Positions 1 through 64,000 of a stretch of 64,000 bases of DNA are shown in pieces. The DNA lies in NCBI GenBank assembly GCA_013360585.1, contig JABWBH010000009.1, positions 1 to 64,000 of the forward strand. Reading direction: 5' to 3'. This DNA is from Phycisphaerae bacterium. Lineage in GTDB: Bacteria; Planctomycetota; Phycisphaerae; UBA1845. A program made the position numbers and the translations under genes. Each line of letters starts with the position of its first letter. Position 1 is the stretch's first letter. Below the pieces are notes generated by a model. It worked only from the letters and a program-made list of their open reading frames with translations, did not search any database and had not been told where the DNA came from.

Positions 1-180
1 GAGTGGTTCGCGTACGGCGGGATCGTCGGGGTGCGCGGTGCGGAGTTGGCGCAGTTCGTCGAGGAGCGTGTCGGCGCGTTGCGTATCGGTCCCGGCGTGT
101 GCGATCGCGTTGTTCAGCCCTTTGGCGAGTGGTTCGCGTACGGCGGGATCGGCCAGATCGCTGTCGCTGAAGGTGCGCAC
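1..180 (-). repeat. 126-bp tandem repeat inside the STAND NTPase gene
   Basis: Bases 1-25 and 127-151 are identical, a spacing of 126 bp or 42 codons. They encode DPAVREPL twice, and between the copies lies a helical segment with AKGLNNAIAHAG and LLDELRQLR. The array probably continues beyond the window. The near-identity of the DNA suggests recent duplication or conversion of units. Confidence 0.8.
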
Positions 181-2802
181 CTGGACCACCAGCCCGCCCA
201 GGTCCGTGCTGTCGGCCTGACCCTGCGTCCACATGAAGGCGCCCACGGCGCGGACCTGGGCGGGCTGCGTTGTGTCCTCCAGGAGCCGCCGCCCGCGCGC
301 CCGCAGCGCCGTGATGTCGCTGCGGTTGAACTCCCGCGTACCCAGGACGGTTTGCGCGGCAGCCAGCGCGGCGGGCGCCTGCGGCGCGTGCTTCGTGGCG
401 TCGCTCGGATCGAGCAGCCCGCAGCGTTCCACGCGCGTCGGGAAGTTGTCCGCCGCATGGCGGACGAACTCGGACATGCCCAGTTCCCAGGCGCGATCCA
501 TTAGCGCCCGGGCTTCCTGCGGGTTGGTCTCCAGCCAGTCAAGGACAAAGGCCTCGCCCACAATGTCCGGCTCCAGGCGTGGGGCGAAGGTTGGCGACGC
601 CCCTGAAACGATCAGCGAGTATCTCGTGCCGCCGACCCAATCGGTCAGCGCCGGCAAACCGAGGCCAGCCGCCGAGTGAGATAGCGCTGCGGTAAGATCT
701 TTCCGCCCTTCGCGATCCTCAAGCCCCCAGCACATCGTCGCCAGGCAGGCCAGACGCGCCCATGCGGGGTGCTCGCTCTTGGGAATCTCGGCGGCAGCCA
801 GACGCTTGCGGGCGCGGTCCCATTCCTTGTTGCGGATGTACTCGACCAGGGCGTCCGCCTCGCCGTCGTGCCCAAGCTCAAACGAGCAGTGATGCTCGCG
901 CATGGCCTCGGCAGTCATGGCGACGAACAGGGGACGCAGAAGATTGTCAATCCTGAATGCGGCGATCGCAGTCTCTAAGAGGCGATCAGGCGTAATCGTG
1001 CCGCCGTACAGCTCCGCTTCTTCTGAGATGATGGCCCCAGCAGCTTCGAGGCTGACGCCCGCAAGGGGCCGCTCAATGGCGCCGGTCTGAATCCCTGACG
1101 CATGTGCCGATTTGGTCGGCTCACTCATCGCTCGCGATTCTCTGCGCAGCACGGCGAGCCAGGGCGGCTCAAGCTCCATCGCAGATCGCGCGGCGAGCGG
1201 ACCGCTCTCCGCAGCGCCGGATACGTCCGACAGGCGGCGAGGCTTGCCCGTGCCGCGCTCCAGAAGCAGGAATCGGACCTTCGATCCGAGCGGGAAGGGG
1301 ATACGGGAGTTCGCCTGCGCCCGCTGGGACAGGGTGAGGATCGCGCTGCCGATGTCTTCCGCCCGCTCGGCGACATAGTCGAAGATGATAAGCGTTCCGT
1401 TGACCTTGTTTTCCGGATTCCACTCGGCCCAGTTGGGCGCGTGGTCTTTTTGCCACCGGATAAAGCCCGCCAGCCAGTCGCGCCGTTCCAAGCAGAGTTC
1501 GAGCGCAAGCCGGCTTTTTCCGCTCCCGGCCGGGCCGGTCCACAGGGCCCACGAAAAACGGCGTTCATCGTCGAGCCAGATATTAAGCTCATCCAGTTCG
1601 GTGTCGCGTCCGACAACGGTGAGGCGCTGATTGCGGAATACGAATCGTTCCTGCTCATTGGCGGCGTCGCGCCTGGGCAGGTCCTCAAGAAAGGGCCGGA
1701 TGTGCGCGTCGAGCGTGCTCTTGATCTGGTCGAGTTTGAGCGAGATGGCTTCGAGCTTGGTCTTCACCTCCGACATGGCTTCGAGGATCAGTTCGAGCGC
1801 GGCGGAGATACTGGGTATGTGCTCGGCAAGGGTCTTGCTTTGCTCGTGGATATACGCGAGTTGTTCGCGGTCGGCGGAGAGTTGGGCGAAGGCTTCGACG
1901 GAGGATTTCGCGTCAGCCGTGGCGGCGCGGGCGGCGACGCTGGTATTGAGCTGCACGAAGGCCCGGCGCACTTCTTCCTTGTGGTCGTTGAAGCATTTGA
2001 TGAATGTGGCCATGACAGCCTGCTGCTGATCGAGGCCGCCTTGGATGGCGTTTACATCGTCCTGGAGCGCCTTCACCCCCGCGTGAGTCTCGCTCAGGAA
2101 GCGCAGCACCAGCGCGAACCACGCAGGGTCGCCTTCCGCCCCCATCGACTTAAACGTCTCGATAAGCTGCGTCGTGAAGTTTTCGTGCAGGTGACCTGCC
2201 GCATGAGCGAGCGATCCTTCGAGCGGTTCCTGACCCAGAGCGGCGCCGAACTGGCGGAGGACTTCCTTCCACTGATCCTCGCTCAGCGGCTTGCGACTGC
2301 GAAGGGTCGCGGCGTCCGTTGCGCTGAGGATCGACATGAGGGCGGTTTCATCGATCGCCTCCGCGCCGGCGGGGAGTTGAAGCTCTAGGCGGAGCGGGTC
2401 CTGCTCCAGCGTCCGCGCGATCTCCGTGAGATCCTTCTTGCCCTGGTGGGTTCTGGGGAAAGTATTCACCGCGTCGCTCAGGCAGCGTCCGATGGCCGTG
2501 TGGATCGCCCGCTGGAGGTCGTGGTTCTGCCGGCGCTGAGCGCGGCGGCGGCGGTCCTCGTCGACCTTCTGCGTCCAGCGGCTGAAGATGTCGGACAGAA
2601 AGTTGGGGATCAGCCCCTTGAGCGAGTCGCCCGCCAGGCCGACGACGCCGGCGCCCAGCGCGTCGCCCAGAAGCGGCGTCAGCACGCTCGCCAGCAACGG
2701 TGCGAGCGTCCCGCCCGAAATGACGGTGGCGGCGCCGATGACGCCGACGGCGGCGAGTTGCAGGCCGGTCGCTCGACTGATTACGGGCGGGCGCGGAGCC
2801 AT
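1..2802 (-). CDS. STAND-type P-loop NTPase with 42-residue helical repeats (3' end outside window)
   Basis: Read directly on the minus strand: one open frame of 934 codons from ATG 2802 that runs off the window edge, so the C-terminus is missing. Residues about 13-55 are hydrophobic and glycine-rich. Residues about 60-400 are mostly helical with coiled-coil character. A P-loop core follows: VVGRDTELDEL about 396-406, Walker A GPAGSGKS 423-430, Walker B LIIFDYV 471-477, and an arginine motif RFLLLER 510-516. LEPDIVGEAF (743-752) resembles the PDxxGE signature downstream of the ATPase in many STAND proteins. The last part holds tandem repeats, with DPAVREPL at 885 and again at 927. STAND proteins oligomerise on ligand sensing through C-terminal repeats, and many act in antiphage defence. 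By inference this is a sensor with a membrane-active N-terminal effector. The ligand is unknown and no partner gene adjoins it. Confidence 0.88.
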   Translation of the reverse strand, partial: MAPRPPVISRATGLQLAAVGVIGAATVISGGTLAPLLASVLTPLLGDALGAGVVGLAGDSLKGLIPNFLSDIFSRWTQKVDEDRRRRAQRRQNHDLQRAIHTAIGRCLSDAVNTFPRTHQGKKDLTEIARTLEQDPLRLELQLPAGAEAIDETALMSILSATDAATLRSRKPLSEDQWKEVLRQFGAALGQEPLEGSLAHAAGHLHENFTTQLIETFKSMGAEGDPAWFALVLRFLSETHAGVKALQDDVNAIQGGLDQQQAVMATFIKCFNDHKEEVRRAFVQLNTSVAARAATADAKSSVEAFAQLSADREQLAYIHEQSKTLAEHIPSISAALELILEAMSEVKTKLEAISLKLDQIKSTLDAHIRPFLEDLPRRDAANEQERFVFRNQRLTVVGRDTELDELNIWLDDERRFSWALWTGPAGSGKSRLALELCLERRDWLAGFIRWQKDHAPNWAEWNPENKVNGTLIIFDYVAERAEDIGSAILTLSQRAQANSRIPFPLGSKVRFLLLERGTGKPRRLSDVSGAAESGPLAARSAMELEPPWLAVLRRESRAMSEPTKSAHASGIQTGAIERPLAGVSLEAAGAIISEEAELYGGTITPDRLLETAIAAFRIDNLLRPLFVAMTAEAMREHHCSFELGHDGEADALVEYIRNKEWDRARKRLAAAEIPKSEHPAWARLACLATMCWGLEDREGRKDLTAALSHSAAGLGLPALTDWVGGTRYSLIVSGASPTFAPRLEPDIVGEAFVLDWLETNPQEARALMDRAWELGMSEFVRHAADNFPTRVERCGLLDPSDATKHAPQAPAALAAAQTVLGTREFNRSDITALRARGRRLLEDTTQPAQVRAVGAFMWTQGQADSTDLGGLVVQVRTFSDSDLADPAVREPLAKGLNNAIAHAGTDTQRADTLLDELRQLRTAHPDDPAVREPL

Positions 2803-2807
2803 GACGC

Positions 2808-2836
2808 CTGAGTATGCCGGGAAAAACACGGGATGC
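2808..2836 (-). promoter_or_regulatory. possible promoter of the STAND NTPase gene, near-leaderless
   Basis: On the minus strand TTGCAT lies 18 bp before TACTCA, and TACTCA ends only 6 bp before the ATG at 2802. If used, transcription would begin at or next to the start codon. No strong Shine-Dalgarno sequence precedes this ATG. The match to a sigma-70 consensus is weak. Confidence 0.25.
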
Positions 2837-2980
2837 AAGGACTTCGGCGCGACGGAGGCGAGGTCACCCAGGTTCAAGTCGGCGCGCAGACGATCGGACA
2901 CGCCCGTTCCGGCGCAGACATGACGATCGGGCGGCTTCCGGTTTGTCTTGGGGGGGGCTCGCGGCAAGAATCGGGTGACG

Positions 2981-4135
2981 ATGGCAGCGGGACGAGATGA
3001 ATTGAGAGCGCCGGGGCAGGCCGTTCCTTACGAAGACGAGCTTGAGGCTTCGGATTCGGCGGACGACGTGTCCGAATCCGCGGAGAACCCGTCGGAAAAT
3101 GCGGAAGACCTGGAGGATCCCGGCGACGGGGAAGGCGCGGTTCCCGAGGCGGGTCCGCAGGTGAAGCGCGTGCGCGTCCGCCGCAGCGTCGCGGGGCGGC
3201 GGCTGGACAAGTACATGCACGGGCGCTTCCCGCGCATCAGTCGCACGCTCATCCAGAAGTGGATCAAGGACGGCGAGATCACGGTCAACGACCTGCCGGC
3301 CAAGCCCAGCTACGAGCCGAAGGAAGGCGACATCGTGCGCATCGTGATCCCGCCGCCGCCGCCCTCCGAGGTGGTTCCGCAGGACATTCCGCTGGACATC
3401 CTTTATGAGGATGACTGGCTGATCGTCATCAACAAGCCGATCGGGATGGTCTGCCACCCCGCGTATGCGTCACAGACGGGCACGATCGCCAACGCGGTGG
3501 CGGGCTACGCGGAGCGCCTCAGCAAGGGGAGCGATCCGTTCCGCCCCGGCATCGTGCATCGCCTCGACAAGAACACGACCGGCGTGATGCTCATCGCCAA
3601 GTGCGACGAGGCGCATTGGCGCGTGTCGCTCCAGTTCGAGCGGCGGACGGTGAAGAAGGAGTACTTCGCCGTCGTTCACGGGCGCGTCTCGCTCGACGGC
3701 GACGTGATTCACAAACCGCTTGCTCCGCACCCGGACACGACGCAGCGCATGATCCTTCCAGGGTCGATCTACCCGCCGCGCCAGGCGATGTTCAAGGAGG
3801 CGATCACGGAATATCGCGTCCGCCGGCGCTACGCCGGCTACACCGCGGTCGATCTTTTCCCGCGCACCGGGCGCACGCACCAGCTCCGCGTCCACATGTC
3901 CAGCCTCGGGCATCCGATCGTGGGGGACCGCCTTTACGGCGGGCGGCTGGTCTCCGAGCGCGAGCTTTCGGGCGAGGGCAGCAGTCTGCCGCTCTTCGAG
4001 TTTCAGGCGCTGCACGCCCGACGCCTGCGCCTTGTGCATCCGATTCAGGAGACGCCGCTGGACATCGAGGCGCCGCTGCCGCCGCACCTGGCGCGTCTGA
4101 CGGAACTGCTCGAAGGGCACCGAAACGACCGGTAA
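2981..4135 (+). CDS. RluA-family pseudouridine synthase
   Basis: Converts specific uridines in rRNA or tRNA to pseudouridine. The 384-residue protein has an acidic, low-complexity N-terminal extension (about 1-60), an S4 RNA-binding domain (about 63-124) and the catalytic domain with the RluA motif HRLDKNTTG, whose Asp196 is the expected nucleophile. RTGRTHQLRVH near the C-terminus is the conserved motif of the same family. The ATG at 2981 was preferred to a TTG at 2948, although no clear ribosome site settles it. It is divergent from the STAND gene, with about 180 bp between them. The exact target (RluC, RluD or another) cannot be read from sequence alone. Confidence 0.93.
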   Translation: MAAGRDELRAPGQAVPYEDELEASDSADDVSESAENPSENAEDLEDPGDGEGAVPEAGPQVKRVRVRRSVAGRRLDKYMHGRFPRISRTLIQKWIKDGEITVNDLPAKPSYEPKEGDIVRIVIPPPPPSEVVPQDIPLDILYEDDWLIVINKPIGMVCHPAYASQTGTIANAVAGYAERLSKGSDPFRPGIVHRLDKNTTGVMLIAKCDEAHWRVSLQFERRTVKKEYFAVVHGRVSLDGDVIHKPLAPHPDTTQRMILPGSIYPPRQAMFKEAITEYRVRRRYAGYTAVDLFPRTGRTHQLRVHMSSLGHPIVGDRLYGGRLVSERELSGEGSSLPLFEFQALHARRLRLVHPIQETPLDIEAPLPPHLARLTELLEGHRNDR

Positions 4136-4275
4136 AGCCGTCGCCCGCGCGGAAGGCGGCAACGCCCGACAATCCCCGGTCGCTTTCGACAAATCCGTGC
4201 GCCTCGTGCGTTGCATCGGCGGCGGCGTCGCGTCAAGATGCGCCGGGTTGAGCGGTTTCTGATGAGCGAGCGGGC

Positions 4276-5178
4276 ATGAACGCGGTCGAGCTGGAGCGGA
4301 TTTCCAAGACGTTCAAGAGCGTCAAAGCGGTCGATGACCTGAGCCTGAGCGTGCCGGAAGGGTCGATCTACGGCTTCATCGGTCCGAACGGTTCGGGCAA
4401 GACGACGACGCTGCGCATGATCATGCGCATCTACTACCCGGACGCCGGGTCGGGCGCGATCCGGATTCTCGGGAACGATCACAGCGCCGCGGCCAACGAC
4501 CGGATCGGATACCTGCCGGAGGAGCGCGGGCTGTACCGCAAGATGAAGGTCCGCGATCTGCTGAAATTTTTTCTCGAATTGCACGGTCATCGGCGGAATC
4601 TTTCGGAACCGATCCGGTCCTGGCTCGCGCGGTTGCGCCTGTCCGACTGGGCGGACAAGAAGGTCGAGGCGCTTTCGAAGGGCATGAGCCAGCGGATTCA
4701 GTTCATCGCCGCGGTGGTTCACTCGCCGAGGCTGCTGATCCTCGACGAACCGTTCTCCGGGTTGGACCCGGTGAGCACGGAGGACTTGCGCGAGGCGATC
4801 CTCGAGCTGCGCCGCAACGGCGCGACGGTTCTTTTTTCGACGCACGACATGCACATGGCCGAGAAAATGTGCGACTACGTGCTGATGATCTACCAGGGCC
4901 GGAAAGTGCTGGACGGCACGCTGGAGTCGATCCAGGCGCGCTACGGCGCGGACACGCTGCGCGTCGCGGTGGAAGGGAACGGGCAAAGTCTCGCTTCGTT
5001 GCCGGGGGTCGAGCGCGTCGCGGATTTCGGGCGCCTGGCGGAACTGAAAATGCGCGACGGGACCGACCCGCAGCGCGTGCTTGAAGCGTTGATCGCCCGC
5101 GGGCGCGTCACCCACTTCGAACTGACGAGGCCCACGCTGCACGACATCTTCGTCCGCATCGCGCGACCGAAGGAGTGA
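4276..5178 (+). CDS. ABC transporter ATP-binding protein (NatA-like)
   Basis: Cytoplasmic ATPase of an ABC-2 type exporter. The 300-residue protein has Walker A GPNGSGKT (36-43), signature LSKGM (133-137), Walker B LLILDEP (153-159) and an H-loop in STHDMH. The C-terminal 80 residues fit the DUF4162-like extension of NatA-type ATPases. The next gene on the same strand encodes the matching permease, separated by about 130 bp that hold a heptad repeat and a hairpin. The pair matches the NatAB class of sodium or drug export systems. Substrate is not predictable. Confidence 0.93.
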   Translation: MNAVELERISKTFKSVKAVDDLSLSVPEGSIYGFIGPNGSGKTTTLRMIMRIYYPDAGSGAIRILGNDHSAAANDRIGYLPEERGLYRKMKVRDLLKFFLELHGHRRNLSEPIRSWLARLRLSDWADKKVEALSKGMSQRIQFIAAVVHSPRLLILDEPFSGLDPVSTEDLREAILELRRNGATVLFSTHDMHMAEKMCDYVLMIYQGRKVLDGTLESIQARYGADTLRVAVEGNGQSLASLPGVERVADFGRLAELKMRDGTDPQRVLEALIARGRVTHFELTRPTLHDIFVRIARPKE

Positions 5179-5225
5179 ACGTTGAAAGTCGAAAACTGAA
5201 AGTCGAACGTTGAAGCGTTGAAACG
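5177..5225 (+). repeat. heptad tandem repeat, GAANNNN units
   Basis: Starting within the stop codon of the ABC ATPase gene are the consecutive 7-bp units GAACGTT, GAAAGTC, GAAAACT, GAAAGTC, GAACGTT and GAAGCGT, then a degenerate end. Period 7 is clear by eye. It resembles the short tandemly repeated repetitive (STRR) heptamers known from cyanobacteria. A similar series lies inside the symporter gene at 51372-51415. Confidence 0.75.
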
Positions 5226-5251
5226 GAGCATCAAACACCTGGGCGAACCGT

Positions 5252-5272
5252 AGGGCGGGCCTCGCCCGCCGC
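5252..5272. repeat. short intergenic hairpin, GGCGGGC-CTC-GCCCGCC
   Basis: A 7-bp perfect stem with a CTC loop lies between the ABC ATPase and permease genes. No T-run follows, so it is more likely a dispersed hairpin element than a terminator. Related hairpins occur elsewhere in the window. Confidence 0.5.
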
Positions 5273-5305
5273 CCGAACCGTGAACCTTAATCCCGATCTC
5301 ACTTC

Positions 5306-6661
5306 ATGACCCGCAAAACAATTGTCATCGCCGTCCGCGAGTACCAGGCCGCGATCCGGACCAAGACGTTCATCGTCTCGCTGATCCTGATGCCCGTCTT
5401 CATGGGCGGCAGCATCGGCGTGCAGGTTCTGCTGCGGGACAAGGTGGACACGGCGGACAAGCGGATCGCGCTGGTGGACTGCACGGGTCGGCTGGCCGGG
5501 GCGATTCTCGCTGACGCCGAGCGCCGCAACGATATCGGCATTTTCCAGGGAGAAGGTGCGGAACGGAAGCAGACGCAGCCCCGTTTCGTGTTCGAGTCGG
5601 TCGCCCCTCCCGCTGAAACTTCTCCGGATGCGCTGAAGGCGTTGACGCTGGAGCTGTCCGACCGGGTTCGCAAGCGGGAGCTTTTCGCCTTTGCGATCAT
5701 CCCGGCGGACACCATCTCCCACGCCGCCTCCTCCACCGCCGCATCGTCGCCGGCGCCTCCCGCCGCAATCGCCTATCACAGCAACAGCCCGACGTATGAC
5801 GACGTCCGCCGCTGGCTGACCAGCGTCCTCACGAAGCACACGCATGAGGCGCGCCTGTCGGATGCGAACGTGGATACGAAGCTGGTCATGAACGCGCTTT
5901 CGCCGCTGATCGTGGACAACCTCGGTCTGGTTTCGCGCGAAGTCACCGGCGAGATCAAGGCCGCCGAGAAGACCAGCGAACTGGCGACGCTGTTCATCGC
6001 CTTCGGACTGCTGATGCTGATGTTCATGGTGGTGATGATCTCCGCCCAGCCGCTGCTTCAGAGTGTGCTGGAGGAGAAGATGCAGCGGATTGCGGAGGTG
6101 CTCATCGCGTGCGCGTCGCCGTTCGAGTTGATGATGGGCAAACTGCTCGGCACGGCGGGCGTGTCACTGACGATCGTATGCGTGTACCTGCTCGGCGGGC
6201 TTTTTGCGATGGAGCGCCTCGGCGTGGCCGGTCTGTTCCCGAAGCACCTGATCGGCTGGTTCATCCTGTATCAGTGCCTGGCGGTGCTGATGTTCGGGTC
6301 GATGTTCAGCGCGGTCGGCGCTGCGGTGAACGACCTCAAGGAAGCGCAGAATCTCGTCACGCCGCTGATGCTCGTCGTCATCGTGCCGTTGTTCATCTGG
6401 GTCAACGTGGCCAAGGAGCCGAATGTGAGCTTCTCGGTGATCGCGTCGTTCTTCCCCTTCGCCACACCGATGCTGATGATTGTAAGGATGGCGGTGCCTC
6501 CGGGGGTGCCCGCGTGGCAGCCGGCGGTCGGCGCGCTGGGCGTGCTGGCGACGACGGTGGCTTGCGTTTTCGCGGCGGGGCGCGTCTTCCGCATCGGGAT
6601 CCTGATGCAGGGGAAGGCTCCGAAGCTGCGCGAGTTGATCGGGTGGATGTTGCGCGGATGA
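5306..6661 (+). CDS. ABC-2 type transporter permease (NatB-like)
   Basis: Membrane subunit expected to pair with the ATPase just upstream. The 451-residue protein begins with a basic stretch and a first membrane helix (about 21-43). A large extracytoplasmic domain follows (about 45-225), then a cluster of hydrophobic helices from about residue 230, including LFIAFGLLMLMFMVVMISAQ. One TM helix, a long loop and five or six C-terminal helices is the layout of NatB and related ABC-2 exporters. The sequence after the first C-terminal helix (LQSVLEEKMQRIAEVL) is typical of this family. The role, export of an ion or small molecule, follows from family and context. Confidence 0.9.
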   Translation: MTRKTIVIAVREYQAAIRTKTFIVSLILMPVFMGGSIGVQVLLRDKVDTADKRIALVDCTGRLAGAILADAERRNDIGIFQGEGAERKQTQPRFVFESVAPPAETSPDALKALTLELSDRVRKRELFAFAIIPADTISHAASSTAASSPAPPAAIAYHSNSPTYDDVRRWLTSVLTKHTHEARLSDANVDTKLVMNALSPLIVDNLGLVSREVTGEIKAAEKTSELATLFIAFGLLMLMFMVVMISAQPLLQSVLEEKMQRIAEVLIACASPFELMMGKLLGTAGVSLTIVCVYLLGGLFAMERLGVAGLFPKHLIGWFILYQCLAVLMFGSMFSAVGAAVNDLKEAQNLVTPLMLVVIVPLFIWVNVAKEPNVSFSVIASFFPFATPMLMIVRMAVPPGVPAWQPAVGALGVLATTVACVFAAGRVFRIGILMQGKAPKLRELIGWMLRG

Positions 6662-7241
6662 CCGTCCGGCCGCCTCGGCATCAGGCCGCGAGAGCATCCC
6701 GAGGAAGGGACCGATCGACAGGGGAATGTCCCCGGTGCCGTGATGAAAGTGACCGTGGTGGGGCGTCAATTCAACCCCGAGCGTAGACTCTTCAGAGCCT
6801 GTCCCGGAACCGAAGGGTCGAACGCGGAAGATGGTCACCCTCAGTGAACTGACCGGAAATCCGTGGTTCCGCCCGGACTGAAGTCGGCTGCTTACCGGGT
6901 TCCGGGATGGATTCTAGGACTTCCGTCCTCTGCACCGGACGGAACAATCACCCCCGAAAACGAGATGTCCCGGGCGGAAGCAGGACAGGAGGTCGCCCCC
7001 GCAGGGTCCGAAGATTGACCGCGGTGCGACCGCGCATAAAGTAATCGCCCGAGCCTGACGACAACTGCCGGTGAAGCCCGGCTTGAAAGGACGACGCGCC
7101 GGGCATGCTGCGGGAACCGAGGGCGGGCGATCACGCTAACCGCGTGCTTCCGCGCGGCATCTTAAAGGAATCCCGGACTTCGTCCGGCGCAGCGGCGTCG
7201 GAGGGAGGTTCGGAGACGGCGGCGTCGGGAGTCGGTGCATC
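6662..7241. other. 580-bp intergenic stretch, no gene recognised
   Basis: No convincing coding frame was found. It holds several small hairpins, for example GGGGA-ATG-TCCCC near 6722 and CCGGAC-TTC-GTCCGG near 7173. No known RNA family was recognised. It may contain the 3' end of the permease mRNA and the promoter of the lipoprotein gene at 7242. Confidence 0.4.
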
Positions 7242-8045
7242 ATGAACACGGTTTTACGCAGAGTCGGGGGCGGCTTGCTGGCGGCGGGAATGTTGCTCGG
7301 CGCGACCGGTTGTGCGGATCCGGGCACGCAGCGTCGCGAGAAGTTCGGCAAGACGTTTTACCTTGACGGCGCGGGCAACCTGGGGTTCGGAGCGTCGGAC
7401 GTGCCGGCGGGGCTGCGGCGTGCCGGGTACCGCGGGGACGTTGAGATCTACATGTGGACGACGTCGCTGAACCCGCTGGTGGACCAGCTCAACATTCCGG
7501 CGGCGCGGTTCCGGGCGTCGGTGCTGGCGGACAAGATCATCGCCTATCAGAAGCAGCATCCTGACAATGAAATCAACGTGATCGCGCTGTCGGCGGGCAC
7601 GGGGGTGGCGACCTGGGCGATCGAGGAGCTGAAGGGGCGGGCGAAGGTCAACAACCTGATCCTCCTGGGGTCTTCCCTGTCGAATGATTACGACGTGTCG
7701 ACGGCCCTTCAGAACATGAAGGGGCGGATTTACGTTTATTACTCGCCGAATGACGCCGTCCTCGAGATCGTGAAACTCGTGGGGACGATCGACGGGAAGC
7801 GCGGCGTCCCGTCCGTCGGGCAGGTGGGTCTCAAGCCGCCGTCGGGGCAGGAGAGCCGCGTCGTCAACATCGGGTGGAACGAGGAGTGGACGCGCTTCGG
7901 TTGGGCGGGGACGCACACGGACTGCACCAGCGGACAGTTCGTTCAGGTGCAGATATCGAAGCACATTGTCGCGCCGGTCGGAACGGCATCCACCGGCGAA
8001 ACCCCGGGTCCGCCTCGTCGCAGCTACCGAGCGTCGAGCCGGTAG
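7242..8045 (+). CDS. putative lipoprotein with alpha/beta-hydrolase-like triad
   Basis: 267 residues. A basic N-terminus and hydrophobic stretch end in a lipobox (GATGC, Cys24), so the product is probably lipidated and exported. The body looks like an alpha/beta-hydrolase fold: a nucleophile-elbow-like IALSAG with Ser117, an Asp in YYSPNDAV (Asp171) and a His in GTHTD (His225), spaced as in a Ser-Asp-His triad. The first Gly of GxSxG is Ala here, so activity is uncertain. The gene stands alone, with 580 bp before it and a convergent gene after it. Substrate unknown. Confidence 0.75.
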   Translation: MNTVLRRVGGGLLAAGMLLGATGCADPGTQRREKFGKTFYLDGAGNLGFGASDVPAGLRRAGYRGDVEIYMWTTSLNPLVDQLNIPAARFRASVLADKIIAYQKQHPDNEINVIALSAGTGVATWAIEELKGRAKVNNLILLGSSLSNDYDVSTALQNMKGRIYVYYSPNDAVLEIVKLVGTIDGKRGVPSVGQVGLKPPSGQESRVVNIGWNEEWTRFGWAGTHTDCTSGQFVQVQISKHIVAPVGTASTGETPGPPRRSYRASSR

Positions 8046-8266
8046 AGCCGGTTCGGCCGCGCGAGCGCGTTTTTTCCCCTGCGCCTCCCTCGGCCGCCGA
8101 TATTCGGTGCTCTGGAGGTTCCGTCGTCACGACGCGACGTGCGTTCGGGGCGGGGAGAGTCGGCCGCCCCTGCGAGGCGGAACCCCTCGCCTCAACATTT
8201 CGCAAGATCGTCTGCTTCCACGAACGCAATGCCGGACAACCGGAGTCGCCGGAGCCCAGCCGCCGC

Positions 8267-9160
8267 TTATTGAAAGCGCTCCAGCAGGCGCCTGCAGGCC
8301 TTCACACCAGCGAGTTCGTCCGTCGGACCTTCGTACTCGATACCGACGTAGCCGCGGTATCCGGCGTCGAGGACGATCTTCATCATCCGGGCGAAGTCGA
8401 TCGTCGTCTCATCGCCGGCGTCGTTGAAGGCGTAGCACTTGGCGCTGACCGCCTTGGCCGCGGGCATCAGCTTGCAGATCGAGTCGTACCTGTCGGCCTC
8501 CTTCGGGAAGTTGCCGAAGTCGGGGAGCGTGCCGAAGTTGGGCTTGTTCACCGCGGCGACGACTTTCATCAGCGAGTCCGCGTCAGACGACAGTCCGCCG
8601 TGGTTTTCGATGATGACGTTGAGCTTGTCGGCGGCGGCGAGATCCGCCAGCTCGGCGAAGCTCTCCGCCCCGCGACGGATCGCCTCCGCGTCGCCGGGCG
8701 CGGCGTTCCCGAAATTGCAGCGGATCGAGTGACACCCGAGCAGCGCCGCGGCGTCGAGCCACTTCCGGTGATTGCGGACCGCCTGCCGGCGCACCGCCGC
8801 GTCCGCGTGGCTCATGTCGCCCTCGGAGTCGCACATGATCAGGAGAATTTTCACGCCGTGATCGGCGGCGCGCTTCCGCAGGTCGTTGCAGTAGTCGAAG
8901 GTCGGCGCGGGGAAGAAGTTGTTGACCAGCTCCAGCCCGTCAAGCCCGAACTCCTCGCGGGTCAGCTTCGGCAGGTCGATCTGCTTGAGCTTGCCGTCGA
9001 AAAAGAGGCGATGCACGGACCACGCCGCCAGCGAGATGGAGAACTTCTTCGCGCCGGGGGGATCCTGCGGATCCGCCTCGGCAGACAAGGCTCCGCCGAC
9101 TACTGCAACCCCGGCCAGACCCGCCGCATCCCTCAGAAACTGTCGTCGCGTCGTGTTCAT
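8267..9160 (-). CDS. Tat-exported sugar phosphate isomerase/epimerase-like TIM-barrel protein
   Basis: 297 residues of the xylose-isomerase-like TIM-barrel superfamily. A twin-arginine signal opens the protein: RRQFLRDAAG followed by a hydrophobic stretch to about residue 24. The barrel carries the family's acidic and His residues in short motifs such as IIENHGG, PNFGTLPDFGNF and YVGIEYEG at strand ends. Such proteins isomerise or epimerise sugars and are common as exported enzymes in planctomycetes. The sugar cannot be named. It lies just downstream of the deoxyhypusine synthase-like gene on the same strand, with 57 bp between them. Confidence 0.85.
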   Translation of the reverse strand: MNTTRRQFLRDAAGLAGVAVVGGALSAEADPQDPPGAKKFSISLAAWSVHRLFFDGKLKQIDLPKLTREEFGLDGLELVNNFFPAPTFDYCNDLRKRAADHGVKILLIMCDSEGDMSHADAAVRRQAVRNHRKWLDAAALLGCHSIRCNFGNAAPGDAEAIRRGAESFAELADLAAADKLNVIIENHGGLSSDADSLMKVVAAVNKPNFGTLPDFGNFPKEADRYDSICKLMPAAKAVSAKCYAFNDAGDETTIDFARMMKIVLDAGYRGYVGIEYEGPTDELAGVKACRRLLERFQ

Positions 9161-9217
9161 GCGTTCATCTTAGGAGATGCCGAACTTCAGGGGAACCCAC
9201 GGTCAACGCATCGCAAT

Positions 9218-10420
9218 TTATTTGAAGAGGTCCGGGTACACTTTTTTGAGCGTCTCGTTCGCTTTCGCGTTCCGCCGGAGGACGTCCACCATCTCCTCGA
9301 TGCGGGTGAAGAGGCGGCGCGGTTTGCGCGGTTTGCAGCGCGTCAGGACGTACTGCGCGATCATCGGAAACGTGATCGACGCGCAGGAGTAGACGACGAC
9401 GTTGTTCTTGTGCGCGTCCTTGACCTTGCCCCAGCTCTTCGACTCCGCCGCGGTCGCTCCGGACAGCCCGCCCCAGTGCGGCGCGTCGACGCTGAGCTGG
9501 ATGAAGTAGTCGTGTCCGCCCTTCGTCGTGTCGTAAAGAATCTGGTGCAGCGTCGGCTGCGTCTGCATGTAAAAGTTCTTCGGCGAACCGCCGCCGATCT
9601 CGATGACGCCGTTGCGGTCGGCGTCGCGGACGATCGCGGCGGTTTCGATGACGTCGAGGATCGGGTTGAGGTTGACCGGCCGGCCGAAAAGGTGCGGGAC
9701 GATGAGGTTCATGCCGATCGAGGAGTCGCCCGGCGAGGACGTGTACACCGGCACGTCGAACTTCGCCGCCTGCGCGACGAAAGATTTTTCCGGATGCGGG
9801 GCGAGCTTGAGCACCTCGCGGCCGAGAGCGTAATGCAGCTTGGCGGTCGAGAAGGGAGTCGCGGTGTCGAAGCGAGAGGCGACGTCAACGATGATCCGGT
9901 CGGTGGCCAGCAACGTGTCCTCACCGGCGATGAAGATGTCGTAAATGCGGACGACGTCTTTTTCATTCAGGTCATTGTCGTCGACGTCCGGGCTGCCCTG
10001 CACGACCGGCATGTTGAAAGGGCGGTGCAGGTCGTGATAAAGGTTCGCCCCGGTCGAGATGAAGAAATCCACGAACCCGCGCTCGATCAGGGCATTGAAC
10101 ACGCCGCTCATCCCGATCGGGGTCATCGCCCCGCTGACCGTGATGGCGATCGTCGCGTCATCCTCGATCATGCGACGGAAGGTCTGCGCCGCGTCCGCCA
10201 GCCGCCTCGCGTTGAATCCGCTGCCGGCGTAAACGTGGTCGATCATGTCCGCGGCGGACTCGTTCCCCGGAAGCGCGAGCGGCTCGATCGTCCGCCCGCT
10301 CATGTACGCGTCGTGCGCGGACGCGCCGTCTTCCGCTGCGTCGGACGCGCATTTCGCGCCGTCCGGCTGAGCGGGCCTTCCGGGACAATGACCGGGTCGA
10401 TGAGGAGGATGTGTGTTCAT
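9218..10420 (-). CDS. deoxyhypusine synthase-like protein
   Basis: 400 residues from ATG 10420. A GTG at 10504 would add 28 residues of unlikely sequence. The protein follows the deoxyhypusine synthase fold: SGAMTPIGMSG near 96-106, a Rossmann-like segment with GGGSPKNF (277-283), HWGGLSGATAAES, and SWGKV with the catalytic-type Lys332. In eukaryotes this enzyme moves the aminobutyl group of spermidine to eIF5A. Bacteria lack eIF5A, and bacterial homologues are thought to act in polyamine metabolism, for example homospermidine-type synthesis. No other polyamine gene adjoins it, so the physiological product is open. The N-terminal 40 residues look disordered. Confidence 0.88.
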   Translation of the reverse strand: MNTHPPHRPGHCPGRPAQPDGAKCASDAAEDGASAHDAYMSGRTIEPLALPGNESAADMIDHVYAGSGFNARRLADAAQTFRRMIEDDATIAITVSGAMTPIGMSGVFNALIERGFVDFFISTGANLYHDLHRPFNMPVVQGSPDVDDNDLNEKDVVRIYDIFIAGEDTLLATDRIIVDVASRFDTATPFSTAKLHYALGREVLKLAPHPEKSFVAQAAKFDVPVYTSSPGDSSIGMNLIVPHLFGRPVNLNPILDVIETAAIVRDADRNGVIEIGGGSPKNFYMQTQPTLHQILYDTTKGGHDYFIQLSVDAPHWGGLSGATAAESKSWGKVKDAHKNNVVVYSCASITFPMIAQYVLTRCKPRKPRRLFTRIEEMVDVLRRNAKANETLKKVYPDLFK

Positions 10421-10623
10421 CTGGTTTTCCGAAAGCGAACGCTGATCCGTCAACACTTTCGCGGCGCGGTCGGCGGACGCCGAGGTCCGTCCTCGCGGAC
10501 GCACGCGCCGCCGGGGGGATTATAACGGCGGCGCGGCGACCGTCAGCGGGTGGCGACGGCGGGTTGGGATCAGGGGTGGAGACGCATATAATCCGGCGGC
10601 GGGAGTGTGCTTCCGACGCAGCG

Positions 10624-10824
10624 ATGATCATCAGGATTAACGGCAAAGAAGAAGCGATCCCGCCGGGTTTGACGGTCGCGGACCTGCTCGCGGCCCGCGG
10701 CTTGGCGCCGGTGCGCGTCGCCGTCGAGATCAATGAGAATCTGGTTCCGCGCCGCGATTACGGCGTGGTCCGGCTTGCGGAGGGCGACGCGGTGGAGATC
10801 GTGACGTTCGTCGGGGGTGGGTGA
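10624..10824 (+). CDS. thiS: sulfur carrier protein ThiS
   Basis: 66-residue ubiquitin-like sulfur carrier for the thiazole part of thiamine. It starts MIIRINGKE, has LTVADLLAARGL and VAVEINENLVPR, and ends VTFVGGG with the Gly-Gly tail that ThiF adenylates and loads with sulfur. The ATG at 10624 gives the normal family length. thiG follows on the same strand after about 230 bp that hold a heptad repeat. No TPP riboswitch was recognised upstream. Confidence 0.92.
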   Translation: MIIRINGKEEAIPPGLTVADLLAARGLAPVRVAVEINENLVPRRDYGVVRLAEGDAVEIVTFVGGG

Positions 10825-10828
10825 GGGG

Positions 10829-10877
10829 AATGCAGAATGCAGAATGCAGAATCCAGAATGAAGAATGAAGAACGTGG
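10829..10877 (+). repeat. heptad tandem repeat, AATGCAG units
   Basis: Seven consecutive 7-bp units just after thiS: AATGCAG three times, AATCCAG, AATGAAG twice, AACGTGG. It is AT-richer than its surroundings. Its place between thiS and thiG means it is probably transcribed in the thi mRNA. Confidence 0.85.
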
Positions 10878-11056
10878 AATAAGCAAGGCTGGTAGGTAAT
10901 GCGAATCCAGGGCCGTTAAGTCGGAGTTTCCCGGCTGAACCGCCCCCGTCAGGAAGGTTCTTTATTCGCCCCGCTCCGAAGATCATGAGACCGTGTGCGT
11001 ACATGCAGCAACTCGGTGCGGAGTGTCGCCAGGGACAGGAAAGGATTTGATCGACT

Positions 11057-11893
11057 TTGAACGCCACGTCTGTGCAGCCTGACGCTTACCACATCGCAGG
11101 GTTCACGTTCCGCTCGCGCCTTTTCGTAGGCACCGGCAAGTACGCGAACTTCGACCTCATGCGGGCCGCGATCGACGCCTCCGGATGCGAGGTTGTCACC
11201 GTCGCCGTCCGTCGTGACGTCCTCGCCGACAACGGCGCTCCGCGCGCGGACAGCATCCTCGATCACCTGGACGGACGACGGATCACGATCCTGCCGAACA
11301 CCGCCGGGTGCTTCAACGTCAAGGATGCGGTGCGCTCCGCCCGGCTGAGCCGCGACCTGCTCGAGGGAATGAACAACCCGGGCGCGGCGTGGGTCAAGCT
11401 GGAGGTGCTCGCGGACACGAAAACGCTCCTGCCCGATCCGATCGGGACGCTGGAGGCCACGAAAACCCTCGTTGGCGAGGGGTTGAAGGTGCTCGCATAC
11501 ACGACGGACGATCCGATCATCGCCGCGCGTCTCAAGGAGGCCGGCGCCGCCAGCGTCATGCCTCTCGGCGCCCCGATCGGCAGCGGACTGGGGATCCTCA
11601 ATCCCAACAACATCCGCCTCTGCCTCGAATACCTGAAGTCGGGCGACCCGTCGTACCCGGTCATCGTGGACGCCGGGGTCGGGACGGCGAGCGACGTGAC
11701 GGTGGCGATGGAGCTGGGTGCGGACGGTGTTCTGCTGAACACGGGGATCGCCGGCGCGAAAGACCCGGTGCGGATGGCGCGGGCGATGGCGCTGGCGTGT
11801 GAGTCCGGGCGCCTCGCCTGCCTCGCGGGCCGTATCCCGAAGAAGGCCTACGCAACGGCGTCTTCGCCCTGGGAAGGCGTGATCGGCCGGTAG
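11057..11893 (+). CDS. thiG: thiazole synthase ThiG
   Basis: Forms the thiazole phosphate of thiamine from deoxyxylulose phosphate, dehydroglycine and ThiS-thiocarboxylate. The 278-residue TIM-barrel protein has [12 protein letters not shown] at the start, the Schiff-base lysine in WVKLEV (Lys114), PLGAPIGSG and [10 protein letters not shown] for phosphate binding, and [10 protein letters not shown] near the end. The TTG start at 11057 is supported by AGGAAAGGA about 11 bp upstream. A GTG at 11072 is the alternative. The dehydroglycine source (ThiO or ThiH) is not next to it. Confidence 0.95.
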
Positions 11894-11896
11894 TTT

Positions 11897-13126
11897 TCAG
11901 CGGCGCGCAGCACCTTCGCCCGCGACGCGCAGAAACACCGTCGCATCCGCCTCCGACATCTCGATCCCGCGCCGCGACATCATCTTCCGCGCGACATCGA
12001 GCAGCTTCTGAGGGTCTCCCGCGCGCACGCCGTCGCCCGTCAGCCACGAGAAGGGCGGCACGTACGACGGCAGCAGACCTCCGATCGCCGCAACCGCCGC
12101 GAAATCCAGCACGGCGCCGGTCGGCAGCAGGGTGCCGATCCCGGTCTTCACGTGATCGGCGATCAACGCGCCGAAGAACATCTGACCGGTGTCGATCTCG
12201 TCGCCGCCGCGCCGGACGCGCACCGTGCCGTAAGTGTTCTTCAGGTCCGAGTTGGTCGTCCCCGCACCGAGATTGACCCAGCTCCCGATCCAGGAATGTC
12301 CGAGAAAGCCCGCATGCTGCTTGTTCGAGAACCCCTCAAAGAGGCATCCGTCGATCTCGCCGCCCAGCTTGCACACCGGTCCGACCGCGTTCGCCCCGTG
12401 AAGCCACGCATGCGGGTTGATGCGCGTATCTCTCCCGATGTACGCGGGGCCTTCGATCACGGCGTACGCGCCGATGCGGACGCCACGCTCGATCAGAATC
12501 GGTCCGTCCGTCGCGTCGAGCGTACACGGCCCCTGAAACGCGCAGTCCGCCGCGACGTGCGCCCGCGCCGGCTTCACGATCGTCACTCCGCGGCGCGAAC
12601 GCGCGGGCGGCCTGCGTCGACCGGATGACATCCCCTCGGTCAGATCATTCTTCAGCGAGGCGATCATATCCCACGCGTGTCGGGTCATGCGCCCGCCGGC
12701 TTCGATCCGGGGAAGATGCGCGACGGCGTGCATCAACGCCTCTGCCCGGCCTTCCGCAATGATCTTGTTGAACTCCGACGCGGCGCGGTCATCCAGCCGG
12801 GCATGCGCCAGTTCACCATCGCAGTATGCGGCGTGCGCATCGCGCGGCAGGGCGACGCGCCCGTCAGGCCGCCACCCGGCGTTGATGACCCGATCCCCGG
12901 CGCGCACTCGCGGATTGATCGGTCGGGGATCGCGCGTCGCCGTCGCAGTCGCCAGCGCCGGCCGGACGCACAAGCCCGTCGCCCGGATCTGAAGAAGACG
13001 CTCAAGTCGCTCAAGGATCGTCTCCGGTCCGACGCGGATTTCGTAAACGGCGCGGGCACGCGTCAGCGGCGACAGCCCCTCCGCCCCCGCGCCCTCGAAC
13101 ACGATGCAACCTGCCGTCTTTTTCAC
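11897..13126 (-). CDS. GlmU-like sugar nucleotidyltransferase/acetyltransferase family protein
   Basis: 409 residues. The N-terminus (VKKTAGCIVFEG, LSPLTRARAVYEIRVG) resembles the alternative bacterial GlmU family, in which an altered nucleotidyltransferase domain is joined to a left-handed beta-helix. The C-terminal half shows hexapeptide-like repeats (GVRIGAYAVIEGPAYIGRD, SWIGSWVNLGAG, YGTVRV, DHVKTGIGTLLPTGAVL) typical of acyltransferase helices. By family it would make or modify a sugar nucleotide for cell-wall or surface polymers. GTG 13126 was chosen because the sequence before it does not match the family. A TTG at 13198 would leave only 9 bp after the upstream gene. Reaction not certain. 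Confidence 0.8.
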   Translation of the reverse strand: MKKTAGCIVFEGAGAEGLSPLTRARAVYEIRVGPETILERLERLLQIRATGLCVRPALATATATRDPRPINPRVRAGDRVINAGWRPDGRVALPRDAHAAYCDGELAHARLDDRAASEFNKIIAEGRAEALMHAVAHLPRIEAGGRMTRHAWDMIASLKNDLTEGMSSGRRRPPARSRRGVTIVKPARAHVAADCAFQGPCTLDATDGPILIERGVRIGAYAVIEGPAYIGRDTRINPHAWLHGANAVGPVCKLGGEIDGCLFEGFSNKQHAGFLGHSWIGSWVNLGAGTTNSDLKNTYGTVRVRRGGDEIDTGQMFFGALIADHVKTGIGTLLPTGAVLDFAAVAAIGGLLPSYVPPFSWLTGDGVRAGDPQKLLDVARKMMSRRGIEMSEADATVFLRVAGEGAARR

Positions 13127-13207
13127 GCCCGACCCCCCGTGCCCGCGCGTCTGTGCCGCCTCGTTCAAAAACTCGTCCCCGAACGCGGCTCGCCCCAACC
13201 CGAACCC

Positions 13208-14008
13208 TCACCCCCGGATGACCTGTCCGTCATACGCAAGCTGCCGGTGCCCCGGCAGCGAGGCGTTCGTCTCCGCATGAGGCAGATCGTGCGCCATGTG
13301 CGTAAAAAACGTCTGCTCGGCGCCGATCCGGTCCGCCGTCTCCAGCGCCTGCTCCAACGTGAAATGCGTCGGATGCGGCCTGCGGCGCAGCGCATCCAGA
13401 ATCAGCACGCGTACGCCGCGCAGCCGGTCGAAGCCTTCCGGCGGGATGCGATTGCAATCCGTGCAGTACGCGAACCCTCCGAACCGGAACCCCAGCACCG
13501 GCATCTCCCCGTGATAGAGCGGAACCGTCGTCACTTCAACGTCCCCGAGCACGAACGTCGAGCCTTCGATCGGCCGCAGGGAAAGCTCCGGCTTGCTCGA
13601 CTGCGTCTGAAGGTGAGGATCGAACGCATAAGGGAACATCCGCTCGATCCGCTCCAGCGTCCGCGGCATGCCGAAGCAGGGCAGCTCGCGCTTCATCAGC
13701 CAGTTGAACCGCCGAAGGTCGTCCAGCCCGACGACGTGATCCGCGTGATGATGCGTGAACAACACGGCGTCCACCGCGTCGATCCGGTTCGCCAGACATT
13801 GCAGCCGCAGCTCCGGGCTGGTGTCGATCAGAAATCGCGCTCCACGCCAGCGCACCACGATGCTGCATCGCGTGCGCCGGTCGCGCGGGTCGTCCGACGC
13901 ACACACCGCGCAGTCGCACCCGATCATCGGAACGCCGTGCGACGTCCCGGTCCCCAGCACCACGACTTCAACGTCTTCCTTCCCCACGTTGCGCTCTCGG
14001 ACTCGCAC
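13208..14008 (-). CDS. MBL-fold metallohydrolase (PhnP-like)
   Basis: 266-residue metallo-beta-lactamase-fold hydrolase. LGTGTSHGVPMIGCDCAVC near the start and THHHADH (85-91) are the markers of PhnP-type phosphodiesterases, with CDCAVC as a likely extra zinc site. Further metal ligands lie in YHGEM, YCTDCN and FFTHMAHDLP. PhnP cleaves cyclic ribose phosphates in phosphonate breakdown, but relatives act on other phosphodiesters and no phn genes adjoin. It starts 22 bp after the patatin gene. GTG 14008 is used, and a slightly later GTG is possible. Confidence 0.9.
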   Translation of the reverse strand: MRVRERNVGKEDVEVVVLGTGTSHGVPMIGCDCAVCASDDPRDRRTRCSIVVRWRGARFLIDTSPELRLQCLANRIDAVDAVLFTHHHADHVVGLDDLRRFNWLMKRELPCFGMPRTLERIERMFPYAFDPHLQTQSSKPELSLRPIEGSTFVLGDVEVTTVPLYHGEMPVLGFRFGGFAYCTDCNRIPPEGFDRLRGVRVLILDALRRRPHPTHFTLEQALETADRIGAEQTFFTHMAHDLPHAETNASLPGHRQLAYDGQVIRG

Positions 14009-14030
14009 CGCATGCTCCGCGGCATCCGAG

Positions 14031-15605
14031 TCAAACCCCGGCGTCCTTCAGAAACCGCTGAAACTCAGGATCCCGCACCAGCACCTCGCGCCCCACGCGG
14101 ATCAGCTCCTCGACGTCCCAGGGCGGCAGGCTCAGCCGCGTCGGCATGTTCAGGCACCGCTCTCGCTGCAGATCGTCCTTGATCGCCTGAAAATGCACGT
14201 GCGCCACGTAGGCGTCCGTCGGCGGCAGCAGAAACTCCGCCGGCGGCGCCACGTCCGGACACGCTCCCTGAAACTCCTCGAGACACCGCGCGTACGCCTC
14301 GCGGACTTCCGCCGATCCGGACACCAGAAGACGCGTCATCCGCACCAGCGTCTCATTGTGATTCTCGATGCCGGTGACCGCCGTCTTGTACCCGATCGTC
14401 AGCAGTCCCGGCGACGCCGCCTGACGCTCGATCGCCTCCTTCGGACGATGCCCGGCGTCCACCACGATGATCAGCAGGCGACGGATCCGCCCCTCCTGAA
14501 TGCGCCGCCGGATGTAACCGTGTTGATACTCCTGAATCACATGCGTCAGACCGAGATTGTCGCACAACCCGCCGTCCACGACGTAGCAGAAACGGTGATC
14601 GAACTCATCCAACTCGCAACGCACGCCGTCCGGCGTCGCCCGAAACCGCGTAATCGACTTCGCCCACGCCTGCCGTCTCGCGTCCGCGAGGCGGGCTTCC
14701 GGCGAGTTCACCAGCTCCGACCGCACGTCGCACCCTTCCGCCTGCGGAAAGTACCGCAGCCGCATCGGACTGAACACGATCGGAAACGCCGAGGACGCCG
14801 CCACCGCGTAGCCCAGCGGCAACGCTCCCAGGTCCGAACCCAGCACGTCGAAATCCGCCTGCGTAAACTCGAACCCGCGTCCCAGCGCCAGGTTCGTCGC
14901 GTTGATCACCACGTAAGGCCGCGAACCTCGTTCCAGCAGATCCCGGTAGCGGACCTCGTCAAACACACGGCGATCGTAGTAATCCGCCGCCACGTCCACG
15001 GTATCCAGCAGGATAAAAGGCAGAAGAAAAAAGTTGCGCGGCGCCAGCATGTGCCCGATCAGACCGCTCTCAAGGTCGCGCCGCAGAACACGCTGCTCGT
15101 AACGCCCGTCGAACATCGCGTCGCCCCACGTCCCGAAAGCCGCCGATGTGAATGACCCTCCCGAAACGCTGGAGATGACGTCAGTTTCGTCCAGCAGGCG
15201 GCGCGGCGCCGAGGCGTCGTCGCCGACCCGCACCAGCGTCGCCGCCAGCTCCTGCATCACACCGTAAGACAACGCCGCCGCCCGCAGTCCCCCACCCGAA
15301 AACGTCAAACAAACGAAAAGCGCGTCGCCGTCTCCTTCCGTCTCCGGAAAAAGGGCGTCGAAGCGGTAACCCGCCGTCGGATCGGCAAGTTCGAGACGAG
15401 AGTTGTGATACGCCGGCGCGATGCAGCCGGACGCACCGACCGCCGCGATCAGCAGAAGACATCGCGTCCTCGCACGCCTCGCAGACGAGAAAGCAAGCCG
15501 CCTCCGCCGGACGGACCGGAGCGCATCAACACCGTGACGGAGGACCGATTGCACACATGAGGTTTTAACGTCCCGCCGGAGGCATTCCAACTCAGGACGG
15601 AACAC
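14031..15605 (-). CDS. patatin-like phospholipase, predicted lipoprotein
   Basis: Patatin-family serine hydrolase of up to 524 residues. An N-terminal basic region and hydrophobic stretch end in GASGC (Cys61), a lipobox, so a later start than GTG 15605 is likely, but none stands out. Catalytic features are an oxyanion loop GGGLRAA (104-110), a nucleophile Ser148 in SSVSGGS, and a catalytic Asp in VVDGGLCDN at about 344-352. The family hydrolyses acyl esters of membrane lipids. A membrane-anchored patatin next to an envelope-type operon suggests lipid turnover at the cell surface, which is an inference. Confidence 0.88.
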   Translation of the reverse strand: MFRPELECLRRDVKTSCVQSVLRHGVDALRSVRRRRLAFSSARRARTRCLLLIAAVGASGCIAPAYHNSRLELADPTAGYRFDALFPETEGDGDALFVCLTFSGGGLRAAALSYGVMQELAATLVRVGDDASAPRRLLDETDVISSVSGGSFTSAAFGTWGDAMFDGRYEQRVLRRDLESGLIGHMLAPRNFFLLPFILLDTVDVAADYYDRRVFDEVRYRDLLERGSRPYVVINATNLALGRGFEFTQADFDVLGSDLGALPLGYAVAASSAFPIVFSPMRLRYFPQAEGCDVRSELVNSPEARLADARRQAWAKSITRFRATPDGVRCELDEFDHRFCYVVDGGLCDNLGLTHVIQEYQHGYIRRRIQEGRIRRLLIIVVDAGHRPKEAIERQAASPGLLTIGYKTAVTGIENHNETLVRMTRLLVSGSAEVREAYARCLEEFQGACPDVAPPAEFLLPPTDAYVAHVHFQAIKDDLQRERCLNMPTRLSLPPWDVEELIRVGREVLVRDPEFQRFLKDAGV

Positions 15606-15644
15606 GGTTGCGCTCTGCCGACATCCGACCTCCCGGCGTCGATG

Positions 15645-16952
15645 TTAGCGGCGGATCAGAGCAGGCTCGATCCAGTTCAACCGGTCGCCGATGTCGCCGT
15701 TGTCGCCGAAGTCCACGATGAGTTGAAGCTGAGCAGCCGGGGAGGACTCAGAAGACGCCCCTTCCGCGCCGCCCGCTTTGCGCGCCCCTCGCAACTCGAC
15801 CCGAACCGGTCCGTAAAGGCGCCCCGGGCGAACGTGATCCTGAGAGTACCGCACCGCGCCATCCACGACGATCCGGACGGACACGTCCCCCTCCGGGGCG
15901 GCGCTGTCGTCGATTCCGAACGACGCCACGAAACTCTCGTAGACGCCGCCTCCAAGGTCGAACGTCAGCACAGACCGGCTCTGCACCCCGATCCCCTGCG
16001 CGTACTCCCGCCCCCCGACGCGCAGTGCGCCGCCGACTACGTTGCTCCCGCGGCGGTGAGGCCGATCCAGGGTCAGCATCGGCACATGCGTGGCGCTGAT
16101 CGGCTCCAGTTCGTCCAGCGGCTGCCAGCGACCCCCTACAACGCTCACCGATGCGATCCGTCCCGCGTCAAAACGAACTTCCTCCCCGAACGTCGTTAAC
16201 CCTCGCGCCGCCCCCTGCTCGAGCAGGAACGTCTCCAGCGTCAGCCTTCCGGACGCGCGAAGTTCCGCCCGGAAATGCGGCCGCGGCACAGGCGAGGGAC
16301 GCTCTCCCGCCAACCGGATCGCCAGAAAAACGTCCTTCGCAATGCGCTGCGGACCCGCCGGTCCGTCCAGCACAAGCGCCTCGTGATCCAGCCGCGACAT
16401 GAACCCGCTCACCGAGTCCCCGTTGGACAGCAACACTACGTCGTCCGTCGCCTCGGATCGCTCCAGCGCCGCAACGCGCTCTGACATCGCTCCTTCCGTC
16501 GCCGCGGGCGTCAGGATCAGCCCGATCGCCTCCACCGGTATCCGGATCGGACCCAGATCCCGCGTGTCCAGAAGGATCGACTGCTCGACCGCCTCGGTCA
16601 GCCAGCCGCAGACCTCATCCCCGTTCTGCAGCCGAATCCGCCACCCGCGAGCGTGTTCTCTCCCTCCGCCGGCGCCGAACTCAATTGAGACGACATCAGA
16701 CGTCGCGATCGACCGCCTCGTTCCGTCACCCAGCGCCACAGTCGCCCCCGAGCGGGGGTCGAACGAAACGACGCGCGCCGCCGACAACTCCCCTTCAACC
16801 GTCCGGACGACAGCCGGCGCCGAACCGGAGACGTCCGCCGACTGCGCGATCACCGCCCCCCTCGAACTGAACATCCACGCCGCGCAGGCCGCGCTCGCCG
16901 CGGCGATGCGCATTCCTCGCGAACCCCGGCATATGTCTCTCATAATGTTCAT
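15645..16952 (-). CDS. secreted NPCBM-domain protein
   Basis: 435 residues with an N-terminal signal peptide (about 15-37, cleavage near VIAQSAD). The middle has two stretches like small beta domains around VSFDPRSGATVALGDG and VVLLSNGDSVSGF. The C-terminal 150 residues look like an NPCBM/NEW2 carbohydrate-binding module: LRVGGREYAQGIGVQSRSVL, YESFVASFGID, VSVRIVVDG and LIVDFGDNGDIGDRLNW. NPCBM domains bind or sense glycans. The start overlaps the stop of the upstream gene by 4 nt (ATGA), so the two are translationally coupled. Confidence 0.88.
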   Translation of the reverse strand: MNIMRDICRGSRGMRIAAASAACAAWMFSSRGAVIAQSADVSGSAPAVVRTVEGELSAARVVSFDPRSGATVALGDGTRRSIATSDVVSIEFGAGGGREHARGWRIRLQNGDEVCGWLTEAVEQSILLDTRDLGPIRIPVEAIGLILTPAATEGAMSERVAALERSEATDDVVLLSNGDSVSGFMSRLDHEALVLDGPAGPQRIAKDVFLAIRLAGERPSPVPRPHFRAELRASGRLTLETFLLEQGAARGLTTFGEEVRFDAGRIASVSVVGGRWQPLDELEPISATHVPMLTLDRPHRRGSNVVGGALRVGGREYAQGIGVQSRSVLTFDLGGGVYESFVASFGIDDSAAPEGDVSVRIVVDGAVRYSQDHVRPGRLYGPVRVELRGARKAGGAEGASSESSPAAQLQLIVDFGDNGDIGDRLNWIEPALIRR

Positions 16953-18025
16953 TTCTGAAGGATCGGCAGAAGGCGGTTCGGCATCTGAAGCACTATCAGA
17001 CCCATCGCCGTCCCGTATTCCGTCCCCGCCTGCCCACGCCAGTACCCTTCCTCGGCCTGCGTAGCAATCAATTCGTCCCGGATCGCCGGGAACCAGCGCG
17101 ACCAGTGCTCGTCGCCCGCCAGATACATCGCCTGCGCCGCATAATAATGCCCGTAAAAATAATGACCGACGGACTCGCTCTTCGGCGGCGTGAAACGTTC
17201 AAGATAGCGCAATCCTCGCTCGATCTCGTCTCCCTCGTAAATCCCAGCATACTGCAGCGCGCACACTCCCGCCGCCGACCGCGCGAACGCCGACCCCCCC
17301 GAGTTCAGCATATATCGGAACCCGCCGTCGTCGTTCTGGCTGTCGCGTACGTACTGGATCGCACGGTCGATCACCGACTTCTCCACGTGAATTCCCGCGT
17401 TCCGCGCCGCCCGCAGCGCCATCACCTGACAGATCGTCACCGAAATGTCCGCATCATTCCGAACCGGCTGATACCGCCAGCCCCCCTCGTCGTTCTGCGT
17501 CGCCACAATCAGACGCACCGCACGGCGCAGCGCCTCGCGCACCTCCGGCCGCGGCGACATGCCGTATACTTCCGCCAGAAACAACGTCGCGAAGCCGTGA
17601 CCGTACATCGGCCCGTGCGACGTGTCCGCCGCCAACAACCCGCTTTCTGACCCGTGTTTCAGGATGAAATCCACGCAGCGATCGACCTGCGGCGCGTAAC
17701 GACCCCGACCCGGAACGTTCCCGTCCATGATGAACGCCAGTCCCGCCAGTCCCGTGATCGCCACATGAGGTCCGTAATGCGACAGACTCCCGAAACTCCC
17801 GTCCGTCGCTTGATTGTCCGCCAACCACCGCAGCCCGCGCTCCACCGACGTACGCCACGCCGGCGTCAGTTCCCACTCCGCTGAGGGCGCGCCGCGCCCC
17901 GCATCCGGCGGCGACGCCGCGACCGTCGCGGGCGGCCCCACCTCCTGCCAGCCGGCGGTGGTCGCGTTGAGCGCTGCGACCGTCGCCACTGTCATCGCCG
18001 CACAAGCCATCAACACACGGATCAT
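16949..18025 (-). CDS. prenyltransferase/squalene-oxidase repeat protein, exported
   Basis: 358 residues from ATG 18025, which overlaps the previous stop by one base (TGATG). A signal-like hydrophobic stretch opens the protein (MIRVLMACAAMTVATVAALN). The body is an alpha-alpha barrel of prenyltransferase/squalene-oxidase repeats: LRWLADNQATDGSFG, QNDEGGWRYQPV, QNDDGGFRYML and others. In terpene cyclases these repeats carry the active site, but exported planctomycete members have no assigned reaction. No DXDD motif was seen, so cyclase activity is doubtful. It overlaps the next gene by 4 nt. Confidence 0.85.
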   Translation of the reverse strand: MIRVLMACAAMTVATVAALNATTAGWQEVGPPATVAASPPDAGRGAPSAEWELTPAWRTSVERGLRWLADNQATDGSFGSLSHYGPHVAITGLAGLAFIMDGNVPGRGRYAPQVDRCVDFILKHGSESGLLAADTSHGPMYGHGFATLFLAEVYGMSPRPEVREALRRAVRLIVATQNDEGGWRYQPVRNDADISVTICQVMALRAARNAGIHVEKSVIDRAIQYVRDSQNDDGGFRYMLNSGGSAFARSAAGVCALQYAGIYEGDEIERGLRYLERFTPPKSESVGHYFYGHYYAAQAMYLAGDEHWSRWFPAIRDELIATQAEEGYWRGQAGTEYGTAMGLIVLQMPNRLLPILQK

Positions 18026-18738
18026 CAGTTTTGATCCTCCGGACCGCCTTGCAGTGACCGGTAATATCGCTCCACCCACTCCCGGAACCTCGGCAGCACC
18101 GCCTCGTTCATCCCCTCGATCACTTCGTCCCGATCGCGTTGCGGGAGATTTCCCCACGCTCGCCGGCGCTCCTTCAATTCCACGTCGCGGTCCCGTTCCA
18201 CGCCGTCACCCCCGGGCGCCGTCGTCGCATCCTGCCCGGGTTCGCTCGAAGCCTCCGCCGAACGCTGTTCCGCTCCGGGTTGACGCGATCCGTCAGACCG
18301 CGGACGCGAGGCCGTCCGACGATCTGAACGAGAGGCGTTCGACTGCGGCTTGCGCTTCGTATTCTGCGCCGCCACCGCGATCGCGTTGTCCAGCTCCTTG
18401 ATGATTTCTTTCTGAAGCGCCTGCGTCTCCGCACCAGCGTCGAACGTCACCTCCAGCCGACGCGCCCCTTCCGACATCATGCGCATGATCTTCGTCATCA
18501 GGTCGTCTTCGCCTTCGCCCGTCGTCTGACGCACAAGCTTGCGCGCCAGTTCTTCCTCCTCCTGCACCGCACCGGTAACCGGCGCCACCACAATCAGCAG
18601 CGCGGCCACCACCGTCACTGCCACGCTGTTCCTGATCGAACCACTCTCATCAGGCAGCGGTCCCGCCGATCTCAACCTGCCCCGGTTCCGGAAAAACTCC
18701 AGAACACCCTTCTTCATGAGGTCACCTGCCAACGTCAT
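18025..18738 (-). CDS. membrane-anchored protein of the MoxR/VWA operon, function unknown
   Basis: 237 residues, not recognised as a named family. ATG 18738 is chosen because GAGGAAAG lies about 6 bp upstream. Longer frames from 18849 would overlap the upstream gene. One membrane helix (about 38-58, VAVTVVAALLIVVAPVTGAV) is followed by a helical segment, a charged disordered linker rich in Arg, Ser and Asp, and a C-terminal helix pattern NLPQRDRDEVIEGMNEAV. Similar small anchored proteins with a closing LPxRxRxEV motif occur in such operons, by impression only. It is coupled to the next gene through TGATG. Confidence 0.8.
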   Translation of the reverse strand: MTLAGDLMKKGVLEFFRNRGRLRSAGPLPDESGSIRNSVAVTVVAALLIVVAPVTGAVQEEEELARKLVRQTTGEGEDDLMTKIMRMMSEGARRLEVTFDAGAETQALQKEIIKELDNAIAVAAQNTKRKPQSNASRSDRRTASRPRSDGSRQPGAEQRSAEASSEPGQDATTAPGGDGVERDRDVELKERRRAWGNLPQRDRDEVIEGMNEAVLPRFREWVERYYRSLQGGPEDQN

Positions 18739-18820
18739 GTTCCGCTTTCCTCGTCGCAACGCGCCACCTCCGGCGACCGCCATCACCCCACCCGATTCTA
18801 GACCTCCCGGAACGCGATCC

Positions 18821-21800
18821 TCATCCGCCGGCGCCGTCCTGGTCCTCACGCGCCGCCTCTGTCACCCGCCGGGTCAGCTCACGCACCTGCGTCTGATCTT
18901 CCCCCAACTCCCGCAACCGGCGCAACTCGGCTTCGTCCGGCTCACGACCCGCCAGTTCCGCCGCCAGAGCAGCCGTCCGCTCGTTAATCTCAAGCTGAAT
19001 CGCTTTCAACACGAGCAACTCGGTCACCGTCGGGACAGGTTTACCCCCCTGCTGCTGCGAGGCGCCGTCGCCTCCGCCGCCCCCGTCGCCCTCTGCAAAC
19101 TCGGGGTTCTTGATCGCGTCTCGCGTGCCGGCAATCCCCGCGATCAACGTCTCCAGTTCACGCACGATCCGTCCCGAGACACGCTCCAGATCCCCGTCGA
19201 TCGCTCGGCGCGTCAGACGATCCTGCGCCTCCTCCATCCAACCCACGACTCGCTGCAGCGCCCACGCAAAGACCGGTGCTCTTTCCACCTGGGCTTGCGC
19301 TTCCTGAGTCGCCTTCACCAGTTCCCCCTGATTCCGCGCCAGGTCCGACGCCGCTTTCGACTCAAGGCGCCCGATCCGCTGCCCCCCAGACAACCGGGCC
19401 GTCAGGTCGCGGATCCCGGCGTCGATCTCCCGCTGCGCCGCGACCAGCGCCTCCAGCCGACCCTGAATCTCCTCCAGCGTCTGCCTCTCGATGTCGTCCT
19501 GAACCTGCTCCGACGCTTCCGCCAGAGCGTCGAGCGCCTCATGCAGGAAATCCTCCGCGGCCTGCTGCGGCGCCTTCGCGTCCGCAGCGCGGGCTTCACC
19601 CAGAACGCGATGCGCCTCGCTCATCGACGTCGCCGCCGCGCTGACAAGTTCCCCCGCGGACGCGGACCTCGGCGTCACCCCGAGATCTTCACCCAGCCAC
19701 CGCGCGTTCGTCCGAAGCTGACCTTGCGGCTCCGCCAGCGCCACCACGACGTCCGCAGGCGCGCCGACCGCCGCCGATTCCGCCGACGCCGCGGTCAACT
19801 CCTCCTGACGCCGCAAAAGCGCCGCCACCTGCTCCTCCGCTCGCTCCAACTCCTTCCGCAACTCGTCCAGCTCTCGCTTCCGCGCTTCGCGCAGCCCCGC
19901 GACCATCTTCGACATCGCGTCCTTCGCCGCCGACTGACTCACGCCCGCCGCCGCCGTCCGGTTCCCGCGCACCGCCTCCGCCGCCGTCTTCAGATGCCTC
20001 GGAAGATCCTGCGCCGCCGCCTCCCGCAGCGCCTGCTCCAGCGACTCCCGGGCCGCCGCCTCGGCATTTCCGAGGCTTTGCTCGCGCATCTGCGCCAACG
20101 CTTTGTTCACGTCGTCGTTGAGCTGCTCCTGCTGCCTCGCGAGACGCTCCAGCGCCGCCTGCTCATCCGCCGACAGCGACTCCACCGCGCGCCCGAGCGT
20201 CTCTTTCCCCGCCGCCGCCGTCGCCTCCCGAAGCGCCTCCTGCCGCTCAACGAGATCCGTCAGCCGCGATGCCAGCTCCTGAACATCGCCCCACCGCGAA
20301 AGCTCTTCCAGCACCGCCCGCAGGTTCGCCGACGCCTCCACCGCGCCTCGGCCCGCCTCCGCCGCCAGCCGTCTCGCCTCGTCCGCCGGTTCCGCGTCCC
20401 GAGCCCGCTGAAGCGCGCCGGAGGCGCTGCTCATCCGATCCGCCACCTCCCCCGCCAACCGATCCGCGATGCCCCGCACCCGCTGTGCCCAACCCTCGTC
20501 CTCCACCCGGTTGTCGCTCATCTGACCGGCCAGGTCGCGCGACCGGCGCACCAGATCCCGGACCGACCGCGCCAACCGCGCCTCCCGCGACGCCGTCGAA
20601 GCCGCCGCGTCGCGCTGCGACTCCGACCAGTCCGCCTCAATCTGCGCCAGCGCCTTCGCCGACTCCACCACGCCGTCCTGTTCCGCCAGAACCTGGCGCA
20701 ACTGACGCTCAATCCCGTGCAACTGATCGCGCACGCGGCGCTCATACTCCGCGGCACTGATGATCCGCAGCGTCATCGGCGCGGAGCGCCCCGGCCTTTC
20801 CGCGCCCGCCTCGCCCGGAAACGTGTCCCACGCCGCCACGCAGAACGTCGCCACGTCGCCCGGCTCCAGCGCCAGGCGCGTCAACTCCCAGTCATGACGG
20901 AACATCGCGCTGGCCCGAACGCCTCCCGCCGCTCCCTCTTCCAACGCCACCGGCTCCGACAAGGTCGCGCGGCCTTCGCGCGTCGTCTCCAGCGCCGCCG
21001 CGGACACGCCGAAATCGTCCACCGCCTCCCCCACGAGCCGGATGATCGCCTCAGGCGTTGCTTCGACCGAGCCCGCCGGGTGCGTCAATGTCACTTGCGG
21101 CGGCATGTCGTCTTTCATCTTCAGGGCGTAAAGCGCCGCTGCCCGGTTCTCGAACCCGTCCTCGTCCACCACCGTCACGCGGAACTGAACGTCCGCTTTC
21201 GGTTCAAACGCCGCCCGTAGCCGGCGCCGATCATCCGGGTCCGGGGTCAGCGGTGTTGTCCAACCGTCCGCGGAGTGAAGCTGCATCCGCTCCGCCCCCG
21301 CTCCGCGCGCTGCGTCCTTGCTGCTTGTCACGACCGCCTCGACTCGGCTCCCCCGAATCACGTCCACCGCCTCCGTCGTCAGCGTCAGAATCTCCGGCGC
21401 CGCCCCGTCCGCATACGCCGGCGGATACACCGTCAGGACCACCTCCTCGATCACCGGCCGTGCGACCGCGACGATCCGACCCGGCTCACGTCGCGTGCTC
21501 GCGTCGCCCGCCTCGAAGTGATAACGCACGTCACACAGCACCGGCTGGATGACCGCCTCGAACACGTCGCCTTCCCGCTGCATCGCCAGCGTCATCGTCC
21601 GCCCTTCCGCATCCCGCAAATGAACGACGCCGCGCAACGTGTCCGACAGTCCCTTCGTCACTTTCATGCGGACCCGCGCCGACTCCGCCAGCGGCGCGCG
21701 GATCACCCGCGTCAGAGGCGAAATCTGCACCGTCGTTGGCCACTCCACCGCTCCGAACGGATCCAGATAGCGTGACAACCCCGTCCACATCCACGCCGGC

Positions 21801-22312
21801 GATCCGAGGCTCACCGCCGCCAGCAGCACGACGCTGAGAATGAAAAACAACGTCCCGGTCAGCAGCGGACGCGTCGTCAGCACGCGCTCAAGGTCTCGCT
21901 GGGCGATCGCCCGCTCCGTGTTTACCAGAAACTGACGCACCATCGGCGCCGACCCCGCCTCCGCGCTGCGGGCGAAGTTCACCAGACTCGACAACCGGTC
22001 ATTGAAATCCCCGAAATAACGCTCGATCCGCGCCGCAATCTGGCCGACGCTCAAACCCGCCCGCGCCGGACGGTAAATCCAGTACGTCCACGCCAGCGCG
22101 AACCCGACCAGAAACGCCGCCCCGATCACCAGCCGCGGAATCGCCGGGAGATCGAGGCTCCAGTCCAACAGCAGAATCGCCAGCAGCGCGTACACCCCCC
22201 CGGACCCCACCGCCGCGATTCCGTAAAGGATCCACCGCCGGTATGCGATCCGCCGGATGCGCTCCAGCCGCGCGATCAATTCTCGACTCTGCTCGCTCTC
22301 CAGTGCCGACAT
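18821..22312 (-). CDS. large DUF4175-like membrane protein with long coiled coil
   Basis: 1163 residues from ATG 22312, which has AGGGG 6 bp before it. A GTG at 22330 is less likely. Two membrane helices lie near 26-50 and 56-80 and a third near 155-175 (TLFFILSVVLLAAVSLG). A periplasmic-looking beta region follows (about 180-480), then several hundred residues of Ala-, Glu- and Arg-rich coiled coil, and a short tail. The layout matches DUF4175-type proteins, which accompany MoxR/VWA operons. Its length and coiled coil suggest a scaffold across the envelope. No catalytic motif was seen. Confidence 0.85.
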   Translation of the reverse strand: MSALESEQSRELIARLERIRRIAYRRWILYGIAAVGSGGVYALLAILLLDWSLDLPAIPRLVIGAAFLVGFALAWTYWIYRPARAGLSVGQIAARIERYFGDFNDRLSSLVNFARSAEAGSAPMVRQFLVNTERAIAQRDLERVLTTRPLLTGTLFFILSVVLLAAVSLGSPAWMWTGLSRYLDPFGAVEWPTTVQISPLTRVIRAPLAESARVRMKVTKGLSDTLRGVVHLRDAEGRTMTLAMQREGDVFEAVIQPVLCDVRYHFEAGDASTRREPGRIVAVARPVIEEVVLTVYPPAYADGAAPEILTLTTEAVDVIRGSRVEAVVTSSKDAARGAGAERMQLHSADGWTTPLTPDPDDRRRLRAAFEPKADVQFRVTVVDEDGFENRAAALYALKMKDDMPPQVTLTHPAGSVEATPEAIIRLVGEAVDDFGVSAAALETTREGRATLSEPVALEEGAAGGVRASAMFRHDWELTRLALEPGDVATFCVAAWDTFPGEAGAERPGRSAPMTLRIISAAEYERRVRDQLHGIERQLRQVLAEQDGVVESAKALAQIEADWSESQRDAAASTASREARLARSVRDLVRRSRDLAGQMSDNRVEDEGWAQRVRGIADRLAGEVADRMSSASGALQRARDAEPADEARRLAAEAGRGAVEASANLRAVLEELSRWGDVQELASRLTDLVERQEALREATAAAGKETLGRAVESLSADEQAALERLARQQEQLNDDVNKALAQMREQSLGNAEAAARESLEQALREAAAQDLPRHLKTAAEAVRGNRTAAAGVSQSAAKDAMSKMVAGLREARKRELDELRKELERAEEQVAALLRRQEELTAASAESAAVGAPADVVVALAEPQGQLRTNARWLGEDLGVTPRSASAGELVSAAATSMSEAHRVLGEARAADAKAPQQAAEDFLHEALDALAEASEQVQDDIERQTLEEIQGRLEALVAAQREIDAGIRDLTARLSGGQRIGRLESKAASDLARNQGELVKATQEAQAQVERAPVFAWALQRVVGWMEEAQDRLTRRAIDGDLERVSGRIVRELETLIAGIAGTRDAIKNPEFAEGDGGGGGDGASQQQGGKPVPTVTELLVLKAIQLEINERTAALAAELAGREPDEAELRRLRELGEDQTQVRELTRRVTEAAREDQDGAGG

Positions 22313-22435
22313 TCGCGTCCCCTGGTTCACCGCACGCGCCTACGCTCCGTCCACCTTCTCCACCCTCCGAGCCGTGCCCGTCAGAAAGCGCTCGTCAAAT
22401 CCTCCGACGCCTCGTCCCCGATCTCTGATTCTCAC

Positions 22436-24862
22436 CTACACCAGCCCGAACCCCTTCCGTGTCACCCACTCCGCCGTAATCAGCAGCACAAAAAGCAGCG
22501 CCGCCAGCCGCGAATCCCACAGCGGCTCCACGACGTCATCCGGAATCTGCACGCTTCGGTCGCGGATCTTCGACAACCCACCCGCCACATCGTCCAGCTC
22601 GATCATGCTCCCGCCCGTGCCCGTCGCCAGTTGCTCCAGCAATTCGTGATCCGCCTCCGCCCGCCTCGACTCCAGATCCAGCGCCTGCACCTGAAACGTC
22701 GTCGAGATCGCCCGCTCCGGTACGAAACCCGTCGCCTCAACCTCCAGCAACATGCTTCCCGGACGATCCGCGATGCGCGATCCGAGAAACACGTTGGACC
22801 GCTCTTCAACCCGCCGCAGCTCGAACCGCATCGCCGCGCGCCCCTCTCCGTCCACCCCCCGCACCGTCAGCGCATCCCCCAGCGCTGAGGACAATTCGGG
22901 ATCCAGCACACGCGCTTCAACCCCAACACGCTCCCCCAGGTTGTAACGCCGACGATCCGTCGTCACCGTCATCCGACGATCCTGCCCCAGGCGACGGTCC
23001 GGCATCAGCGAGCGCGCCACTTGGATCCAGTACGCGTCGTGAAGGAACTCCCCCGTGTGACGACGCCACAACCACGTGTCGTCCGTCGCCTGGAAGAAGA
23101 GCTTCCCAGCCCCGTAACGCCCCGACACCACCAGCGGCATCGCCCTCGAACCTGCCGTCGCCGTGGGATGCTCCAGCAACACCGTCGCTCCCGGTTTCGG
23201 ACCCAGCGATCGCGCGTACCAGTACCACGACGGAAGCTCCCCGATCAGCTTCACGTTCTCCTCGAGATCCGGCACGAACCGGAACAGGCGGCTCGCACGC
23301 CCCTCCGGCGTCAGCCGCCCGCGGTATCCGGTGGTGATCGTGCCCCCCGGACCCCCCGACGCCTCCGCGTCGATCCGCACCGGCACAAGTCGCTCAAGCG
23401 GCGTCCCGAGAAAACGTCCCGGCGTATACCGCTCCCCCGCGATCAGACCGAACCCGCCGCCCTGGTTCCCTACGAAGTCCAGCAGCATCCGCATCTGCGC
23501 CAGGCTCAGCCAATTCCCTCGCGCGTCCACGTCACCGAAGATCACCACGTCATAAGGGTTCAGCTCCTCCGGCGTCTCGGGGAATCTCTGGATCGGCAGC
23601 GTCCCCTCCTGAACGAAGCCCTCGTCGGCTTCCAGCAGAAGCACGCTGACCTTCACGGTCCGCTCCCGGACCAGCGCCGTCTTCAGGTACCGGTATTCGT
23701 AGCGCGGATACGTGTCCACGTAGAGCACGTTGAGCTGCTCATCCAGCACCGTCACGTCGAAGCGCTCCGCGTTGTTCGACAACTCCTGCTCCGCCGCCGG
23801 ACCCGTCACTTCCACCCGGAATCGACGCACCCCGCGATCACGGAGTCGTGTGCTCAACTCGACCTGCTGCGCCCCCGATCCTGCCGTATCCGCGGAGAGA
23901 GCGACCGACGTCTCCGCCAGCACCGCGTCAGTCGCGTCATCAAGGAGTCGCACGCGGGCGGTCTCCGTCCCAACCAGTCCGCTCCACCGCAGGCTGATGT
24001 CCGCCGCGAGCACGTCATCCGCGAACACCGTCTGCGGCGCCCGGATTGCGTCCAGCCCCACATCCGCCACCGGATCCGGTGACCCAACCCGCAACGGATA
24101 CACCGGCGCCTGTCGGGCCTGCGCAGATTGAAGCAGTTCGAACACGTCCACCGGCGTCGTCGCCCGGCCGTCGCTGATCAGGACGATCCCTGCAATGCGC
24201 CGATCCGGATCCGCCGCCAACACCGCCTGAAGCGCCCCCACCACGTCCGAATTGCCGCCCTCCGGTGTCAACGCGCTCAGCCCCGCCGCGACCTCCGTCG
24301 GCGACTCCGGCGATCCCGGCGGGCTCGCCTCCCGCAAGCCCGACGCAAAGGCATAAAGTCGCAACCGGTTTCCGGGCGGCAGGGATCTTCGCAACACAGC
24401 CGCGTCATCCTTCAGAAGCGCCGCTCGTGCCTGATCCAGCCGCGACAACGCCGGCTCACCTGTCGACGCCGTCGGGCTGTCTGTCTCGGCTTCTGCTGCG
24501 CGATCACCTGACTCAGCCTCGCGCCGCCGGTCCACGCGCGACATGCTGCGAGACTCATCCACCAGCAGGATCACTTCCGACGGTTCGACCCGATTCCGCT
24601 GAAGCTTCAGCATCGGACGGCAAAGCAACGCCCCGACCAGCGCCACCAGCCCCAGCCGCAACCCTCCGAGCAGCGTCCGGCGCAGCACGGAGCCGCGCTC
24701 ACGACGGTAGACCAACGCCACGCACGCCGCCGCCGCCAGTCCCAGCGCGGACAGCACCCACGCCTCCACCGGAACGTCCCACGTCAACCGCAGGGGCGCG
24801 TCCCGGCCGAGCCGTATCCGCTCCAGATCCAGCAACCACTCCAGCGCGCGTTTCACCATCAT
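22436..24862 (-). CDS. VWA-domain membrane protein with glutamine-amidotransferase-like region
   Basis: 808 residues. Two N-terminal membrane helices (about 35-52 and 62-80) are followed by a von Willebrand factor A domain with the MIDAS motif ILLVDESRSMS. After a beta-rich middle comes a flavodoxin-like segment (VVIFGDVDARG, GGGFGLIAGERYTPG, YGAGKLFFQATDDTWLWR) like the class I glutamine amidotransferase fold of planctomycete proteins. A last membrane helix lies near the C-terminus (LAALLFVLLITAEWV). VWA domains bind partners through metal. ATG 24862 is used, and upstream TTG 24901 is possible. Confidence 0.85.
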   Translation of the reverse strand: MMVKRALEWLLDLERIRLGRDAPLRLTWDVPVEAWVLSALGLAAAACVALVYRRERGSVLRRTLLGGLRLGLVALVGALLCRPMLKLQRNRVEPSEVILLVDESRSMSRVDRRREAESGDRAAEAETDSPTASTGEPALSRLDQARAALLKDDAAVLRRSLPPGNRLRLYAFASGLREASPPGSPESPTEVAAGLSALTPEGGNSDVVGALQAVLAADPDRRIAGIVLISDGRATTPVDVFELLQSAQARQAPVYPLRVGSPDPVADVGLDAIRAPQTVFADDVLAADISLRWSGLVGTETARVRLLDDATDAVLAETSVALSADTAGSGAQQVELSTRLRDRGVRRFRVEVTGPAAEQELSNNAERFDVTVLDEQLNVLYVDTYPRYEYRYLKTALVRERTVKVSVLLLEADEGFVQEGTLPIQRFPETPEELNPYDVVIFGDVDARGNWLSLAQMRMLLDFVGNQGGGFGLIAGERYTPGRFLGTPLERLVPVRIDAEASGGPGGTITTGYRGRLTPEGRASRLFRFVPDLEENVKLIGELPSWYWYARSLGPKPGATVLLEHPTATAGSRAMPLVVSGRYGAGKLFFQATDDTWLWRRHTGEFLHDAYWIQVARSLMPDRRLGQDRRMTVTTDRRRYNLGERVGVEARVLDPELSSALGDALTVRGVDGEGRAAMRFELRRVEERSNVFLGSRIADRPGSMLLEVEATGFVPERAISTTFQVQALDLESRRAEADHELLEQLATGTGGSMIELDDVAGGLSKIRDRSVQIPDDVVEPLWDSRLAALLFVLLITAEWVTRKGFGLV

Positions 24863-24917
24863 GACTCGACTACCGCCGTCAGCTTCCCGGCAACGCTTCA
24901 ATCATCCCACGTTCCGC

Positions 24918-27125
24918 TTACTCGCTCGCAGCGCCGTCGCGGCTGCCGCTCGCCGCCCCCGCGAGGATCGGCTCCACCAGCAGCAGCCCCAGCACGATCA
25001 GCAACACCGTCAGATTCAACTCCGTCGCCTGCGCCATCCGCCCCGGTTCGGCCCCTGATTCCGCTTCATCCTCAAGCACGCGCGCTGATCCGCCCACCCG
25101 CCCCGCCACCACGGCGGTCTCCGTCACCCCCGGATCCGACTCCTGCGCCGGAACGTTCACCGCAAAATCCAACGTTCGCTCGCCCGACTGAAACCGGTAG
25201 ATGCCCGGGTCCGCCGCCGGTCCCGCGCGAAACGTCAACGACCCGTCCGACCCCTGCGCCACGGATCCCGACAGGGTTCCCCCCGACGGCGAGGTCAACC
25301 GGACCGGAAGGTCCACGTCCTGCGGCCTGATCGGCTCGACGATCGGCGATCCGGTTTCAACCGTGCGGTGGCTTCCCGGGCGCCCGCACAGCATGGACAC
25401 CGCCTCAACCACCACCGAGACAAAGTCGCCCTTTGCGGGGAAATTCGTCCACTCCATGTTGGCCGATGTCGTAAACATCGCCGAGGTTCCGCGGCCCACC
25501 GATCGAACGACCAGCGCCGGATCCCCGGTCATGTACTTCAGGACGACCCGCGACTCGGGCGTCGTTGACGTGATCGGCAGGTACCGCTCAACCCGCGCAC
25601 TGAAAAGACCGCTGTCCCTCAACGACGCGAACTCCGCGACCAGCGGATGCACCGGCTCCGCCAGCGTCATCGTCGTCCACTCCCCCTCGCCGCCCGACGG
25701 GCGGACCGCTTCCCCCAGCGTTCCGGGGAGCAGCGCGGGCTCTGACCCCGCCCCTTGCCGGTTGTAATGCTCAACTGAAACCTGATCTCCGCCGAAGACG
25801 AGCAGCCCACCGCCCTCCCCGACGTATTCCCCCAGCCGCCGCCACTCCCGCTCCGGCAGGCGCCCGACGTTGCACAACACGACGACCGCGTAGTCCCGCA
25901 ACGACTCCGCCGCGAGTTCGCTGTCGCCGATGACCTTCGCCTCGAACACGCCCGATCCCACGCTCGACTCGTCCGCAGGCGAAAGCGCCTTTTGCACGTA
26001 CCCCGCGTGCCCGTCCATCGGATTCGCGCCCGGCTCCCCCTCCACCAGCAGCACCGGCGCCCGCTGGAGCACCTCGACTGACACATACGCGCGATCATCC
26101 GCCGCCAGCGCTGCGTCCACCGCCCCGGCCAGTTCCGCGCGCAAGCCGTGCGTCCCCGCCTCGCGGAACGTGATGAATCCGGCCTGAGAGGCTGATCCGC
26201 CGGCGGAAACGGACTCGAACTCGAACGTCAGGAGGCGTCGCTCACGATCGGTCACGTGCACGCTCACATCACGCACCGCCCGAACCCCGTGATTCACAAC
26301 CTCCGCCTCGATCCGTGTCGGAAACCCCGTCGCCGTCAGCGGTGTCAGCACCGTCAGCCGCCGCACCGCCACGTTCGACATGCCGGGTTCCGCTGCTTTG
26401 ATCAGCGCCAGATCCACCTCCGCCGCCAGCCGCCGCGCCTCATTCATCGCCCGCCCGCCGACCTCGGCGGTCTCCCAGTCCGCTCGGGCGAAGTCGCTCA
26501 CCACGTACACGGTCGTATTCGCCTTCAGGATCGACGTTTCCGCCGTCAGTTCCCGCGCCGCCGACAGCGCCGCCTCCCAGTCCGCCGCCAGATGCGTCGG
26601 ATGAGCCTGTCGCAGGTGGTCCTCGAACGCCGACGCCCCGAACGCTTCTCGTGACGGCGTTCTCGTCCCTGCCGACGTCATCACGAGGTTGAACACGTCA
26701 TCTTCGCCAAAACCCGGGAGCAATTGACGTATCCGCTCCAGCGCCGCTTCGAAGCGCGTCTTGCCTCCCGCCCCCCGCGTCTGCATCGACAGGCTGTCAT
26801 CCAGAACGAACACGCGACGCGCCCGCACCCGCTCCCCCGCGACCCCGCCGCTCGATGACAGAAAGGGTCGACCCGCGGCCGCCACCCCCAGCCCGATCAG
26901 CACCACCCTCAGCGCCAGCAGCAGCCACTGCTCGACAAAAAGCCTTCGCCGGCTCTGCCGCGTCGCCGCCAGCAGGAACACCATCGCCGCCCAGACGACG
27001 CGCTTATGACGACGACGGTTCAGAAGGTGAACCACAATCGGCACGAGCGCCGCAGCGCCCGCCGCCGCCGCGATCGCCGGATTCACGAACCCGAAACTCT
27101 GCGCCAGGACCGGCACCGCGATCAT
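24918..27125 (-). CDS. BatA/VWA-domain membrane protein
   Basis: 735 residues. The start overlaps the stop of the DUF58 gene (ATGA at 27125-27122). The N-terminus is a BatA module: FVNPAIAAAAGAAALVPIVV then HLLNRRRHKRVVWAAMVFL, with a second helix after LFVEQWLLLALRVV. A VWA domain follows with a MIDAS-like RVFVLDDSLSM. The C-terminal half has beta-rich and amidotransferase-like stretches (VVLCNVGRLPE, GGGLLVFGGDQV) and a final membrane helix. Bat proteins work with MoxR AAA+ ATPases, for example in stress tolerance of Bacteroides and aerotolerance of Leptospira. Confidence 0.9.
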   Translation of the reverse strand: MIAVPVLAQSFGFVNPAIAAAAGAAALVPIVVHLLNRRRHKRVVWAAMVFLLAATRQSRRRLFVEQWLLLALRVVLIGLGVAAAGRPFLSSSGGVAGERVRARRVFVLDDSLSMQTRGAGGKTRFEAALERIRQLLPGFGEDDVFNLVMTSAGTRTPSREAFGASAFEDHLRQAHPTHLAADWEAALSAARELTAETSILKANTTVYVVSDFARADWETAEVGGRAMNEARRLAAEVDLALIKAAEPGMSNVAVRRLTVLTPLTATGFPTRIEAEVVNHGVRAVRDVSVHVTDRERRLLTFEFESVSAGGSASQAGFITFREAGTHGLRAELAGAVDAALAADDRAYVSVEVLQRAPVLLVEGEPGANPMDGHAGYVQKALSPADESSVGSGVFEAKVIGDSELAAESLRDYAVVVLCNVGRLPEREWRRLGEYVGEGGGLLVFGGDQVSVEHYNRQGAGSEPALLPGTLGEAVRPSGGEGEWTTMTLAEPVHPLVAEFASLRDSGLFSARVERYLPITSTTPESRVVLKYMTGDPALVVRSVGRGTSAMFTTSANMEWTNFPAKGDFVSVVVEAVSMLCGRPGSHRTVETGSPIVEPIRPQDVDLPVRLTSPSGGTLSGSVAQGSDGSLTFRAGPAADPGIYRFQSGERTLDFAVNVPAQESDPGVTETAVVAGRVGGSARVLEDEAESGAEPGRMAQATELNLTVLLIVLGLLLVEPILAGAASGSRDGAASE

Positions 27126-28066
27126 CCTCCCGTCATCCCGCGCGCCGTCCGGCGGCGCATCCGCGTCGCTCGTGAAGCCAGGTACGCGCTCAGCGCTACG
27201 TCCATCGCCGTCGACGTGTCGAACGACACGTAGTCGATCATCATCCGGCTGCATCCGTTCTGAAGCTGCGACCGGAACCGCTCCACCTCCGCAAGATAAC
27301 GCTCGCGCAGCGCGCGCGGCTCGGTCAGGAGGCGCCCCGTCCCCTCCAGCCCCTCGAACATCGTCGGACCCGAAAGGTCAAACGTCAGCTCCGCCCGGTC
27401 CCAGAGGTGGCACGCCACCACCTCGTGACGCCGGTACCGCAGGTGACGCAGACCCCGCAGCGTCGACGCCACGTCGTCAAGAAAGTCGCTGATGATGAAG
27501 ACCAGCGTCCGACGCGGCAAACGCTCCGCCAGATCGTCGAACACCGTCGCCAGCGAGGTCTTCGCCCCCTTCGCCTTCCCTTCAAGCTCCTGAATCACCG
27601 TCTTCCACTGCGTCGAGGCGTTTGACGGTCGCACAAATTCACCCAGCGCCGCGTCAAACAGCGCCAGCCCCACCGCGTCCCCCTGCTGCAACGACAGGTA
27701 GGCCAGCGACGCCGCCAGCGAGGTCGCATACTCGTGCTTGGACCACGGTGAAGACGCCGATCGGAAACTCATCGACTCGCTTGTGTCCACCACCAGCAGG
27801 CAAGTGAGATTCGTCTCCTGCTCGTACTCCTTGATGTAGTACTTGTCCGTCCGACCGAAGACCTTCCAGTCAATGTGCCGGATGTCGTCGCCCTGCACGT
27901 ACTGACGATGATCCGCGTACTCCACCGACAATCCCCGGTAAGGACTGTGATGCAGACCTGTGAAGTACCCCTCGACGATCAATCGCGCGCGCAGCTCCAG
28001 CCCCCCGATCCGCGACAGCACGGTCGGATCAAGAAACTTCCGGTAACCAGCGCCGGCCTCGGTCAT
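27122..28066 (-). CDS. DUF58 domain-containing protein
   Basis: 314 residues. HSPYRGLSVEYADHRQYVQ and DDIRHIDWKVFGR are the DUF58 signature, followed by a VWA-like metal site in LLVVDTSESMSF. DUF58 proteins follow MoxR ATPases in many bacteria and are thought to be their partners or substrates. There is no clear membrane helix, so it is probably cytoplasmic. It starts 11 bp after moxR and overlaps the BatA gene by 4 nt, so the three are co-transcribed. Confidence 0.93.
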   Translation of the reverse strand: MTEAGAGYRKFLDPTVLSRIGGLELRARLIVEGYFTGLHHSPYRGLSVEYADHRQYVQGDDIRHIDWKVFGRTDKYYIKEYEQETNLTCLLVVDTSESMSFRSASSPWSKHEYATSLAASLAYLSLQQGDAVGLALFDAALGEFVRPSNASTQWKTVIQELEGKAKGAKTSLATVFDDLAERLPRRTLVFIISDFLDDVASTLRGLRHLRYRRHEVVACHLWDRAELTFDLSGPTMFEGLEGTGRLLTEPRALRERYLAEVERFRSQLQNGCSRMMIDYVSFDTSTAMDVALSAYLASRATRMRRRTARGMTGG

Positions 28067-28077
28067 GCGTGCTCCCG

Positions 28078-29160
28078 TCAGGATTGCGGCGGCGACGCGA
28101 AGACGCGACCCGCCATCTTTTCATCGAGGTGAACCGCTTCCGACGGCGTGTGCTTCACCAGCGCTTCAATGATGTCGTCCGCCCGGACGCCGTCCGCTTC
28201 AGCGTTGAAGTTCGTCAGGATGCGGTGACGCAGCACCGGTTTCGCCGCCCAGCGGATGTCGTCCGTCGAAACGTAGAACCGCCCGTTGAGCACGGCCCGC
28301 GCCTTGCCCGCAAGAATCAGAAACTGCGACGCCCGCGGACCGGCGCCCCACGCCACGTAATTCCGCACGATCGAGGGGACTTCCCCTTTGCCCACCCGCG
28401 TCTGGCGCACCAGCGCCATCGCAAACCGGATCACGTGCTCCGCACACGGCACACGCCGCACCACCTGCTGCAACTCAATGATGTCCCGTCCGCCCAGCGT
28501 TCGGCGCAACGACGCCTCCGCCGGCGCCGTCGTCATTCGCACGATCTGCAGCTCTTCCTCCTCCGACGGGTAATCCACCTGAATCTTCATCATGAACCGG
28601 TCGAGCTGCGCCTCCGGAAGCGGGTACGTCCCCTCCTGCTCGATCGGGTTCTGCGTCGCCAGCACGAAGAAAGGCCGCGGCAGCTTGTGCGGAAACCCCG
28701 CCGCCGTCACCTGGCGCTCCTGCATCGCCTCCAGCAGCGCCGACTGCGTCTTCGGCGGCGTCCGGTTGATCTCGTCCGCCAGCACCACGTTCGCGAACAC
28801 CGGCCCCTTCACGAAGCGCAAACTCCGCGTCCCCGTCCCCTTGTCCTCCTCGATCACCTCCGTCCCGGTGATGTCCGACGGCATCAGGTCCGGCGTGAAC
28901 TGAATCCGCGAGAACGACAGCGACATCGTCTGCGCCAGCGTGCTCACCAGCAGCGTCTTCGCCAGACCGGGAACGCCCTCGAGGATCGCGTGACCCTCGC
29001 AGAACAACGTCAGCAGCAGCAGCTCGATGACGTCGTCCTGCCCGACGATCACCTGCCGCACCTGCTCCCGGATCTGCGCGTAAGCGTCGTTGAGCTTCGC
29101 CACCATCGCCACGTCGTCCGCCCCCGCGGACGCCTCAGACTTCGGCCGCACCTCATCCAT
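28078..29160 (-). CDS. MoxR-family AAA+ ATPase
   Basis: 360 residues. A short acidic tail is followed by an AAA+ domain with Walker A EGVPGLAKT, Walker B VVLADEINRTPP, sensor 1 ATQNPIEQEGTYPLPEAQLD and an arginine-rich helical lid. MoxR ATPases act as chaperones that assemble or activate VWA-containing partners. It is the first gene of the minus-strand series that runs to about 15645. Its N-terminus starts at ATG 29160 with 380 bp of gene-free DNA before it, where its promoter should lie. Confidence 0.95.
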   Translation of the reverse strand: MDEVRPKSEASAGADDVAMVAKLNDAYAQIREQVRQVIVGQDDVIELLLLTLFCEGHAILEGVPGLAKTLLVSTLAQTMSLSFSRIQFTPDLMPSDITGTEVIEEDKGTGTRSLRFVKGPVFANVVLADEINRTPPKTQSALLEAMQERQVTAAGFPHKLPRPFFVLATQNPIEQEGTYPLPEAQLDRFMMKIQVDYPSEEEELQIVRMTTAPAEASLRRTLGGRDIIELQQVVRRVPCAEHVIRFAMALVRQTRVGKGEVPSIVRNYVAWGAGPRASQFLILAGKARAVLNGRFYVSTDDIRWAAKPVLRHRILTNFNAEADGVRADDIIEALVKHTPSEAVHLDEKMAGRVFASPPQS

Positions 29161-29540
29161 CGTCGTTGCTCCCCGTCGCCGACCGCCGCCGCGGCGCGCA
29201 CCGCCCCTGCGATCGACGTTATCTGATTATCGGCGGCAATCAGGCTCGGGTCAGCCCCCGACGACAAGATTCGTCAACGTTTCAACGTTTCCGCCCCGGT
29301 CCGCTCGCCAAGAGGCTCTTTCGCAGGAGTGATCCCGCTGCCGGCGCGGTTCAGGGGTCGAATATCCAGCGACGAGAAGGAATCAGCGGCGAGACCGCAG
29401 ACGACGCACCGGACAAGATGAAGACGGGTCGGAGAAGGGCGAATGCGTCAAGCCTTCGACGCGAAAAAAAAGTGACAACAATGCGGCACCCCCCGCCGCG
29501 TCAGGCGACGGTGAGGCGATCGGCGCACACAAACCCGCCC
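29161..29540. other. 380-bp gap between csrA and moxR
   Basis: No gene seen. A minus-strand TTGACG near 29450 could belong to a promoter for the moxR operon, but no good -10 box follows. A run of eight adenines lies near 29464-29471. Confidence 0.3.
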
Positions 29541-29765
29541 TTACCCGGGCACGTTCGGCGCAGCCCCCGCCGCGGGTGCGGCGGCGTCGGCGCCGTTCTT
29601 CTCCGCTTCTTTGATCTGGCGGTAGATTTCCTCACGGTGGACGGAGATGCCCTGCGGAGCGTCGATCCCGAGACGCACCTTGTTGCCCCGGACTTCCACG
29701 ACCGTGATCTTGATGTCGTCGCCGATGATGATGCTCTGGTCTCTTGATCGTGCAAGTACCAACAT
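29541..29765 (-). CDS. csrA: carbon storage regulator CsrA
   Basis: 74-residue RNA-binding regulator that represses or stabilises mRNAs by binding GGA motifs in leaders. [26 protein letters not shown] and [10 protein letters not shown] are the family's conserved strands and helix, including the RNA-binding Arg in VHREE. The tail is Ala-rich and longer than in E. coli (61 residues). The gene is alone, with a promoter upstream. Confidence 0.96.
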
Positions 29766-29825
29766 AACCGGGGATTCCTCCCGCTCTCTCTCGCCTCCGT
29801 CTCCTTACGGCCGCAGGTCGCCAGA

Positions 29826-29854
29826 ATCTTAGGGGCAACACATCGCCTTTTCAA
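29826..29854 (-). promoter_or_regulatory. sigma-70-type promoter of csrA
   Basis: On the minus strand TTGAAA (29854-29849) and TAAGAT (29831-29826) are separated by exactly 17 bp. The -10 box lies about 60 bp before the csrA ATG, leaving a leader with GGGAGGAA near the start. Confidence 0.6.
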
Positions 29855-30041
29855 CGATTCACTTGACATCCGCCGGACATTCGCCCGGGAGGTGGCAAGA
29901 TGGGCATTCCGGGCAACAAGCGGCGTTTCTCAGTCCCTTGTGAACGCCCGTCATGCAGGTCATCATTGCAATGTCGTCCGATTCCAGGGCCGACCCGACC
30001 CCGGATACGGGTTATCAGGCGGTGCTTGCTGGCGGTGATGC

Positions 30042-31109
30042 ATGAATCCTGACCGGATGTTCGCTTTAACCCGCGATCTCATCGCCCTGGACTCGGTCAC
30101 CCCGAGGGAAAAAGATAAGCTCCTGTTCCTTGAGCAGGCGCTTCATGCCCGAGGGTGGCGAACGCGACGATGCCCCGTCGCTGCAGATCGCTGGAACCTC
30201 GTAGCTGGCGAGGCTGACCCGATCCCGATCCTTTTCAACACGCATATTGACACCGTCCCCCCGCAATACGGACCGAAAGAAACGCCCCAGCGCATTTACG
30301 GCCGCGGCGCCTGCGACACCCACGGAATCCTCGCCGCGATGCTTGAGGCCCTCGACGAGCTTCGGGAGCAGCGCTTATCGGGCGTCGGATTGCTTGTCAC
30401 CGTCGACGAGGAAGGTGGCGTGCATCTCGGCGCTCAGCGCGCCGGCGAGTCTCTCCCGGAACCGGACATCCTCATCGTCGGTGAACCCACCGAGAACATG
30501 CTCATCCGCGCCCAGAAAGGGCTGCTCAAGGCCGACCTCGTCGCGCAGGGAATTGAAGGTCATTCCGGTTACCCCGAGCGGGCTGACGACGCGCTCGACC
30601 GACTTCTCCTCGCCCTGCATGATCTGCGGGCGCAACCGTGGCTGACGAAGCACTCCGCTCAGGGCAACACCCTCAACGTGTTCATCAGGGACGGCGGACA
30701 GGCGTACAACAAGATTCCCGGACGCGCCGCCGCCGGGTTGTTCTTCCGGCTTGCCGAGCCGATGAACGTCATGCGGGACCGGATCGAAATCTGGTTCCGC
30801 GATCGCGCCGATCCTCGGCTCGAATTGCGCTGGCTCGGGGGGAACGACCCCGTTGAAGGACTGACGGTGCTGGACGGTTGGCCGACCGGTGTCGCCGCCT
30901 ACAATACGGACATCGCGCATTTCCGCTGGACGCGGGCGCGCACGCTTCTTGTCGGTCCGGGCTCGATTCATCAGGCTCACCGCGACCTGACCGGCAATCG
31001 CTGGGACGAGGCGGAGTGGATCGACAAGCAGGAACAATGTCGGGGCGCGGAAAACTACGTTCGACTTGTGCAGGCGCTGACGTCGAGAAAGGCGGACCGC
31101 GGCACATGA
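30042..31109 (+). CDS. M20-family metallopeptidase (ArgE/DapE-like)
   Basis: 355 residues. The zinc-site motifs of family M20 are present: NTHIDTVP, GACDTHG and DEEGG, then GHSGYPE in the lid domain and a C-terminal GPGSIHQAHR. Relatives hydrolyse N-acyl amino acids or small peptides (acetylornithine, succinyl-diaminopimelate). This member is a little shorter than typical ArgE, and no arginine or lysine pathway genes adjoin. Its stop overlaps the next start by 4 nt. Confidence 0.9.
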   Translation: MNPDRMFALTRDLIALDSVTPREKDKLLFLEQALHARGWRTRRCPVAADRWNLVAGEADPIPILFNTHIDTVPPQYGPKETPQRIYGRGACDTHGILAAMLEALDELREQRLSGVGLLVTVDEEGGVHLGAQRAGESLPEPDILIVGEPTENMLIRAQKGLLKADLVAQGIEGHSGYPERADDALDRLLLALHDLRAQPWLTKHSAQGNTLNVFIRDGGQAYNKIPGRAAAGLFFRLAEPMNVMRDRIEIWFRDRADPRLELRWLGGNDPVEGLTVLDGWPTGVAAYNTDIAHFRWTRARTLLVGPGSIHQAHRDLTGNRWDEAEWIDKQEQCRGAENYVRLVQALTSRKADRGT

Positions 31110-31630
31110 ACACCGCCTGCGAGACCTGCGGCGCACCCGCACGCGTGTTTGTATCCAACCAGCTTCCCGGGCGCGGCAAAGTCGTTCGCGCCTTCTGCAT
31201 CGCCTGCGCCGACCGCGCCGAGCAGACGTGCGACCTCGTCCAGCCCGCCGCCCCGCCGCCGCTGTCCCTCGCCGCCGTCTACATCGCCACCGGCGCGTTC
31301 GTCGCCGCTCTTTGCGCCGCCGCGGACTGGGTCCGACTTGGCGAACAACCCGGGTTCGGTCTTTACCAGCTCGCCGCGCTGCTGGTCTCCGTCGTCCTCT
31401 TCCTTTCCGGACTGGTTATGCGCACCCCCAGCGTCGCCGTCGTCGCCTTTCTGATGGCCGGGCTCAGCGCCTTCGCCGACTGGATCCAGATCGGACTGGT
31501 CGAGGGCTTCGGATGGTGGCAGCGGATCGGAACCGCCGTCGGGGTCATCCTGATCGTCCGCGGACTGTGGCTGGCGCGCCCGCCGAAGCGACGGACTTCC
31601 GGCGGGGCTTGCCCCCCTCGGGCGACGTAA
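31106..31630 (+). CDS. small membrane protein with N-terminal zinc ribbon
   Basis: 174 residues, not a recognised family. ATG 31106 overlaps the stop of the M20 gene (ATGA), implying coupling. The N-terminus has two CxxC knuckles (CETCG and CIACA), a likely zinc ribbon, followed by four hydrophobic helices: LAAVYIATGAFVAALCAAAD, LAALLVSVVLFLSGLVM, VAVVAFLMAGLSAFADWI and the RIGTAVGVILIVRGLWL stretch. The role is unknown. Coupling to a peptidase hints at a membrane regulator or partner. Confidence 0.8.
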   Translation: MNTACETCGAPARVFVSNQLPGRGKVVRAFCIACADRAEQTCDLVQPAAPPPLSLAAVYIATGAFVAALCAAADWVRLGEQPGFGLYQLAALLVSVVLFLSGLVMRTPSVAVVAFLMAGLSAFADWIQIGLVEGFGWWQRIGTAVGVILIVRGLWLARPPKRRTSGGACPPRAT

Positions 31631-31653
31631 CCTGCAAGTTCGTTGCTCGAACC

Positions 31654-31676
31654 CGGATCGCGGGCCTCCGGTCCGC
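31654..31676. repeat. intergenic hairpin element, TCC-loop type
   Basis: GCGGGCCTCCGGTCCGC forms a 7-bp stem (one G-T pair) with a TCC loop, preceded by CGGATC. It matches copies at 46636, 51265, 56564 and 61631. Confidence 0.55.
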
Positions 31677-31735
31677 GCCCGCCGACCGGAGCGTCACGGA
31701 CCGGTTCTGAAACCACGGATCCGCATCGCGCCGCC

Positions 31736-32365
31736 CTAGCTGCGCACGCGATGCGCGCGGCGCACCTCCGCCGCGCTGCTGCGGCTGACGTCCAGATCAC
31801 GCAGCAGCCCGTCGCGCAGTCCGTAAATCCACCCGTGAACGCTCAGCGCCCCCCCGCGATGCCACGCGTCCTGCACAATCGTCGTGTGACACAGGTTCTC
31901 CACCTGACGCATCACGTTCAGCTCGCACAACCGGTCCGGTCGGGCTTCAGGCGCCGTCGCCGCCAGCGCCGCCTCGTGCTCGTGGTGCAAGTCCCGCAGA
32001 TGGCGCAGCCAGTTGTCGATCAACCCCAGCGACCGGTCCTGCATCGCCGCCAGCACGCCGCCGCAACCGTAATGTCCGCACACGATCACGTGCCTCACGC
32101 GAAGCACTTCAACCGCATATTGCAGGACGGACAGGCAGTTCAGGTCCGTGTGCAGCACGAGGTTCGCCACGTTCCGATGCACGAACAACTCCCCCGGATC
32201 CAGCCCGACGATCTCGTTCGCCGGAACCCGGCTGTCCGCGCATCCGATCCACAAATACTGCGGCGCCTGCTGCCGCGAGAGTCTCGGGAAAAAATCCGGA
32301 TCCACGCGGGTCCGGTGCGCCGCCCACCGCCGGTTGTTCTCGATCAGCCGCGCTACGTCGCTCAT
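31736..32365 (-). CDS. beta-class carbonic anhydrase
   Basis: Interconverts CO2 and bicarbonate. The 209-residue protein has the beta-class zinc and dyad residues: CADSR (Cys42, Asp44, Arg46) and HVIVCGHYGCGG (His98, Cys101). The length and HNVLH-type motifs fit Can/CynT. Its ATG overlaps the stop of the solute-binding protein gene by 4 nt, so both come from one mRNA. Confidence 0.95.
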   Translation of the reverse strand: MSDVARLIENNRRWAAHRTRVDPDFFPRLSRQQAPQYLWIGCADSRVPANEIVGLDPGELFVHRNVANLVLHTDLNCLSVLQYAVEVLRVRHVIVCGHYGCGGVLAAMQDRSLGLIDNWLRHLRDLHHEHEAALAATAPEARPDRLCELNVMRQVENLCHTTIVQDAWHRGGALSVHGWIYGLRDGLLRDLDVSRSSAAEVRRAHRVRS

Positions 32366-34140
32366 CGCCCGGTCTCCGTCGTCGCCGGTCCCCGCGAGAC
32401 CAGCCGCCGCGCCTCCTCATATTGCCGGCGGAACGCCAGCGTCAACCGCTCCGTCACCTCGAGCTGCGTCACCGCGTCGCGCCGCAGCAGCCGGCCGAAC
32501 TGCTCCATCCCCGCGCCGTACTCGAGGCTCACCTCCACCGTCTCCCCTCCCACGGTCATTTCGAACGTCGGCAGGTTTGTCAGCGCCGCCAGCGCATCAG
32601 GCCGCGCATCCGGTCCGCCCGCCACGAGGATCGCCTCCCAGCCTCCGCGCAATTCCTCCAGCGCATCAAGGCACATGCAGCGGATCAGAACGCGAAGCGA
32701 ATTGAACAGCGGCGACGTCCACTCCTCATGATAGTGCAGGAACTCCTTCATCTGATAAGGGTTCAGGTCAGGATCCGCCATGTGCGCCCGGTTTTCCTCG
32801 GTGTAGAAGTCCGTGCGCGTTGCGATCCGACGCTGCGTGTACCGGATCGGTCCGCCCGGGGCCCCCGCCCGGTACATCCAGAGGCGCTGGCTTGCCGGAT
32901 CCAGACAGTATGCGACGAACCGCCTCGCCAGTTCGTAACGGTACGGGCGATCCGGGTCGCGCTCGACGTTCATCCGCAGCACGCTCACCGGATCCGCGTT
33001 GACGCTCGACCCTCCCAGCCCCGTTTCCGGGTCATACGGGTTGAGGAACACCATCCTCGACCGCCCGTCCGCCCCGACGCTGGACTGGCTTTGAAACCGC
33101 CCGTAAAAATCCACGCACATCCCCACCGCAGCGTCGCCGGTGCTGACGTCGATCGGCGGTTTGTTCGACCAGTCCGTGAAGTATCGCGCGTTTGCCCCGA
33201 TCAGCATGATCGTCCGCAGTCCCTCGCGCCATCCCCGCGACTTCGCGGCCGCAACATCCTCCGCCCGGTCCCGCGCCGCGTTCACGTAGCCCGCCTCGTC
33301 GATCCCCAGTTTCCGCAGCTCCTCCCAGATCGCCTGCTGGACGATCATCTCAAAACATTTCGTGATCGTGCTGCTTTTCGTCGGATCCGCCGCGCCCAGC
33401 TTTCGAAAATACACGGGGTCCGTCAGATCCGACCAGCGCGTCGGCGGGCGTTCGACCCCCAGCTCCGCAAGACGGTCCACGTTGTAGCAGATGCCGAACG
33501 ACGACAGCGTCGCCCCGTACCACCGGTCGAACGCGCGGTTCGGACGCCCGCTCGCGTCCAGGCGCGCGGGGTAGTAATCCTCCCCGCGGAAGCGCTGCGG
33601 CATATAAGGCAGCGTGTCCTGCTCGTCAGAAAGGATTCCGATCCGCGCCAGGTTCCCGACCAGCGCCTGCCGGTTGTGATCGAAAGGACCGCCCCCGAAA
33701 AATACGTCGATCCCGCAGTCCAGCGGCGTCCCCGCGTCATCCAGATACGCCTCCCGCGCCGCCCACTGCTCCGGTGTCGCCTTGTCCCGCGCCAGTCTCG
33801 GATCCTGGGCGGCCCGACCGATCGCCTCCGACCACGTTCGCCCCAGCGTCCTGGTCCAGTGCTGTCGGAACGACGCCAGCATCTGCGCATCCAGGTACCG
33901 CGAAATCTCCGTCGTCCCGCCGATGTTTCGCCACTCGATCGTCACCGGCTGACCGTATTGCGCCTCGTGCCACGCCGAGAACCCGCGCTCGAACTCATAC
34001 CGGATCGCCTCGCCGTGCGGACTGACCGCCACCAGCCGCCACGCCCCCGACCGCGCCGCCTCCCCCCGAGGTCTCAGCAGGAACGGCGCCGCCACGACCC
34101 CCAGCAATCCCAGCAAGATGACCCCGTGTCCGATCCGCAT
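32362..34140 (-). CDS. extracellular solute-binding protein without adjacent permease
   Basis: 592 residues, longer than usual for family 1 binding proteins. An N-terminal membrane anchor or signal (about 6-23, VILLGLLGVVAAPFLL) is followed by a two-lobed fold with motifs such as DVFFGGGPFDHNRQ, YGATLSSFGICYNVDRL, RWSDLTDPVYF and ADPTKSSTITKCFEM, close to iron- or sulfate-type binding proteins. No ABC permease or ATPase lies next to it. Coupling to carbonic anhydrase is unusual. The ligand is unknown. Confidence 0.85.
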   Translation of the reverse strand: MRIGHGVILLGLLGVVAAPFLLRPRGEAARSGAWRLVAVSPHGEAIRYEFERGFSAWHEAQYGQPVTIEWRNIGGTTEISRYLDAQMLASFRQHWTRTLGRTWSEAIGRAAQDPRLARDKATPEQWAAREAYLDDAGTPLDCGIDVFFGGGPFDHNRQALVGNLARIGILSDEQDTLPYMPQRFRGEDYYPARLDASGRPNRAFDRWYGATLSSFGICYNVDRLAELGVERPPTRWSDLTDPVYFRKLGAADPTKSSTITKCFEMIVQQAIWEELRKLGIDEAGYVNAARDRAEDVAAAKSRGWREGLRTIMLIGANARYFTDWSNKPPIDVSTGDAAVGMCVDFYGRFQSQSSVGADGRSRMVFLNPYDPETGLGGSSVNADPVSVLRMNVERDPDRPYRYELARRFVAYCLDPASQRLWMYRAGAPGGPIRYTQRRIATRTDFYTEENRAHMADPDLNPYQMKEFLHYHEEWTSPLFNSLRVLIRCMCLDALEELRGGWEAILVAGGPDARPDALAALTNLPTFEMTVGGETVEVSLEYGAGMEQFGRLLRRDAVTQLEVTERLTLAFRRQYEEARRLVSRGPATTETGR

Positions 34141-34635
34141 TCCGTCGCACGCCTTTCAGCACCCGGTCTCGCCTTCAACCTCCTGCGCCGTTGCCGCGTT
34201 CCGTTGCTAACATACCGCGCCTTCGCATCGCCGCAGCATCTCCGCTCCGGGGCATGTTCGTCTGCCTCGCCTTCCACAATGCCGAAAACCTGGACGCCCC
34301 AGGTCGGTACTGACGCCCCCCGCGGTTCCAGCCGCCACATCCACGTCCGGTCGAACAAGGGGCGAGGACTGGCCAAAAAAACCTGCGTTTCCTGTCATTC
34401 AAGTCCGATCCGGCAAGTCCGATCCGGGCATGACCGGCCGGGCTCCACCCCCGCCCGGAACAGGTTCTCTGTCCGATGATCGCCCCTGGCTGGTGAAAAA
34501 AAAGGATTGATTCACGGGAGGGGGTGCGGTGTAGAATGTGGCCCGTTGGGTTCGGTCCCGCGGCGGGGAGGAGCCTGTCGCAACGGTCCGAGAGGCGGAT
34601 TTACCTTTCTTCATTTTTTCCAAGGGGGGCCAGCA
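34141..34635. other. 495-bp gap between divergent genes
   Basis: No gene seen. It holds the promoter regions of the solute-binding gene (minus) and the subtilisin gene (plus), with a likely promoter at 34507-34537. Confidence 0.4.
34507..34537 (+). promoter_or_regulatory. possible promoter of the subtilisin gene
   Basis: TTGATT and TAGAAT lie 19 bp apart on the plus strand, about 100 bp before the chosen ATG. The -10 box matches five of six bases, but the spacing is two longer than ideal. Confidence 0.35.
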
Positions 34636-36924
34636 ATGAGGAGGATGGGTTCGGTCAGCGTGCGGATGTGCGCGACTGCGGCGACCTTGACGCTGGGTTG
34701 GGCGACGGCGGCGCACGGAGGCGAGAAGGCGGCGCCGGCCGCGTCCGGCGGCGAGGCGATGTTTGTCGAAGTCGCGGGGGATCGTGAGTTCTCGGGCCGG
34801 ATGATTGCCCGACCGGTGCAGGTCGAGGCGTGGGTTCTGGAGGGCAAGAGCGAGCGCAAAGCGGAGCGCCTGCGCGGTCGAGCGCAGGAGGCGCTGAGCG
34901 CCTTCACGGTGATCGAATACATCCCTCAAACCGATGAGACGATCTTCGAGGTGCCCGCGGACTCGGATGAGAACACCGTTGCGGCGCAGCTCCTGGCGAC
35001 CGGGAACTTCCAGTACGTCGAGCCGGACTGGATTCTTTATCCGATCGCGTGCCCGAACGACCCGCTGCTGGGCAATCAGTGGCACCACAACGCGAACCGG
35101 ATGAACTCGTGCGCCGGTTGGGATCTGCACACCGGCAACCCGACGGTGGCGGTGGGCATTTGCGACACGGGCATCCTGACGACCCACGAAGATCTGCTGC
35201 TGCACCGGCTTGAGGGTTACAACGCCGTCGATCAGCTCTGGGAGTCGCAGGGCGGGCAGATCGGTCCGGTGCATCCGCACGGAACACAGACGACGGGCTG
35301 CGCGGCCGCCAACGGTAACAACGGTCGCGGGGTCTCCGGCGTGGGCTGGAACCTGTCGCACCGGATGATGCGGGTGAGCAACAGCAGCGGCGGCGGGTCG
35401 AGCTCTTCGATCCTCAACCACGCGGCGCGGACGGCGGTCGAGAACGGATGCAAGGTCGCCAGCGTGTCCTACAGCGGCGTGGACTCCTCCACGAACCTGA
35501 CGACCGCGACGTACATCAAGTCGATCGGGGGCCTGCTGGTCTGGGCGGCGGGGAACGACAACCGCAATCTCACGTTCTCGAACCGCGACAGCGACGACAT
35601 CATCGTGGCGGGCGCGACGGATTCGAACGACGCCAAGGCGAGTTTCTCCGCTTACGGTCCGATGGTGGACGTCGTCGCGCCGGGCGTGAGCGTGGCGACC
35701 ACGTCGTCCAGCTCGAACACGTCCTACGCCGCGGTCAGCGGCACGAGCTTCGCCTGTCCGCTGACGGCGGGGATGTGCGCGATGATCTGGTCGGCGAATC
35801 CGTCGCTGACGCCGGATGAGGTCGAGGCGGTGCTGAAAGCGTCGTGCGATGATCTGGGCGCCTCCGGCGTGGACAACACGTTCGGGTACGGACGCATCGA
35901 GCTTCTGCTGGCGATGCAGAACGCCGGCGGCGGCGGGATCACCGACTGCAACAACAACGGCGTGGATGACGCTGAGGACATCAGCAACGGCACGAGCGAA
36001 GACTGCAACGGAAACGGCGTGCCCGACGAGTGCGATCTGGCGGACGGCACGAGCGAAGACTGCAACGGAAACAGCGTGCCTGACGAGTGCGACATCGCTA
36101 ACGGCACGAGCCAGGACGCCAACGGAAACGGCGTGCCCGACGAGTGTGATCCCGAACCCGGCGTGGGCACGTGGATGTCCTTCACAGCGGACACGAGCGT
36201 GCCCGGCGTCGGAACCGCGGCGAACGAGGACATCGTCTCCTACGACGCGAATACCGGGACGTGGTCGCTGATCTTCGACGGCAGCGACGTGGGGCTGGGC
36301 GGGTTGGCGATCGACGGGATGGCGGTGCTGTCCGGCGGCGACCTCCTCCTGTCTTTCACCGCCGCGGCGACGTTCTCGAGCATCGGCACCGTGGACGACA
36401 GCGACATCGTTCGCTTCACGCCGACCTCGCTCGGTGCGAACACGGCGGGGACGTTCTCGATGTACTTCGACGGCAGTGACGTGGGGTTGTCCACTTCCGA
36501 CGAAGATGTGGACGCGATCTCGATCGACGCGTCCGGACGCCTCATCATTTCGACCCTCGGGGCGTGCTCGATGAACGGCGCGAGCGGTCAGGACGAGGAT
36601 CTCTTCACGTTCAACGCGACGTCCCTCGGATCGAACACCGCGGGGACGTTCAGTCTCCTCTTTGACGGCAGCGACGTGGGCCTCGGCTCCAACAGCAGCG
36701 AGGATGTGGACGCCGCCGCGTGGACGAGCGCGGGAACGATCCTGCTTTCGACGCTCGGGTCGTTCTCGGTTCCCGGCTTGTCCGGCGCGAACGAGGACGT
36801 GTTCCAGTTCACGCCGACCTCGCTGGGCGGAACGACCGCCGGTTCGTACAACATGGTGCTGGACCTGAGCACGCTCGGAATCAGCACAGGGGCGGACGTG
36901 GCCGCCGTTGAGGTGGCGAACTGA
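34636..36924 (+). CDS. secreted subtilisin-like serine protease with Asp/Cys-rich repeats
   Basis: 762 residues from ATG 34636, which has AAGGGGGG upstream and begins a signal peptide (cleavage near AAHGG). The S8 catalytic residues are Asp177 (CDTG), His215 (PHGTQ), Asn307 (AAGND) and Ser371 (SGTSFACP). A propeptide-like region precedes them (about 40-135). Residues about 437-508 hold 20-residue units like NGTSEDCNGNGVPDECD, a thrombospondin type-3-like calcium-binding motif frequent in planctomycetes. The last 250 residues form three units that each include FDGSDVGL. Likely an extracellular scavenging protease. Confidence 0.94.
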   Translation: MRRMGSVSVRMCATAATLTLGWATAAHGGEKAAPAASGGEAMFVEVAGDREFSGRMIARPVQVEAWVLEGKSERKAERLRGRAQEALSAFTVIEYIPQTDETIFEVPADSDENTVAAQLLATGNFQYVEPDWILYPIACPNDPLLGNQWHHNANRMNSCAGWDLHTGNPTVAVGICDTGILTTHEDLLLHRLEGYNAVDQLWESQGGQIGPVHPHGTQTTGCAAANGNNGRGVSGVGWNLSHRMMRVSNSSGGGSSSSILNHAARTAVENGCKVASVSYSGVDSSTNLTTATYIKSIGGLLVWAAGNDNRNLTFSNRDSDDIIVAGATDSNDAKASFSAYGPMVDVVAPGVSVATTSSSSNTSYAAVSGTSFACPLTAGMCAMIWSANPSLTPDEVEAVLKASCDDLGASGVDNTFGYGRIELLLAMQNAGGGGITDCNNNGVDDAEDISNGTSEDCNGNGVPDECDLADGTSEDCNGNSVPDECDIANGTSQDANGNGVPDECDPEPGVGTWMSFTADTSVPGVGTAANEDIVSYDANTGTWSLIFDGSDVGLGGLAIDGMAVLSGGDLLLSFTAAATFSSIGTVDDSDIVRFTPTSLGANTAGTFSMYFDGSDVGLSTSDEDVDAISIDASGRLIISTLGACSMNGASGQDEDLFTFNATSLGSNTAGTFSLLFDGSDVGLGSNSSEDVDAAAWTSAGTILLSTLGSFSVPGLSGANEDVFQFTPTSLGGTTAGSYNMVLDLSTLGISTGADVAAVEVAN
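35986..36153 (+). repeat. 60-bp coding repeats for DCNGNGVPDECD units
   Basis: Three tandem near-identical 60-bp units inside the protease gene, each encoding about NGTSEDCNGNGVPDECD plus three residues. The third unit has lost the first Cys (QDANGNG). Confidence 0.75.
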
Positions 36925-37000
36925 CGTTCGCTTGACGACGCCGTCGCCGGGGTTACGACCGGCGACCGGCGGTGTCGGTGAGCGACGGAAGATGCAACAA

Positions 37001-37040
37001 GACGCCCCGATCCCGTGCGGATCGGGGCGTCTTTGCGTTG
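37001..37040 (+). terminator. rho-independent terminator after the protease gene
   Basis: A perfect 13-bp stem (37001-37013 with 37019-37031) and a 5-base loop are followed by CTTTGCG. The T-run is short, but the stem is very strong. It lies between convergent genes. A half-copy of the right arm occurs near 41270. Confidence 0.75.
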
Positions 37041-37063
37041 CTCCTCATTACTTGCGCCGTGCG

Positions 37064-37552
37064 TCACGGGCAGTCGTACGATTTCTCGTCGGTCGCGCCG
37101 CACGACCAGACCGCCCCGGCGTTGCCACCGCCCGAAGGCCGGTCGTTGAACACGGCCTTGCCCTTCCCGCGAGCGTTGATCGTCCCGGAGTCCGTCGCGC
37201 CGTCGTCGAGCGTAACGGTGAAATCATCGCCCGGCACGCCGTTCTTGAGCACCACCTTGAGCTGATTGCCCCCGTTTCGAGCGCGGCACTTTGCCTTGCC
37301 GATGCGTTCCGCCCCGGAGCAACCGCCGCCGGCGCCGCCCCAGAACCCGCCGGTCAGCGAAAACTCTCCCGCCGTCAGGTCCCCCGCATCCGGCTGACCG
37401 GTCGTGCCGCCCACCTCGAACTCGCCCCCGGCGGCAAGCCCGCCCCCGCCGTCGATCGTGAACCAGGCGATCTCGAAGTCGTCCGCCCCGGCGCGCCCCG
37501 CCATCAAACCTGCCCCCACCACCACCGCATGAATCCATGAAAAGCGTCTCAT
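37064..37552 (-). CDS. small secreted protein with FTIDGGGG motif
   Basis: 162 residues from ATG 37552, supported by AAGGAA 7 bp upstream. A signal peptide ends near AGAGA. The sequence FEIAWFTIDGGGG, then GGTTGQPDAG and FSLTGGFW, is a pattern repeatedly seen in secreted planctomycete proteins of unknown function. The C-terminal half has a beta-rich segment (LKVVLKNGVPGDDFTVTLDD) and four Cys residues that may form disulfides. Confidence 0.85.
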   Translation of the reverse strand: MRRFSWIHAVVVGAGLMAGRAGADDFEIAWFTIDGGGGLAAGGEFEVGGTTGQPDAGDLTAGEFSLTGGFWGGAGGGCSGAERIGKAKCRARNGGNQLKVVLKNGVPGDDFTVTLDDGATDSGTINARGKGKAVFNDRPSGGGNAGAVWSCGATDEKSYDCP

Positions 37553-37638
37553 GTTGGTTCCTTTCGTATGCTGCATCCGTCCTGCCTTATCCTGGGTCTT
37601 GTCGTGTTCCGTCCCGGGCGTCCCTGATCGCCGGCGCA

Positions 37639-38817
37639 TTACGGCGCCGGGTGCAGATCGAACTCCATCAGGATGCCGTAGTGATCGGATATCTCGCGCG
37701 TCACGGTGTCTCCGCACTCCACGTCGGGTTCCCCCTCAGGAACCTGCCACTTCAGCACCTCATACCGCGTGGGAACGATGTCCACCCGTCCGTCCTTGCT
37801 GGGCGAATAAAGGATGTAGTCGAGGCGCCAGAATTCGTCCGTGTCGCTGTCGAAGTGCTGGCGGAACTCGTTGTCGCCGCAGGACGTGCAGGCGTACAAG
37901 TCGTCCGTGCAGTAGAAGTTCATCATCCCGTCGCGCTGAGCGCCGATGCCGCCCATCGCGTTGCTCATGTTGCCGGAGTACTCGCTGGTCTCGCCGATCA
38001 CGTTGAAGTCTCCCATCACGATGACCGGGTGCGTCGGGTTGGCGCCGCGGTAGTCGCGGATCGCGCCGGCGAGCTGCTCCATCTGCTTGCGCCGGATCTC
38101 TTCGTAGTCGTCGGCCTGCGTATGCGTGTTGAACACGCCGATCCCGTAGCCGTCCTTGTAGATCGTCGCCTGAATGAACCCCTTGTTGGCGAACCAGTCC
38201 CAGCCCGCCTTGTCGTCGAAGCTGGTCTGATCGGTGTTGTACAACTCGTGCCGGCTCAGCAGCAGCAACCCGGAATGCTGGGTCGCGCCGTTGTACTCCT
38301 TGCCGAAAAACCGGTAGCTGTAGTTCGAGTCGCTCTGAATCTGGTAGGCGTAGTCGTCGTCCCAGATCTCTTGCAGACCAAGGATGTCGGTCTGCTCAAT
38401 CGCATTTTCGTGATACGCGAGCGTCCCGAAGTAACCGGCGCGATCGTCGTCGTCGCAGTTCTCGCCGCTCAGCGCATCGCCCCAGAGGTGAGTGTTGTAC
38501 GTGATGACGCGCAGCTTCGTGCGAGGCAGCGTGCTGCCGATCGTCACCCTCCCGTTCTGCGCCTCCATCCGCAGCCCCCAGTCGATGCGCATCGCCTCAC
38601 GGTAGGTTCCCGCACTCATGCGGACGACGCCTCCGTCGCCCGCCGCGCACGCGGCGGCCTCAATCACGCTGAACCGCCGCGAGCTGGTTCCGTCCGGATT
38701 GAACCACCCCGTCTTGTTCGTGTAGATGACGTACTGCGCCGACGCCGGAACCGTCGCCCCCAGCACCATCATTCCCCCCACCGCACTCAGGAATCTCTTG
38801 TATTTGCAGGTTTTCAT
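37639..38817 (-). CDS. secreted endonuclease/exonuclease/phosphatase-family protein
   Basis: 392 residues with a signal peptide (about 10-27). EEP-fold motifs are in order: RVITYNTHLWG, LQEIWDD, VFNTHTQADD, VIVMGDFNVIG, RLDYILY and SDHYGIL, which carry the metal and catalytic residues. Secreted EEP enzymes act as nucleases or as neutral sphingomyelinase-like phosphodiesterases. The overall arrangement is closer to the latter, but this is not certain. AGAGGAG precedes the ATG at 38817. It lies just downstream of the adhesin-like gene on the same strand. Confidence 0.9.
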   Translation of the reverse strand: MKTCKYKRFLSAVGGMMVLGATVPASAQYVIYTNKTGWFNPDGTSSRRFSVIEAAACAAGDGGVVRMSAGTYREAMRIDWGLRMEAQNGRVTIGSTLPRTKLRVITYNTHLWGDALSGENCDDDDRAGYFGTLAYHENAIEQTDILGLQEIWDDDYAYQIQSDSNYSYRFFGKEYNGATQHSGLLLLSRHELYNTDQTSFDDKAGWDWFANKGFIQATIYKDGYGIGVFNTHTQADDYEEIRRKQMEQLAGAIRDYRGANPTHPVIVMGDFNVIGETSEYSGNMSNAMGGIGAQRDGMMNFYCTDDLYACTSCGDNEFRQHFDSDTDEFWRLDYILYSPSKDGRVDIVPTRYEVLKWQVPEGEPDVECGDTVTREISDHYGILMEFDLHPAP

Positions 38818-38900
38818 GTCGAACTCCTCTTAAGGATGACTCGCGTATCCGCCCCCGGGCGTCGATCGGTTTCGACGCCCAACGCGGACGTCGGCGGAGG

Positions 38901-40907
38901 TTACTGAAGGTTGACCATCACCAGGACCAGACCCTTCCCGCTGTCCAGCGACGACATCGCCTTGCCGATGATCGCGCCGTGAGCACGCTTGCGGCTCGAG
39001 GCCTTCATCGCGTGACCCGGCGTGGCGGAGGTGGTGAGCATGTCGCCGGGGCGGACCGCCCCGCCCGCGTCGGCGTCCACCCAGCAGTAGACGCGGCCCG
39101 TCAGCGCGACCGGGTGCACGCCGTCAGCGATGCTCCCCGTCTGCGTGAGGGTCATGCCCGGGTTGACGCCGCCGGCGCCGCTGATGACGCCCGCGACGCG
39201 CGTGTCATACGGCTGGTCCGCCAGACGAAGCTCACCCGCGCAGCTCGGGTCGATCGCCACGACCATCCCCGGCTCAATCGCCGCACCCGGTCCCTCCGCG
39301 CCGTTGACGTTGAACGGCTCGGCGATGTCCGACCCACCGGTGATCTCGAGCACGGTCGTGCGCGTCGTACCGTTGACGTGCAGCGTGGCGTCGGGCGTCG
39401 TCGTCCGGATGCCGACGCGATCCGCGATGAAATACGTCGTCTGCGATCCGATGCGGGCGAGACTGCGCAGGTTCCCGCCGTTCTGATCCACGCGGTCGAA
39501 GCGGAACTCCTGCCCGATCTGCGTGTCCGGATTGAGATTGAAGTTCAACCCGATCTTGTTGTTGTCGAGCTGCGCATACTGGCCGTTCTTGTAGTACAGG
39601 TTGCAGCCGAAGTTCCCCTGCGTGAAGTTCGTGCCGCTGCTTTCCTCGAAGGTGGTCAGCGCGCCGACGTGCAGGCGGGTCCGCGGGCTGTTGTTGCCCA
39701 ACCCGATCTCCCCGCTGTTGTAATACATGTCGTTGCCGTTCTGCTGCCACAGGGAACCCCCGGTCGCCGCCGTCACCTGCACCGTTCCGTCGGGGAACTT
39801 GAATCCGCCGCTCTTCGACTCGATCGTGCCGGCCACGGTGAAGGGGCTGGTCGGATCGTTGGTGTTGATGCCCACGCCGCCCGACGCGCGAACGATGAAC
39901 GTGTGTTCCTTTGCCGACTCGAAGGGCACGGTGGTCGCGTCGTTCCAGACGAACGTCCCGAGATGGTTGGCGTAGGCGCGGATGCCCGCGGCGAGACTGT
40001 AGTTGCCCGCCGCGATGTTCTCGACCCCGCCCAGGCACATGCCGAAGTCGCCCGTGGCGCGGTTGAAAACCCCGCCGAGGACCGCGGAGTAATCTCCGGA
40101 GGCCTCGTTCAGGTATCCGCCGAGCACCCCGCTCTGCGAACCCGTGGCCAAATTGATATACCCGCCGCCGACCACGCTGGCCGAACCGGAGGCGTTGTTG
40201 GTCGATCCGCCACCGACGACACTGAAAGAGTCGCCGGCGTAGTTGCCCTGTCCGCCCGCCACGGTGCTGTATGCACCACCCGCATGGTTGGCGTAACCCC
40301 CGGCGACCGTGGCGAAATGAGCGTCGTCGATGATCTCGTTGCTGTTGCCGGCCAGGTTGAGGATGCCCCCTCCGACCGTGCTGCCGTTGTCGGTCACGCG
40401 GTTAGGGTTGAGAGTAACCCCGCCAAAGAGCGTGGCGCCGATCACGCCGTTCTGCACCTCGTTGCCGTCCGCACCGGAGAACCCGCCGACCACGTTGTAA
40501 CCGCTGGAGTTGCCTTCGGTGCGCACCCCCGGAAGCGCTTGGGCCAGCGGCGCGCCGGTGAGCTTCTGACGCGGCGTCAACACGTTGCCGTTGACGATAA
40601 TCTCCAACCAGCGATCCTCCCCCGTGAACGCGTTCGCACCGAACTCCCCGTTGTCGTTCAGGAGAACGGTGAAAAGCCCGCGCGTGACTGGAACGCGGGT
40701 CTCCGCCTGCGTTCCGATCGGCGTCCCCCCGGACGGCACGTCATACAGGGCGAACGTCAGGTCCACGACGCCGTCGAACGCCGCCCCGGACTGCTTAAGC
40801 TGGCCCTGATAGGTGACGCCCGTCCCCGCGCGGACCATCCCGCTCTGAAGGCTTCCCAACAACCCGATAATTCCCACGATTCCCGCCAAGGATGTCTTGC
40901 GAAACAT
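38901..40907 (-). CDS. secreted adhesin-like protein with beta-roll repeats
   Basis: 668 residues from ATG 40907, preceded by GGGAG. A signal peptide lies at the N-terminus. Residues about 200-310 hold short glycine-rich repeats (VAGGYANHAGGAYSTVAGGQ, VVGGGSTNNASGSASVVGGG) resembling the heads of trimeric autotransporter adhesins. Before them is a beta domain (VTYQGQLKQSGAAFDGVVDL). After them lie segments with DGTVQVTAATGG and GVGINTNDPTSPFTVAGTIE, also found in tail-fibre-like and cell-surface proteins. No outer-membrane anchor barrel was recognised at the C-terminus. Probably a surface or matrix protein. Confidence 0.85.
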   Translation of the reverse strand: MFRKTSLAGIVGIIGLLGSLQSGMVRAGTGVTYQGQLKQSGAAFDGVVDLTFALYDVPSGGTPIGTQAETRVPVTRGLFTVLLNDNGEFGANAFTGEDRWLEIIVNGNVLTPRQKLTGAPLAQALPGVRTEGNSSGYNVVGGFSGADGNEVQNGVIGATLFGGVTLNPNRVTDNGSTVGGGILNLAGNSNEIIDDAHFATVAGGYANHAGGAYSTVAGGQGNYAGDSFSVVGGGSTNNASGSASVVGGGYINLATGSQSGVLGGYLNEASGDYSAVLGGVFNRATGDFGMCLGGVENIAAGNYSLAAGIRAYANHLGTFVWNDATTVPFESAKEHTFIVRASGGVGINTNDPTSPFTVAGTIESKSGGFKFPDGTVQVTAATGGSLWQQNGNDMYYNSGEIGLGNNSPRTRLHVGALTTFEESSGTNFTQGNFGCNLYYKNGQYAQLDNNKIGLNFNLNPDTQIGQEFRFDRVDQNGGNLRSLARIGSQTTYFIADRVGIRTTTPDATLHVNGTTRTTVLEITGGSDIAEPFNVNGAEGPGAAIEPGMVVAIDPSCAGELRLADQPYDTRVAGVISGAGGVNPGMTLTQTGSIADGVHPVALTGRVYCWVDADAGGAVRPGDMLTTSATPGHAMKASSRKRAHGAIIGKAMSSLDSGKGLVLVMVNLQ

Positions 40908-41400
40908 GTTCTGATCTCCCATCCGTCCTGACCTCTGAACCGGCCGGCCCGCGCCGTCCGCCGCTGTCTCATTCGCAAACCATCCCGAGAACCCGACATC
41001 CCCTGCGCCGAATTTTCCCAGGTCGCTCCCGGCCCCTCCCGCATCCCCCCAGTTCTCCTCAGCCCGATCGCGCCATGAGTGCTTACCGGCGAAGGCCCGC
41101 CTCCCCGGAAAAGACGCCTTCTCTTGAATTCCTGAGCAGGCACCCGCACAACACGTGTGTCGTCGAGTCGCAACGGGTGACGTCGGAAAACCCCGTCATA
41201 TCGGCCCGGGTCGGTTGATCGATGATGCAGGAGATGGATCAACACGCGGAGGGTGAACGTCATTCTTGCATCGGGGCGCCTTTGCGTTGCGCCGCGTGTG
41301 CCCTGCGCTTCGGACGCCGACCCGCACCTGTGAGGGGTCGATGTCCGGCTCAATTCAAGGATCGGCCTTATTGACCGTCAACAGGGGCCCTTCACGACGG
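40908..41400. other. 490-bp gap between the adhesin and the kinase genes
   Basis: No gene seen. Near 41270 is a fragment (CATCGGGGCGCCTTTGCGTT) like the right arm of the terminator at 37001-37040, but without a left arm. Confidence 0.4.
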
Positions 41401-44400
41401 TCACGGCGACGGCGCTGCCGCCCAGGTTTTTTTCCGCCACCGATCCGGGTGGGTGTCCCAAAGGCGGACCGTGCCGTCTCCGGAGGCGCTGGCGAGCGCC
41501 GAGTCATCCGGGGCAAAGGTCAGGCAGAACACGTAGTCTTCGTGTCCCTCGAGCGTCAGGACGGGGTCGAGCGTTTCCAGATCCCAGAGCCGGATCGTCG
41601 AGTCGTCCGATCCCGAGGCGAGGCGTGTGCCGTCGTGCGAGAACGCCAACGCGTAGACCGTCGAGCGGTGACCGGTCAGCGTCGCCAGGGCGTCGCGGGT
41701 TCGGAGATTCCACAACCTGACCGTGTCGTCCACGGACCCGCTGGCGAGGATCGCGCCGTCGGGGCTGATCGCCAGCGAATTGACGAAGCCCCGGTGTCCT
41801 TTGAGACGCGCAATCTCATCGCCGGATTCCGCCGCCAGGAGGACGACCGTCGCGCCGGGGGCATCCGCTGCAACCAGGTTGCCGTCCGGCGTACATACCA
41901 GCGCCCCGAAGGCCCGGCCGGGCAGCCGATGATCGGCCAGGAGATCCCTCGACCGAGTATCCCAGATGTGTATGCCCGACTCGGATCGCGCCACAAGACG
42001 CGAGCCGTCGGCGTTGAACGCCAACGCCGTGATTCGGGATGTATGCCCCGAGGACAGGTCGCCGACCGATGCACCGGTCATGCCGTTCCAGAGCTTGACG
42101 AGTCCGCGCTCATGAGCGGAGGCGACAAGCGGCGCGCCTCGACAGGAGGCGACGGCGAGCACCCGTTCCGTTTGCGTCGGGACGACGGACTCGACCGCAC
42201 CGCTCTCGATGTCCCAGTAACGCAGGTCGCGGTCCCACGAACCGGAGACGAGGCGCGTCGTGTTTCCGACGAAAGCCGCGCCGTAAACGTAGCTGGCATG
42301 CCCGCGGAGCACGCGGCGTCCGACGTCTTCGAGGCGGTTGTCAAGATCCCAACCGTAAAGGCGCCCGCCGGACGCGGCGTAAAGACGCCGAGCCGTTGCG
42401 TTCAGCGCGAGCGAGTCGATTCGGGCCCCGGTCACGACGTACTGTTTGTACCGCTCGCCGGTCTGAAGGTTCCAGACCTGGATCGAACCGTCGGTCGCAC
42501 CCGTTGCGGCAAAGCGATCACACGCGTCCAGGCATACACCGCTGATCGCGCCCGCAGGGCCCCTGAACTCGCGGAGCAGCGCCTTTCGGGGAAGGTCCAG
42601 GAGACGCGCGGACCCGTCGCTGTGACCCACCAGGGCTCGGGTTCCATCGAGATTCATGCAAAGCGCGGTGGTGGCCGCGAACGTCTGAGGTTGCGCGCGG
42701 CGGTTCCCGTGGTCTCCCGTGTGTCCGTCGTAGTAAAGGACAAAGTGATTCGCGTCGTTCGGAACTTTGTAAACACTGACCATCGTGTTGCCGTCGCCGC
42801 TGAAGGCGAGCCTGCGGAGCGATCGGCTGAAGAACAGAGTCGGACATTCCGCGGCGGTCGTGTCCCAGAGGAATCCGCCGTCTTGACCGAAGGCGACGCG
42901 CCGCCCGTCCGGAGACATCGCCAGCACGGGGGCCAGATCCCAGCCGACGGACACCGAGGCGAAGATTTCGCCCGTTTCGAGCGACCACAGGTTCAGTTCG
43001 CCGCTATCGGCATCCACGATTCCCGCGAGACGCGTTCCGTCCGCGCTGATCGCCGCGGTGTCGGGGACGGGTCCGCGCATCTGCACGAGAACGTCGAACT
43101 GCGCCAGCGACGGAAACCAGGCGCCGACGCGCCCGGATTCGCAAACGACCGTGACGAGGTCGTCCGGCTCGTTCAGCGCCCACGCAAGGATCGGCTCGCC
43201 GCAATCGAGAAAAGAGTCAAACTGCTCGACGCGGTTGAGAAGATGGCGCCACTCCCAGCGTTCCGGGTGTTCGCCGGCGGCCTTCAGCCAGGTCGAGGCC
43301 GCGGCCGGGTCATTGTACCTCAGGGAGGCGGACGCCGCGTCGACGGCGGCGCGGTACGACTGCCACACCGCGGAGATCAGGGCGTCCGCACGCTCACCGG
43401 CGACGCGTTCCGCACGACGCGAGATCTGCCGCTGCCGCAGCGACACCCCGGTAGCCGTCGCCATCGCCACGAAGGCGAGGACCATCGCGGCGGCGACCGC
43501 GCGATGACGGCGGGCGAACTTGCGAAGCTGATACACCACCGACGTCGGACGGGCGAGAATCGGCTGCTGACGGAGATACCGGCGGATATCCGCGGCCATG
43601 TCGGCGGCGGAGGCATACCGGCGGTCGGGGTCCTTCTCCAGCGCCTTGCCGACGATCACCTCGACGTCGCCGCTCAACGCCCGGCGGACGGTTCCCAGCC
43701 GCGTCGGCTCCTCCTCGCGGATGATCCTCATGCATTCGTGCAGCAGCTTGCCCTCGAGCGCATAAGGAAGCCGCCCCGTCAGCAGTTCGCAGGCAATGAC
43801 CCCCAGGGTGTAGACGTCGCTTCGGGCGTCAAGGCTTGAAGCGTCGCCCGACGCCTGCTCCGGACTCATGTAGTGGACCGTGCCGATGAGTTGACCGACG
43901 GTCGTTTGCAGCGTCACTCTCTGTCGATCGACATCGAGGGCGCGGGCGACCCCGAAATCGAGGATCTTCGGCTGCGGACCGAGGTCCGTTCCGCTGCCGG
44001 ACCGATCCGGCACGATGAGGATGTTGGCGGGCTTCAGATCGCGGTGAACGATGCCGTTAAGATGCGCGTGATGCAGGGCGTCGCACAGTCGCGCGAGGAT
44101 CTCCAGAAGCTCATGCGTCGAGCACGCATGAAGGCGCGCAAACTCACGCAGCGGAAGACCCTCGACCAGCTCCATCGCGAAAAAAGGCGCCTCCACGCCG
44201 CCTGAGACGGCGCTCCCGGCGTGGTAGATGCGCGCAATCCCGGGATGACTGAGCTGCCCGAGCAATTGCACTTCCTGCCGGAACCGGCGAAGCAGCGTCG
44301 GCGTTGAATTCTCCGGGCGGATCACCTTCAGCGCGACGCGCCGGCGAGGACCCTGCTGCTCGGCTTCGTAGACGACGCCCATCCCCCCCTCGCCGAGCAC

Positions 44401-44694
44401 CCGGAGGATCCGGTAGTCCCCGATCGATCCCGGGATCGCCGGCGTGTTCGCGCGGGACGCGGACGACTCCTCCGCGACGTGATTCACCGCCAGCGCCAGC
44501 CTCTCCGCCACGGCGCCGCACGCCGCGGACTCAAGGAAGGGCAGGGGTTCGGCGTCGGCGGACAGCAGGTCCAGAACGGCTTCGCACATCGCGGCGTCCG
44601 CACCGCACGACCGGCGCACGAACGCCTCGCGCTGATCGGCGGGCAGGGCGCACGCCTGGAAAAACAACGCCTTGATCCGCCCGAAGTCGTTCAT
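41401..44694 (-). CDS. Ser/Thr protein kinase with WD40 repeats
   Basis: 1097 residues from ATG 44694, which overlaps the sigma factor stop by 4 nt (ATGA). The kinase domain (about 94-375) is complete: glycine loop LGEGGMGVVYE (100-110), Lys123 in VALKVI, HRDLKPANIL with Asp219, DFG 246-248 and MSPEQA. One membrane helix (about 398-418) separates it from an extracytoplasmic part with many WD40 repeats (for example GHRSTVYALAFSHDGTRLAS), probably a propeller that binds a signal or partner. Bacterial kinases of this type pair with ECF factors in planctomycetes. Confidence 0.95.
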   Translation of the reverse strand: MNDFGRIKALFFQACALPADQREAFVRRSCGADAAMCEAVLDLLSADAEPLPFLESAACGAVAERLALAVNHVAEESSASRANTPAIPGSIGDYRILRVLGEGGMGVVYEAEQQGPRRRVALKVIRPENSTPTLLRRFRQEVQLLGQLSHPGIARIYHAGSAVSGGVEAPFFAMELVEGLPLREFARLHACSTHELLEILARLCDALHHAHLNGIVHRDLKPANILIVPDRSGSGTDLGPQPKILDFGVARALDVDRQRVTLQTTVGQLIGTVHYMSPEQASGDASSLDARSDVYTLGVIACELLTGRLPYALEGKLLHECMRIIREEEPTRLGTVRRALSGDVEVIVGKALEKDPDRRYASAADMAADIRRYLRQQPILARPTSVVYQLRKFARRHRAVAAAMVLAFVAMATATGVSLRQRQISRRAERVAGERADALISAVWQSYRAAVDAASASLRYNDPAAASTWLKAAGEHPERWEWRHLLNRVEQFDSFLDCGEPILAWALNEPDDLVTVVCESGRVGAWFPSLAQFDVLVQMRGPVPDTAAISADGTRLAGIVDADSGELNLWSLETGEIFASVSVGWDLAPVLAMSPDGRRVAFGQDGGFLWDTTAAECPTLFFSRSLRRLAFSGDGNTMVSVYKVPNDANHFVLYYDGHTGDHGNRRAQPQTFAATTALCMNLDGTRALVGHSDGSARLLDLPRKALLREFRGPAGAISGVCLDACDRFAATGATDGSIQVWNLQTGERYKQYVVTGARIDSLALNATARRLYAASGGRLYGWDLDNRLEDVGRRVLRGHASYVYGAAFVGNTTRLVSGSWDRDLRYWDIESGAVESVVPTQTERVLAVASCRGAPLVASAHERGLVKLWNGMTGASVGDLSSGHTSRITALAFNADGSRLVARSESGIHIWDTRSRDLLADHRLPGRAFGALVCTPDGNLVAADAPGATVVLLAAESGDEIARLKGHRGFVNSLAISPDGAILASGSVDDTVRLWNLRTRDALATLTGHRSTVYALAFSHDGTRLASGSDDSTIRLWDLETLDPVLTLEGHEDYVFCLTFAPDDSALASASGDGTVRLWDTHPDRWRKKTWAAAPSP

Positions 44695-45269
44695 CCAGAC
44701 GGTCCCGCGGGGCCTCGCAGCGCCGAAGTCAGCCACGCCCGCGCAAGCCGCCAGTGCCGCTCCACCGTGGGCACCGATACAGACAGCACGCCAGCGACTT
44801 CCTCCATCGTCATCCCGGTGAAAAAGCGCAGCTCGACGATCCGGTAAAGACCCGCGTCCGTTTCCGCCAGGCGCGTGAGCACCTCGTCCAGCTCGACAAG
44901 ATCAACGTCGCCCGACTCATCGGCGATCCCGCTGAGCGTCACCCGCTCCAGACCGCCGCCGCGCTTGACCGCGCGCCGCGCACGGGCGTGATCGATCAGA
45001 ATCCGGCGCATCTGCGTCGCCGCGACCGCCATGAAATGACGCCGATCAGCCCACACCACGCGGTTCTGATCGACCATCTTCAGATACGCTTCGTGAACCA
45101 GCATCGTCGGCTGGATCGTGGCCTGTCGAGACTCCCGCGCGAGGTACCCCGCGGCCAGCGATCGCAGTTCGTCGTAGACGAGAGGCATCAGGCACGAGGC
45201 AGCGGAGGCATCCCCGCCCGACAGGGCCTGAACCATGCGGGTTGCATCCTCGCCGGGGTGGTCAGCCAA
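44691..45269 (-). CDS. ECF-subfamily RNA polymerase sigma factor
   Basis: 192 residues. The TTG at 45269 has GGGAGGAGG 6 bp upstream, a near-perfect ribosome site. A GTG at 45296 would put that site inside the gene. Region 2 (VHEAYLKMVDQ, HFMAVAATQMRRILIDHARA) and region 4 (YRIVELRFFTGMTMEEVAGV, VERHWRLARAWL) are clear. The sequence type is the planctomycete ECF group linked to kinases. The kinase gene overlaps its end, so the kinase probably controls or senses for it. Confidence 0.93.
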   Translation of the reverse strand: MADHPGEDATRMVQALSGGDASAASCLMPLVYDELRSLAAGYLARESRQATIQPTMLVHEAYLKMVDQNRVVWADRRHFMAVAATQMRRILIDHARARRAVKRGGGLERVTLSGIADESGDVDLVELDEVLTRLAETDAGLYRIVELRFFTGMTMEEVAGVLSVSVPTVERHWRLARAWLTSALRGPAGPSG

Positions 45270-45521
45270 GGAACGCCTCCTCCCAATACAAAACACAGGG
45301 CAAGCCCCGGGATCCTAACCGGTGCAGACCGATTCCGCAGCCTTGGTCGACCCGCCGTGGCCGATAATCGGACCTGAAACGGGGTCCGAAGGAGCCCCCG
45401 AACCGGGTTCAAAAGGATTCTCTCAGGGATTTGATGGGTTGCTTCGCCGTTCTACGCGATACCGATGTGCCCGGCACGCGCCGGGCCGTCACAACGGGGT
45501 GATACAGGGGGTCGGACGATC

Positions 45522-46550
45522 ATGAGGCGAACATTTTCACGACAACCGGTGCGGGTCGCGGCGGGGCTGACCCTCTTTGCGGCGGGCGCTCCCGCCCGGG
45601 CGGACATCCTTGACGACATTCTGGACCTGGCCAAGGGAGCGAAAACCTACGCCCTGTCGGCGCGGGACCGGGCGATCGAAGCCCGGAACAACGCCGCCGC
45701 GGCGCGCGACAGCGCGAGCGAGATCCGTGATGAACTGCGTGAGAGCCTGTCCCACCTGTCGGAGGAAATGCGCTCCGCGATCCGCAACGGCGCCGAAGAC
45801 CTGCAACGTCAGCTTGTCGAGGAGCGGGAAGGGCTTGACGCCTTTACCGCTGGACCGGACGGATGCTCGACGGGCGAGTGCGTGCCGTTCCGCGAGCGCC
45901 TGATCGACATGCTGGAGCAGATTGAGACGGTCTTCAACGCCGTGCTGGTCATCTCGGACGCCGAGGACTTTCAGATCGACCTGCATCGAGAGCGCGAGCT
46001 GATCCGCCAGCTTCCGGGGCGACTGCTGTTCCCGCTGTACCGCAGCGGCCTGTTCAACGATGACACGCTGCTCAGCGCGCTGCGCGAGGCGTCCGACGAC
46101 CTGGTCATCGTGGCGGAGGTGATTCAGGAGGATCGCGAGCGGGCATGTGCCTACGTGGTCGAAAACGAGGCGGCGGCGGAGGAGGCGATCGAAAGTCTTC
46201 AGGACAAAGCGCGGGTGCTGAAGATTGCCGGCAAGCTCTTCTCGGCGCTGGGGAAGATTCCGATTCAGCCGGAAGCGGCGGCGTGGGGCTGGGTGGGCGT
46301 GGTCGTGAAACTCGAACCGGCGGAGAAGGTCGCCACGGCGCTGGAAGGGCTGTCCGACGCGCTCGAGTCGGCGTCGGATTCGGCGTCGAAGCGCATCCGC
46401 GAATGCACGAAGGGCGGCGAGAACAGCAAGATCAAGGAGAACCAGAAGGAGATGATGAAAGACCTCGAGAAGCTCCTTCGACGGCAGAAGGATCTTCAAA
46501 CGGACGTCGATCGGATTCTCGAACTGCTTGAGGACGATCCGAACCCGTAG
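45522..46550 (+). CDS. secreted coiled-coil protein, function unknown
   Basis: 342 residues, not a recognised family. A signal peptide (VAAGLTLFAAGAPARA) is followed by a long helical region rich in Ala, Glu and Arg, two Cys in DGCSTGEC, and a C-terminal coiled coil (LLRRQKDLQTDVDRILELLE). ATG 45522 is chosen to fit the signal peptide. It is divergent from the sigma factor gene, with 250 bp between them. Confidence 0.8.
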   Translation: MRRTFSRQPVRVAAGLTLFAAGAPARADILDDILDLAKGAKTYALSARDRAIEARNNAAAARDSASEIRDELRESLSHLSEEMRSAIRNGAEDLQRQLVEEREGLDAFTAGPDGCSTGECVPFRERLIDMLEQIETVFNAVLVISDAEDFQIDLHRERELIRQLPGRLLFPLYRSGLFNDDTLLSALREASDDLVIVAEVIQEDRERACAYVVENEAAAEEAIESLQDKARVLKIAGKLFSALGKIPIQPEAAAWGWVGVVVKLEPAEKVATALEGLSDALESASDSASKRIRECTKGGENSKIKENQKEMMKDLEKLLRRQKDLQTDVDRILELLEDDPNP

Positions 46551-47069
46551 TCGTTGTGGTTCGTCCGACCTTGCGGCTTGCTTGTCCCGCCCGGCGCGTC
46601 TTTGACCCGCGAGGACGCGCCGGAATCGCGGCGCCGATCACGGACCTCCGGTTCTTTCCCTGAACCGCAGGCATTCAACCTGCGCGAATCCTCCCCCGGA
46701 TGCACGCCCGTCGATTCACGGGTCCGCGCAGGCTGACCCCCGCGGCTCGGATACGGATCGCACCTCACCGCCTGCGCGACGCATCCCCCCGCAAGGTCCG
46801 CTCTGCGTCCTCCGCGTTCTCTGCGGTTGATGGGCTGCCGGATGTGAGGCGTCCGCTTCCTCACCCGTCGAAACCGCGTTCGTCCGCGAAAACCGGGCCG
46901 TCCGGCGCCGGATTTCGCCGGTCGGCCTCTCCCGACTTGAAAAACTCCCCTCGGATTGCGACAATCGAAGAGCGATCGGGTGGTAGGGAGCCCGGTCGTG
47001 CCGTGCGAGCAGCCTGCCTTCCGCGCGGGGTTTCAAAGGTCGTCGAATTCTCAGGAGGAGCACAGGGGA
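46551..47069. other. 520-bp gap holding a degenerate hairpin element
   Basis: No gene seen. GATCACGGACCTCCGGTTC at 46636-46654 is a partial copy of the TCC-loop hairpin. No strong promoter was recognised. Confidence 0.4.
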
Positions 47070-48518
47070 ATGATTCGCAAAGCATCAGCGTTGGCGGTGG
47101 TGTTGATGTTCGCCGTCCGGGCGGGGGCTCAGGTTGGTCCGGACGTCATCACGGGCAGCCTGTCGGAACTGGAGCGCTGGGGGACGGTCAACGGATACAC
47201 CGCGTTTTCGGTGGGAACGATCTCCTGCAACATCGGGGATCAGAATCTGGAGTGGATCGCCGACAGCAACCGCCACCCCGTGATCGCACAGAATCTTTAC
47301 CGGCTGAAGGACGGGCAATTCGAGCAGATCGGAATGAGCTGGCTGAAGCACGGGTTCTGCGCCTTGCAGCAGACGCTGTGCTCTGACCAGTGCAACGGCG
47401 GGTTCGGATGTCTGGACTACCTGTCGGTCAACTGCTCCGATCCCTACAGCGCGGGGCTGAACGGGAATCAGTTCGGGCTGGGACCGCGATCCGAGGTCAA
47501 CCCGGTGACCGGTTCTTTCCCGTGGCCTTACGGCGATTACCCGATCGTGAACGATCTGTCCTTCCGTCTTCAGGTGAACAACCGGGACTTGAACCCCAGC
47601 CGCAACGAAGGCGCGCTGTACTTCATCGAAGGACACTATGTCCACCGTCAGGATGCGACACGGGACAACGACAACAACAATGCGTCGTACCGCCGCGTGC
47701 GCGTCGTTGGAAGCGAGCCGAACTACAACCTCTTCTTCGTCGACGGGACGACGACGCAGCAGATGCGTCCGGCGATCCTGGCGTGGGAGGACTTTGATTC
47801 GACGGTCAAGAGCGCGACGATCGACGTTCCGTCCGACGGACGGTTCATCGTCGCCTACAAAGTGACGGACAACGGCGACGGAACGTACAACTACGAGTAC
47901 GCCGTCTACAACATGAACTCGCACCGTTCCGGCCAGTCCTTCACGATCCCGGTGACTCCGGGCGCCATCGTGACCAACGTCGGCTACCACGACATCGACC
48001 ATCACAGCGGCGAGGGCGAAAACGGCGGCGCGTACAAGGGGACGGACTGGGCGGTCACGGTGGGCGACGGGTTCATCACGTGGACGACCGATGATTACGA
48101 CACGGACGTGAACGCCAACGCGCTGCGCTGGGGAACCCTGTTCAACTTCCGCTTCACGGCGAACGTCGCACCGGGACTGAGCACGGCGATTCTCGGGCTG
48201 TTCCGTCCGGGCACGCCTGACGCGGTCGACGTGGACGTCCTCGGACCGGGCGGCGACACGACGGTGCCCTGCGGCGCGATCAAGAAATTCGTCGCCCGCT
48301 GCAACCCCACCAGCGGCAAGGTGATCGGCAAGGTGGTGACGAACAACGACGCGTATGACGGGCTTCCGGTCGAAATCGGCATCGACGGCAACGTTCGTTC
48401 CGTGGCGCTTGTCAACCGCCGGGCGAAATATTCGCGGATCGCCGGTCCGGGGAGTCACACGGTCGAGCTGGTGACGCCCGCCGCGTGCAAAGACCCGATC
48501 GAAGTGAACTGCGACTGA
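47070..48518 (+). CDS. secreted protein of unknown function
   Basis: 482 residues with a signal peptide (MIRKASALAVVLMFAVRAGA). The mature part is beta-rich and contains many aromatic, Asn and Asp residues (NNRDLNPSRNEGALYFIEGH, DNGDGTYNYEYAVYNMN) and a Cys cluster (CALQQTLCSDQCNGGFGC). The C-terminal tail (VPCGAIKKFVARCNPTSGK) resembles the C-terminal part of the small protein at 37064. Its resemblance to other planctomycete exported proteins is general. AGGAGG lies upstream of ATG 47070. Confidence 0.85.
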   Translation: MIRKASALAVVLMFAVRAGAQVGPDVITGSLSELERWGTVNGYTAFSVGTISCNIGDQNLEWIADSNRHPVIAQNLYRLKDGQFEQIGMSWLKHGFCALQQTLCSDQCNGGFGCLDYLSVNCSDPYSAGLNGNQFGLGPRSEVNPVTGSFPWPYGDYPIVNDLSFRLQVNNRDLNPSRNEGALYFIEGHYVHRQDATRDNDNNNASYRRVRVVGSEPNYNLFFVDGTTTQQMRPAILAWEDFDSTVKSATIDVPSDGRFIVAYKVTDNGDGTYNYEYAVYNMNSHRSGQSFTIPVTPGAIVTNVGYHDIDHHSGEGENGGAYKGTDWAVTVGDGFITWTTDDYDTDVNANALRWGTLFNFRFTANVAPGLSTAILGLFRPGTPDAVDVDVLGPGGDTTVPCGAIKKFVARCNPTSGKVIGKVVTNNDAYDGLPVEIGIDGNVRSVALVNRRAKYSRIAGPGSHTVELVTPAACKDPIEVNCD

Positions 48519-48554
48519 TCCCTGGTTCGACGGACCAGGAGCTACGCAAAACGA

Positions 48555-48598
48555 CGGTCGCGGCGTCGATGACCCAGGCGCCGCGACCGCTTTTTTTT
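48555..48598 (+). terminator. rho-independent terminator after the 47070 gene
   Basis: An 11-bp perfect GC-rich stem (48555-48565 with 48579-48589) and a 13-base loop are followed by C and eight T. On the minus strand the same hairpin could serve the convergent aldehyde dehydrogenase gene. Confidence 0.85.
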
Positions 48599-50069
48599 AC
48601 CCCGGTCCCTGCCGTCCGGCGCCTCGAAGGCGGACGCACACGTTCTTCGGCTCGGTGAAGAACCGCAGCGCCTCTTCTCCGCCTTCACGCCCCACGCCGC
48701 TGTGACGCATCCCGCCGAAGGGCACGCGCAGATCGCGCACCAGCCAGCAGTTCACCCACACCGTTCCGGCGATCAGCGCGTCCGCCACGCGGTGCGCCCG
48801 GTCCAGATCGCGCGTCCACAGCGTCGCCGACAGACCGTAATCCGTGTCGTTCGCCGCGACGACTGCCTCCACCTCGTCGTCAAACGGTCTGACGGTCACG
48901 ACCGGACCGAAGATCTCCTCGCGGTCGGTCAGGCATCCGGCGGGCAGCCCGGTGATCACCGTCGGCGGCAGGAAGAACCCGCCCGCGCAGCGGTCGTTCA
49001 CTCCCGGCGGCACGTCTCCGCCGCACTCGATCCGCCCCCCCTCCCCGACCGCCAGCCGGATGCACGACCGGACTTTGTCGAAATGCGAGCGGCTGACCAG
49101 CGCGCCGAGATCGCATCCGGCCTCGAGCGGGTCACCGACTTTGAGCGCCTTCGTCGCGGCGACGAACCGCTCCAGGAACGGCGCGTAGGCCGAGCGCTCC
49201 ACGAGAATCCGCGACCCGCACAGGCAGATCTGCCCTTGATTCGAGAACGCCGCGCGCACGCTCACCGCGACCGCCTCGTCGAGATCGGCGTCGGCGAAGA
49301 CCACGTTCGGGTTTTTCCCGCCGAGTTCGAGGGAGAGCTTCTTGAACATCGGCGCGGCGGTCGCGGCGATGCCCCGGCCGGTCTTCGTCCCGCCGGTGAA
49401 TGATATCGTCGCGACCCGCGGGTGTTCGACCAGCGCCTGTCCGGCGCCGGCGCCCGAACCGTGAACGATATTGAGCACGCCCGGCGGAAGACCGGCTTCC
49501 ACGCAGACCTCCGCCAGCAGGTGCGCCGTCATCGGCGTCACTTCCGACGGCTTCGCCACGGCGGTATTCCCCGTAGCGATCGCAGGCGCCACCTTCCACG
49601 TCAGCAGGTACAGCGGCAGATTCCACGGCGAGATCAGGCCTGCGACGCCACGGGGCCGGCGCAGCGTGTAATTGATCGCCTCGCGGTCGGTGACGTGCAG
49701 TTCGGATTTCTCATGCAGGATCGCCGTGGCGAAGAAGCGGAGGTTCTTCACCGCCCGCGGAATGTCCACGCCCCTCGCCGCCGACAGCGGTTTACCCGTG
49801 TCCACCGACTCCGCCCGGGCGAATTCGTCGAGGCGGGATTCGATCAGGTCGGCGATCCGCAGCATCACGCGGCACCGCGCCTCAGCCGGCGTCGCCGACC
49901 ACGCGGGAAACGCCGCCGCCGCCGCCTGCACCGCCGCCTCGACGTCCCGCGCGTCCCCCTCCGCCACCCGCGAGTACACGCGCCCCGTCGCCGGTTCAAC
50001 ATTGTCGAGATACGCCCCGCCCGCCGGCGGAACGAACCGACCCGCGATGAACTGCTCGATGGACTGCAT
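48597..50069 (-). CDS. aldehyde dehydrogenase, NAD(P)-dependent
   Basis: 490 residues from ATG 50069. Motifs of the ALDH superfamily: GLISPWNLPLYLLTWK, NTAVAKPSEVTPMTA, FTGGTKTGRGI, the general base Glu248 in LELGG, and the nucleophile Cys282 in QGQICLCG. The ISPWNLPLYLLTWK stretch is usual for the group of 2-hydroxymuconic semialdehyde and related dehydrogenases. It oxidises an aldehyde to an acid. The substrate cannot be set, and no catabolic operon adjoins. A longer start at 50135 was rejected because it adds an unusual tail. Confidence 0.93.
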   Translation of the reverse strand: MQSIEQFIAGRFVPPAGGAYLDNVEPATGRVYSRVAEGDARDVEAAVQAAAAAFPAWSATPAEARCRVMLRIADLIESRLDEFARAESVDTGKPLSAARGVDIPRAVKNLRFFATAILHEKSELHVTDREAINYTLRRPRGVAGLISPWNLPLYLLTWKVAPAIATGNTAVAKPSEVTPMTAHLLAEVCVEAGLPPGVLNIVHGSGAGAGQALVEHPRVATISFTGGTKTGRGIAATAAPMFKKLSLELGGKNPNVVFADADLDEAVAVSVRAAFSNQGQICLCGSRILVERSAYAPFLERFVAATKALKVGDPLEAGCDLGALVSRSHFDKVRSCIRLAVGEGGRIECGGDVPPGVNDRCAGGFFLPPTVITGLPAGCLTDREEIFGPVVTVRPFDDEVEAVVAANDTDYGLSATLWTRDLDRAHRVADALIAGTVWVNCWLVRDLRVPFGGMRHSGVGREGGEEALRFFTEPKNVCVRLRGAGRQGPG

Positions 50070-50200
50070 CCGCGTCAGCGTACCGCGCGGCCCCTGATCC
50101 GGCACGCGGAGGCGTCGGGGCGCCGAGAGGGGCATAAGCGACGAATCTGGTCAAGCTTGGTTGAAGAAACGGGGTTTGTCAGACCGACCGAATACGCCTT

Positions 50201-50252
50201 GAGCGACCCTGCGGAGCGACCCTGCGGAGCGACCCTGCGGAGCGACCGTCGC
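50201..50252. repeat. 13-bp tandem repeat, three and a half copies
   Basis: GAGCGACCCTGCG occurs at 50201, 50214 and 50227, with a changed fourth copy at 50240. It lies between two genes on the minus strand, so it may be transcribed in the leader of the aldehyde dehydrogenase gene. Confidence 0.85.
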
Positions 50253-50331
50253 CGCCCCCGAATTTAGACCGGTTTAGGCGTTAGGCTAAATTTAGTCGGA
50301 GGGCTGAATATCGACGCCGAAACTCGGACGA

Positions 50332-52314
50332 TCACCCCGCCGGGAAGAACCGGACGACGGTGCTCCGGGTCGGGGGGCGCGTCAGGAGCGACACCAGCAC
50401 CAGCGCCGCCGTCGCCGCCAGCACCATCGGGCACGCGGGCACGACCGCCCACGCGTGACCCAGCCCCGGCAGCGGGACCAGCGGCTCCATCGGCGCGCTG
50501 AAGCCCGCCTCCAGCCCCGCCTTGACGTAGTAGTACACGCCCAGCCCGATCCCGGCGATGACGGAAGCGTAGGCCCCCCACTTCGTCATCCGCCGCCAGT
50601 ACAACGCCCCGATCACCAGCGGGAACAACGCCGAAAAACCGCTGAAGCACCAGATCGCCAGCCCGAAGATCGGCTTGGTCTCGCGCAGCACCAACGTCAG
50701 CACCCACGAGGCGAGCACGACCGCGATGACGAAAAGCCGTCCGAAGAGCAAACGTTGACGATCCGTCATCGCATCATGCTTGACGTAGTGATCCACGACG
50801 TCGTGCGTGAACATCGAGCCGAGACTGAGGAACTGCGCGTCCATCCCGCCGAGAATCGCCGCGAGGACGCCGGCCGCGAGCAGACCGCTGACGTAAGGGT
50901 TCTTCAGCGACGCGACCATCAATCCGAGCACCTGGTTGGCGTTGGCGTTCGGCATATCCGGCGTGAAAGGCACGATCGGCTTGCCCCCCGCGATCGCCGA
51001 GGTCGCCCAGATCCCGATCGCAATGCACGGCGCCCAGATGAGCATGATGAGCAGCGGGTGCAGCGTGACCGTCAGTCGGAAGGATTTCGCCGACCGCGCG
51101 GTCAGCCAGAGCTGAAACAGGTGCGGGAACATCGCCACCGAAAGCGGGATGAACCCGTAACTGAGGAACTCCAGCTCGGTCATCTCTTTCGGCTTGTGCG
51201 GTTTGAGGATGCCGACGCTCGATCGATCCGCGTCCGCCGCACCCGGACCGCGCCCCTCCCCCGGACCGCGGACCTCCGGTCCACCCTGCGAAGCCTCGCC
51301 GGAACCTTGAACCGACGGTCCGCCGCCCGAACCCGACGACCCACCGCCCTGGACGGCGCCTTGCGCCCCCGGTGGTTCGACCTTTTGACTTTCGACGTTC
51401 GACGGTTCGGTGTTCCGGGGTTGCAGCTCGTCGCCCGCACCGCCGGCGGCGCGAGTTGGCGGAACCGCTCCCTCACGACCGCGGTTCTGATAGGCCGTCC
51501 ACTCCGCCAGGCGCTGCTCATAAATCTGCTGATGCTCCGCGGTCACCGCGCGCGTCAGCTTGCTGGGGTTGTATTTCTGCACCATCTCCGTCGCCCGGGC
51601 GAAACCGCCGAGGCGGTCGGCGACGAAGTAGAACGTCACCACGCCGACGATGAGAAAAATGATCGTCTGCAACCCGTTCGCCCACGCCGTCGCCCGCGCT
51701 CCGCCCAGCCAGACGTACAACCACACCACCGCCGTGCAGACCAGCGTCGCCAGCCAGAAGGGGACCGCCCCGTGTCCGAGCATCGGCGCCCCGGCGGCGT
51801 CGAGCATCGGGAAGAGGTGAGGAAACGCCCCGCGCGTGGCGACGCCGATCATCGTCCCGGCGCCGAGAATCCCGAGGATGATGTAAGGCATCTGAAGCAG
51901 GGCGAGGATCGGGAAGAGCAGCACGCCGATATTGCGGGATTCGAGGCGGTCGCGGAAGAACTGAATCTGCGTCTGATATCCGTAACGCTTGCCCAGCGAC
52001 CAGAGCTTCGCGCCCACGAGGAAGAAGCACGCGGCATGAACGATCCCCGACCAGGACGCCATCTTCCCGTAGACGCCCACACCGCTCTTCCACGCCTCGC
52101 CGCTGCTGCCCTGAATCGCGAACGCCGTCATCGTCGTGCCGAAAACGGACAGCACCAGCAGCACCGGTCCGACGCCGCGCGAAGCGACGAAGTAATCCAC
52201 GGCCGTGCCCTTGAACACCGTCGTGCTGGCGACGCCCAGGAGGATCAGCGCCGCAAGATAAGCAACGATGATCCAGAGCTGAAGCTGCCCGGGAGGAAGA
52301 TCGGCGAGAAGCAT
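50332..52314 (-). CDS. sodium:solute symporter (SSS family) with long inserted linker
   Basis: 660 residues with 12-14 membrane helices, beginning LWIIVAYLAALILLGVAS. Family features include VLSVFGTTMTAFAIQG and SSGEAWKSGVGVYG near helix 2, KYNPSKLTRAV, and GGMDAQFLSLGS in the C-terminal half. The interior section about 265-385 is unlike the rest: low complexity, rich in Gly, Ser, Pro and Arg, without helix pattern. Its DNA contains a heptad-like series and a TCC-loop hairpin known from intergenic DNA here. It starts directly after the stop of its DUF3311 partner. Confidence 0.93.
   Translation of the reverse strand: MLLADLPPGQLQLWIIVAYLAALILLGVASTTVFKGTAVDYFVASRGVGPVLLVLSVFGTTMTAFAIQGSSGEAWKSGVGVYGKMASWSGIVHAACFFLVGAKLWSLGKRYGYQTQIQFFRDRLESRNIGVLLFPILALLQMPYIILGILGAGTMIGVATRGAFPHLFPMLDAAGAPMLGHGAVPFWLATLVCTAVVWLYVWLGGARATAWANGLQTIIFLIVGVVTFYFVADRLGGFARATEMVQKYNPSKLTRAVTAEHQQIYEQRLAEWTAYQNRGREGAVPPTRAAGGAGDELQPRNTEPSNVESQKVEPPGAQGAVQGGGSSGSGGGPSVQGSGEASQGGPEVRGPGEGRGPGAADADRSSVGILKPHKPKEMTELEFLSYGFIPLSVAMFPHLFQLWLTARSAKSFRLTVTLHPLLIMLIWAPCIAIGIWATSAIAGGKPIVPFTPDMPNANANQVLGLMVASLKNPYVSGLLAAGVLAAILGGMDAQFLSLGSMFTHDVVDHYVKHDAMTDRQRLLFGRLFVIAVVLASWVLTLVLRETKPIFGLAIWCFSGFSALFPLVIGALYWRRMTKWGAYASVIAGIGLGVYYYVKAGLEAGFSAPMEPLVPLPGLGHAWAVVPACPMVLAATAALVLVSLLTRPPTRSTVVRFFPAG
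51265..51285. repeat. TCC-loop hairpin element inside the symporter gene
   Basis: GCGGACCTCCGGTCC is the same hairpin core found between genes at 31654, 46636, 56564 and 61631, here within the coding frame of the symporter linker. Confidence 0.7.
51372..51415 (-). repeat. heptad-like repeat inside the symporter gene
   Basis: Read on the minus strand the units are GAACACC, GAACCGT(C), GAACGTC, GAAAGTC and AAAAGGT(C), close to the series at 5177-5225. It encodes NTEPSNVESQKVEP in the symporter linker. Confidence 0.6.
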
Positions 52315-52560
52315 CTAAGGTCTCCCTCCGTGCGGGGTGTACGTCTCGGCATCGCTGTCCGCCACCTCGAGATCCCGCGGCCAGCAGTAGCGGCACGCAA
52401 GCCCCCACAAAAGGCACGCGGCGATCGACACGCCGATGTGATACGCCAGGCTCACCGGCAGGAACCCGAACACCAGCGTGCGATGGTCGTCCCGCCACCA
52501 GAAGTCCTGATGCAGAATCGCCAGCAGCATCAACGCGCCGAAGATCGTGATTCTGATCAT
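52315..52560 (-). CDS. DUF3311 small membrane protein, symporter partner
   Basis: 81 residues with two membrane helices (about 5-17 and 33-57) and a short polar tail. Small DUF3311 proteins sit before SSS symporters in many bacteria, and this one ends exactly at the base before the symporter ATG. It may assist membrane insertion or activity of the symporter. Confidence 0.85.
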   Translation of the reverse strand: MIRITIFGALMLLAILHQDFWWRDDHRTLVFGFLPVSLAYHIGVSIAACLLWGLACRYCWPRDLEVADSDAETYTPHGGRP

Positions 52561-52761
52561 GCGTACCCTCCGTCTCGCGCCGCTTTCGGCCTATCCCCGC
52601 CTCGCGCTCCATCTCTCCCCGGTCTGCCCGCTTTCGGAAAACCCCGGGGTTCGCTCCCGTCTGCGCCGTCGTACAATCCCACGGTCAAGAGCGGATGCTA
52701 GCGGTTCAATGCTCGCTTCGCACGCGCGGAGACCCGCCGCCGTAGATAAGGAGAACCCGAC

Positions 52762-53187
52762 GTGGGCCTCTTCGATTTCCTTAAGCGCGGTCCCGCGCCG
52801 CCCGATCAGCCGGGGCCGGTCGGAACTTGTCCGTCCCCTGAGTACCCCGAACCTGTGCAGATTTTCGAGGAGGCGATCCCCCGACATCACAAGTTCCACG
52901 CCGAGCAAGGCGGGGCGAGCTTCGAAGTCGATCGCTCCGGCGAGGAGATCTTCGTTCAGGTGGCCGGCGTGGTGGTCAACACCTGCCTGGAGGAGGTGGA
53001 TAGGACGGCGGTGCTCGGGCGGGCCGGACTCGCGCCTCTGAGCGAGAACGTGGAAGTGCTCGATAGAGATCTGTTCAGATTTCCTGAAGCGACTCCGCAC
53101 GAGCTGGCGCAGGTCGTGGACGCGGTGTTCCGTCAGCACTACCGCCTGGCGCCCGATCCTCCGGTCACCGCCAAAGTCGAGGCCTGA
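52762..53187 (+). CDS. conserved-looking small soluble protein, function unknown
   Basis: 141 residues, not recognised. GTG 52762 has AAGGAGA 8 bp upstream. It starts MGLFDFLKRG, a motif seen at the start of several unrelated cytoplasmic proteins, followed by a Pro-rich linker and a mixed alpha/beta region (GASFEVDRSGEEIFVQVAGV). No signal peptide. It is convergent with RNase Y. Confidence 0.7.
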   Translation: MGLFDFLKRGPAPPDQPGPVGTCPSPEYPEPVQIFEEAIPRHHKFHAEQGGASFEVDRSGEEIFVQVAGVVVNTCLEEVDRTAVLGRAGLAPLSENVEVLDRDLFRFPEATPHELAQVVDAVFRQHYRLAPDPPVTAKVEA

Positions 53188-53226
53188 ATACCTGCATGAG
53201 AATCCGCCGCGCCCGCCCGGTCCGCT

Positions 53227-54795
53227 CTACCGGGCGATTTCGATCGCCCGCAGCTCGCGAAGGACGGTAACGCGGATTTCTCCCGGATAGGTCATCTCGG
53301 CTTCGATGCGGCGGGCGATGTCGCGAGAGATGCGCGCCGCGTCGTCGTCGCTGACCTTCTTGGCGTCGACGATGACGCGGATTTCGCGGCCGGCCTGGAT
53401 CGCGAACGCCTCTTTCACGCCGTCATGCGCGGTGGCGATCGCCTCGAACTGCTGGAGGCGCTGGATGTAGCGTTCGAGCGACTCGCGCCGGCTTCCGGGG
53501 CGGGCGGCGCTGATCGCATCGGCGGCCATCACGATCGGCGTATACGGGCTGATCGACTCGACGTCCCCGTGATGCCCCTCGATCGCGTTAAGGACTTCCG
53601 GGCGCTCGTTCAGCTTGCGGCAGATGTCCGCGCCGATCTTCGGATGCCCGCCCTCCAGCTCATCATGATCGACGGCCTTGCCGATGTCGTGCAGCAGACC
53701 GCAGCGCCGCGCCAGCTTCCCGTCCAGCCCGAGTTCGTCGGCGATGACCTGGCACAGGTAGGCGACCTCGACGCTGTGGCGCAGAACGTTCTGCCCGTAA
53801 CTGGTGCGGAACTTGAGCCGCCCGATCAACTCGATCTGCCTCGGGTGCAGGCCGGTGATCTTCGTTTCCATCGCAGCCTGCTTCCCCGTCTCGACAATCT
53901 CCCGATCCACCTCCTTGGACACCTGCGTGAAGAGCTCTTCGATGCGTCCCGGCTGAATGCGCCCGTCCTGGATCAGACGCTCGAGCGTGACCCGGGCCTT
54001 GTACAGGCGGACAGGGTCGAACGCGCTGACCTCGACGACCCCCGGCGTGTCATCCACGATCACGTCCACGCCCGTGACTTTCTCGAACGCGCGGATGTTC
54101 CGCCCTTCCCGACCGATCACTCGCCCCTTCATGTCGTCCGAGGGGATCGCCACCGTGGCGACGGTCGCCTCGGACGTGTGCTCCGCGGCGTAGCGCTGGA
54201 TCGCGGTGAGGATGACGTCGCGGGATTTCTCCTTCGCCTCCTCCTTGGCCTGCTCGATGGCGTTGCGGACGATCGTCGCCTGCTCGAGGGCAAGGTCGTG
54301 CTCGAGCTGGCGGAAAAGCAACTGCCTCGCCTCGTCCGGACTGATGCCCGAGATCTGGTGGAGCTTGCGGCGAGACTCGTCGGCGAGCCGCTCCAGCTCG
54401 GCCTCCCGCTCCTTCATCGAAGCCTCTTTCGCCGCGATGGTCGCCTCGAGCTGCTCGATCTTCCGCTCCTTCATCGAGAGCGTGTCCATCTTGCGCTCGA
54501 AGTTGTCCTCCCGCTTGGCGAGGCGCTTCTCCGTCTCCTTCAGTTCGCGTCGCGTCTCGTTGGACTCCGCCTCGAACTGCTCCCGGCGCTTGAGGTACTC
54601 GCCTTGCGCGTCGACTTCGGCGGTCTTGCGCGTCTGCTCGGCCTCCGCACGGGCCTCTTCGAGAAGACGCTGAGACTCCGCCCGCGCCTGATTCAGTCCC
54701 CGCTGACCCCGGACGCGGAAGTAGACGATCAGCCCCGTCGCGCCCGCGACGGCCCCGATCAACCCGCCCAGCACCCACTCCACGCTCGCCAGCAT
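53227..54795 (-). CDS. rny: ribonuclease Y
   Basis: Membrane-anchored endonuclease that starts mRNA decay. 522 residues: N-terminal membrane helix (about 7-27), a long coiled coil (30-190), a KH domain with VIGREGRNIRAFEK (about 226-239), and an HD domain with the metal residues in LRHSVEVAYL and LLHDIGKAVDHD. The length and order of domains are those of RNase Y. It is a single gene, with about 800 bp of gene-free DNA before it. Confidence 0.96.
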   Translation of the reverse strand: MLASVEWVLGGLIGAVAGATGLIVYFRVRGQRGLNQARAESQRLLEEARAEAEQTRKTAEVDAQGEYLKRREQFEAESNETRRELKETEKRLAKREDNFERKMDTLSMKERKIEQLEATIAAKEASMKEREAELERLADESRRKLHQISGISPDEARQLLFRQLEHDLALEQATIVRNAIEQAKEEAKEKSRDVILTAIQRYAAEHTSEATVATVAIPSDDMKGRVIGREGRNIRAFEKVTGVDVIVDDTPGVVEVSAFDPVRLYKARVTLERLIQDGRIQPGRIEELFTQVSKEVDREIVETGKQAAMETKITGLHPRQIELIGRLKFRTSYGQNVLRHSVEVAYLCQVIADELGLDGKLARRCGLLHDIGKAVDHDELEGGHPKIGADICRKLNERPEVLNAIEGHHGDVESISPYTPIVMAADAISAARPGSRRESLERYIQRLQQFEAIATAHDGVKEAFAIQAGREIRVIVDAKKVSDDDAARISRDIARRIEAEMTYPGEIRVTVLRELRAIEIAR

Positions 54796-55591
54796 CCCCG
54801 CATCCCCCCGGCGCGGCGCCTCGCCGCACGCAAGTTCACGACGCTGTTGCAGACCGAACCGCGCCCGTCAGAAAGCGGGGCTTTTTCCGGTCGATCGCAC
54901 GGTCTTCAACAACCGACAAACGCAGCCGGGAGCAACTCGAGAGATCAACGGAGCCGAAACCCGCCCGCCGTCTCAAGCCGACGGGCCGGAATCCAACGTG
55001 GGCGCGTGCGAGGGAACCTCAGGGCGATGCAAAACGTGAAACCCCGGCGGATCGGGCGCGCATCCGCACCCCCGTCCACGACAAACGCGACACGAACGCC
55101 CCGAAGGCGGCACGCATCGCCCCGTCGTGCGGACCCCACCCCGGCAAACCCGCGACCGACACAGGAACCACGTCCCCGCATCGACCGCGCACCGCCGCGG
55201 TCAGACCCGCGATCAACGCCAGCACCACAGACAACAGGAAATTCACGTTCAGCGTCTCAAAGTCGTCAGTCCGAACCACCCAGGCCGCTTTCTGCCTCGG
55301 CGACTTTCATCCCGACAACACAAATACCGACTCGCAACGCACCCACGGATGTCGACGGTCTCCGCAACGACACGCCCTAGCGCGATCGCCCGACCCGCCG
55401 CACAAGGACCGACCCCAACGCCCGTCCTGATCTTTCAAACCTCCACGGACTGCGCGATCAACATCACCCTGTCATCGTAAGGCATTTGCCCCGCCTGTCA
55501 ACCCGGTCGCCGCAGATATTGCCTCGCCGCCTTACCCCGCAGACCGCGCCACGATATCCGCCGGTCCGTCCCAACCCCCCTTCCGGAAGCG
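54796..55591. other. 800-bp gene-free stretch upstream of RNase Y
   Basis: No reliable gene. The frame at 55019-55279 (minus) would give an 86-residue peptide with one hydrophobic helix (VNFLLSVVLALIAGL), but no ribosome site supports it. No known RNA family was seen. Confidence 0.4.
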
Positions 55592-56485
55592 TCAGAACAC
55601 GTACATCTTCATGCAGAACACGCTGCCTCCGGACTTCATGAACTCCGACGTGTCGACCTCAACCACCTTCAGCCCGCGACTCCGCAACGCCTCAACCGTC
55701 CGCGGATTGCCGCGATGAATTACAACATGCGTCCCCGCGATCGCCGTCGCGTTGCACGCAAACCCCCGGAGCGCTTCCGCCTCGTCGCACTCGATCACGT
55801 CCTTGAACACCGCCCGGATCAGGCCTATCCCGGCCTCATCGAACGCACCCGGATAAACCAGCGCGGTTTCCTCGTTGATGGCGCAGAAGCTGGTGTCCAG
55901 GTGGTAAAAATGCTCCGAGTGCAGCGCGAGCCGCAGCACCGGCGCCCCGAACATGTCGCTCACCGCGTCATACACCTCAGGATCCGTGCGATATCCGTAA
56001 CCCCCCCAGATCAACGATCGTCCCGGGTGCCAGATCGCGTCGCCGCTGCCCTCGAAGTACTCCTCGCCCGGCAGATGCATCACCTCATACCCCCGACGCT
56101 CGAACCACGCCGCAAACGCCGGAACCTCCCGTCGACGCGACGCATGCCGCATCTGGCTCGCCACGCACACCCGCTGACCTCCGGCATCCAGCCCCGCCAG
56201 CGTCTGATTCGCGCAGAACACCATGTCTTCGCAATCTTCCAGCGGTTCGATCGCTTCGACGGTCGCCCCGCACGCGATGAAGGCTTCCCGCAGCGCGTGC
56301 CACTGTCGCTCCGCCAGCTCAAAATCCACCGTTCCGGCGTGTCCGGCCATGTGAGGGTTCTTCACGTCCACCACGTCGAAGTACGTCGGCGGACACATCA
56401 GCAACGTCCGCGGCAGAGGCTGCGGATCGCATGAGGCTGCAAAGCCCGCCGGAATCTGCGCCGCCGAGTCGAATACTTCGGACAT
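55592..56485 (-). CDS. dimethylarginine dimethylaminohydrolase-family amidinotransferase/hydrolase
   Basis: 297 residues of the guanidine-modifying superfamily. Active-site motifs: CEDMVFCANQTL, YFEGSGDAIWH, the His in FYHLDTSFCAI, and the nucleophile Cys291 in GGSVFCMK near the C-terminus. This family removes the amidino group from methylated arginine or from arginine itself. The neighbours give no clue to the substrate. Confidence 0.9.
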   Translation of the reverse strand: MSEVFDSAAQIPAGFAASCDPQPLPRTLLMCPPTYFDVVDVKNPHMAGHAGTVDFELAERQWHALREAFIACGATVEAIEPLEDCEDMVFCANQTLAGLDAGGQRVCVASQMRHASRRREVPAFAAWFERRGYEVMHLPGEEYFEGSGDAIWHPGRSLIWGGYGYRTDPEVYDAVSDMFGAPVLRLALHSEHFYHLDTSFCAINEETALVYPGAFDEAGIGLIRAVFKDVIECDEAEALRGFACNATAIAGTHVVIHRGNPRTVEALRSRGLKVVEVDTSEFMKSGGSVFCMKMYVF

Positions 56486-56489
56486 GGTT

Positions 56490-56544
56490 TCTCCTTGTCA
56501 GTCGCCCGCGCTTGTCACGCACCCGCGCTTGGCACACGCCCGCG
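56490..56544. repeat. imperfect short repeats, CGCCCGCG and CACGCACCCGCG types
   Basis: The words CCCGCGCTTG, CCCGCGCTTGG and CCCGCGAAAGC follow each other at 17-18 bp spacing, each ending in CAC or similar. Intergenic and possibly decayed. Confidence 0.35.
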
Positions 56545-56563
56545 AAAGCTCACGACACAAACC

Positions 56564-56590
56564 CGGATCACGGACCTCCGGTCCGCACCC
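56564..56590. repeat. TCC-loop hairpin element, clearest copy
   Basis: ACGGACCTCCGGTCCGC has a 6-bp perfect stem CGGACC/GGTCCG with loop TCC, followed by ACCC and preceded by GGATC. It lies between the DDAH-like and cysteine-cluster genes. Confidence 0.65.
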
Positions 56591-56665
56591 CCGAACCCCC
56601 GATCCGCACACCGGAGCGGAACCCCGCACACGGACGCGAACGCGGGCCGCTTGCTGCGCGCCACT

Positions 56666-57940
56666 CTACGTCACCAGCGCGTACGCCTCCACCAGTCCCG
56701 GCAGCGCCCCCGTCCGCGCCAGGTATCTCAGCCGCATCTTCTCCGTGCGTGTCCCCAGCACAGGCGAACGCGTCGCGGAGCGATCCAGCATCCGCAGCGC
56801 CTCGAAAGCGTCGTCATACGTGATCGCCGCGCGACCCTGCGCCGCCGCCCGATGCCGCGCCAGGTACCCCCACGCCGCCGCCGACGCCCACAGCGCCAGC
56901 AGCCCGTCCACCACCGGCCAGTCATAATATCCCGCCCCGAACACCGACCGGCTCGCCACCCGCCCCGTCAGGTATCGTCGTGCCAGATCTTCAATCCGCT
57001 CGGTTTCATTCGGGTCATCCGCCGCCCGCACGGCGTCAACTTGATCGAAGGCCACGCCCGAGGGCAATCCGTGCGTCGCGGGCACGTCTCCGCGACCGCG
57101 CCGGAATCTCCCGGCATCCCGCAGGTGCCGGAAGCGCAGCCCGAACCGCCGGACGAACCCCGCGCGAAGCTCATGAATCGTGGCATGCGCGGCGAACGCA
57201 TATACCAGTTGACGCAGCATCGCCCTTGCCCGCGGTGAGACAGACGCCTTCGTCCGGCTCCCTCCCGGCGTCGCCGAAAACAACAGTTCGCTCAACTCGT
57301 CAAAACGTTCCACGCCGACACGATCAAGCCGCGCCTCCGCGAGCGTCGTCGCCACTTCCGCCGCCCGCCGCAGCACCCACGTCAGCGGCTCATCCCGCGC
57401 ATCCAGCATGCGCAGCAAACGCTCGGTCAGGCGCTGAGTCTGAATCTCGCTGAGGCGGTCCGACCCGGTCAGGCGCGGGACATCCTCTCGCCACGCCAGG
57501 TGCGGCAGCGCACCGACCAGCTCGCCCAGAAAAGGACGATGCTTCGCCAGCGCCTCACCCCGCGACCCGGCCGCGCTCGGACAGTCGAAACGCAACGCCA
57601 CCCGCCAGCCCTGCGGCACAGGCCGGACCGTGAAAGGATAGATGCGGCACGCCAGCGGCTTGGCCTGCTCACCGAACCGCGCGTGGATCCGGCAGAGGTT
57701 TGTCTCCCGGTCCAGAAAAACACAGGCGCCGTCGGCGTGCTTGTTGAGCACCGTCGATCGCCCGAGGCGCACATAAGGCTCGATGCCGAGTTCCCCCCGC
57801 CAGTCCTGACGATCGATCCGCGCCCGCTCCTCGGCGCTGAGATGTCCGACGAGGTCGTAGCAGCATCGCCCGCACGTGTGACAGGACCATCGCTGCCCGG
57901 GGATCTGTGGCATCAGGATCGGCAGCGGTGTCGTCGACAT
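56666..57940 (-). CDS. YkgJ-family cysteine-cluster protein
   Basis: 424 residues from ATG 57940. The N-terminal third has the metal-cluster motif CHTCGRCCY, then CVFLDRETNLCRIHARFG and CRIYPFTV, which together resemble zinc- or iron-sulfur-binding YkgJ proteins and flagellin lysine N-methylases. The rest is helical and Arg-rich without known motif. A methyltransferase role is possible by family similarity but not shown. The longer start at 57976 has no support. Confidence 0.85.
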   Translation of the reverse strand: MSTTPLPILMPQIPGQRWSCHTCGRCCYDLVGHLSAEERARIDRQDWRGELGIEPYVRLGRSTVLNKHADGACVFLDRETNLCRIHARFGEQAKPLACRIYPFTVRPVPQGWRVALRFDCPSAAGSRGEALAKHRPFLGELVGALPHLAWREDVPRLTGSDRLSEIQTQRLTERLLRMLDARDEPLTWVLRRAAEVATTLAEARLDRVGVERFDELSELLFSATPGGSRTKASVSPRARAMLRQLVYAFAAHATIHELRAGFVRRFGLRFRHLRDAGRFRRGRGDVPATHGLPSGVAFDQVDAVRAADDPNETERIEDLARRYLTGRVASRSVFGAGYYDWPVVDGLLALWASAAAWGYLARHRAAAQGRAAITYDDAFEALRMLDRSATRSPVLGTRTEKMRLRYLARTGALPGLVEAYALVT

Positions 57941-57976
57941 CCGGCGGATTCTCCCACCTGAATTCCTCCCCGCCAA

Positions 57977-58364
57977 CCGCGCGGCGGACCGTCTTACCCG
58001 ACTCGCGCGCGTTCGTAAGCGCCCCTGCTCCCTTTACAGCTCGTTGAGAAAGGGTGGCGCGTCCCTCCAGAACGCGCATTTCACCGAGAGAAACCGGCGT
58101 CACAAAGACCGATCGTGAGTTCCTCAACGAGCGGTTAACCGAACCTCGCCCGCCAGCCCTTGAAATCGCGCAGCGCTGTCAAGGGTAAGGAATCGCTCCG
58201 GTCCCTTCAGGACGCCGCCGCATCCCTGCATCTGTGTGCGGTCCAGCGAATTGAGGCCCGACCTGCCCGTGTTCCCCCTGCTTGATACCGCCCCCGCCGC
58301 GGCTAGAATCCACGCCGTTCAGCGGACGGGGGCACTGGATTCCCCCGCTTTTCCGCCTGACCGG
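57977..58364. other. 388-bp gap before tRNA-Val holding a nested hairpin structure
   Basis: No gene seen. Between 58039 and 58132 a 10-bp inverted repeat (GCTCGTTGAG with CTCAACGAGC) encloses a second hairpin (GCGCGT with ACGCGC). It might be a structured RNA or a processing site for the tRNA transcript. Confidence 0.4.
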
Positions 58365-58438
58365 GGGCGATTAGCTCAGTTGGTTAGAGCGTTCGGATCA
58401 CACCCGAGAGGTCGCAGGTTCGAGTCCTGCATCGCCCA
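58365..58438 (+). tRNA. tRNA-Val (anticodon CAC)
   Basis: A complete cloverleaf: acceptor GGGCGAT/ATCGCCC (58365-58371, 58431-58437), D-stem GCTC/GAGC, anticodon stem TTCGG/CCGAG with loop ATCACAC and anticodon CAC at 58399-58401, T-stem GCAGG/CCTGC with TTCGAGT. The discriminator is A. CCA is not encoded. It reads GTG codons. Confidence 0.97.
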
Positions 58439-58588
58439 CTATCGACGGCGCCCAGCGAGCCGCGGACTTCGGTTCCCGAGGGAGCGGCGCCTGCCAGGCG
58501 AGGACTTCGACCGGCGCGGCGGCGAACCCGTGCGATCCCGAATCCCTCGCCTCGCTGCATGAGCCCGGCGTTTCCGAAGGATGCACCT

Positions 58589-59200
58589 ATGACAACCGAA
58601 AGACCGACTTTCGACCCCCGCATCGACGCCTACATCGCCAAGTCTGCCGATTTTGCCCCGCCGATCCTCACCTACCTTCGCCAGGTCGTGCATGAAGGCT
58701 GCCCGAACGTCACGGAAACCCTCAAATGGCGCACGCCCGCCTTCGAATACAAAGGCCTCCTTTGCGGCATGGCCGCGTTCAAGCGGCATTGCACCTTCGG
58801 CTTCTGGAAGCACGCCTTGGTGCTGGGAGATGAAGCGGCGGCGGGCGAAGCGATGGGCCAGTTCGGCCGCATCACGAAGCTCTCCGACCTCCCATCCAGG
58901 CGCGTGCTGCTCTCCTACGTGCGCAAAGCCGCGAAGCTCAACGACGACGGCGTCAAAATCCCGCGCCCGCCGCGCGGCGCCCGCAGGAAGCTCCGCACCC
59001 CGCCCGACCTCGCCGCCGCCCTCAGGAAGAACAAAACCGCCGCCGCCCGCTTCGCCGACTTCAGTCCCTCCCACCGCAACGAGTACATCGAGTGGATCAC
59101 CGAGGCGAAAGCCCCGGAAACCCGCCGCCGCCGCCTGACCACCGCCATCGAGTGGATCGCCGAGGGAAAAGGGCGGAACTGGAAGTATCAGCGGAAGTGA
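58589..59200 (+). CDS. YdeI/DUF1801-like protein
   Basis: 203 residues from ATG 58589, with AAGGA 8 bp upstream. The N-terminal domain (about 5-120) has the DUF1801-like pattern TYLRQVVHEGCPNVTETLKW and FEYKGLLCGMAAFK. The C-terminal Arg-rich part has the YdeI/OmdA features RTPPDLAAALRKNK and SPSHRNEYIEWI. The family is common but has no set function. It is probably cytoplasmic. Confidence 0.88.
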   Translation: MTTERPTFDPRIDAYIAKSADFAPPILTYLRQVVHEGCPNVTETLKWRTPAFEYKGLLCGMAAFKRHCTFGFWKHALVLGDEAAAGEAMGQFGRITKLSDLPSRRVLLSYVRKAAKLNDDGVKIPRPPRGARRKLRTPPDLAAALRKNKTAAARFADFSPSHRNEYIEWITEAKAPETRRRRLTTAIEWIAEGKGRNWKYQRK

Positions 59201-59640
59201 GAGCGGCAAGAAAGATGATCTCGGATATTCGCAAGGCTCATGAGTTTTTGTTGATCCCCGGGTCGTTCGGCTGCATCAAAAGGGTGTGAAGAGATGTACG
59301 ACCCTCGGCGCCTCGGCCGGGACCGCTCCGTCCGCTGCCGGTCGCGCGACCGCCAGGCGATCCGACGTTTGCGGTGTTCCAGATTCCGCGCTTCACTTCG
59401 GTTCGCTCGGAAGGCCTCCTCGCGGCAAAAAAGAACTCGTGTTCACACGTCCCTCTTTACCCGCAAAACAAGGCATGTCGGGCTTTTCTGTCAAATCGCT
59501 GGAGAATTCACGTTTGAACAGAGCCGGGGTGAACCGCGCGTGAAACTGAGCCTGACTCGTTATGACAATGCTCTCGTCTCCGCCGGAAACCGCGACGGGC
59601 GGCTTCGCCGGGACGGAACCCCTCATCCGGAGGACCTTCG
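59201..59640. other. 440-bp gap, no gene recognised
   Basis: No gene or known RNA seen. The 3' part has a run of AT-richer DNA near 59490-59520. Confidence 0.35.
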
Positions 59641-60060
59641 ATGAAAGTCATGATCGTGTTGCTCGTGCTGATCGGGGCCGGGGTGTTCGCGGTGTATCAG
59701 TTCGGTGGGTACAGCACGCTCGATCCGTCGCAGCAGGGGCGCGACGCGCGGGCGGCGATCGCGCCGGGGATGACGTGGCAGGTCGTGGTGCAGACCGCGG
59801 GTGCACCAAAAGAGTTCGCGATCTACGTCGAAACCGGAAAGGACGCGCAGACGGGGACGCCCCTGGTGAAGCTCGGACCGCGCATGAAGTACAACGCGGA
59901 CAGTCTGGAGTCACGAGTGAAGAACGATCAGGTTCCGCACGGGTTTGTCTTCCCGTACCGGTTCAGCACGGAGGTGGCGTTTCAGGTCGAGTTTGACGAG
60001 TCGGGCGTCGTCGTCGGCGTGGACGACATGGTGACGCTCAACAAACTCCTCGACCGGTAA
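59641..60060 (+). CDS. small membrane-anchored protein, function unknown
   Basis: 139 residues. ATG 59641 has GGAGG 7 bp upstream. One N-terminal helix (MKVMIVLLVLIGAGVFAVYQF) is followed by a mixed soluble domain with GMTWQVVVQTAGAPKEF, RMKYNADSLESRV and FVFPYRFSTEVAFQVEFDES, possibly a single beta-sandwich like an OmlA/SmpA-type fold. No named family was recognised. Confidence 0.8.
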   Translation: MKVMIVLLVLIGAGVFAVYQFGGYSTLDPSQQGRDARAAIAPGMTWQVVVQTAGAPKEFAIYVETGKDAQTGTPLVKLGPRMKYNADSLESRVKNDQVPHGFVFPYRFSTEVAFQVEFDESGVVVGVDDMVTLNKLLDR

Positions 60061-60095
60061 ATCATGATCCACGGATGTGGATCGCCCTTCTGAGC

Positions 60096-60112
60096 CGCGG
60101 GCTTCAGCCCGC
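60096..60112. repeat. short hairpin GCGGGC-TTCA-GCCCGC
   Basis: A 6-bp perfect stem with TTCA loop just after the 59641 gene, without T-run. Related to the other dispersed hairpins. Confidence 0.4.
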
Positions 60113-60277
60113 GCGAACGTTTGAGATCCCGAACATTCGAGTCCCGACGGCGGCGGCGAACCGGCACCGCCGTCTCCGCCTGCACGAATGCGACGCGGAA
60201 GCAATGCGCCTCGGATCGGCATCACCGACTCAAGACCGTCCAGCGGAGCCGGTAAAGCGCGAGAACCGGAAAAGGGA

Positions 60278-60321
60278 CGGGCCGCGTTCGCCCTGTTCAG
60301 GCGACGCGGCCCGCTTTTTCG
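60278..60321. terminator. bidirectional terminator between convergent genes
   Basis: A long GC-rich stem (CGGGCCGCG with a bulge, 60278-60292 with 60300-60313) and a 7-base loop. On the plus strand CTTTTT follows, and on the minus strand TCCCTTTT follows, so it can serve both the 59641 gene and the RRM gene. Confidence 0.75.
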
Positions 60322-60368
60322 GTTTGCTGCAAGGTGGGCGCACCCGAAGGAGCGCTCGTCAGCGGCCG

Positions 60369-60755
60369 TTACATGCTGCGGCGGTAGCCGGAGTCGCGGT
60401 CGCGTCCGCCACGACCGCCGCCGTAACCGCCGCCGCCGCCTCCGCCGTAACCGCCGCCCCCGCCGCCGTAACCGCCGCGACCCCCGCCGCCCCCGCCGGG
60501 ACGCGACTCGCGCGGTTTGGCTTCGTTCACCGTCAGCGTCCGGCCCTTGTATTCAGAACCGTGCAACGCTTCGATGGCGGCCATCGCCGCATTGTCATCC
60601 TCCATCTCCACGAACCCGAACCCTTTGCTCTGTCCGGTGGCGCGGTCACTGATGACCTCGGCCGACCGGACGGCGCCGTGCTCGCCCAGCAATTGCTGAA
60701 GATCCGAGCTGCTGACGGAGTAGTTCAGGTTCCCCACATACAGACGCTTGCCCAC
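60369..60755 (-). CDS. glycine-rich RNA-recognition-motif protein
   Basis: 128 residues from GTG 60755, which has GGAG 8 bp upstream. A single RRM (about 3-80) with RNP2 RLYVGNLNY and RNP1 KGFGFVEM is followed by a Gly/Tyr/Arg-rich tail (RGGYGGGGGGYGGG). This is the layout of bacterial and cyanobacterial Rbp cold-shock-type proteins that bind RNA. A longer frame from 60920 lacks support. Confidence 0.93.
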   Translation of the reverse strand: MGKRLYVGNLNYSVSSSDLQQLLGEHGAVRSAEVISDRATGQSKGFGFVEMEDDNAAMAAIEALHGSEYKGRTLTVNEAKPRESRPGGGGGGRGGYGGGGGGYGGGGGGGYGGGRGGRDRDSGYRRSM

Positions 60756-61124
60756 AATCAAGACTCCTGCGAAACGGGGCGCAAGGACCCAATCTTTTTC
60801 TTTCCGGGCCGACAGGGAAAGTGGCCGACGCTCCGGCCAATAAGGGTGGAAGGGCATTCCAGGCAGTGCGATCGGAATGAACGTTCGAACAGCACGTACT
60901 CGCCTCGGGCCACGAACCAACCAACCGGGAGTTTATCGCCCCTTCAGGCCGATGTACAGCCCTTTTTCTGGAATCGTGGACGTGTTCGTTCTACCGGGCG
61001 GGTGGGGGTTGGCGCGTTCGATGAACCGGGACTTGCACTGCATCGGCCGAGGAGCCGGTCAGCGGACGAGGCCGTCAAGGGAATGCGTCAAAAACGTCCT
61101 GGCAAACGATATGTTGGGGGAGTT
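60756..61124. other. 370-bp gap upstream of the RRM gene
   Basis: No gene seen. It should hold the RRM promoter and a long leader, as cold-shock genes often have, but no -10/-35 pair could be fixed. Confidence 0.35.
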
Positions 61125-61538
61125 TCAGGCCGGGCCCGGATCCGCTGGGCGCACGGATTCGAGCAGTTCAGACAGGTATGCGCGATCCTCCGGGTTCAGA
61201 GGGGCCGCCAGATGCCAGAATCGGAGCACCCCTGATTCCGTGATCGTGCAGGTGCATTCGCGCCCGCTGGTCCACTTCAGGAAGAGGCGGTCCGTCCCGT
61301 GGGGGGGCGTCAGGATCGTGGCGACCTTCGCCTCGGCGCAGCGACCGAGGAACCACGCCTGAAACGCATTAACCTGTTGCGGATCGCCGATCCGGACCCA
61401 GCTTCCTTCCGGGGCGTCCGCTCTTTGAATCTGAAGATGCGTGATCTGATCGTTGGAAAAATCGACCGTGACCGGCGCCTCACGTCGGCAGGAGGGCGCC
61501 ACGGCGGTAAGCAGGATCAACACGACGCAACGGCTCAT
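61125..61538 (-). CDS. small exported protein, possible lipoprotein
   Basis: 137 residues from ATG 61538. A signal-like stretch (MSRCVVLILLTAVAPSC) ends at Cys17 with a weak lipobox. The body is short, mixed alpha/beta, with WVRIGDPQQVNAFQAWFLG and CAEAKVATILTPPHGTDRLF. No family was recognised. Confidence 0.75.
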   Translation of the reverse strand: MSRCVVLILLTAVAPSCRREAPVTVDFSNDQITHLQIQRADAPEGSWVRIGDPQQVNAFQAWFLGRCAEAKVATILTPPHGTDRLFLKWTSGRECTCTITESGVLRFWHLAAPLNPEDRAYLSELLESVRPADPGPA

Positions 61539-61630
61539 CCGGCGTACATCGGCGGAAGGCGCGTCGAAGGTTGAGGGCCGCACGGGCAGGCGGGCGCTGG
61601 TGTCGGGAGTTGCAGGTTGGTTGACATGAC

Positions 61631-61656
61631 GGATCGCGGATCTCCAGTCCGCACCC
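61631..61656. repeat. TCC-loop hairpin element, partly decayed copy
   Basis: GCGGATCTCCAGTCCGC keeps the outer stem and the TCC loop, with one inner mismatch, and the downstream ACCC. It lies between two minus-strand genes. Confidence 0.5.
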
Positions 61657-61800
61657 TGTGCGAAGCGAACCTCCAGGCTCCGTGATCGGCGGGGCAGCGC
61701 TGCGCGTCCCTGCTGAGCGGGATGATGCAGAGCTTCGCGGTCCCGGTAAGAGTTTCACTTCGTGGCGCTGCTCGCGGTTTGAGCGGCGGGTCTGCAAGGT

Positions 61801-62091
61801 CTACCCTGACGCTGCGGACAGACGGGCGATGCGGGTGGTGTCGTCAATGACCAGAAAGGTGATTTCGCCGTCGGCCTTGCGCAGTTTCAGACGGCCGAGC
61901 CAGTACCGGTCGTTTTTGCCGTGGGCGTACCAGCTCCCGGTGGGGCGTGCCTGCCAGTCTTCAACAAGTCCGACCACCTCGGCCTGATACGTACCGGCGC
62001 GGGTATGAACCGTCTGAATGACTCTGACGGGCGTTCCGGGGGGGAAATCCGCGGCGAATTTCTCAAGCATCGTTGTCGTCGTCTGCGTCAT
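61801..62091 (-). CDS. small soluble protein, function unknown
   Basis: 96 residues. An SH3-like or beta-barrel pattern is visible (GTPVRVIQTVHTRAG, YQAEVVGLVEDWQARPTG, YWLGRLKLRKADGEI, LVIDDTTRIARL). Such small proteins are frequent in planctomycetes. It has no signal peptide or clear family name. Confidence 0.75.
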   Translation of the reverse strand: MTQTTTTMLEKFAADFPPGTPVRVIQTVHTRAGTYQAEVVGLVEDWQARPTGSWYAHGKNDRYWLGRLKLRKADGEITFLVIDDTTRIARLSAASG

Positions 62092-62152
62092 AAGCGTGGC
62101 AAAGGCTTCCTCGTATGCCGTCGCGCCGCGGCGGATCGAGCTTCGGATTTAC

Positions 62153-62821
62153 TCACATCTGATCCGCGAACGATCGCAGATCCGCGAACTCGGCGAGCGG
62201 CGCGGCGTCTCCGGTCCGTCTCTCCCCGCGACGGTTGATCCAGATAAAGGGCAGTCCCAGCCGTCGCGCAGGGACGCCGTCATGATAGACGCTCTGCGCG
62301 ACGTGCAAAAGCCCCTGCGCGCCGCCGTGCAGGTCGATCAGACGGCGAAAGTGTCCCTCCGCGGGCTTGTACGAGCGGACATCTTCGGCGGTGATGAGGA
62401 AGTCGAAGCTGAGATCGATCCGGGCGATCGTGCGCGCAAGGAGGTCGCGGTCGACGTTCGAGAGAATGCCGAGGCGGAACCGGCGGCCGAGCTTCAGCAG
62501 GGCGTCCCGAGTGTCCGGGAAGACAGGCCAGTCTCCGACGGAGTCGCCGACGGAGCGGGCGTGCGCGTCGTGGAAAGGAAATCCGAGTCGGGCGGCTGCG
62601 CCAAGCACGGCGTTGCGGACGACGTCGCGATACCGAAGGTAAGGCCCGGACTCAACCGCCGCCTCCTGCTCCAGATACGCGTCGAAGAACTCAGGCGGAG
62701 ACGGCGTCGTTCCTCGGGCGAGTGCGGTGCGCAAGCCGGTCTCCCAGTCGACGAGCGTTCCGTAACAGTCGAAGGTCAGCGTGTGCGTTCTCGCCAGGAT
62801 GTCGGAAAGTGCGGCGATCAT
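62153..62821 (-). CDS. HAD-superfamily hydrolase (haloacid dehalogenase-like)
   Basis: 222 residues from ATG 62821. HAD motifs: I in TFDCYGTLVDW, II in LGILSNVD, III in SYKPAEGHFRRL, IV around GVPARRLGLPFIWINR. The order and length match type II haloacid dehalogenases and related phosphatases. The start is supported only by an AAGGA about 12 bp upstream. The longer TTG start at 62854 is an alternative. Confidence 0.9.
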   Translation of the reverse strand: MIAALSDILARTHTLTFDCYGTLVDWETGLRTALARGTTPSPPEFFDAYLEQEAAVESGPYLRYRDVVRNAVLGAAARLGFPFHDAHARSVGDSVGDWPVFPDTRDALLKLGRRFRLGILSNVDRDLLARTIARIDLSFDFLITAEDVRSYKPAEGHFRRLIDLHGGAQGLLHVAQSVYHDGVPARRLGLPFIWINRRGERRTGDAAPLAEFADLRSFADQM

Positions 62822-62923
62822 CCGAAGGTTCGTCCTTTTTGTGTCTTGCGGCAACGATCGCGCCGTCAGGTTTTCGCTCAGCGCGATTGTTGGCGGCGCG
62901 GTTGCAGGATAGGTTCATTGTGC

Positions 62924-64000
62924 ATGACCGCACCCTCGGCGACAACCGGCGCAGACTCTCGACCGACGGCGCGAACCCCTGCAACCGCGGGCGGTCTTGC
63001 GGACGATGCTCGCGCGTCGACTGAGGATCGCATCCGCTGTCTTGACGCGATGGCGCGGTCGGCGGAGTCCGTGCGGGTGCGGTTGCTGTCGAGAGAGGGG
63101 GCGTGGTCGTGGGTCCGGCTGATGACGTTCCTGGCGGCGCTGACGGGGTGGTATCCGCTGCGGGCGAGTGACCTGCTGGGCTTGAGTGCGTCGGGGTTGT
63201 GTTTCACGGCGTTTCTGGTCGTCGCGGGACGCCACCGTGAAGTGCGCCGAAAGCGCGAGGGCGTGGACCGGGAGCTGACGATCCTTGCGGAGTCGCGTCG
63301 CCGGATTCTCGAACCGTTATGCCTGGTGCGATCGGGCGACCGTCCGGTTGTGTCCGCGGACGTGCCGGCGGCGGCGTCGCTGCTGAACGACGGATTTCGC
63401 GGCGCGCTGACGGAGCAGGAGTTGGACGATCTCGATGTTTACGCCGGCGCGACGGGGCTCTTCGGATTACTCAACCGCGGGTCGACGGTGATCGGGGCGC
63501 GGCGGCTTGCTGAAATGATCGAGCGGCCGATGCTGGATCCGGAAGCGTTGCGCCGGCGTCAGACGACGCTTGCGGCGCTGACGAAGGAGTCCGAGGCTCG
63601 CATCCGCGTGATGGCGGGACTGGCGGCGCTGCGCGGGCGCGATGAGGCGCTGGAGCGGTTGATCCCGGCGATCGAAGGGGCGAAGGCGCTGACCGGCACG
63701 GGCGAGGTGATGGCGCTGCGGATCTGGTCGGGGGTGTCGTTGATTCTGGCGTTCTACCTGTTGTACCGCGTCGGAAGCGGAGAATACGCGGTCGGAGGGT
63801 GGGTGCTGGCGTTGCTGGTGGTCAACGCAGTGCTGTTCCGCTCCCGGGCCGTCGAACTGCACGAGGCGCTGGGACCGTGGCGACGAGCCGGTGCGGCGGC
63901 GGAGGGGTTGCTCACGGCGGCGCTGGGCGCGGGGGAAGCGCTACCGCGAGCGGGAGAACTGTCGGAACTCTCGGATGCTTTGAACGAGGCGGCGTCAGGC
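62924..64000 (+). CDS. membrane-anchored MutS-like protein (3' end outside window)
   Basis: Read directly: an open frame of 359 codons from ATG 62924 that runs off the edge. Two membrane helices lie near 65-80 and 85-105, then a helical region with DLDVYAGATGLFGLLNRGST and ARRLAEMIERPMLD, the lever/core pattern of MutS-family proteins. A further pair of helices follows near 272-310. Family members of this kind end in the MutS ATPase domain, which would be beyond the window. Their membrane location separates them from mismatch repair proper. The role is unknown. Confidence 0.8.
   Translation, partial: MTAPSATTGADSRPTARTPATAGGLADDARASTEDRIRCLDAMARSAESVRVRLLSREGAWSWVRLMTFLAALTGWYPLRASDLLGLSASGLCFTAFLVVAGRHREVRRKREGVDRELTILAESRRRILEPLCLVRSGDRPVVSADVPAAASLLNDGFRGALTEQELDDLDVYAGATGLFGLLNRGSTVIGARRLAEMIERPMLDPEALRRRQTTLAALTKESEARIRVMAGLAALRGRDEALERLIPAIEGAKALTGTGEVMALRIWSGVSLILAFYLLYRVGSGEYAVGGWVLALLVVNAVLFRSRAVELHEALGPWRRAGAAAEGLLTAALGAGEALPRAGELSELSDALNEAASG

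Follow-up and report, generated by a model that had tools for sequence, protein, structure and literature searches.

A sodium:solute symporter gene in the 64,000-nt stretch of planctomycete DNA analyzed here (the window) contains, within its reading frame, short repeats that otherwise lie mainly between genes. This raises the question of how such DNA came to be translated inside a membrane protein, in what order it arrived and whether it serves the protein. A first-pass annotation of the window had proposed that mobile or slipping intergenic elements, a hairpin and a GAACGTC/GAAAGTC heptad series, entered a loop between membrane helices and were tolerated there.

The symporter gene and its long loop

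The gene, the segment in question and a duplication within it are located as follows.
50332..52314, minus strand: SSF transporter gene, 660 aa (Pfam PF00474, E=1e-34; best PDB folds SGLT/CHT/NIS)
51214..51471, minus strand: disordered, genus-specific linker between membrane helices, residues 281/282-367, pLDDT below 50, under relaxed selection
51242..51277, minus strand: 18-nt tandem duplication overlapping R2 (Tandem Repeats Finder and alignment)

The source genome is a draft of 4.24 Mb in 84 contigs. The PF00474 score of the symporter was 120.6 bits against a curated cut-off of 22.8, placing it among the SSF sodium:solute symporters, and the top Foldseek matches (SGLT2, SGLT1, CHT1, SiaT, and NIS, with E values down to 1e-12) indicated the LeuT-type SGLT fold. 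No specific NCBIfam match above cut-offs named a substrate, and an Rfam scan of the window returned one tRNA and nothing else. The AlphaFold2 model, for which an alignment of 17 homologues was used as input, consists mostly of helices, except that almost every residue from 281 to 367 had a pLDDT below 50, with helices flanking both sides. The absence of a helix pattern reported in the first-pass annotation was thus borne out; its extent of about 110 codons was slightly overstated, as the stretch covers approximately 87 codons (51214-51471). By the topology of PutP, the loop is presumably extracytoplasmic, between TM6 and TM7.

Loop length was measured between the conserved blocks RATEMVQ and FLSYGFIPLSV in 35 homologues. 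The alignment that had been suggested as a check showed loops of mostly 63 to 77 aa in homologues at 44 to 60% identity and of 73 to 98 aa in nearer genera, compared with 116 to 154 aa within the genus (154 in the source genome, 148 in BroJett003, 116 in Bin_14R, and 133 in SJ659). A linker of equal length and sequence, which would have spoken against the proposed entry, was seen in none of the distant homologues compared; the loops of the relatives are variable in length and rich in Ala, Pro, and Ser. The closest named relative is the Planctomycetota assembly BroJett003, whose symporter shares 95% protein identity overall with that of the source genome. The linker is also present in this independent assembly, and alignment showed that the 18-nt tandem duplication explains the 6-aa difference in length between the two. 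The reading frame is open and stop-free in all four genus members, each of them represented by a draft assembly. When the source gene was compared with those of BroJett003, Bin_14R, and SJ659, core omega was 0.12, 0.10, and 0.20 and linker omega was 0.36, 1.0, and 0.67, respectively, the last value being derived from poorly aligned, saturated codons. These ratios indicate that the helices are under purifying selection and the loop is under relaxed selection.

Two further tandem repeats were observed in the window. A 13-nt unit, GAGCGACCCTGCG, is repeated perfectly 3.6 times shortly downstream of the symporter gene (50201-50247), and a 57-nt unit, a multiple of three, is present in 2.9 copies at 35986-36151, within the gene at 34645-36924.

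R2, the hairpin of the loop, is an intergenic repeat

The copies of R2 in the window are as follows.
51262..51284, plus strand: R2 copy CGGACCGCGGACCTCCGGTCCAC; the gene strand reads GGPEVRGP; matrix score 31.7
51301..51324, plus strand: second R2 copy, degenerate and 39 nt apart from the main one; matrix score 5.3
56571..56584, plus strand: intergenic R2, the other exact copy of the window (exact 14-mer match)

R2 is the hairpin CGGATCGCGGACCTCCGGTCCGC of the first-pass annotation, and, as stated there, it does occur inside the symporter gene, with the 14-mer CGGACCTCCGGTCC exactly at 51269-51282. The source genome (G000; G000 to G003 are the four genus genomes) harbors 46 exact copies of the 14-mer, compared with none of the reversed control; an additional 31 were found in G001 and 15 in G003, with none in G002 and 0 to 2 in 56 other genomes. 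From the flanks of the copies a longer unit, CGGATCG-CGGACCTCCGGTCC-GC, was derived, and with up to three mismatches this 23-nt form is present in 96, 69, 1, and 43 copies in G000, G001, G002, and G003, respectively, all controls being 0. Genes were called with our own codon-usage model, and the genome was sampled by pattern searches and by stretches around repeat copies. By these calls, 45 of the 46 exact copies are intergenic, the sole exception being that in the symporter, as are all 20 of the more diverged copies examined in addition. R2 also occurs in clusters with a spacing of approximately 26 to 45 nt. Between co-directional genes, intergenic copies lie along the direction of the genes 33 times and against it nine times, and the in-gene copies are likewise oriented along it. 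At five loci, R2 was observed as part of an extended conserved stretch, GTCCCGAGTTGCAAATTCGTTGCTCAATTCGGGA...R2...GGCGGAGCAGAGCTCCGCGCTCC, in which three successive hairpins are possible and which may represent a larger composite element or RNA.

A scoring matrix was built from 76 intergenic copies, with the symporter left out. The main and second sites scored 31.7 and 5.3 in the source genome, 27.0 and 12.9 in BroJett003, and 15.6 and 9.8 in Bin_14R; these sites are orthologous, and their spacing is 39 nt in all three, the pair forming a 39-nt (13-aa) tandem repeat at 51247-51324. Nothing above 0 was found in the SJ659 linker or in five more distant linkers, so R2 is recognizable in the linkers of exactly the three genus members that are rich in it. 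Only three matches scored 14 or more in 189 kb of coding sequence, and all three are in-gene R2 copies discussed here. The score of the source copy was reached by 0 of 1,000 codon-order shuffles and by 5 of 3,000 synonymous resamplings; that of BroJett003 was reached by 58 of 3,000 synonymous resamplings, a null in which the protein sequence is left unchanged, although that sequence may itself stem from the element.

The source and BroJett003 copies each differ from the 22-nt R2 core by one base, at different positions. As the base lost in one is retained in the other and in Bin_14R, their common ancestor reads as a perfect core, with a score of 34 to 36. The Bin_14R copy has changed at four of 22 positions, with three mismatches in the 14-mer, and for this site, too, we infer an ancestral R2 state. 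In the source genome, the outer pair of the copy is gone and the sequence refolds; the copies of BroJett003 and Bin_14R carry mismatches. The proposed entry of intergenic elements into a tolerant loop was supported, but the decayed orthologous copies in BroJett003 and Bin_14R indicate that the hairpin is no fresh arrival.

A third, older repeat in the linker

51462..51489, minus strand: R1, REP-like palindrome CAGAACCGCGGTCGTGAGGGAGCGGTTC, reads QNRGREGAV; three mismatches to the R1 consensus

Both repeat kinds previously noted in the linker are present, but a third and older one, the REP-like R1 (CAGAGCCGCGACCGTNAGGGAGCG) at the 5' end of the linker, had been overlooked. It was found by BLAST of linker DNA within the genus, which also matched the R2 sites and the GAA array of SJ659. 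R1 is an abundant repeat throughout the order: it was present in 32 of the 40 genomes searched, with 69, 39, 286, and 334 copies in G000, G001, G002, and G003, respectively, and up to 395 in relatives; the reversed control gave no matches. All four genus linkers carry it in frame 0, reading QNRGREGA, QSQGREGA, QSRARKEA, and QSRDRKEA. The Bin_14R copy is identical to a common R1 variant, the SJ659 copy has one mismatch, and a match was reached by 0 of 300 codon shuffles. The source copy still folds. In the linker of G046, from another family, an R1-like stretch on the opposite strand (NALPDGRSS, four mismatches) was matched by 18 of 300 sequences of the synonymous null and weakly hints at an independent capture of R1. 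In the SJ659 linker, a 15-nt tandem of about four copies resembles the start of R1 (CAGAGCCGCG), as if the edge of R1 had been amplified.

Of 69 sampled R1 copies, 55 are intergenic and 14 are inside called genes, where mostly two frames are used, QSRDREGA on the sense strand and an LPDGRGS-like reading on the opposite strand. As a palindrome of 20 to 40 nt with high copy number and mostly extragenic location, R1 conforms to the description of a REP. An association with RAYT (Y1_Tnp) genes was seen at three loci (L188, L193, and L199), where R1 lies near Y1_Tnp. No such association was found for R2 in the source genome, as the two Y1_Tnp places (C57:2916 and C77:149501) are each separated by more than 30 kb from the closest R2 copy listed. 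The R1 core was not found in print in the bacterial literature searched.

GAA-phased arrays

The array of the linker and one of like kind elsewhere in the window are as follows.
51375..51415, minus strand: GAA-phased 7/8-nt array, reads NTEPSNVESQKVE
5169..5226, plus strand: intergenic GAA array, an eight-unit chain directly after a gene

The GAACGTC/GAAAGTC series is present at 51375-51415, although it is a GAA-phased array of mixed 7- and 8-nt steps rather than a clean heptad series (on the minus strand, GAACACC GAACCGTC GAACGTC GAAAGTC AAAAGGTC GAAC). It is shared with BroJett003 and is absent from Bin_14R. Chains of at least four GAA at 7- or 8-nt steps were found six times between genes and once in coding sequence, in the symporter, in 254 kb sampled, compared with zero and one for a control motif; in other sampled loci, 18 of 23 chains were intergenic, and in SJ659 a chain can reach 20 units. 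The view that the repeats of the loop are otherwise found between genes holds for R2 (45 of 46 exact copies), and the GAA chains are mainly intergenic (six of seven in the sampled DNA of the source genome). GAACGTC-like matches in four other genes (L002, L004, L005, and L116) were single and chance-like.

By codon shuffling, the GAA series of the linker had a P value of 0.0002, and by synonymous resampling one of 0.045, so that alone it is modestly significant; the SJ659 linker has its own five-unit, 8-nt GAA series with a synonymous P value of 0.002. Since a step of 7 or 8 nt cannot arise as a protein repeat, a DNA-level process probably made the array, whether copied in or slipped in place. 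With a synonymous P value of about 0.05 in the source species, the array may reflect in situ slippage or be partly due to chance.

R1 and R2 in other proteins

Five in-gene hairpin matches with at most one mismatch were considered. In ArgC of the source genome (L168/L254) and its BroJett003 orthologue (L255), eight extra residues, PSGPEFRD and PGAPEVRD, derive from R2. The insertion is a clean 24 nt, common to two independent assemblies, and the empty site is found in three relatives, namely, Bin_14R, SJ659, and one more distant. A glycosyltransferase carries GPEVCEP from R2 in an extra linker, and its Bin_14R counterpart lacks that linker. Two matches were not counted as captures: L176 did not qualify as R2 when rescored with the extended matrix, and L180 coincides with a gene start that is itself doubtful. 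All in-gene R2 copies (symporter, ArgC, glycosyltransferase, and the doubtful gene start) use one strand and frame, reading GPEVRDP-like. In SJ659, the middle domain of an acyl-CoA dehydrogenase (L206) contains the single R2 of that genome and, adjacent to it, two copies of R1, all in frame.

R1 was also observed in frame in a class II tRNA synthetase with an anticodon-binding domain, a leucyl-tRNA synthetase, a DNA methylase, and a TIM-barrel protein; loci with R1 in frame in core proteins are L312 (G000:C5), L306 (G038), L206 (SJ659), L304, and L316. Among the R1-bearing proteins, tRNA synthetases seem to be overrepresented.

Y1 transposase domains within tRNA synthetase genes

Y1_Tnp (IS200-like/RAYT) domains were observed in frame inside the open reading frames of alanyl-, valyl-, and leucyl-tRNA synthetases within the genus. 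The alanyl case is a 1,450-aa open frame in the source genome (L193, G000:C77:148001-151228) with in-frame R1 on its flanks and an HVH motif that, by eye, is apparently intact. The valyl frame is 1,561 aa and the leucyl frames are 1,291 and 1,326 aa in length (L202, G003:C2; L203, G003:C11; L196, G002:C26). Both domains were confirmed with Pfam for L193 and L202, the Y1 match of L203 fell slightly short of the cut-off, and for L196 the assignment was made from the translated sequence. None of the literature searched dealt jointly with planctomycetes, tRNA synthetases, and in-frame transposases.

A wider proposal, which we consider evenly poised between right and wrong, is that a RAYT-type system regularly inserts itself into the proteins of Phycisphaerales-type planctomycetes. 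R1 and R2 would enter loops, with a preference for certain frames free of stops (QSRDREGA, SLPDGRGS, or GPEVRDP), and the extreme would be a whole Y1 domain flanked by in-frame REPs and placed in the fashion of an intein, though presumably without splicing, within essential aminoacyl-tRNA synthetases. If true, residence in a tRNA synthetase would shelter the transposase from deletion.

Origin of the loop

The loop is very probably a mosaic of short, mainly intergenic repeats that were captured in frame stepwise and then decayed. R1 would have entered first, before the genus split, most likely by REP/RAYT-type transposition; that a RAYT-type Y1 transposase moved it is suggested by R1 copies adjoining Y1 genes. 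R2 would have followed before Bin_14R split off, brought in by some mover, and then been duplicated. The GAA array would be a later local growth, and slippage or local duplication may have produced it as well as the 39-nt and 18-nt duplications. The frame has been kept, and the captured repeats would have decayed under the relaxed selection on the loop. Capture by transposition is read from sequence comparison, for which the filled and empty sites of ArgC are the best proxy. The inserts were probably tolerated because the loop is disordered and lies outside the transport core, on what we take to be the extracytoplasmic side; the loop itself most likely serves no specific function.

The loop might instead be an ordinary low-complexity expansion by slippage or tandem duplication of its GC-rich Gly/Pro/Glu codons, with its likeness to intergenic repeats arising by convergence. 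It does contain the 39-nt and 18-nt tandem duplications, SJ659 has the 15-nt tandem of its own, the loops of relatives vary in length and are Ala/Pro/Ser-rich, and drift could bring a GC-rich Gly/Pro repeat close to the hairpin sequence. Convergence was in fact first favored for the hairpin, given the three mismatches in the Bin_14R 14-mer and the 39-nt tandem. It was dropped because the symporter-free matrix scores high in three species, the reconstructed ancestor equals the consensus, and the ArgC insertion is clean. Expansion is unlikely also in that codon-order shuffles never reached the R2 (0/1,000) or R1 (0/300) match, R1 in Bin_14R is exactly a common variant, R2 in linkers tracks R2 in genomes, and both repeats are in frame in unrelated proteins. 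An assembly or frameshift artefact, or a pseudogene, is hardly credible: although only draft assemblies are available, the linker recurs in the independent BroJett003 assembly, making assembly error very unlikely, and four intact, stop-free frames have a core omega of about 0.1 to 0.2.

The repeats could also be more than tolerated. As RNA or DNA elements kept in the gene, such as mRNA hairpins or protein-binding sites, they would fit the orientation bias of R2 (33 versus 9, with in-gene copies alike) and the R1 copy that still folds. Such a role is nevertheless very doubtful, as the source R2, its outer pair lost, refolds, the BroJett003 and Bin_14R copies have mismatches, and a linker omega near 1 against Bin_14R implies little constraint. 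If, rather, the loop had acquired a protein function such as partner binding or surface exposure, the repeats would be raw material, with selection on length or flexibility, and its retention, long and in frame, in four of four genus members would be expected. Its sequence and length, however, differ strongly between species, linker omega ranges from 0.36 to 1.0, and wider relatives lack a long loop, so we regard an acquired function as improbable. In-frame capture followed by decay remains our preferred reading.

Comparison with known systems

The symporter shares its Pfam family and fold with the SSF transporters SGLT, PutP, SiaT, and NIS, from which it differs by the extra disordered loop of about 87 residues. 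Among REPs, which include GTAG/CGTC families, some lie entirely within open reading frames, adding residues in likely linkers (PMC3733652). R1 and R2 resemble them as short palindromes with tens to hundreds of copies per genome, mostly intergenic, and R1 adjoins Y1 transposase genes. By eye, however, neither consensus carries a GTAG or CGTC tag at an end, no Y1 gene lies close to R2 in the source genome, and here three repeat classes share one loop. Heptameric tandem repeats of bacteria (PMC4692102) and the TAACTGA repeats of Beggiatoaceae (PMC4679880) are similar in that their units, about 7 nt long, form arrays between genes, whereas the arrays described here are degenerate and GAA-phased with mixed 7- and 8-nt steps, and one is translated inside a protein.

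Rickettsia palindromic elements (Ogata et al.), as outlined in PMC10969869, are in-frame palindromes with a recurring peptide in unrelated protein genes. The ArgC insertion with its empty sites parallels them, as does in-frame presence in both a symporter and an acyl-CoA dehydrogenase. The Rickettsia elements are about 100 to 150 bp long, compared with 23 to 28 nt (8 to 9 codons) for R1 and R2, belong to another phylum, and exceed in length both the 23-nt R2 and the 24-nt ArgC insertion. What is new here is that the units are shorter, that three repeat classes are layered in one loop, and that a species series and an empty site are available in planctomycetes. The locus provides a species-by-species example of new protein segments made from repeat DNA and not from existing genes, with an order of events in one tolerant loop: a first repeat, followed by another and finally by a tandem array. 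With filled and empty sites, the role of small palindromes in shaping bacterial proteins becomes directly testable outside Rickettsia.
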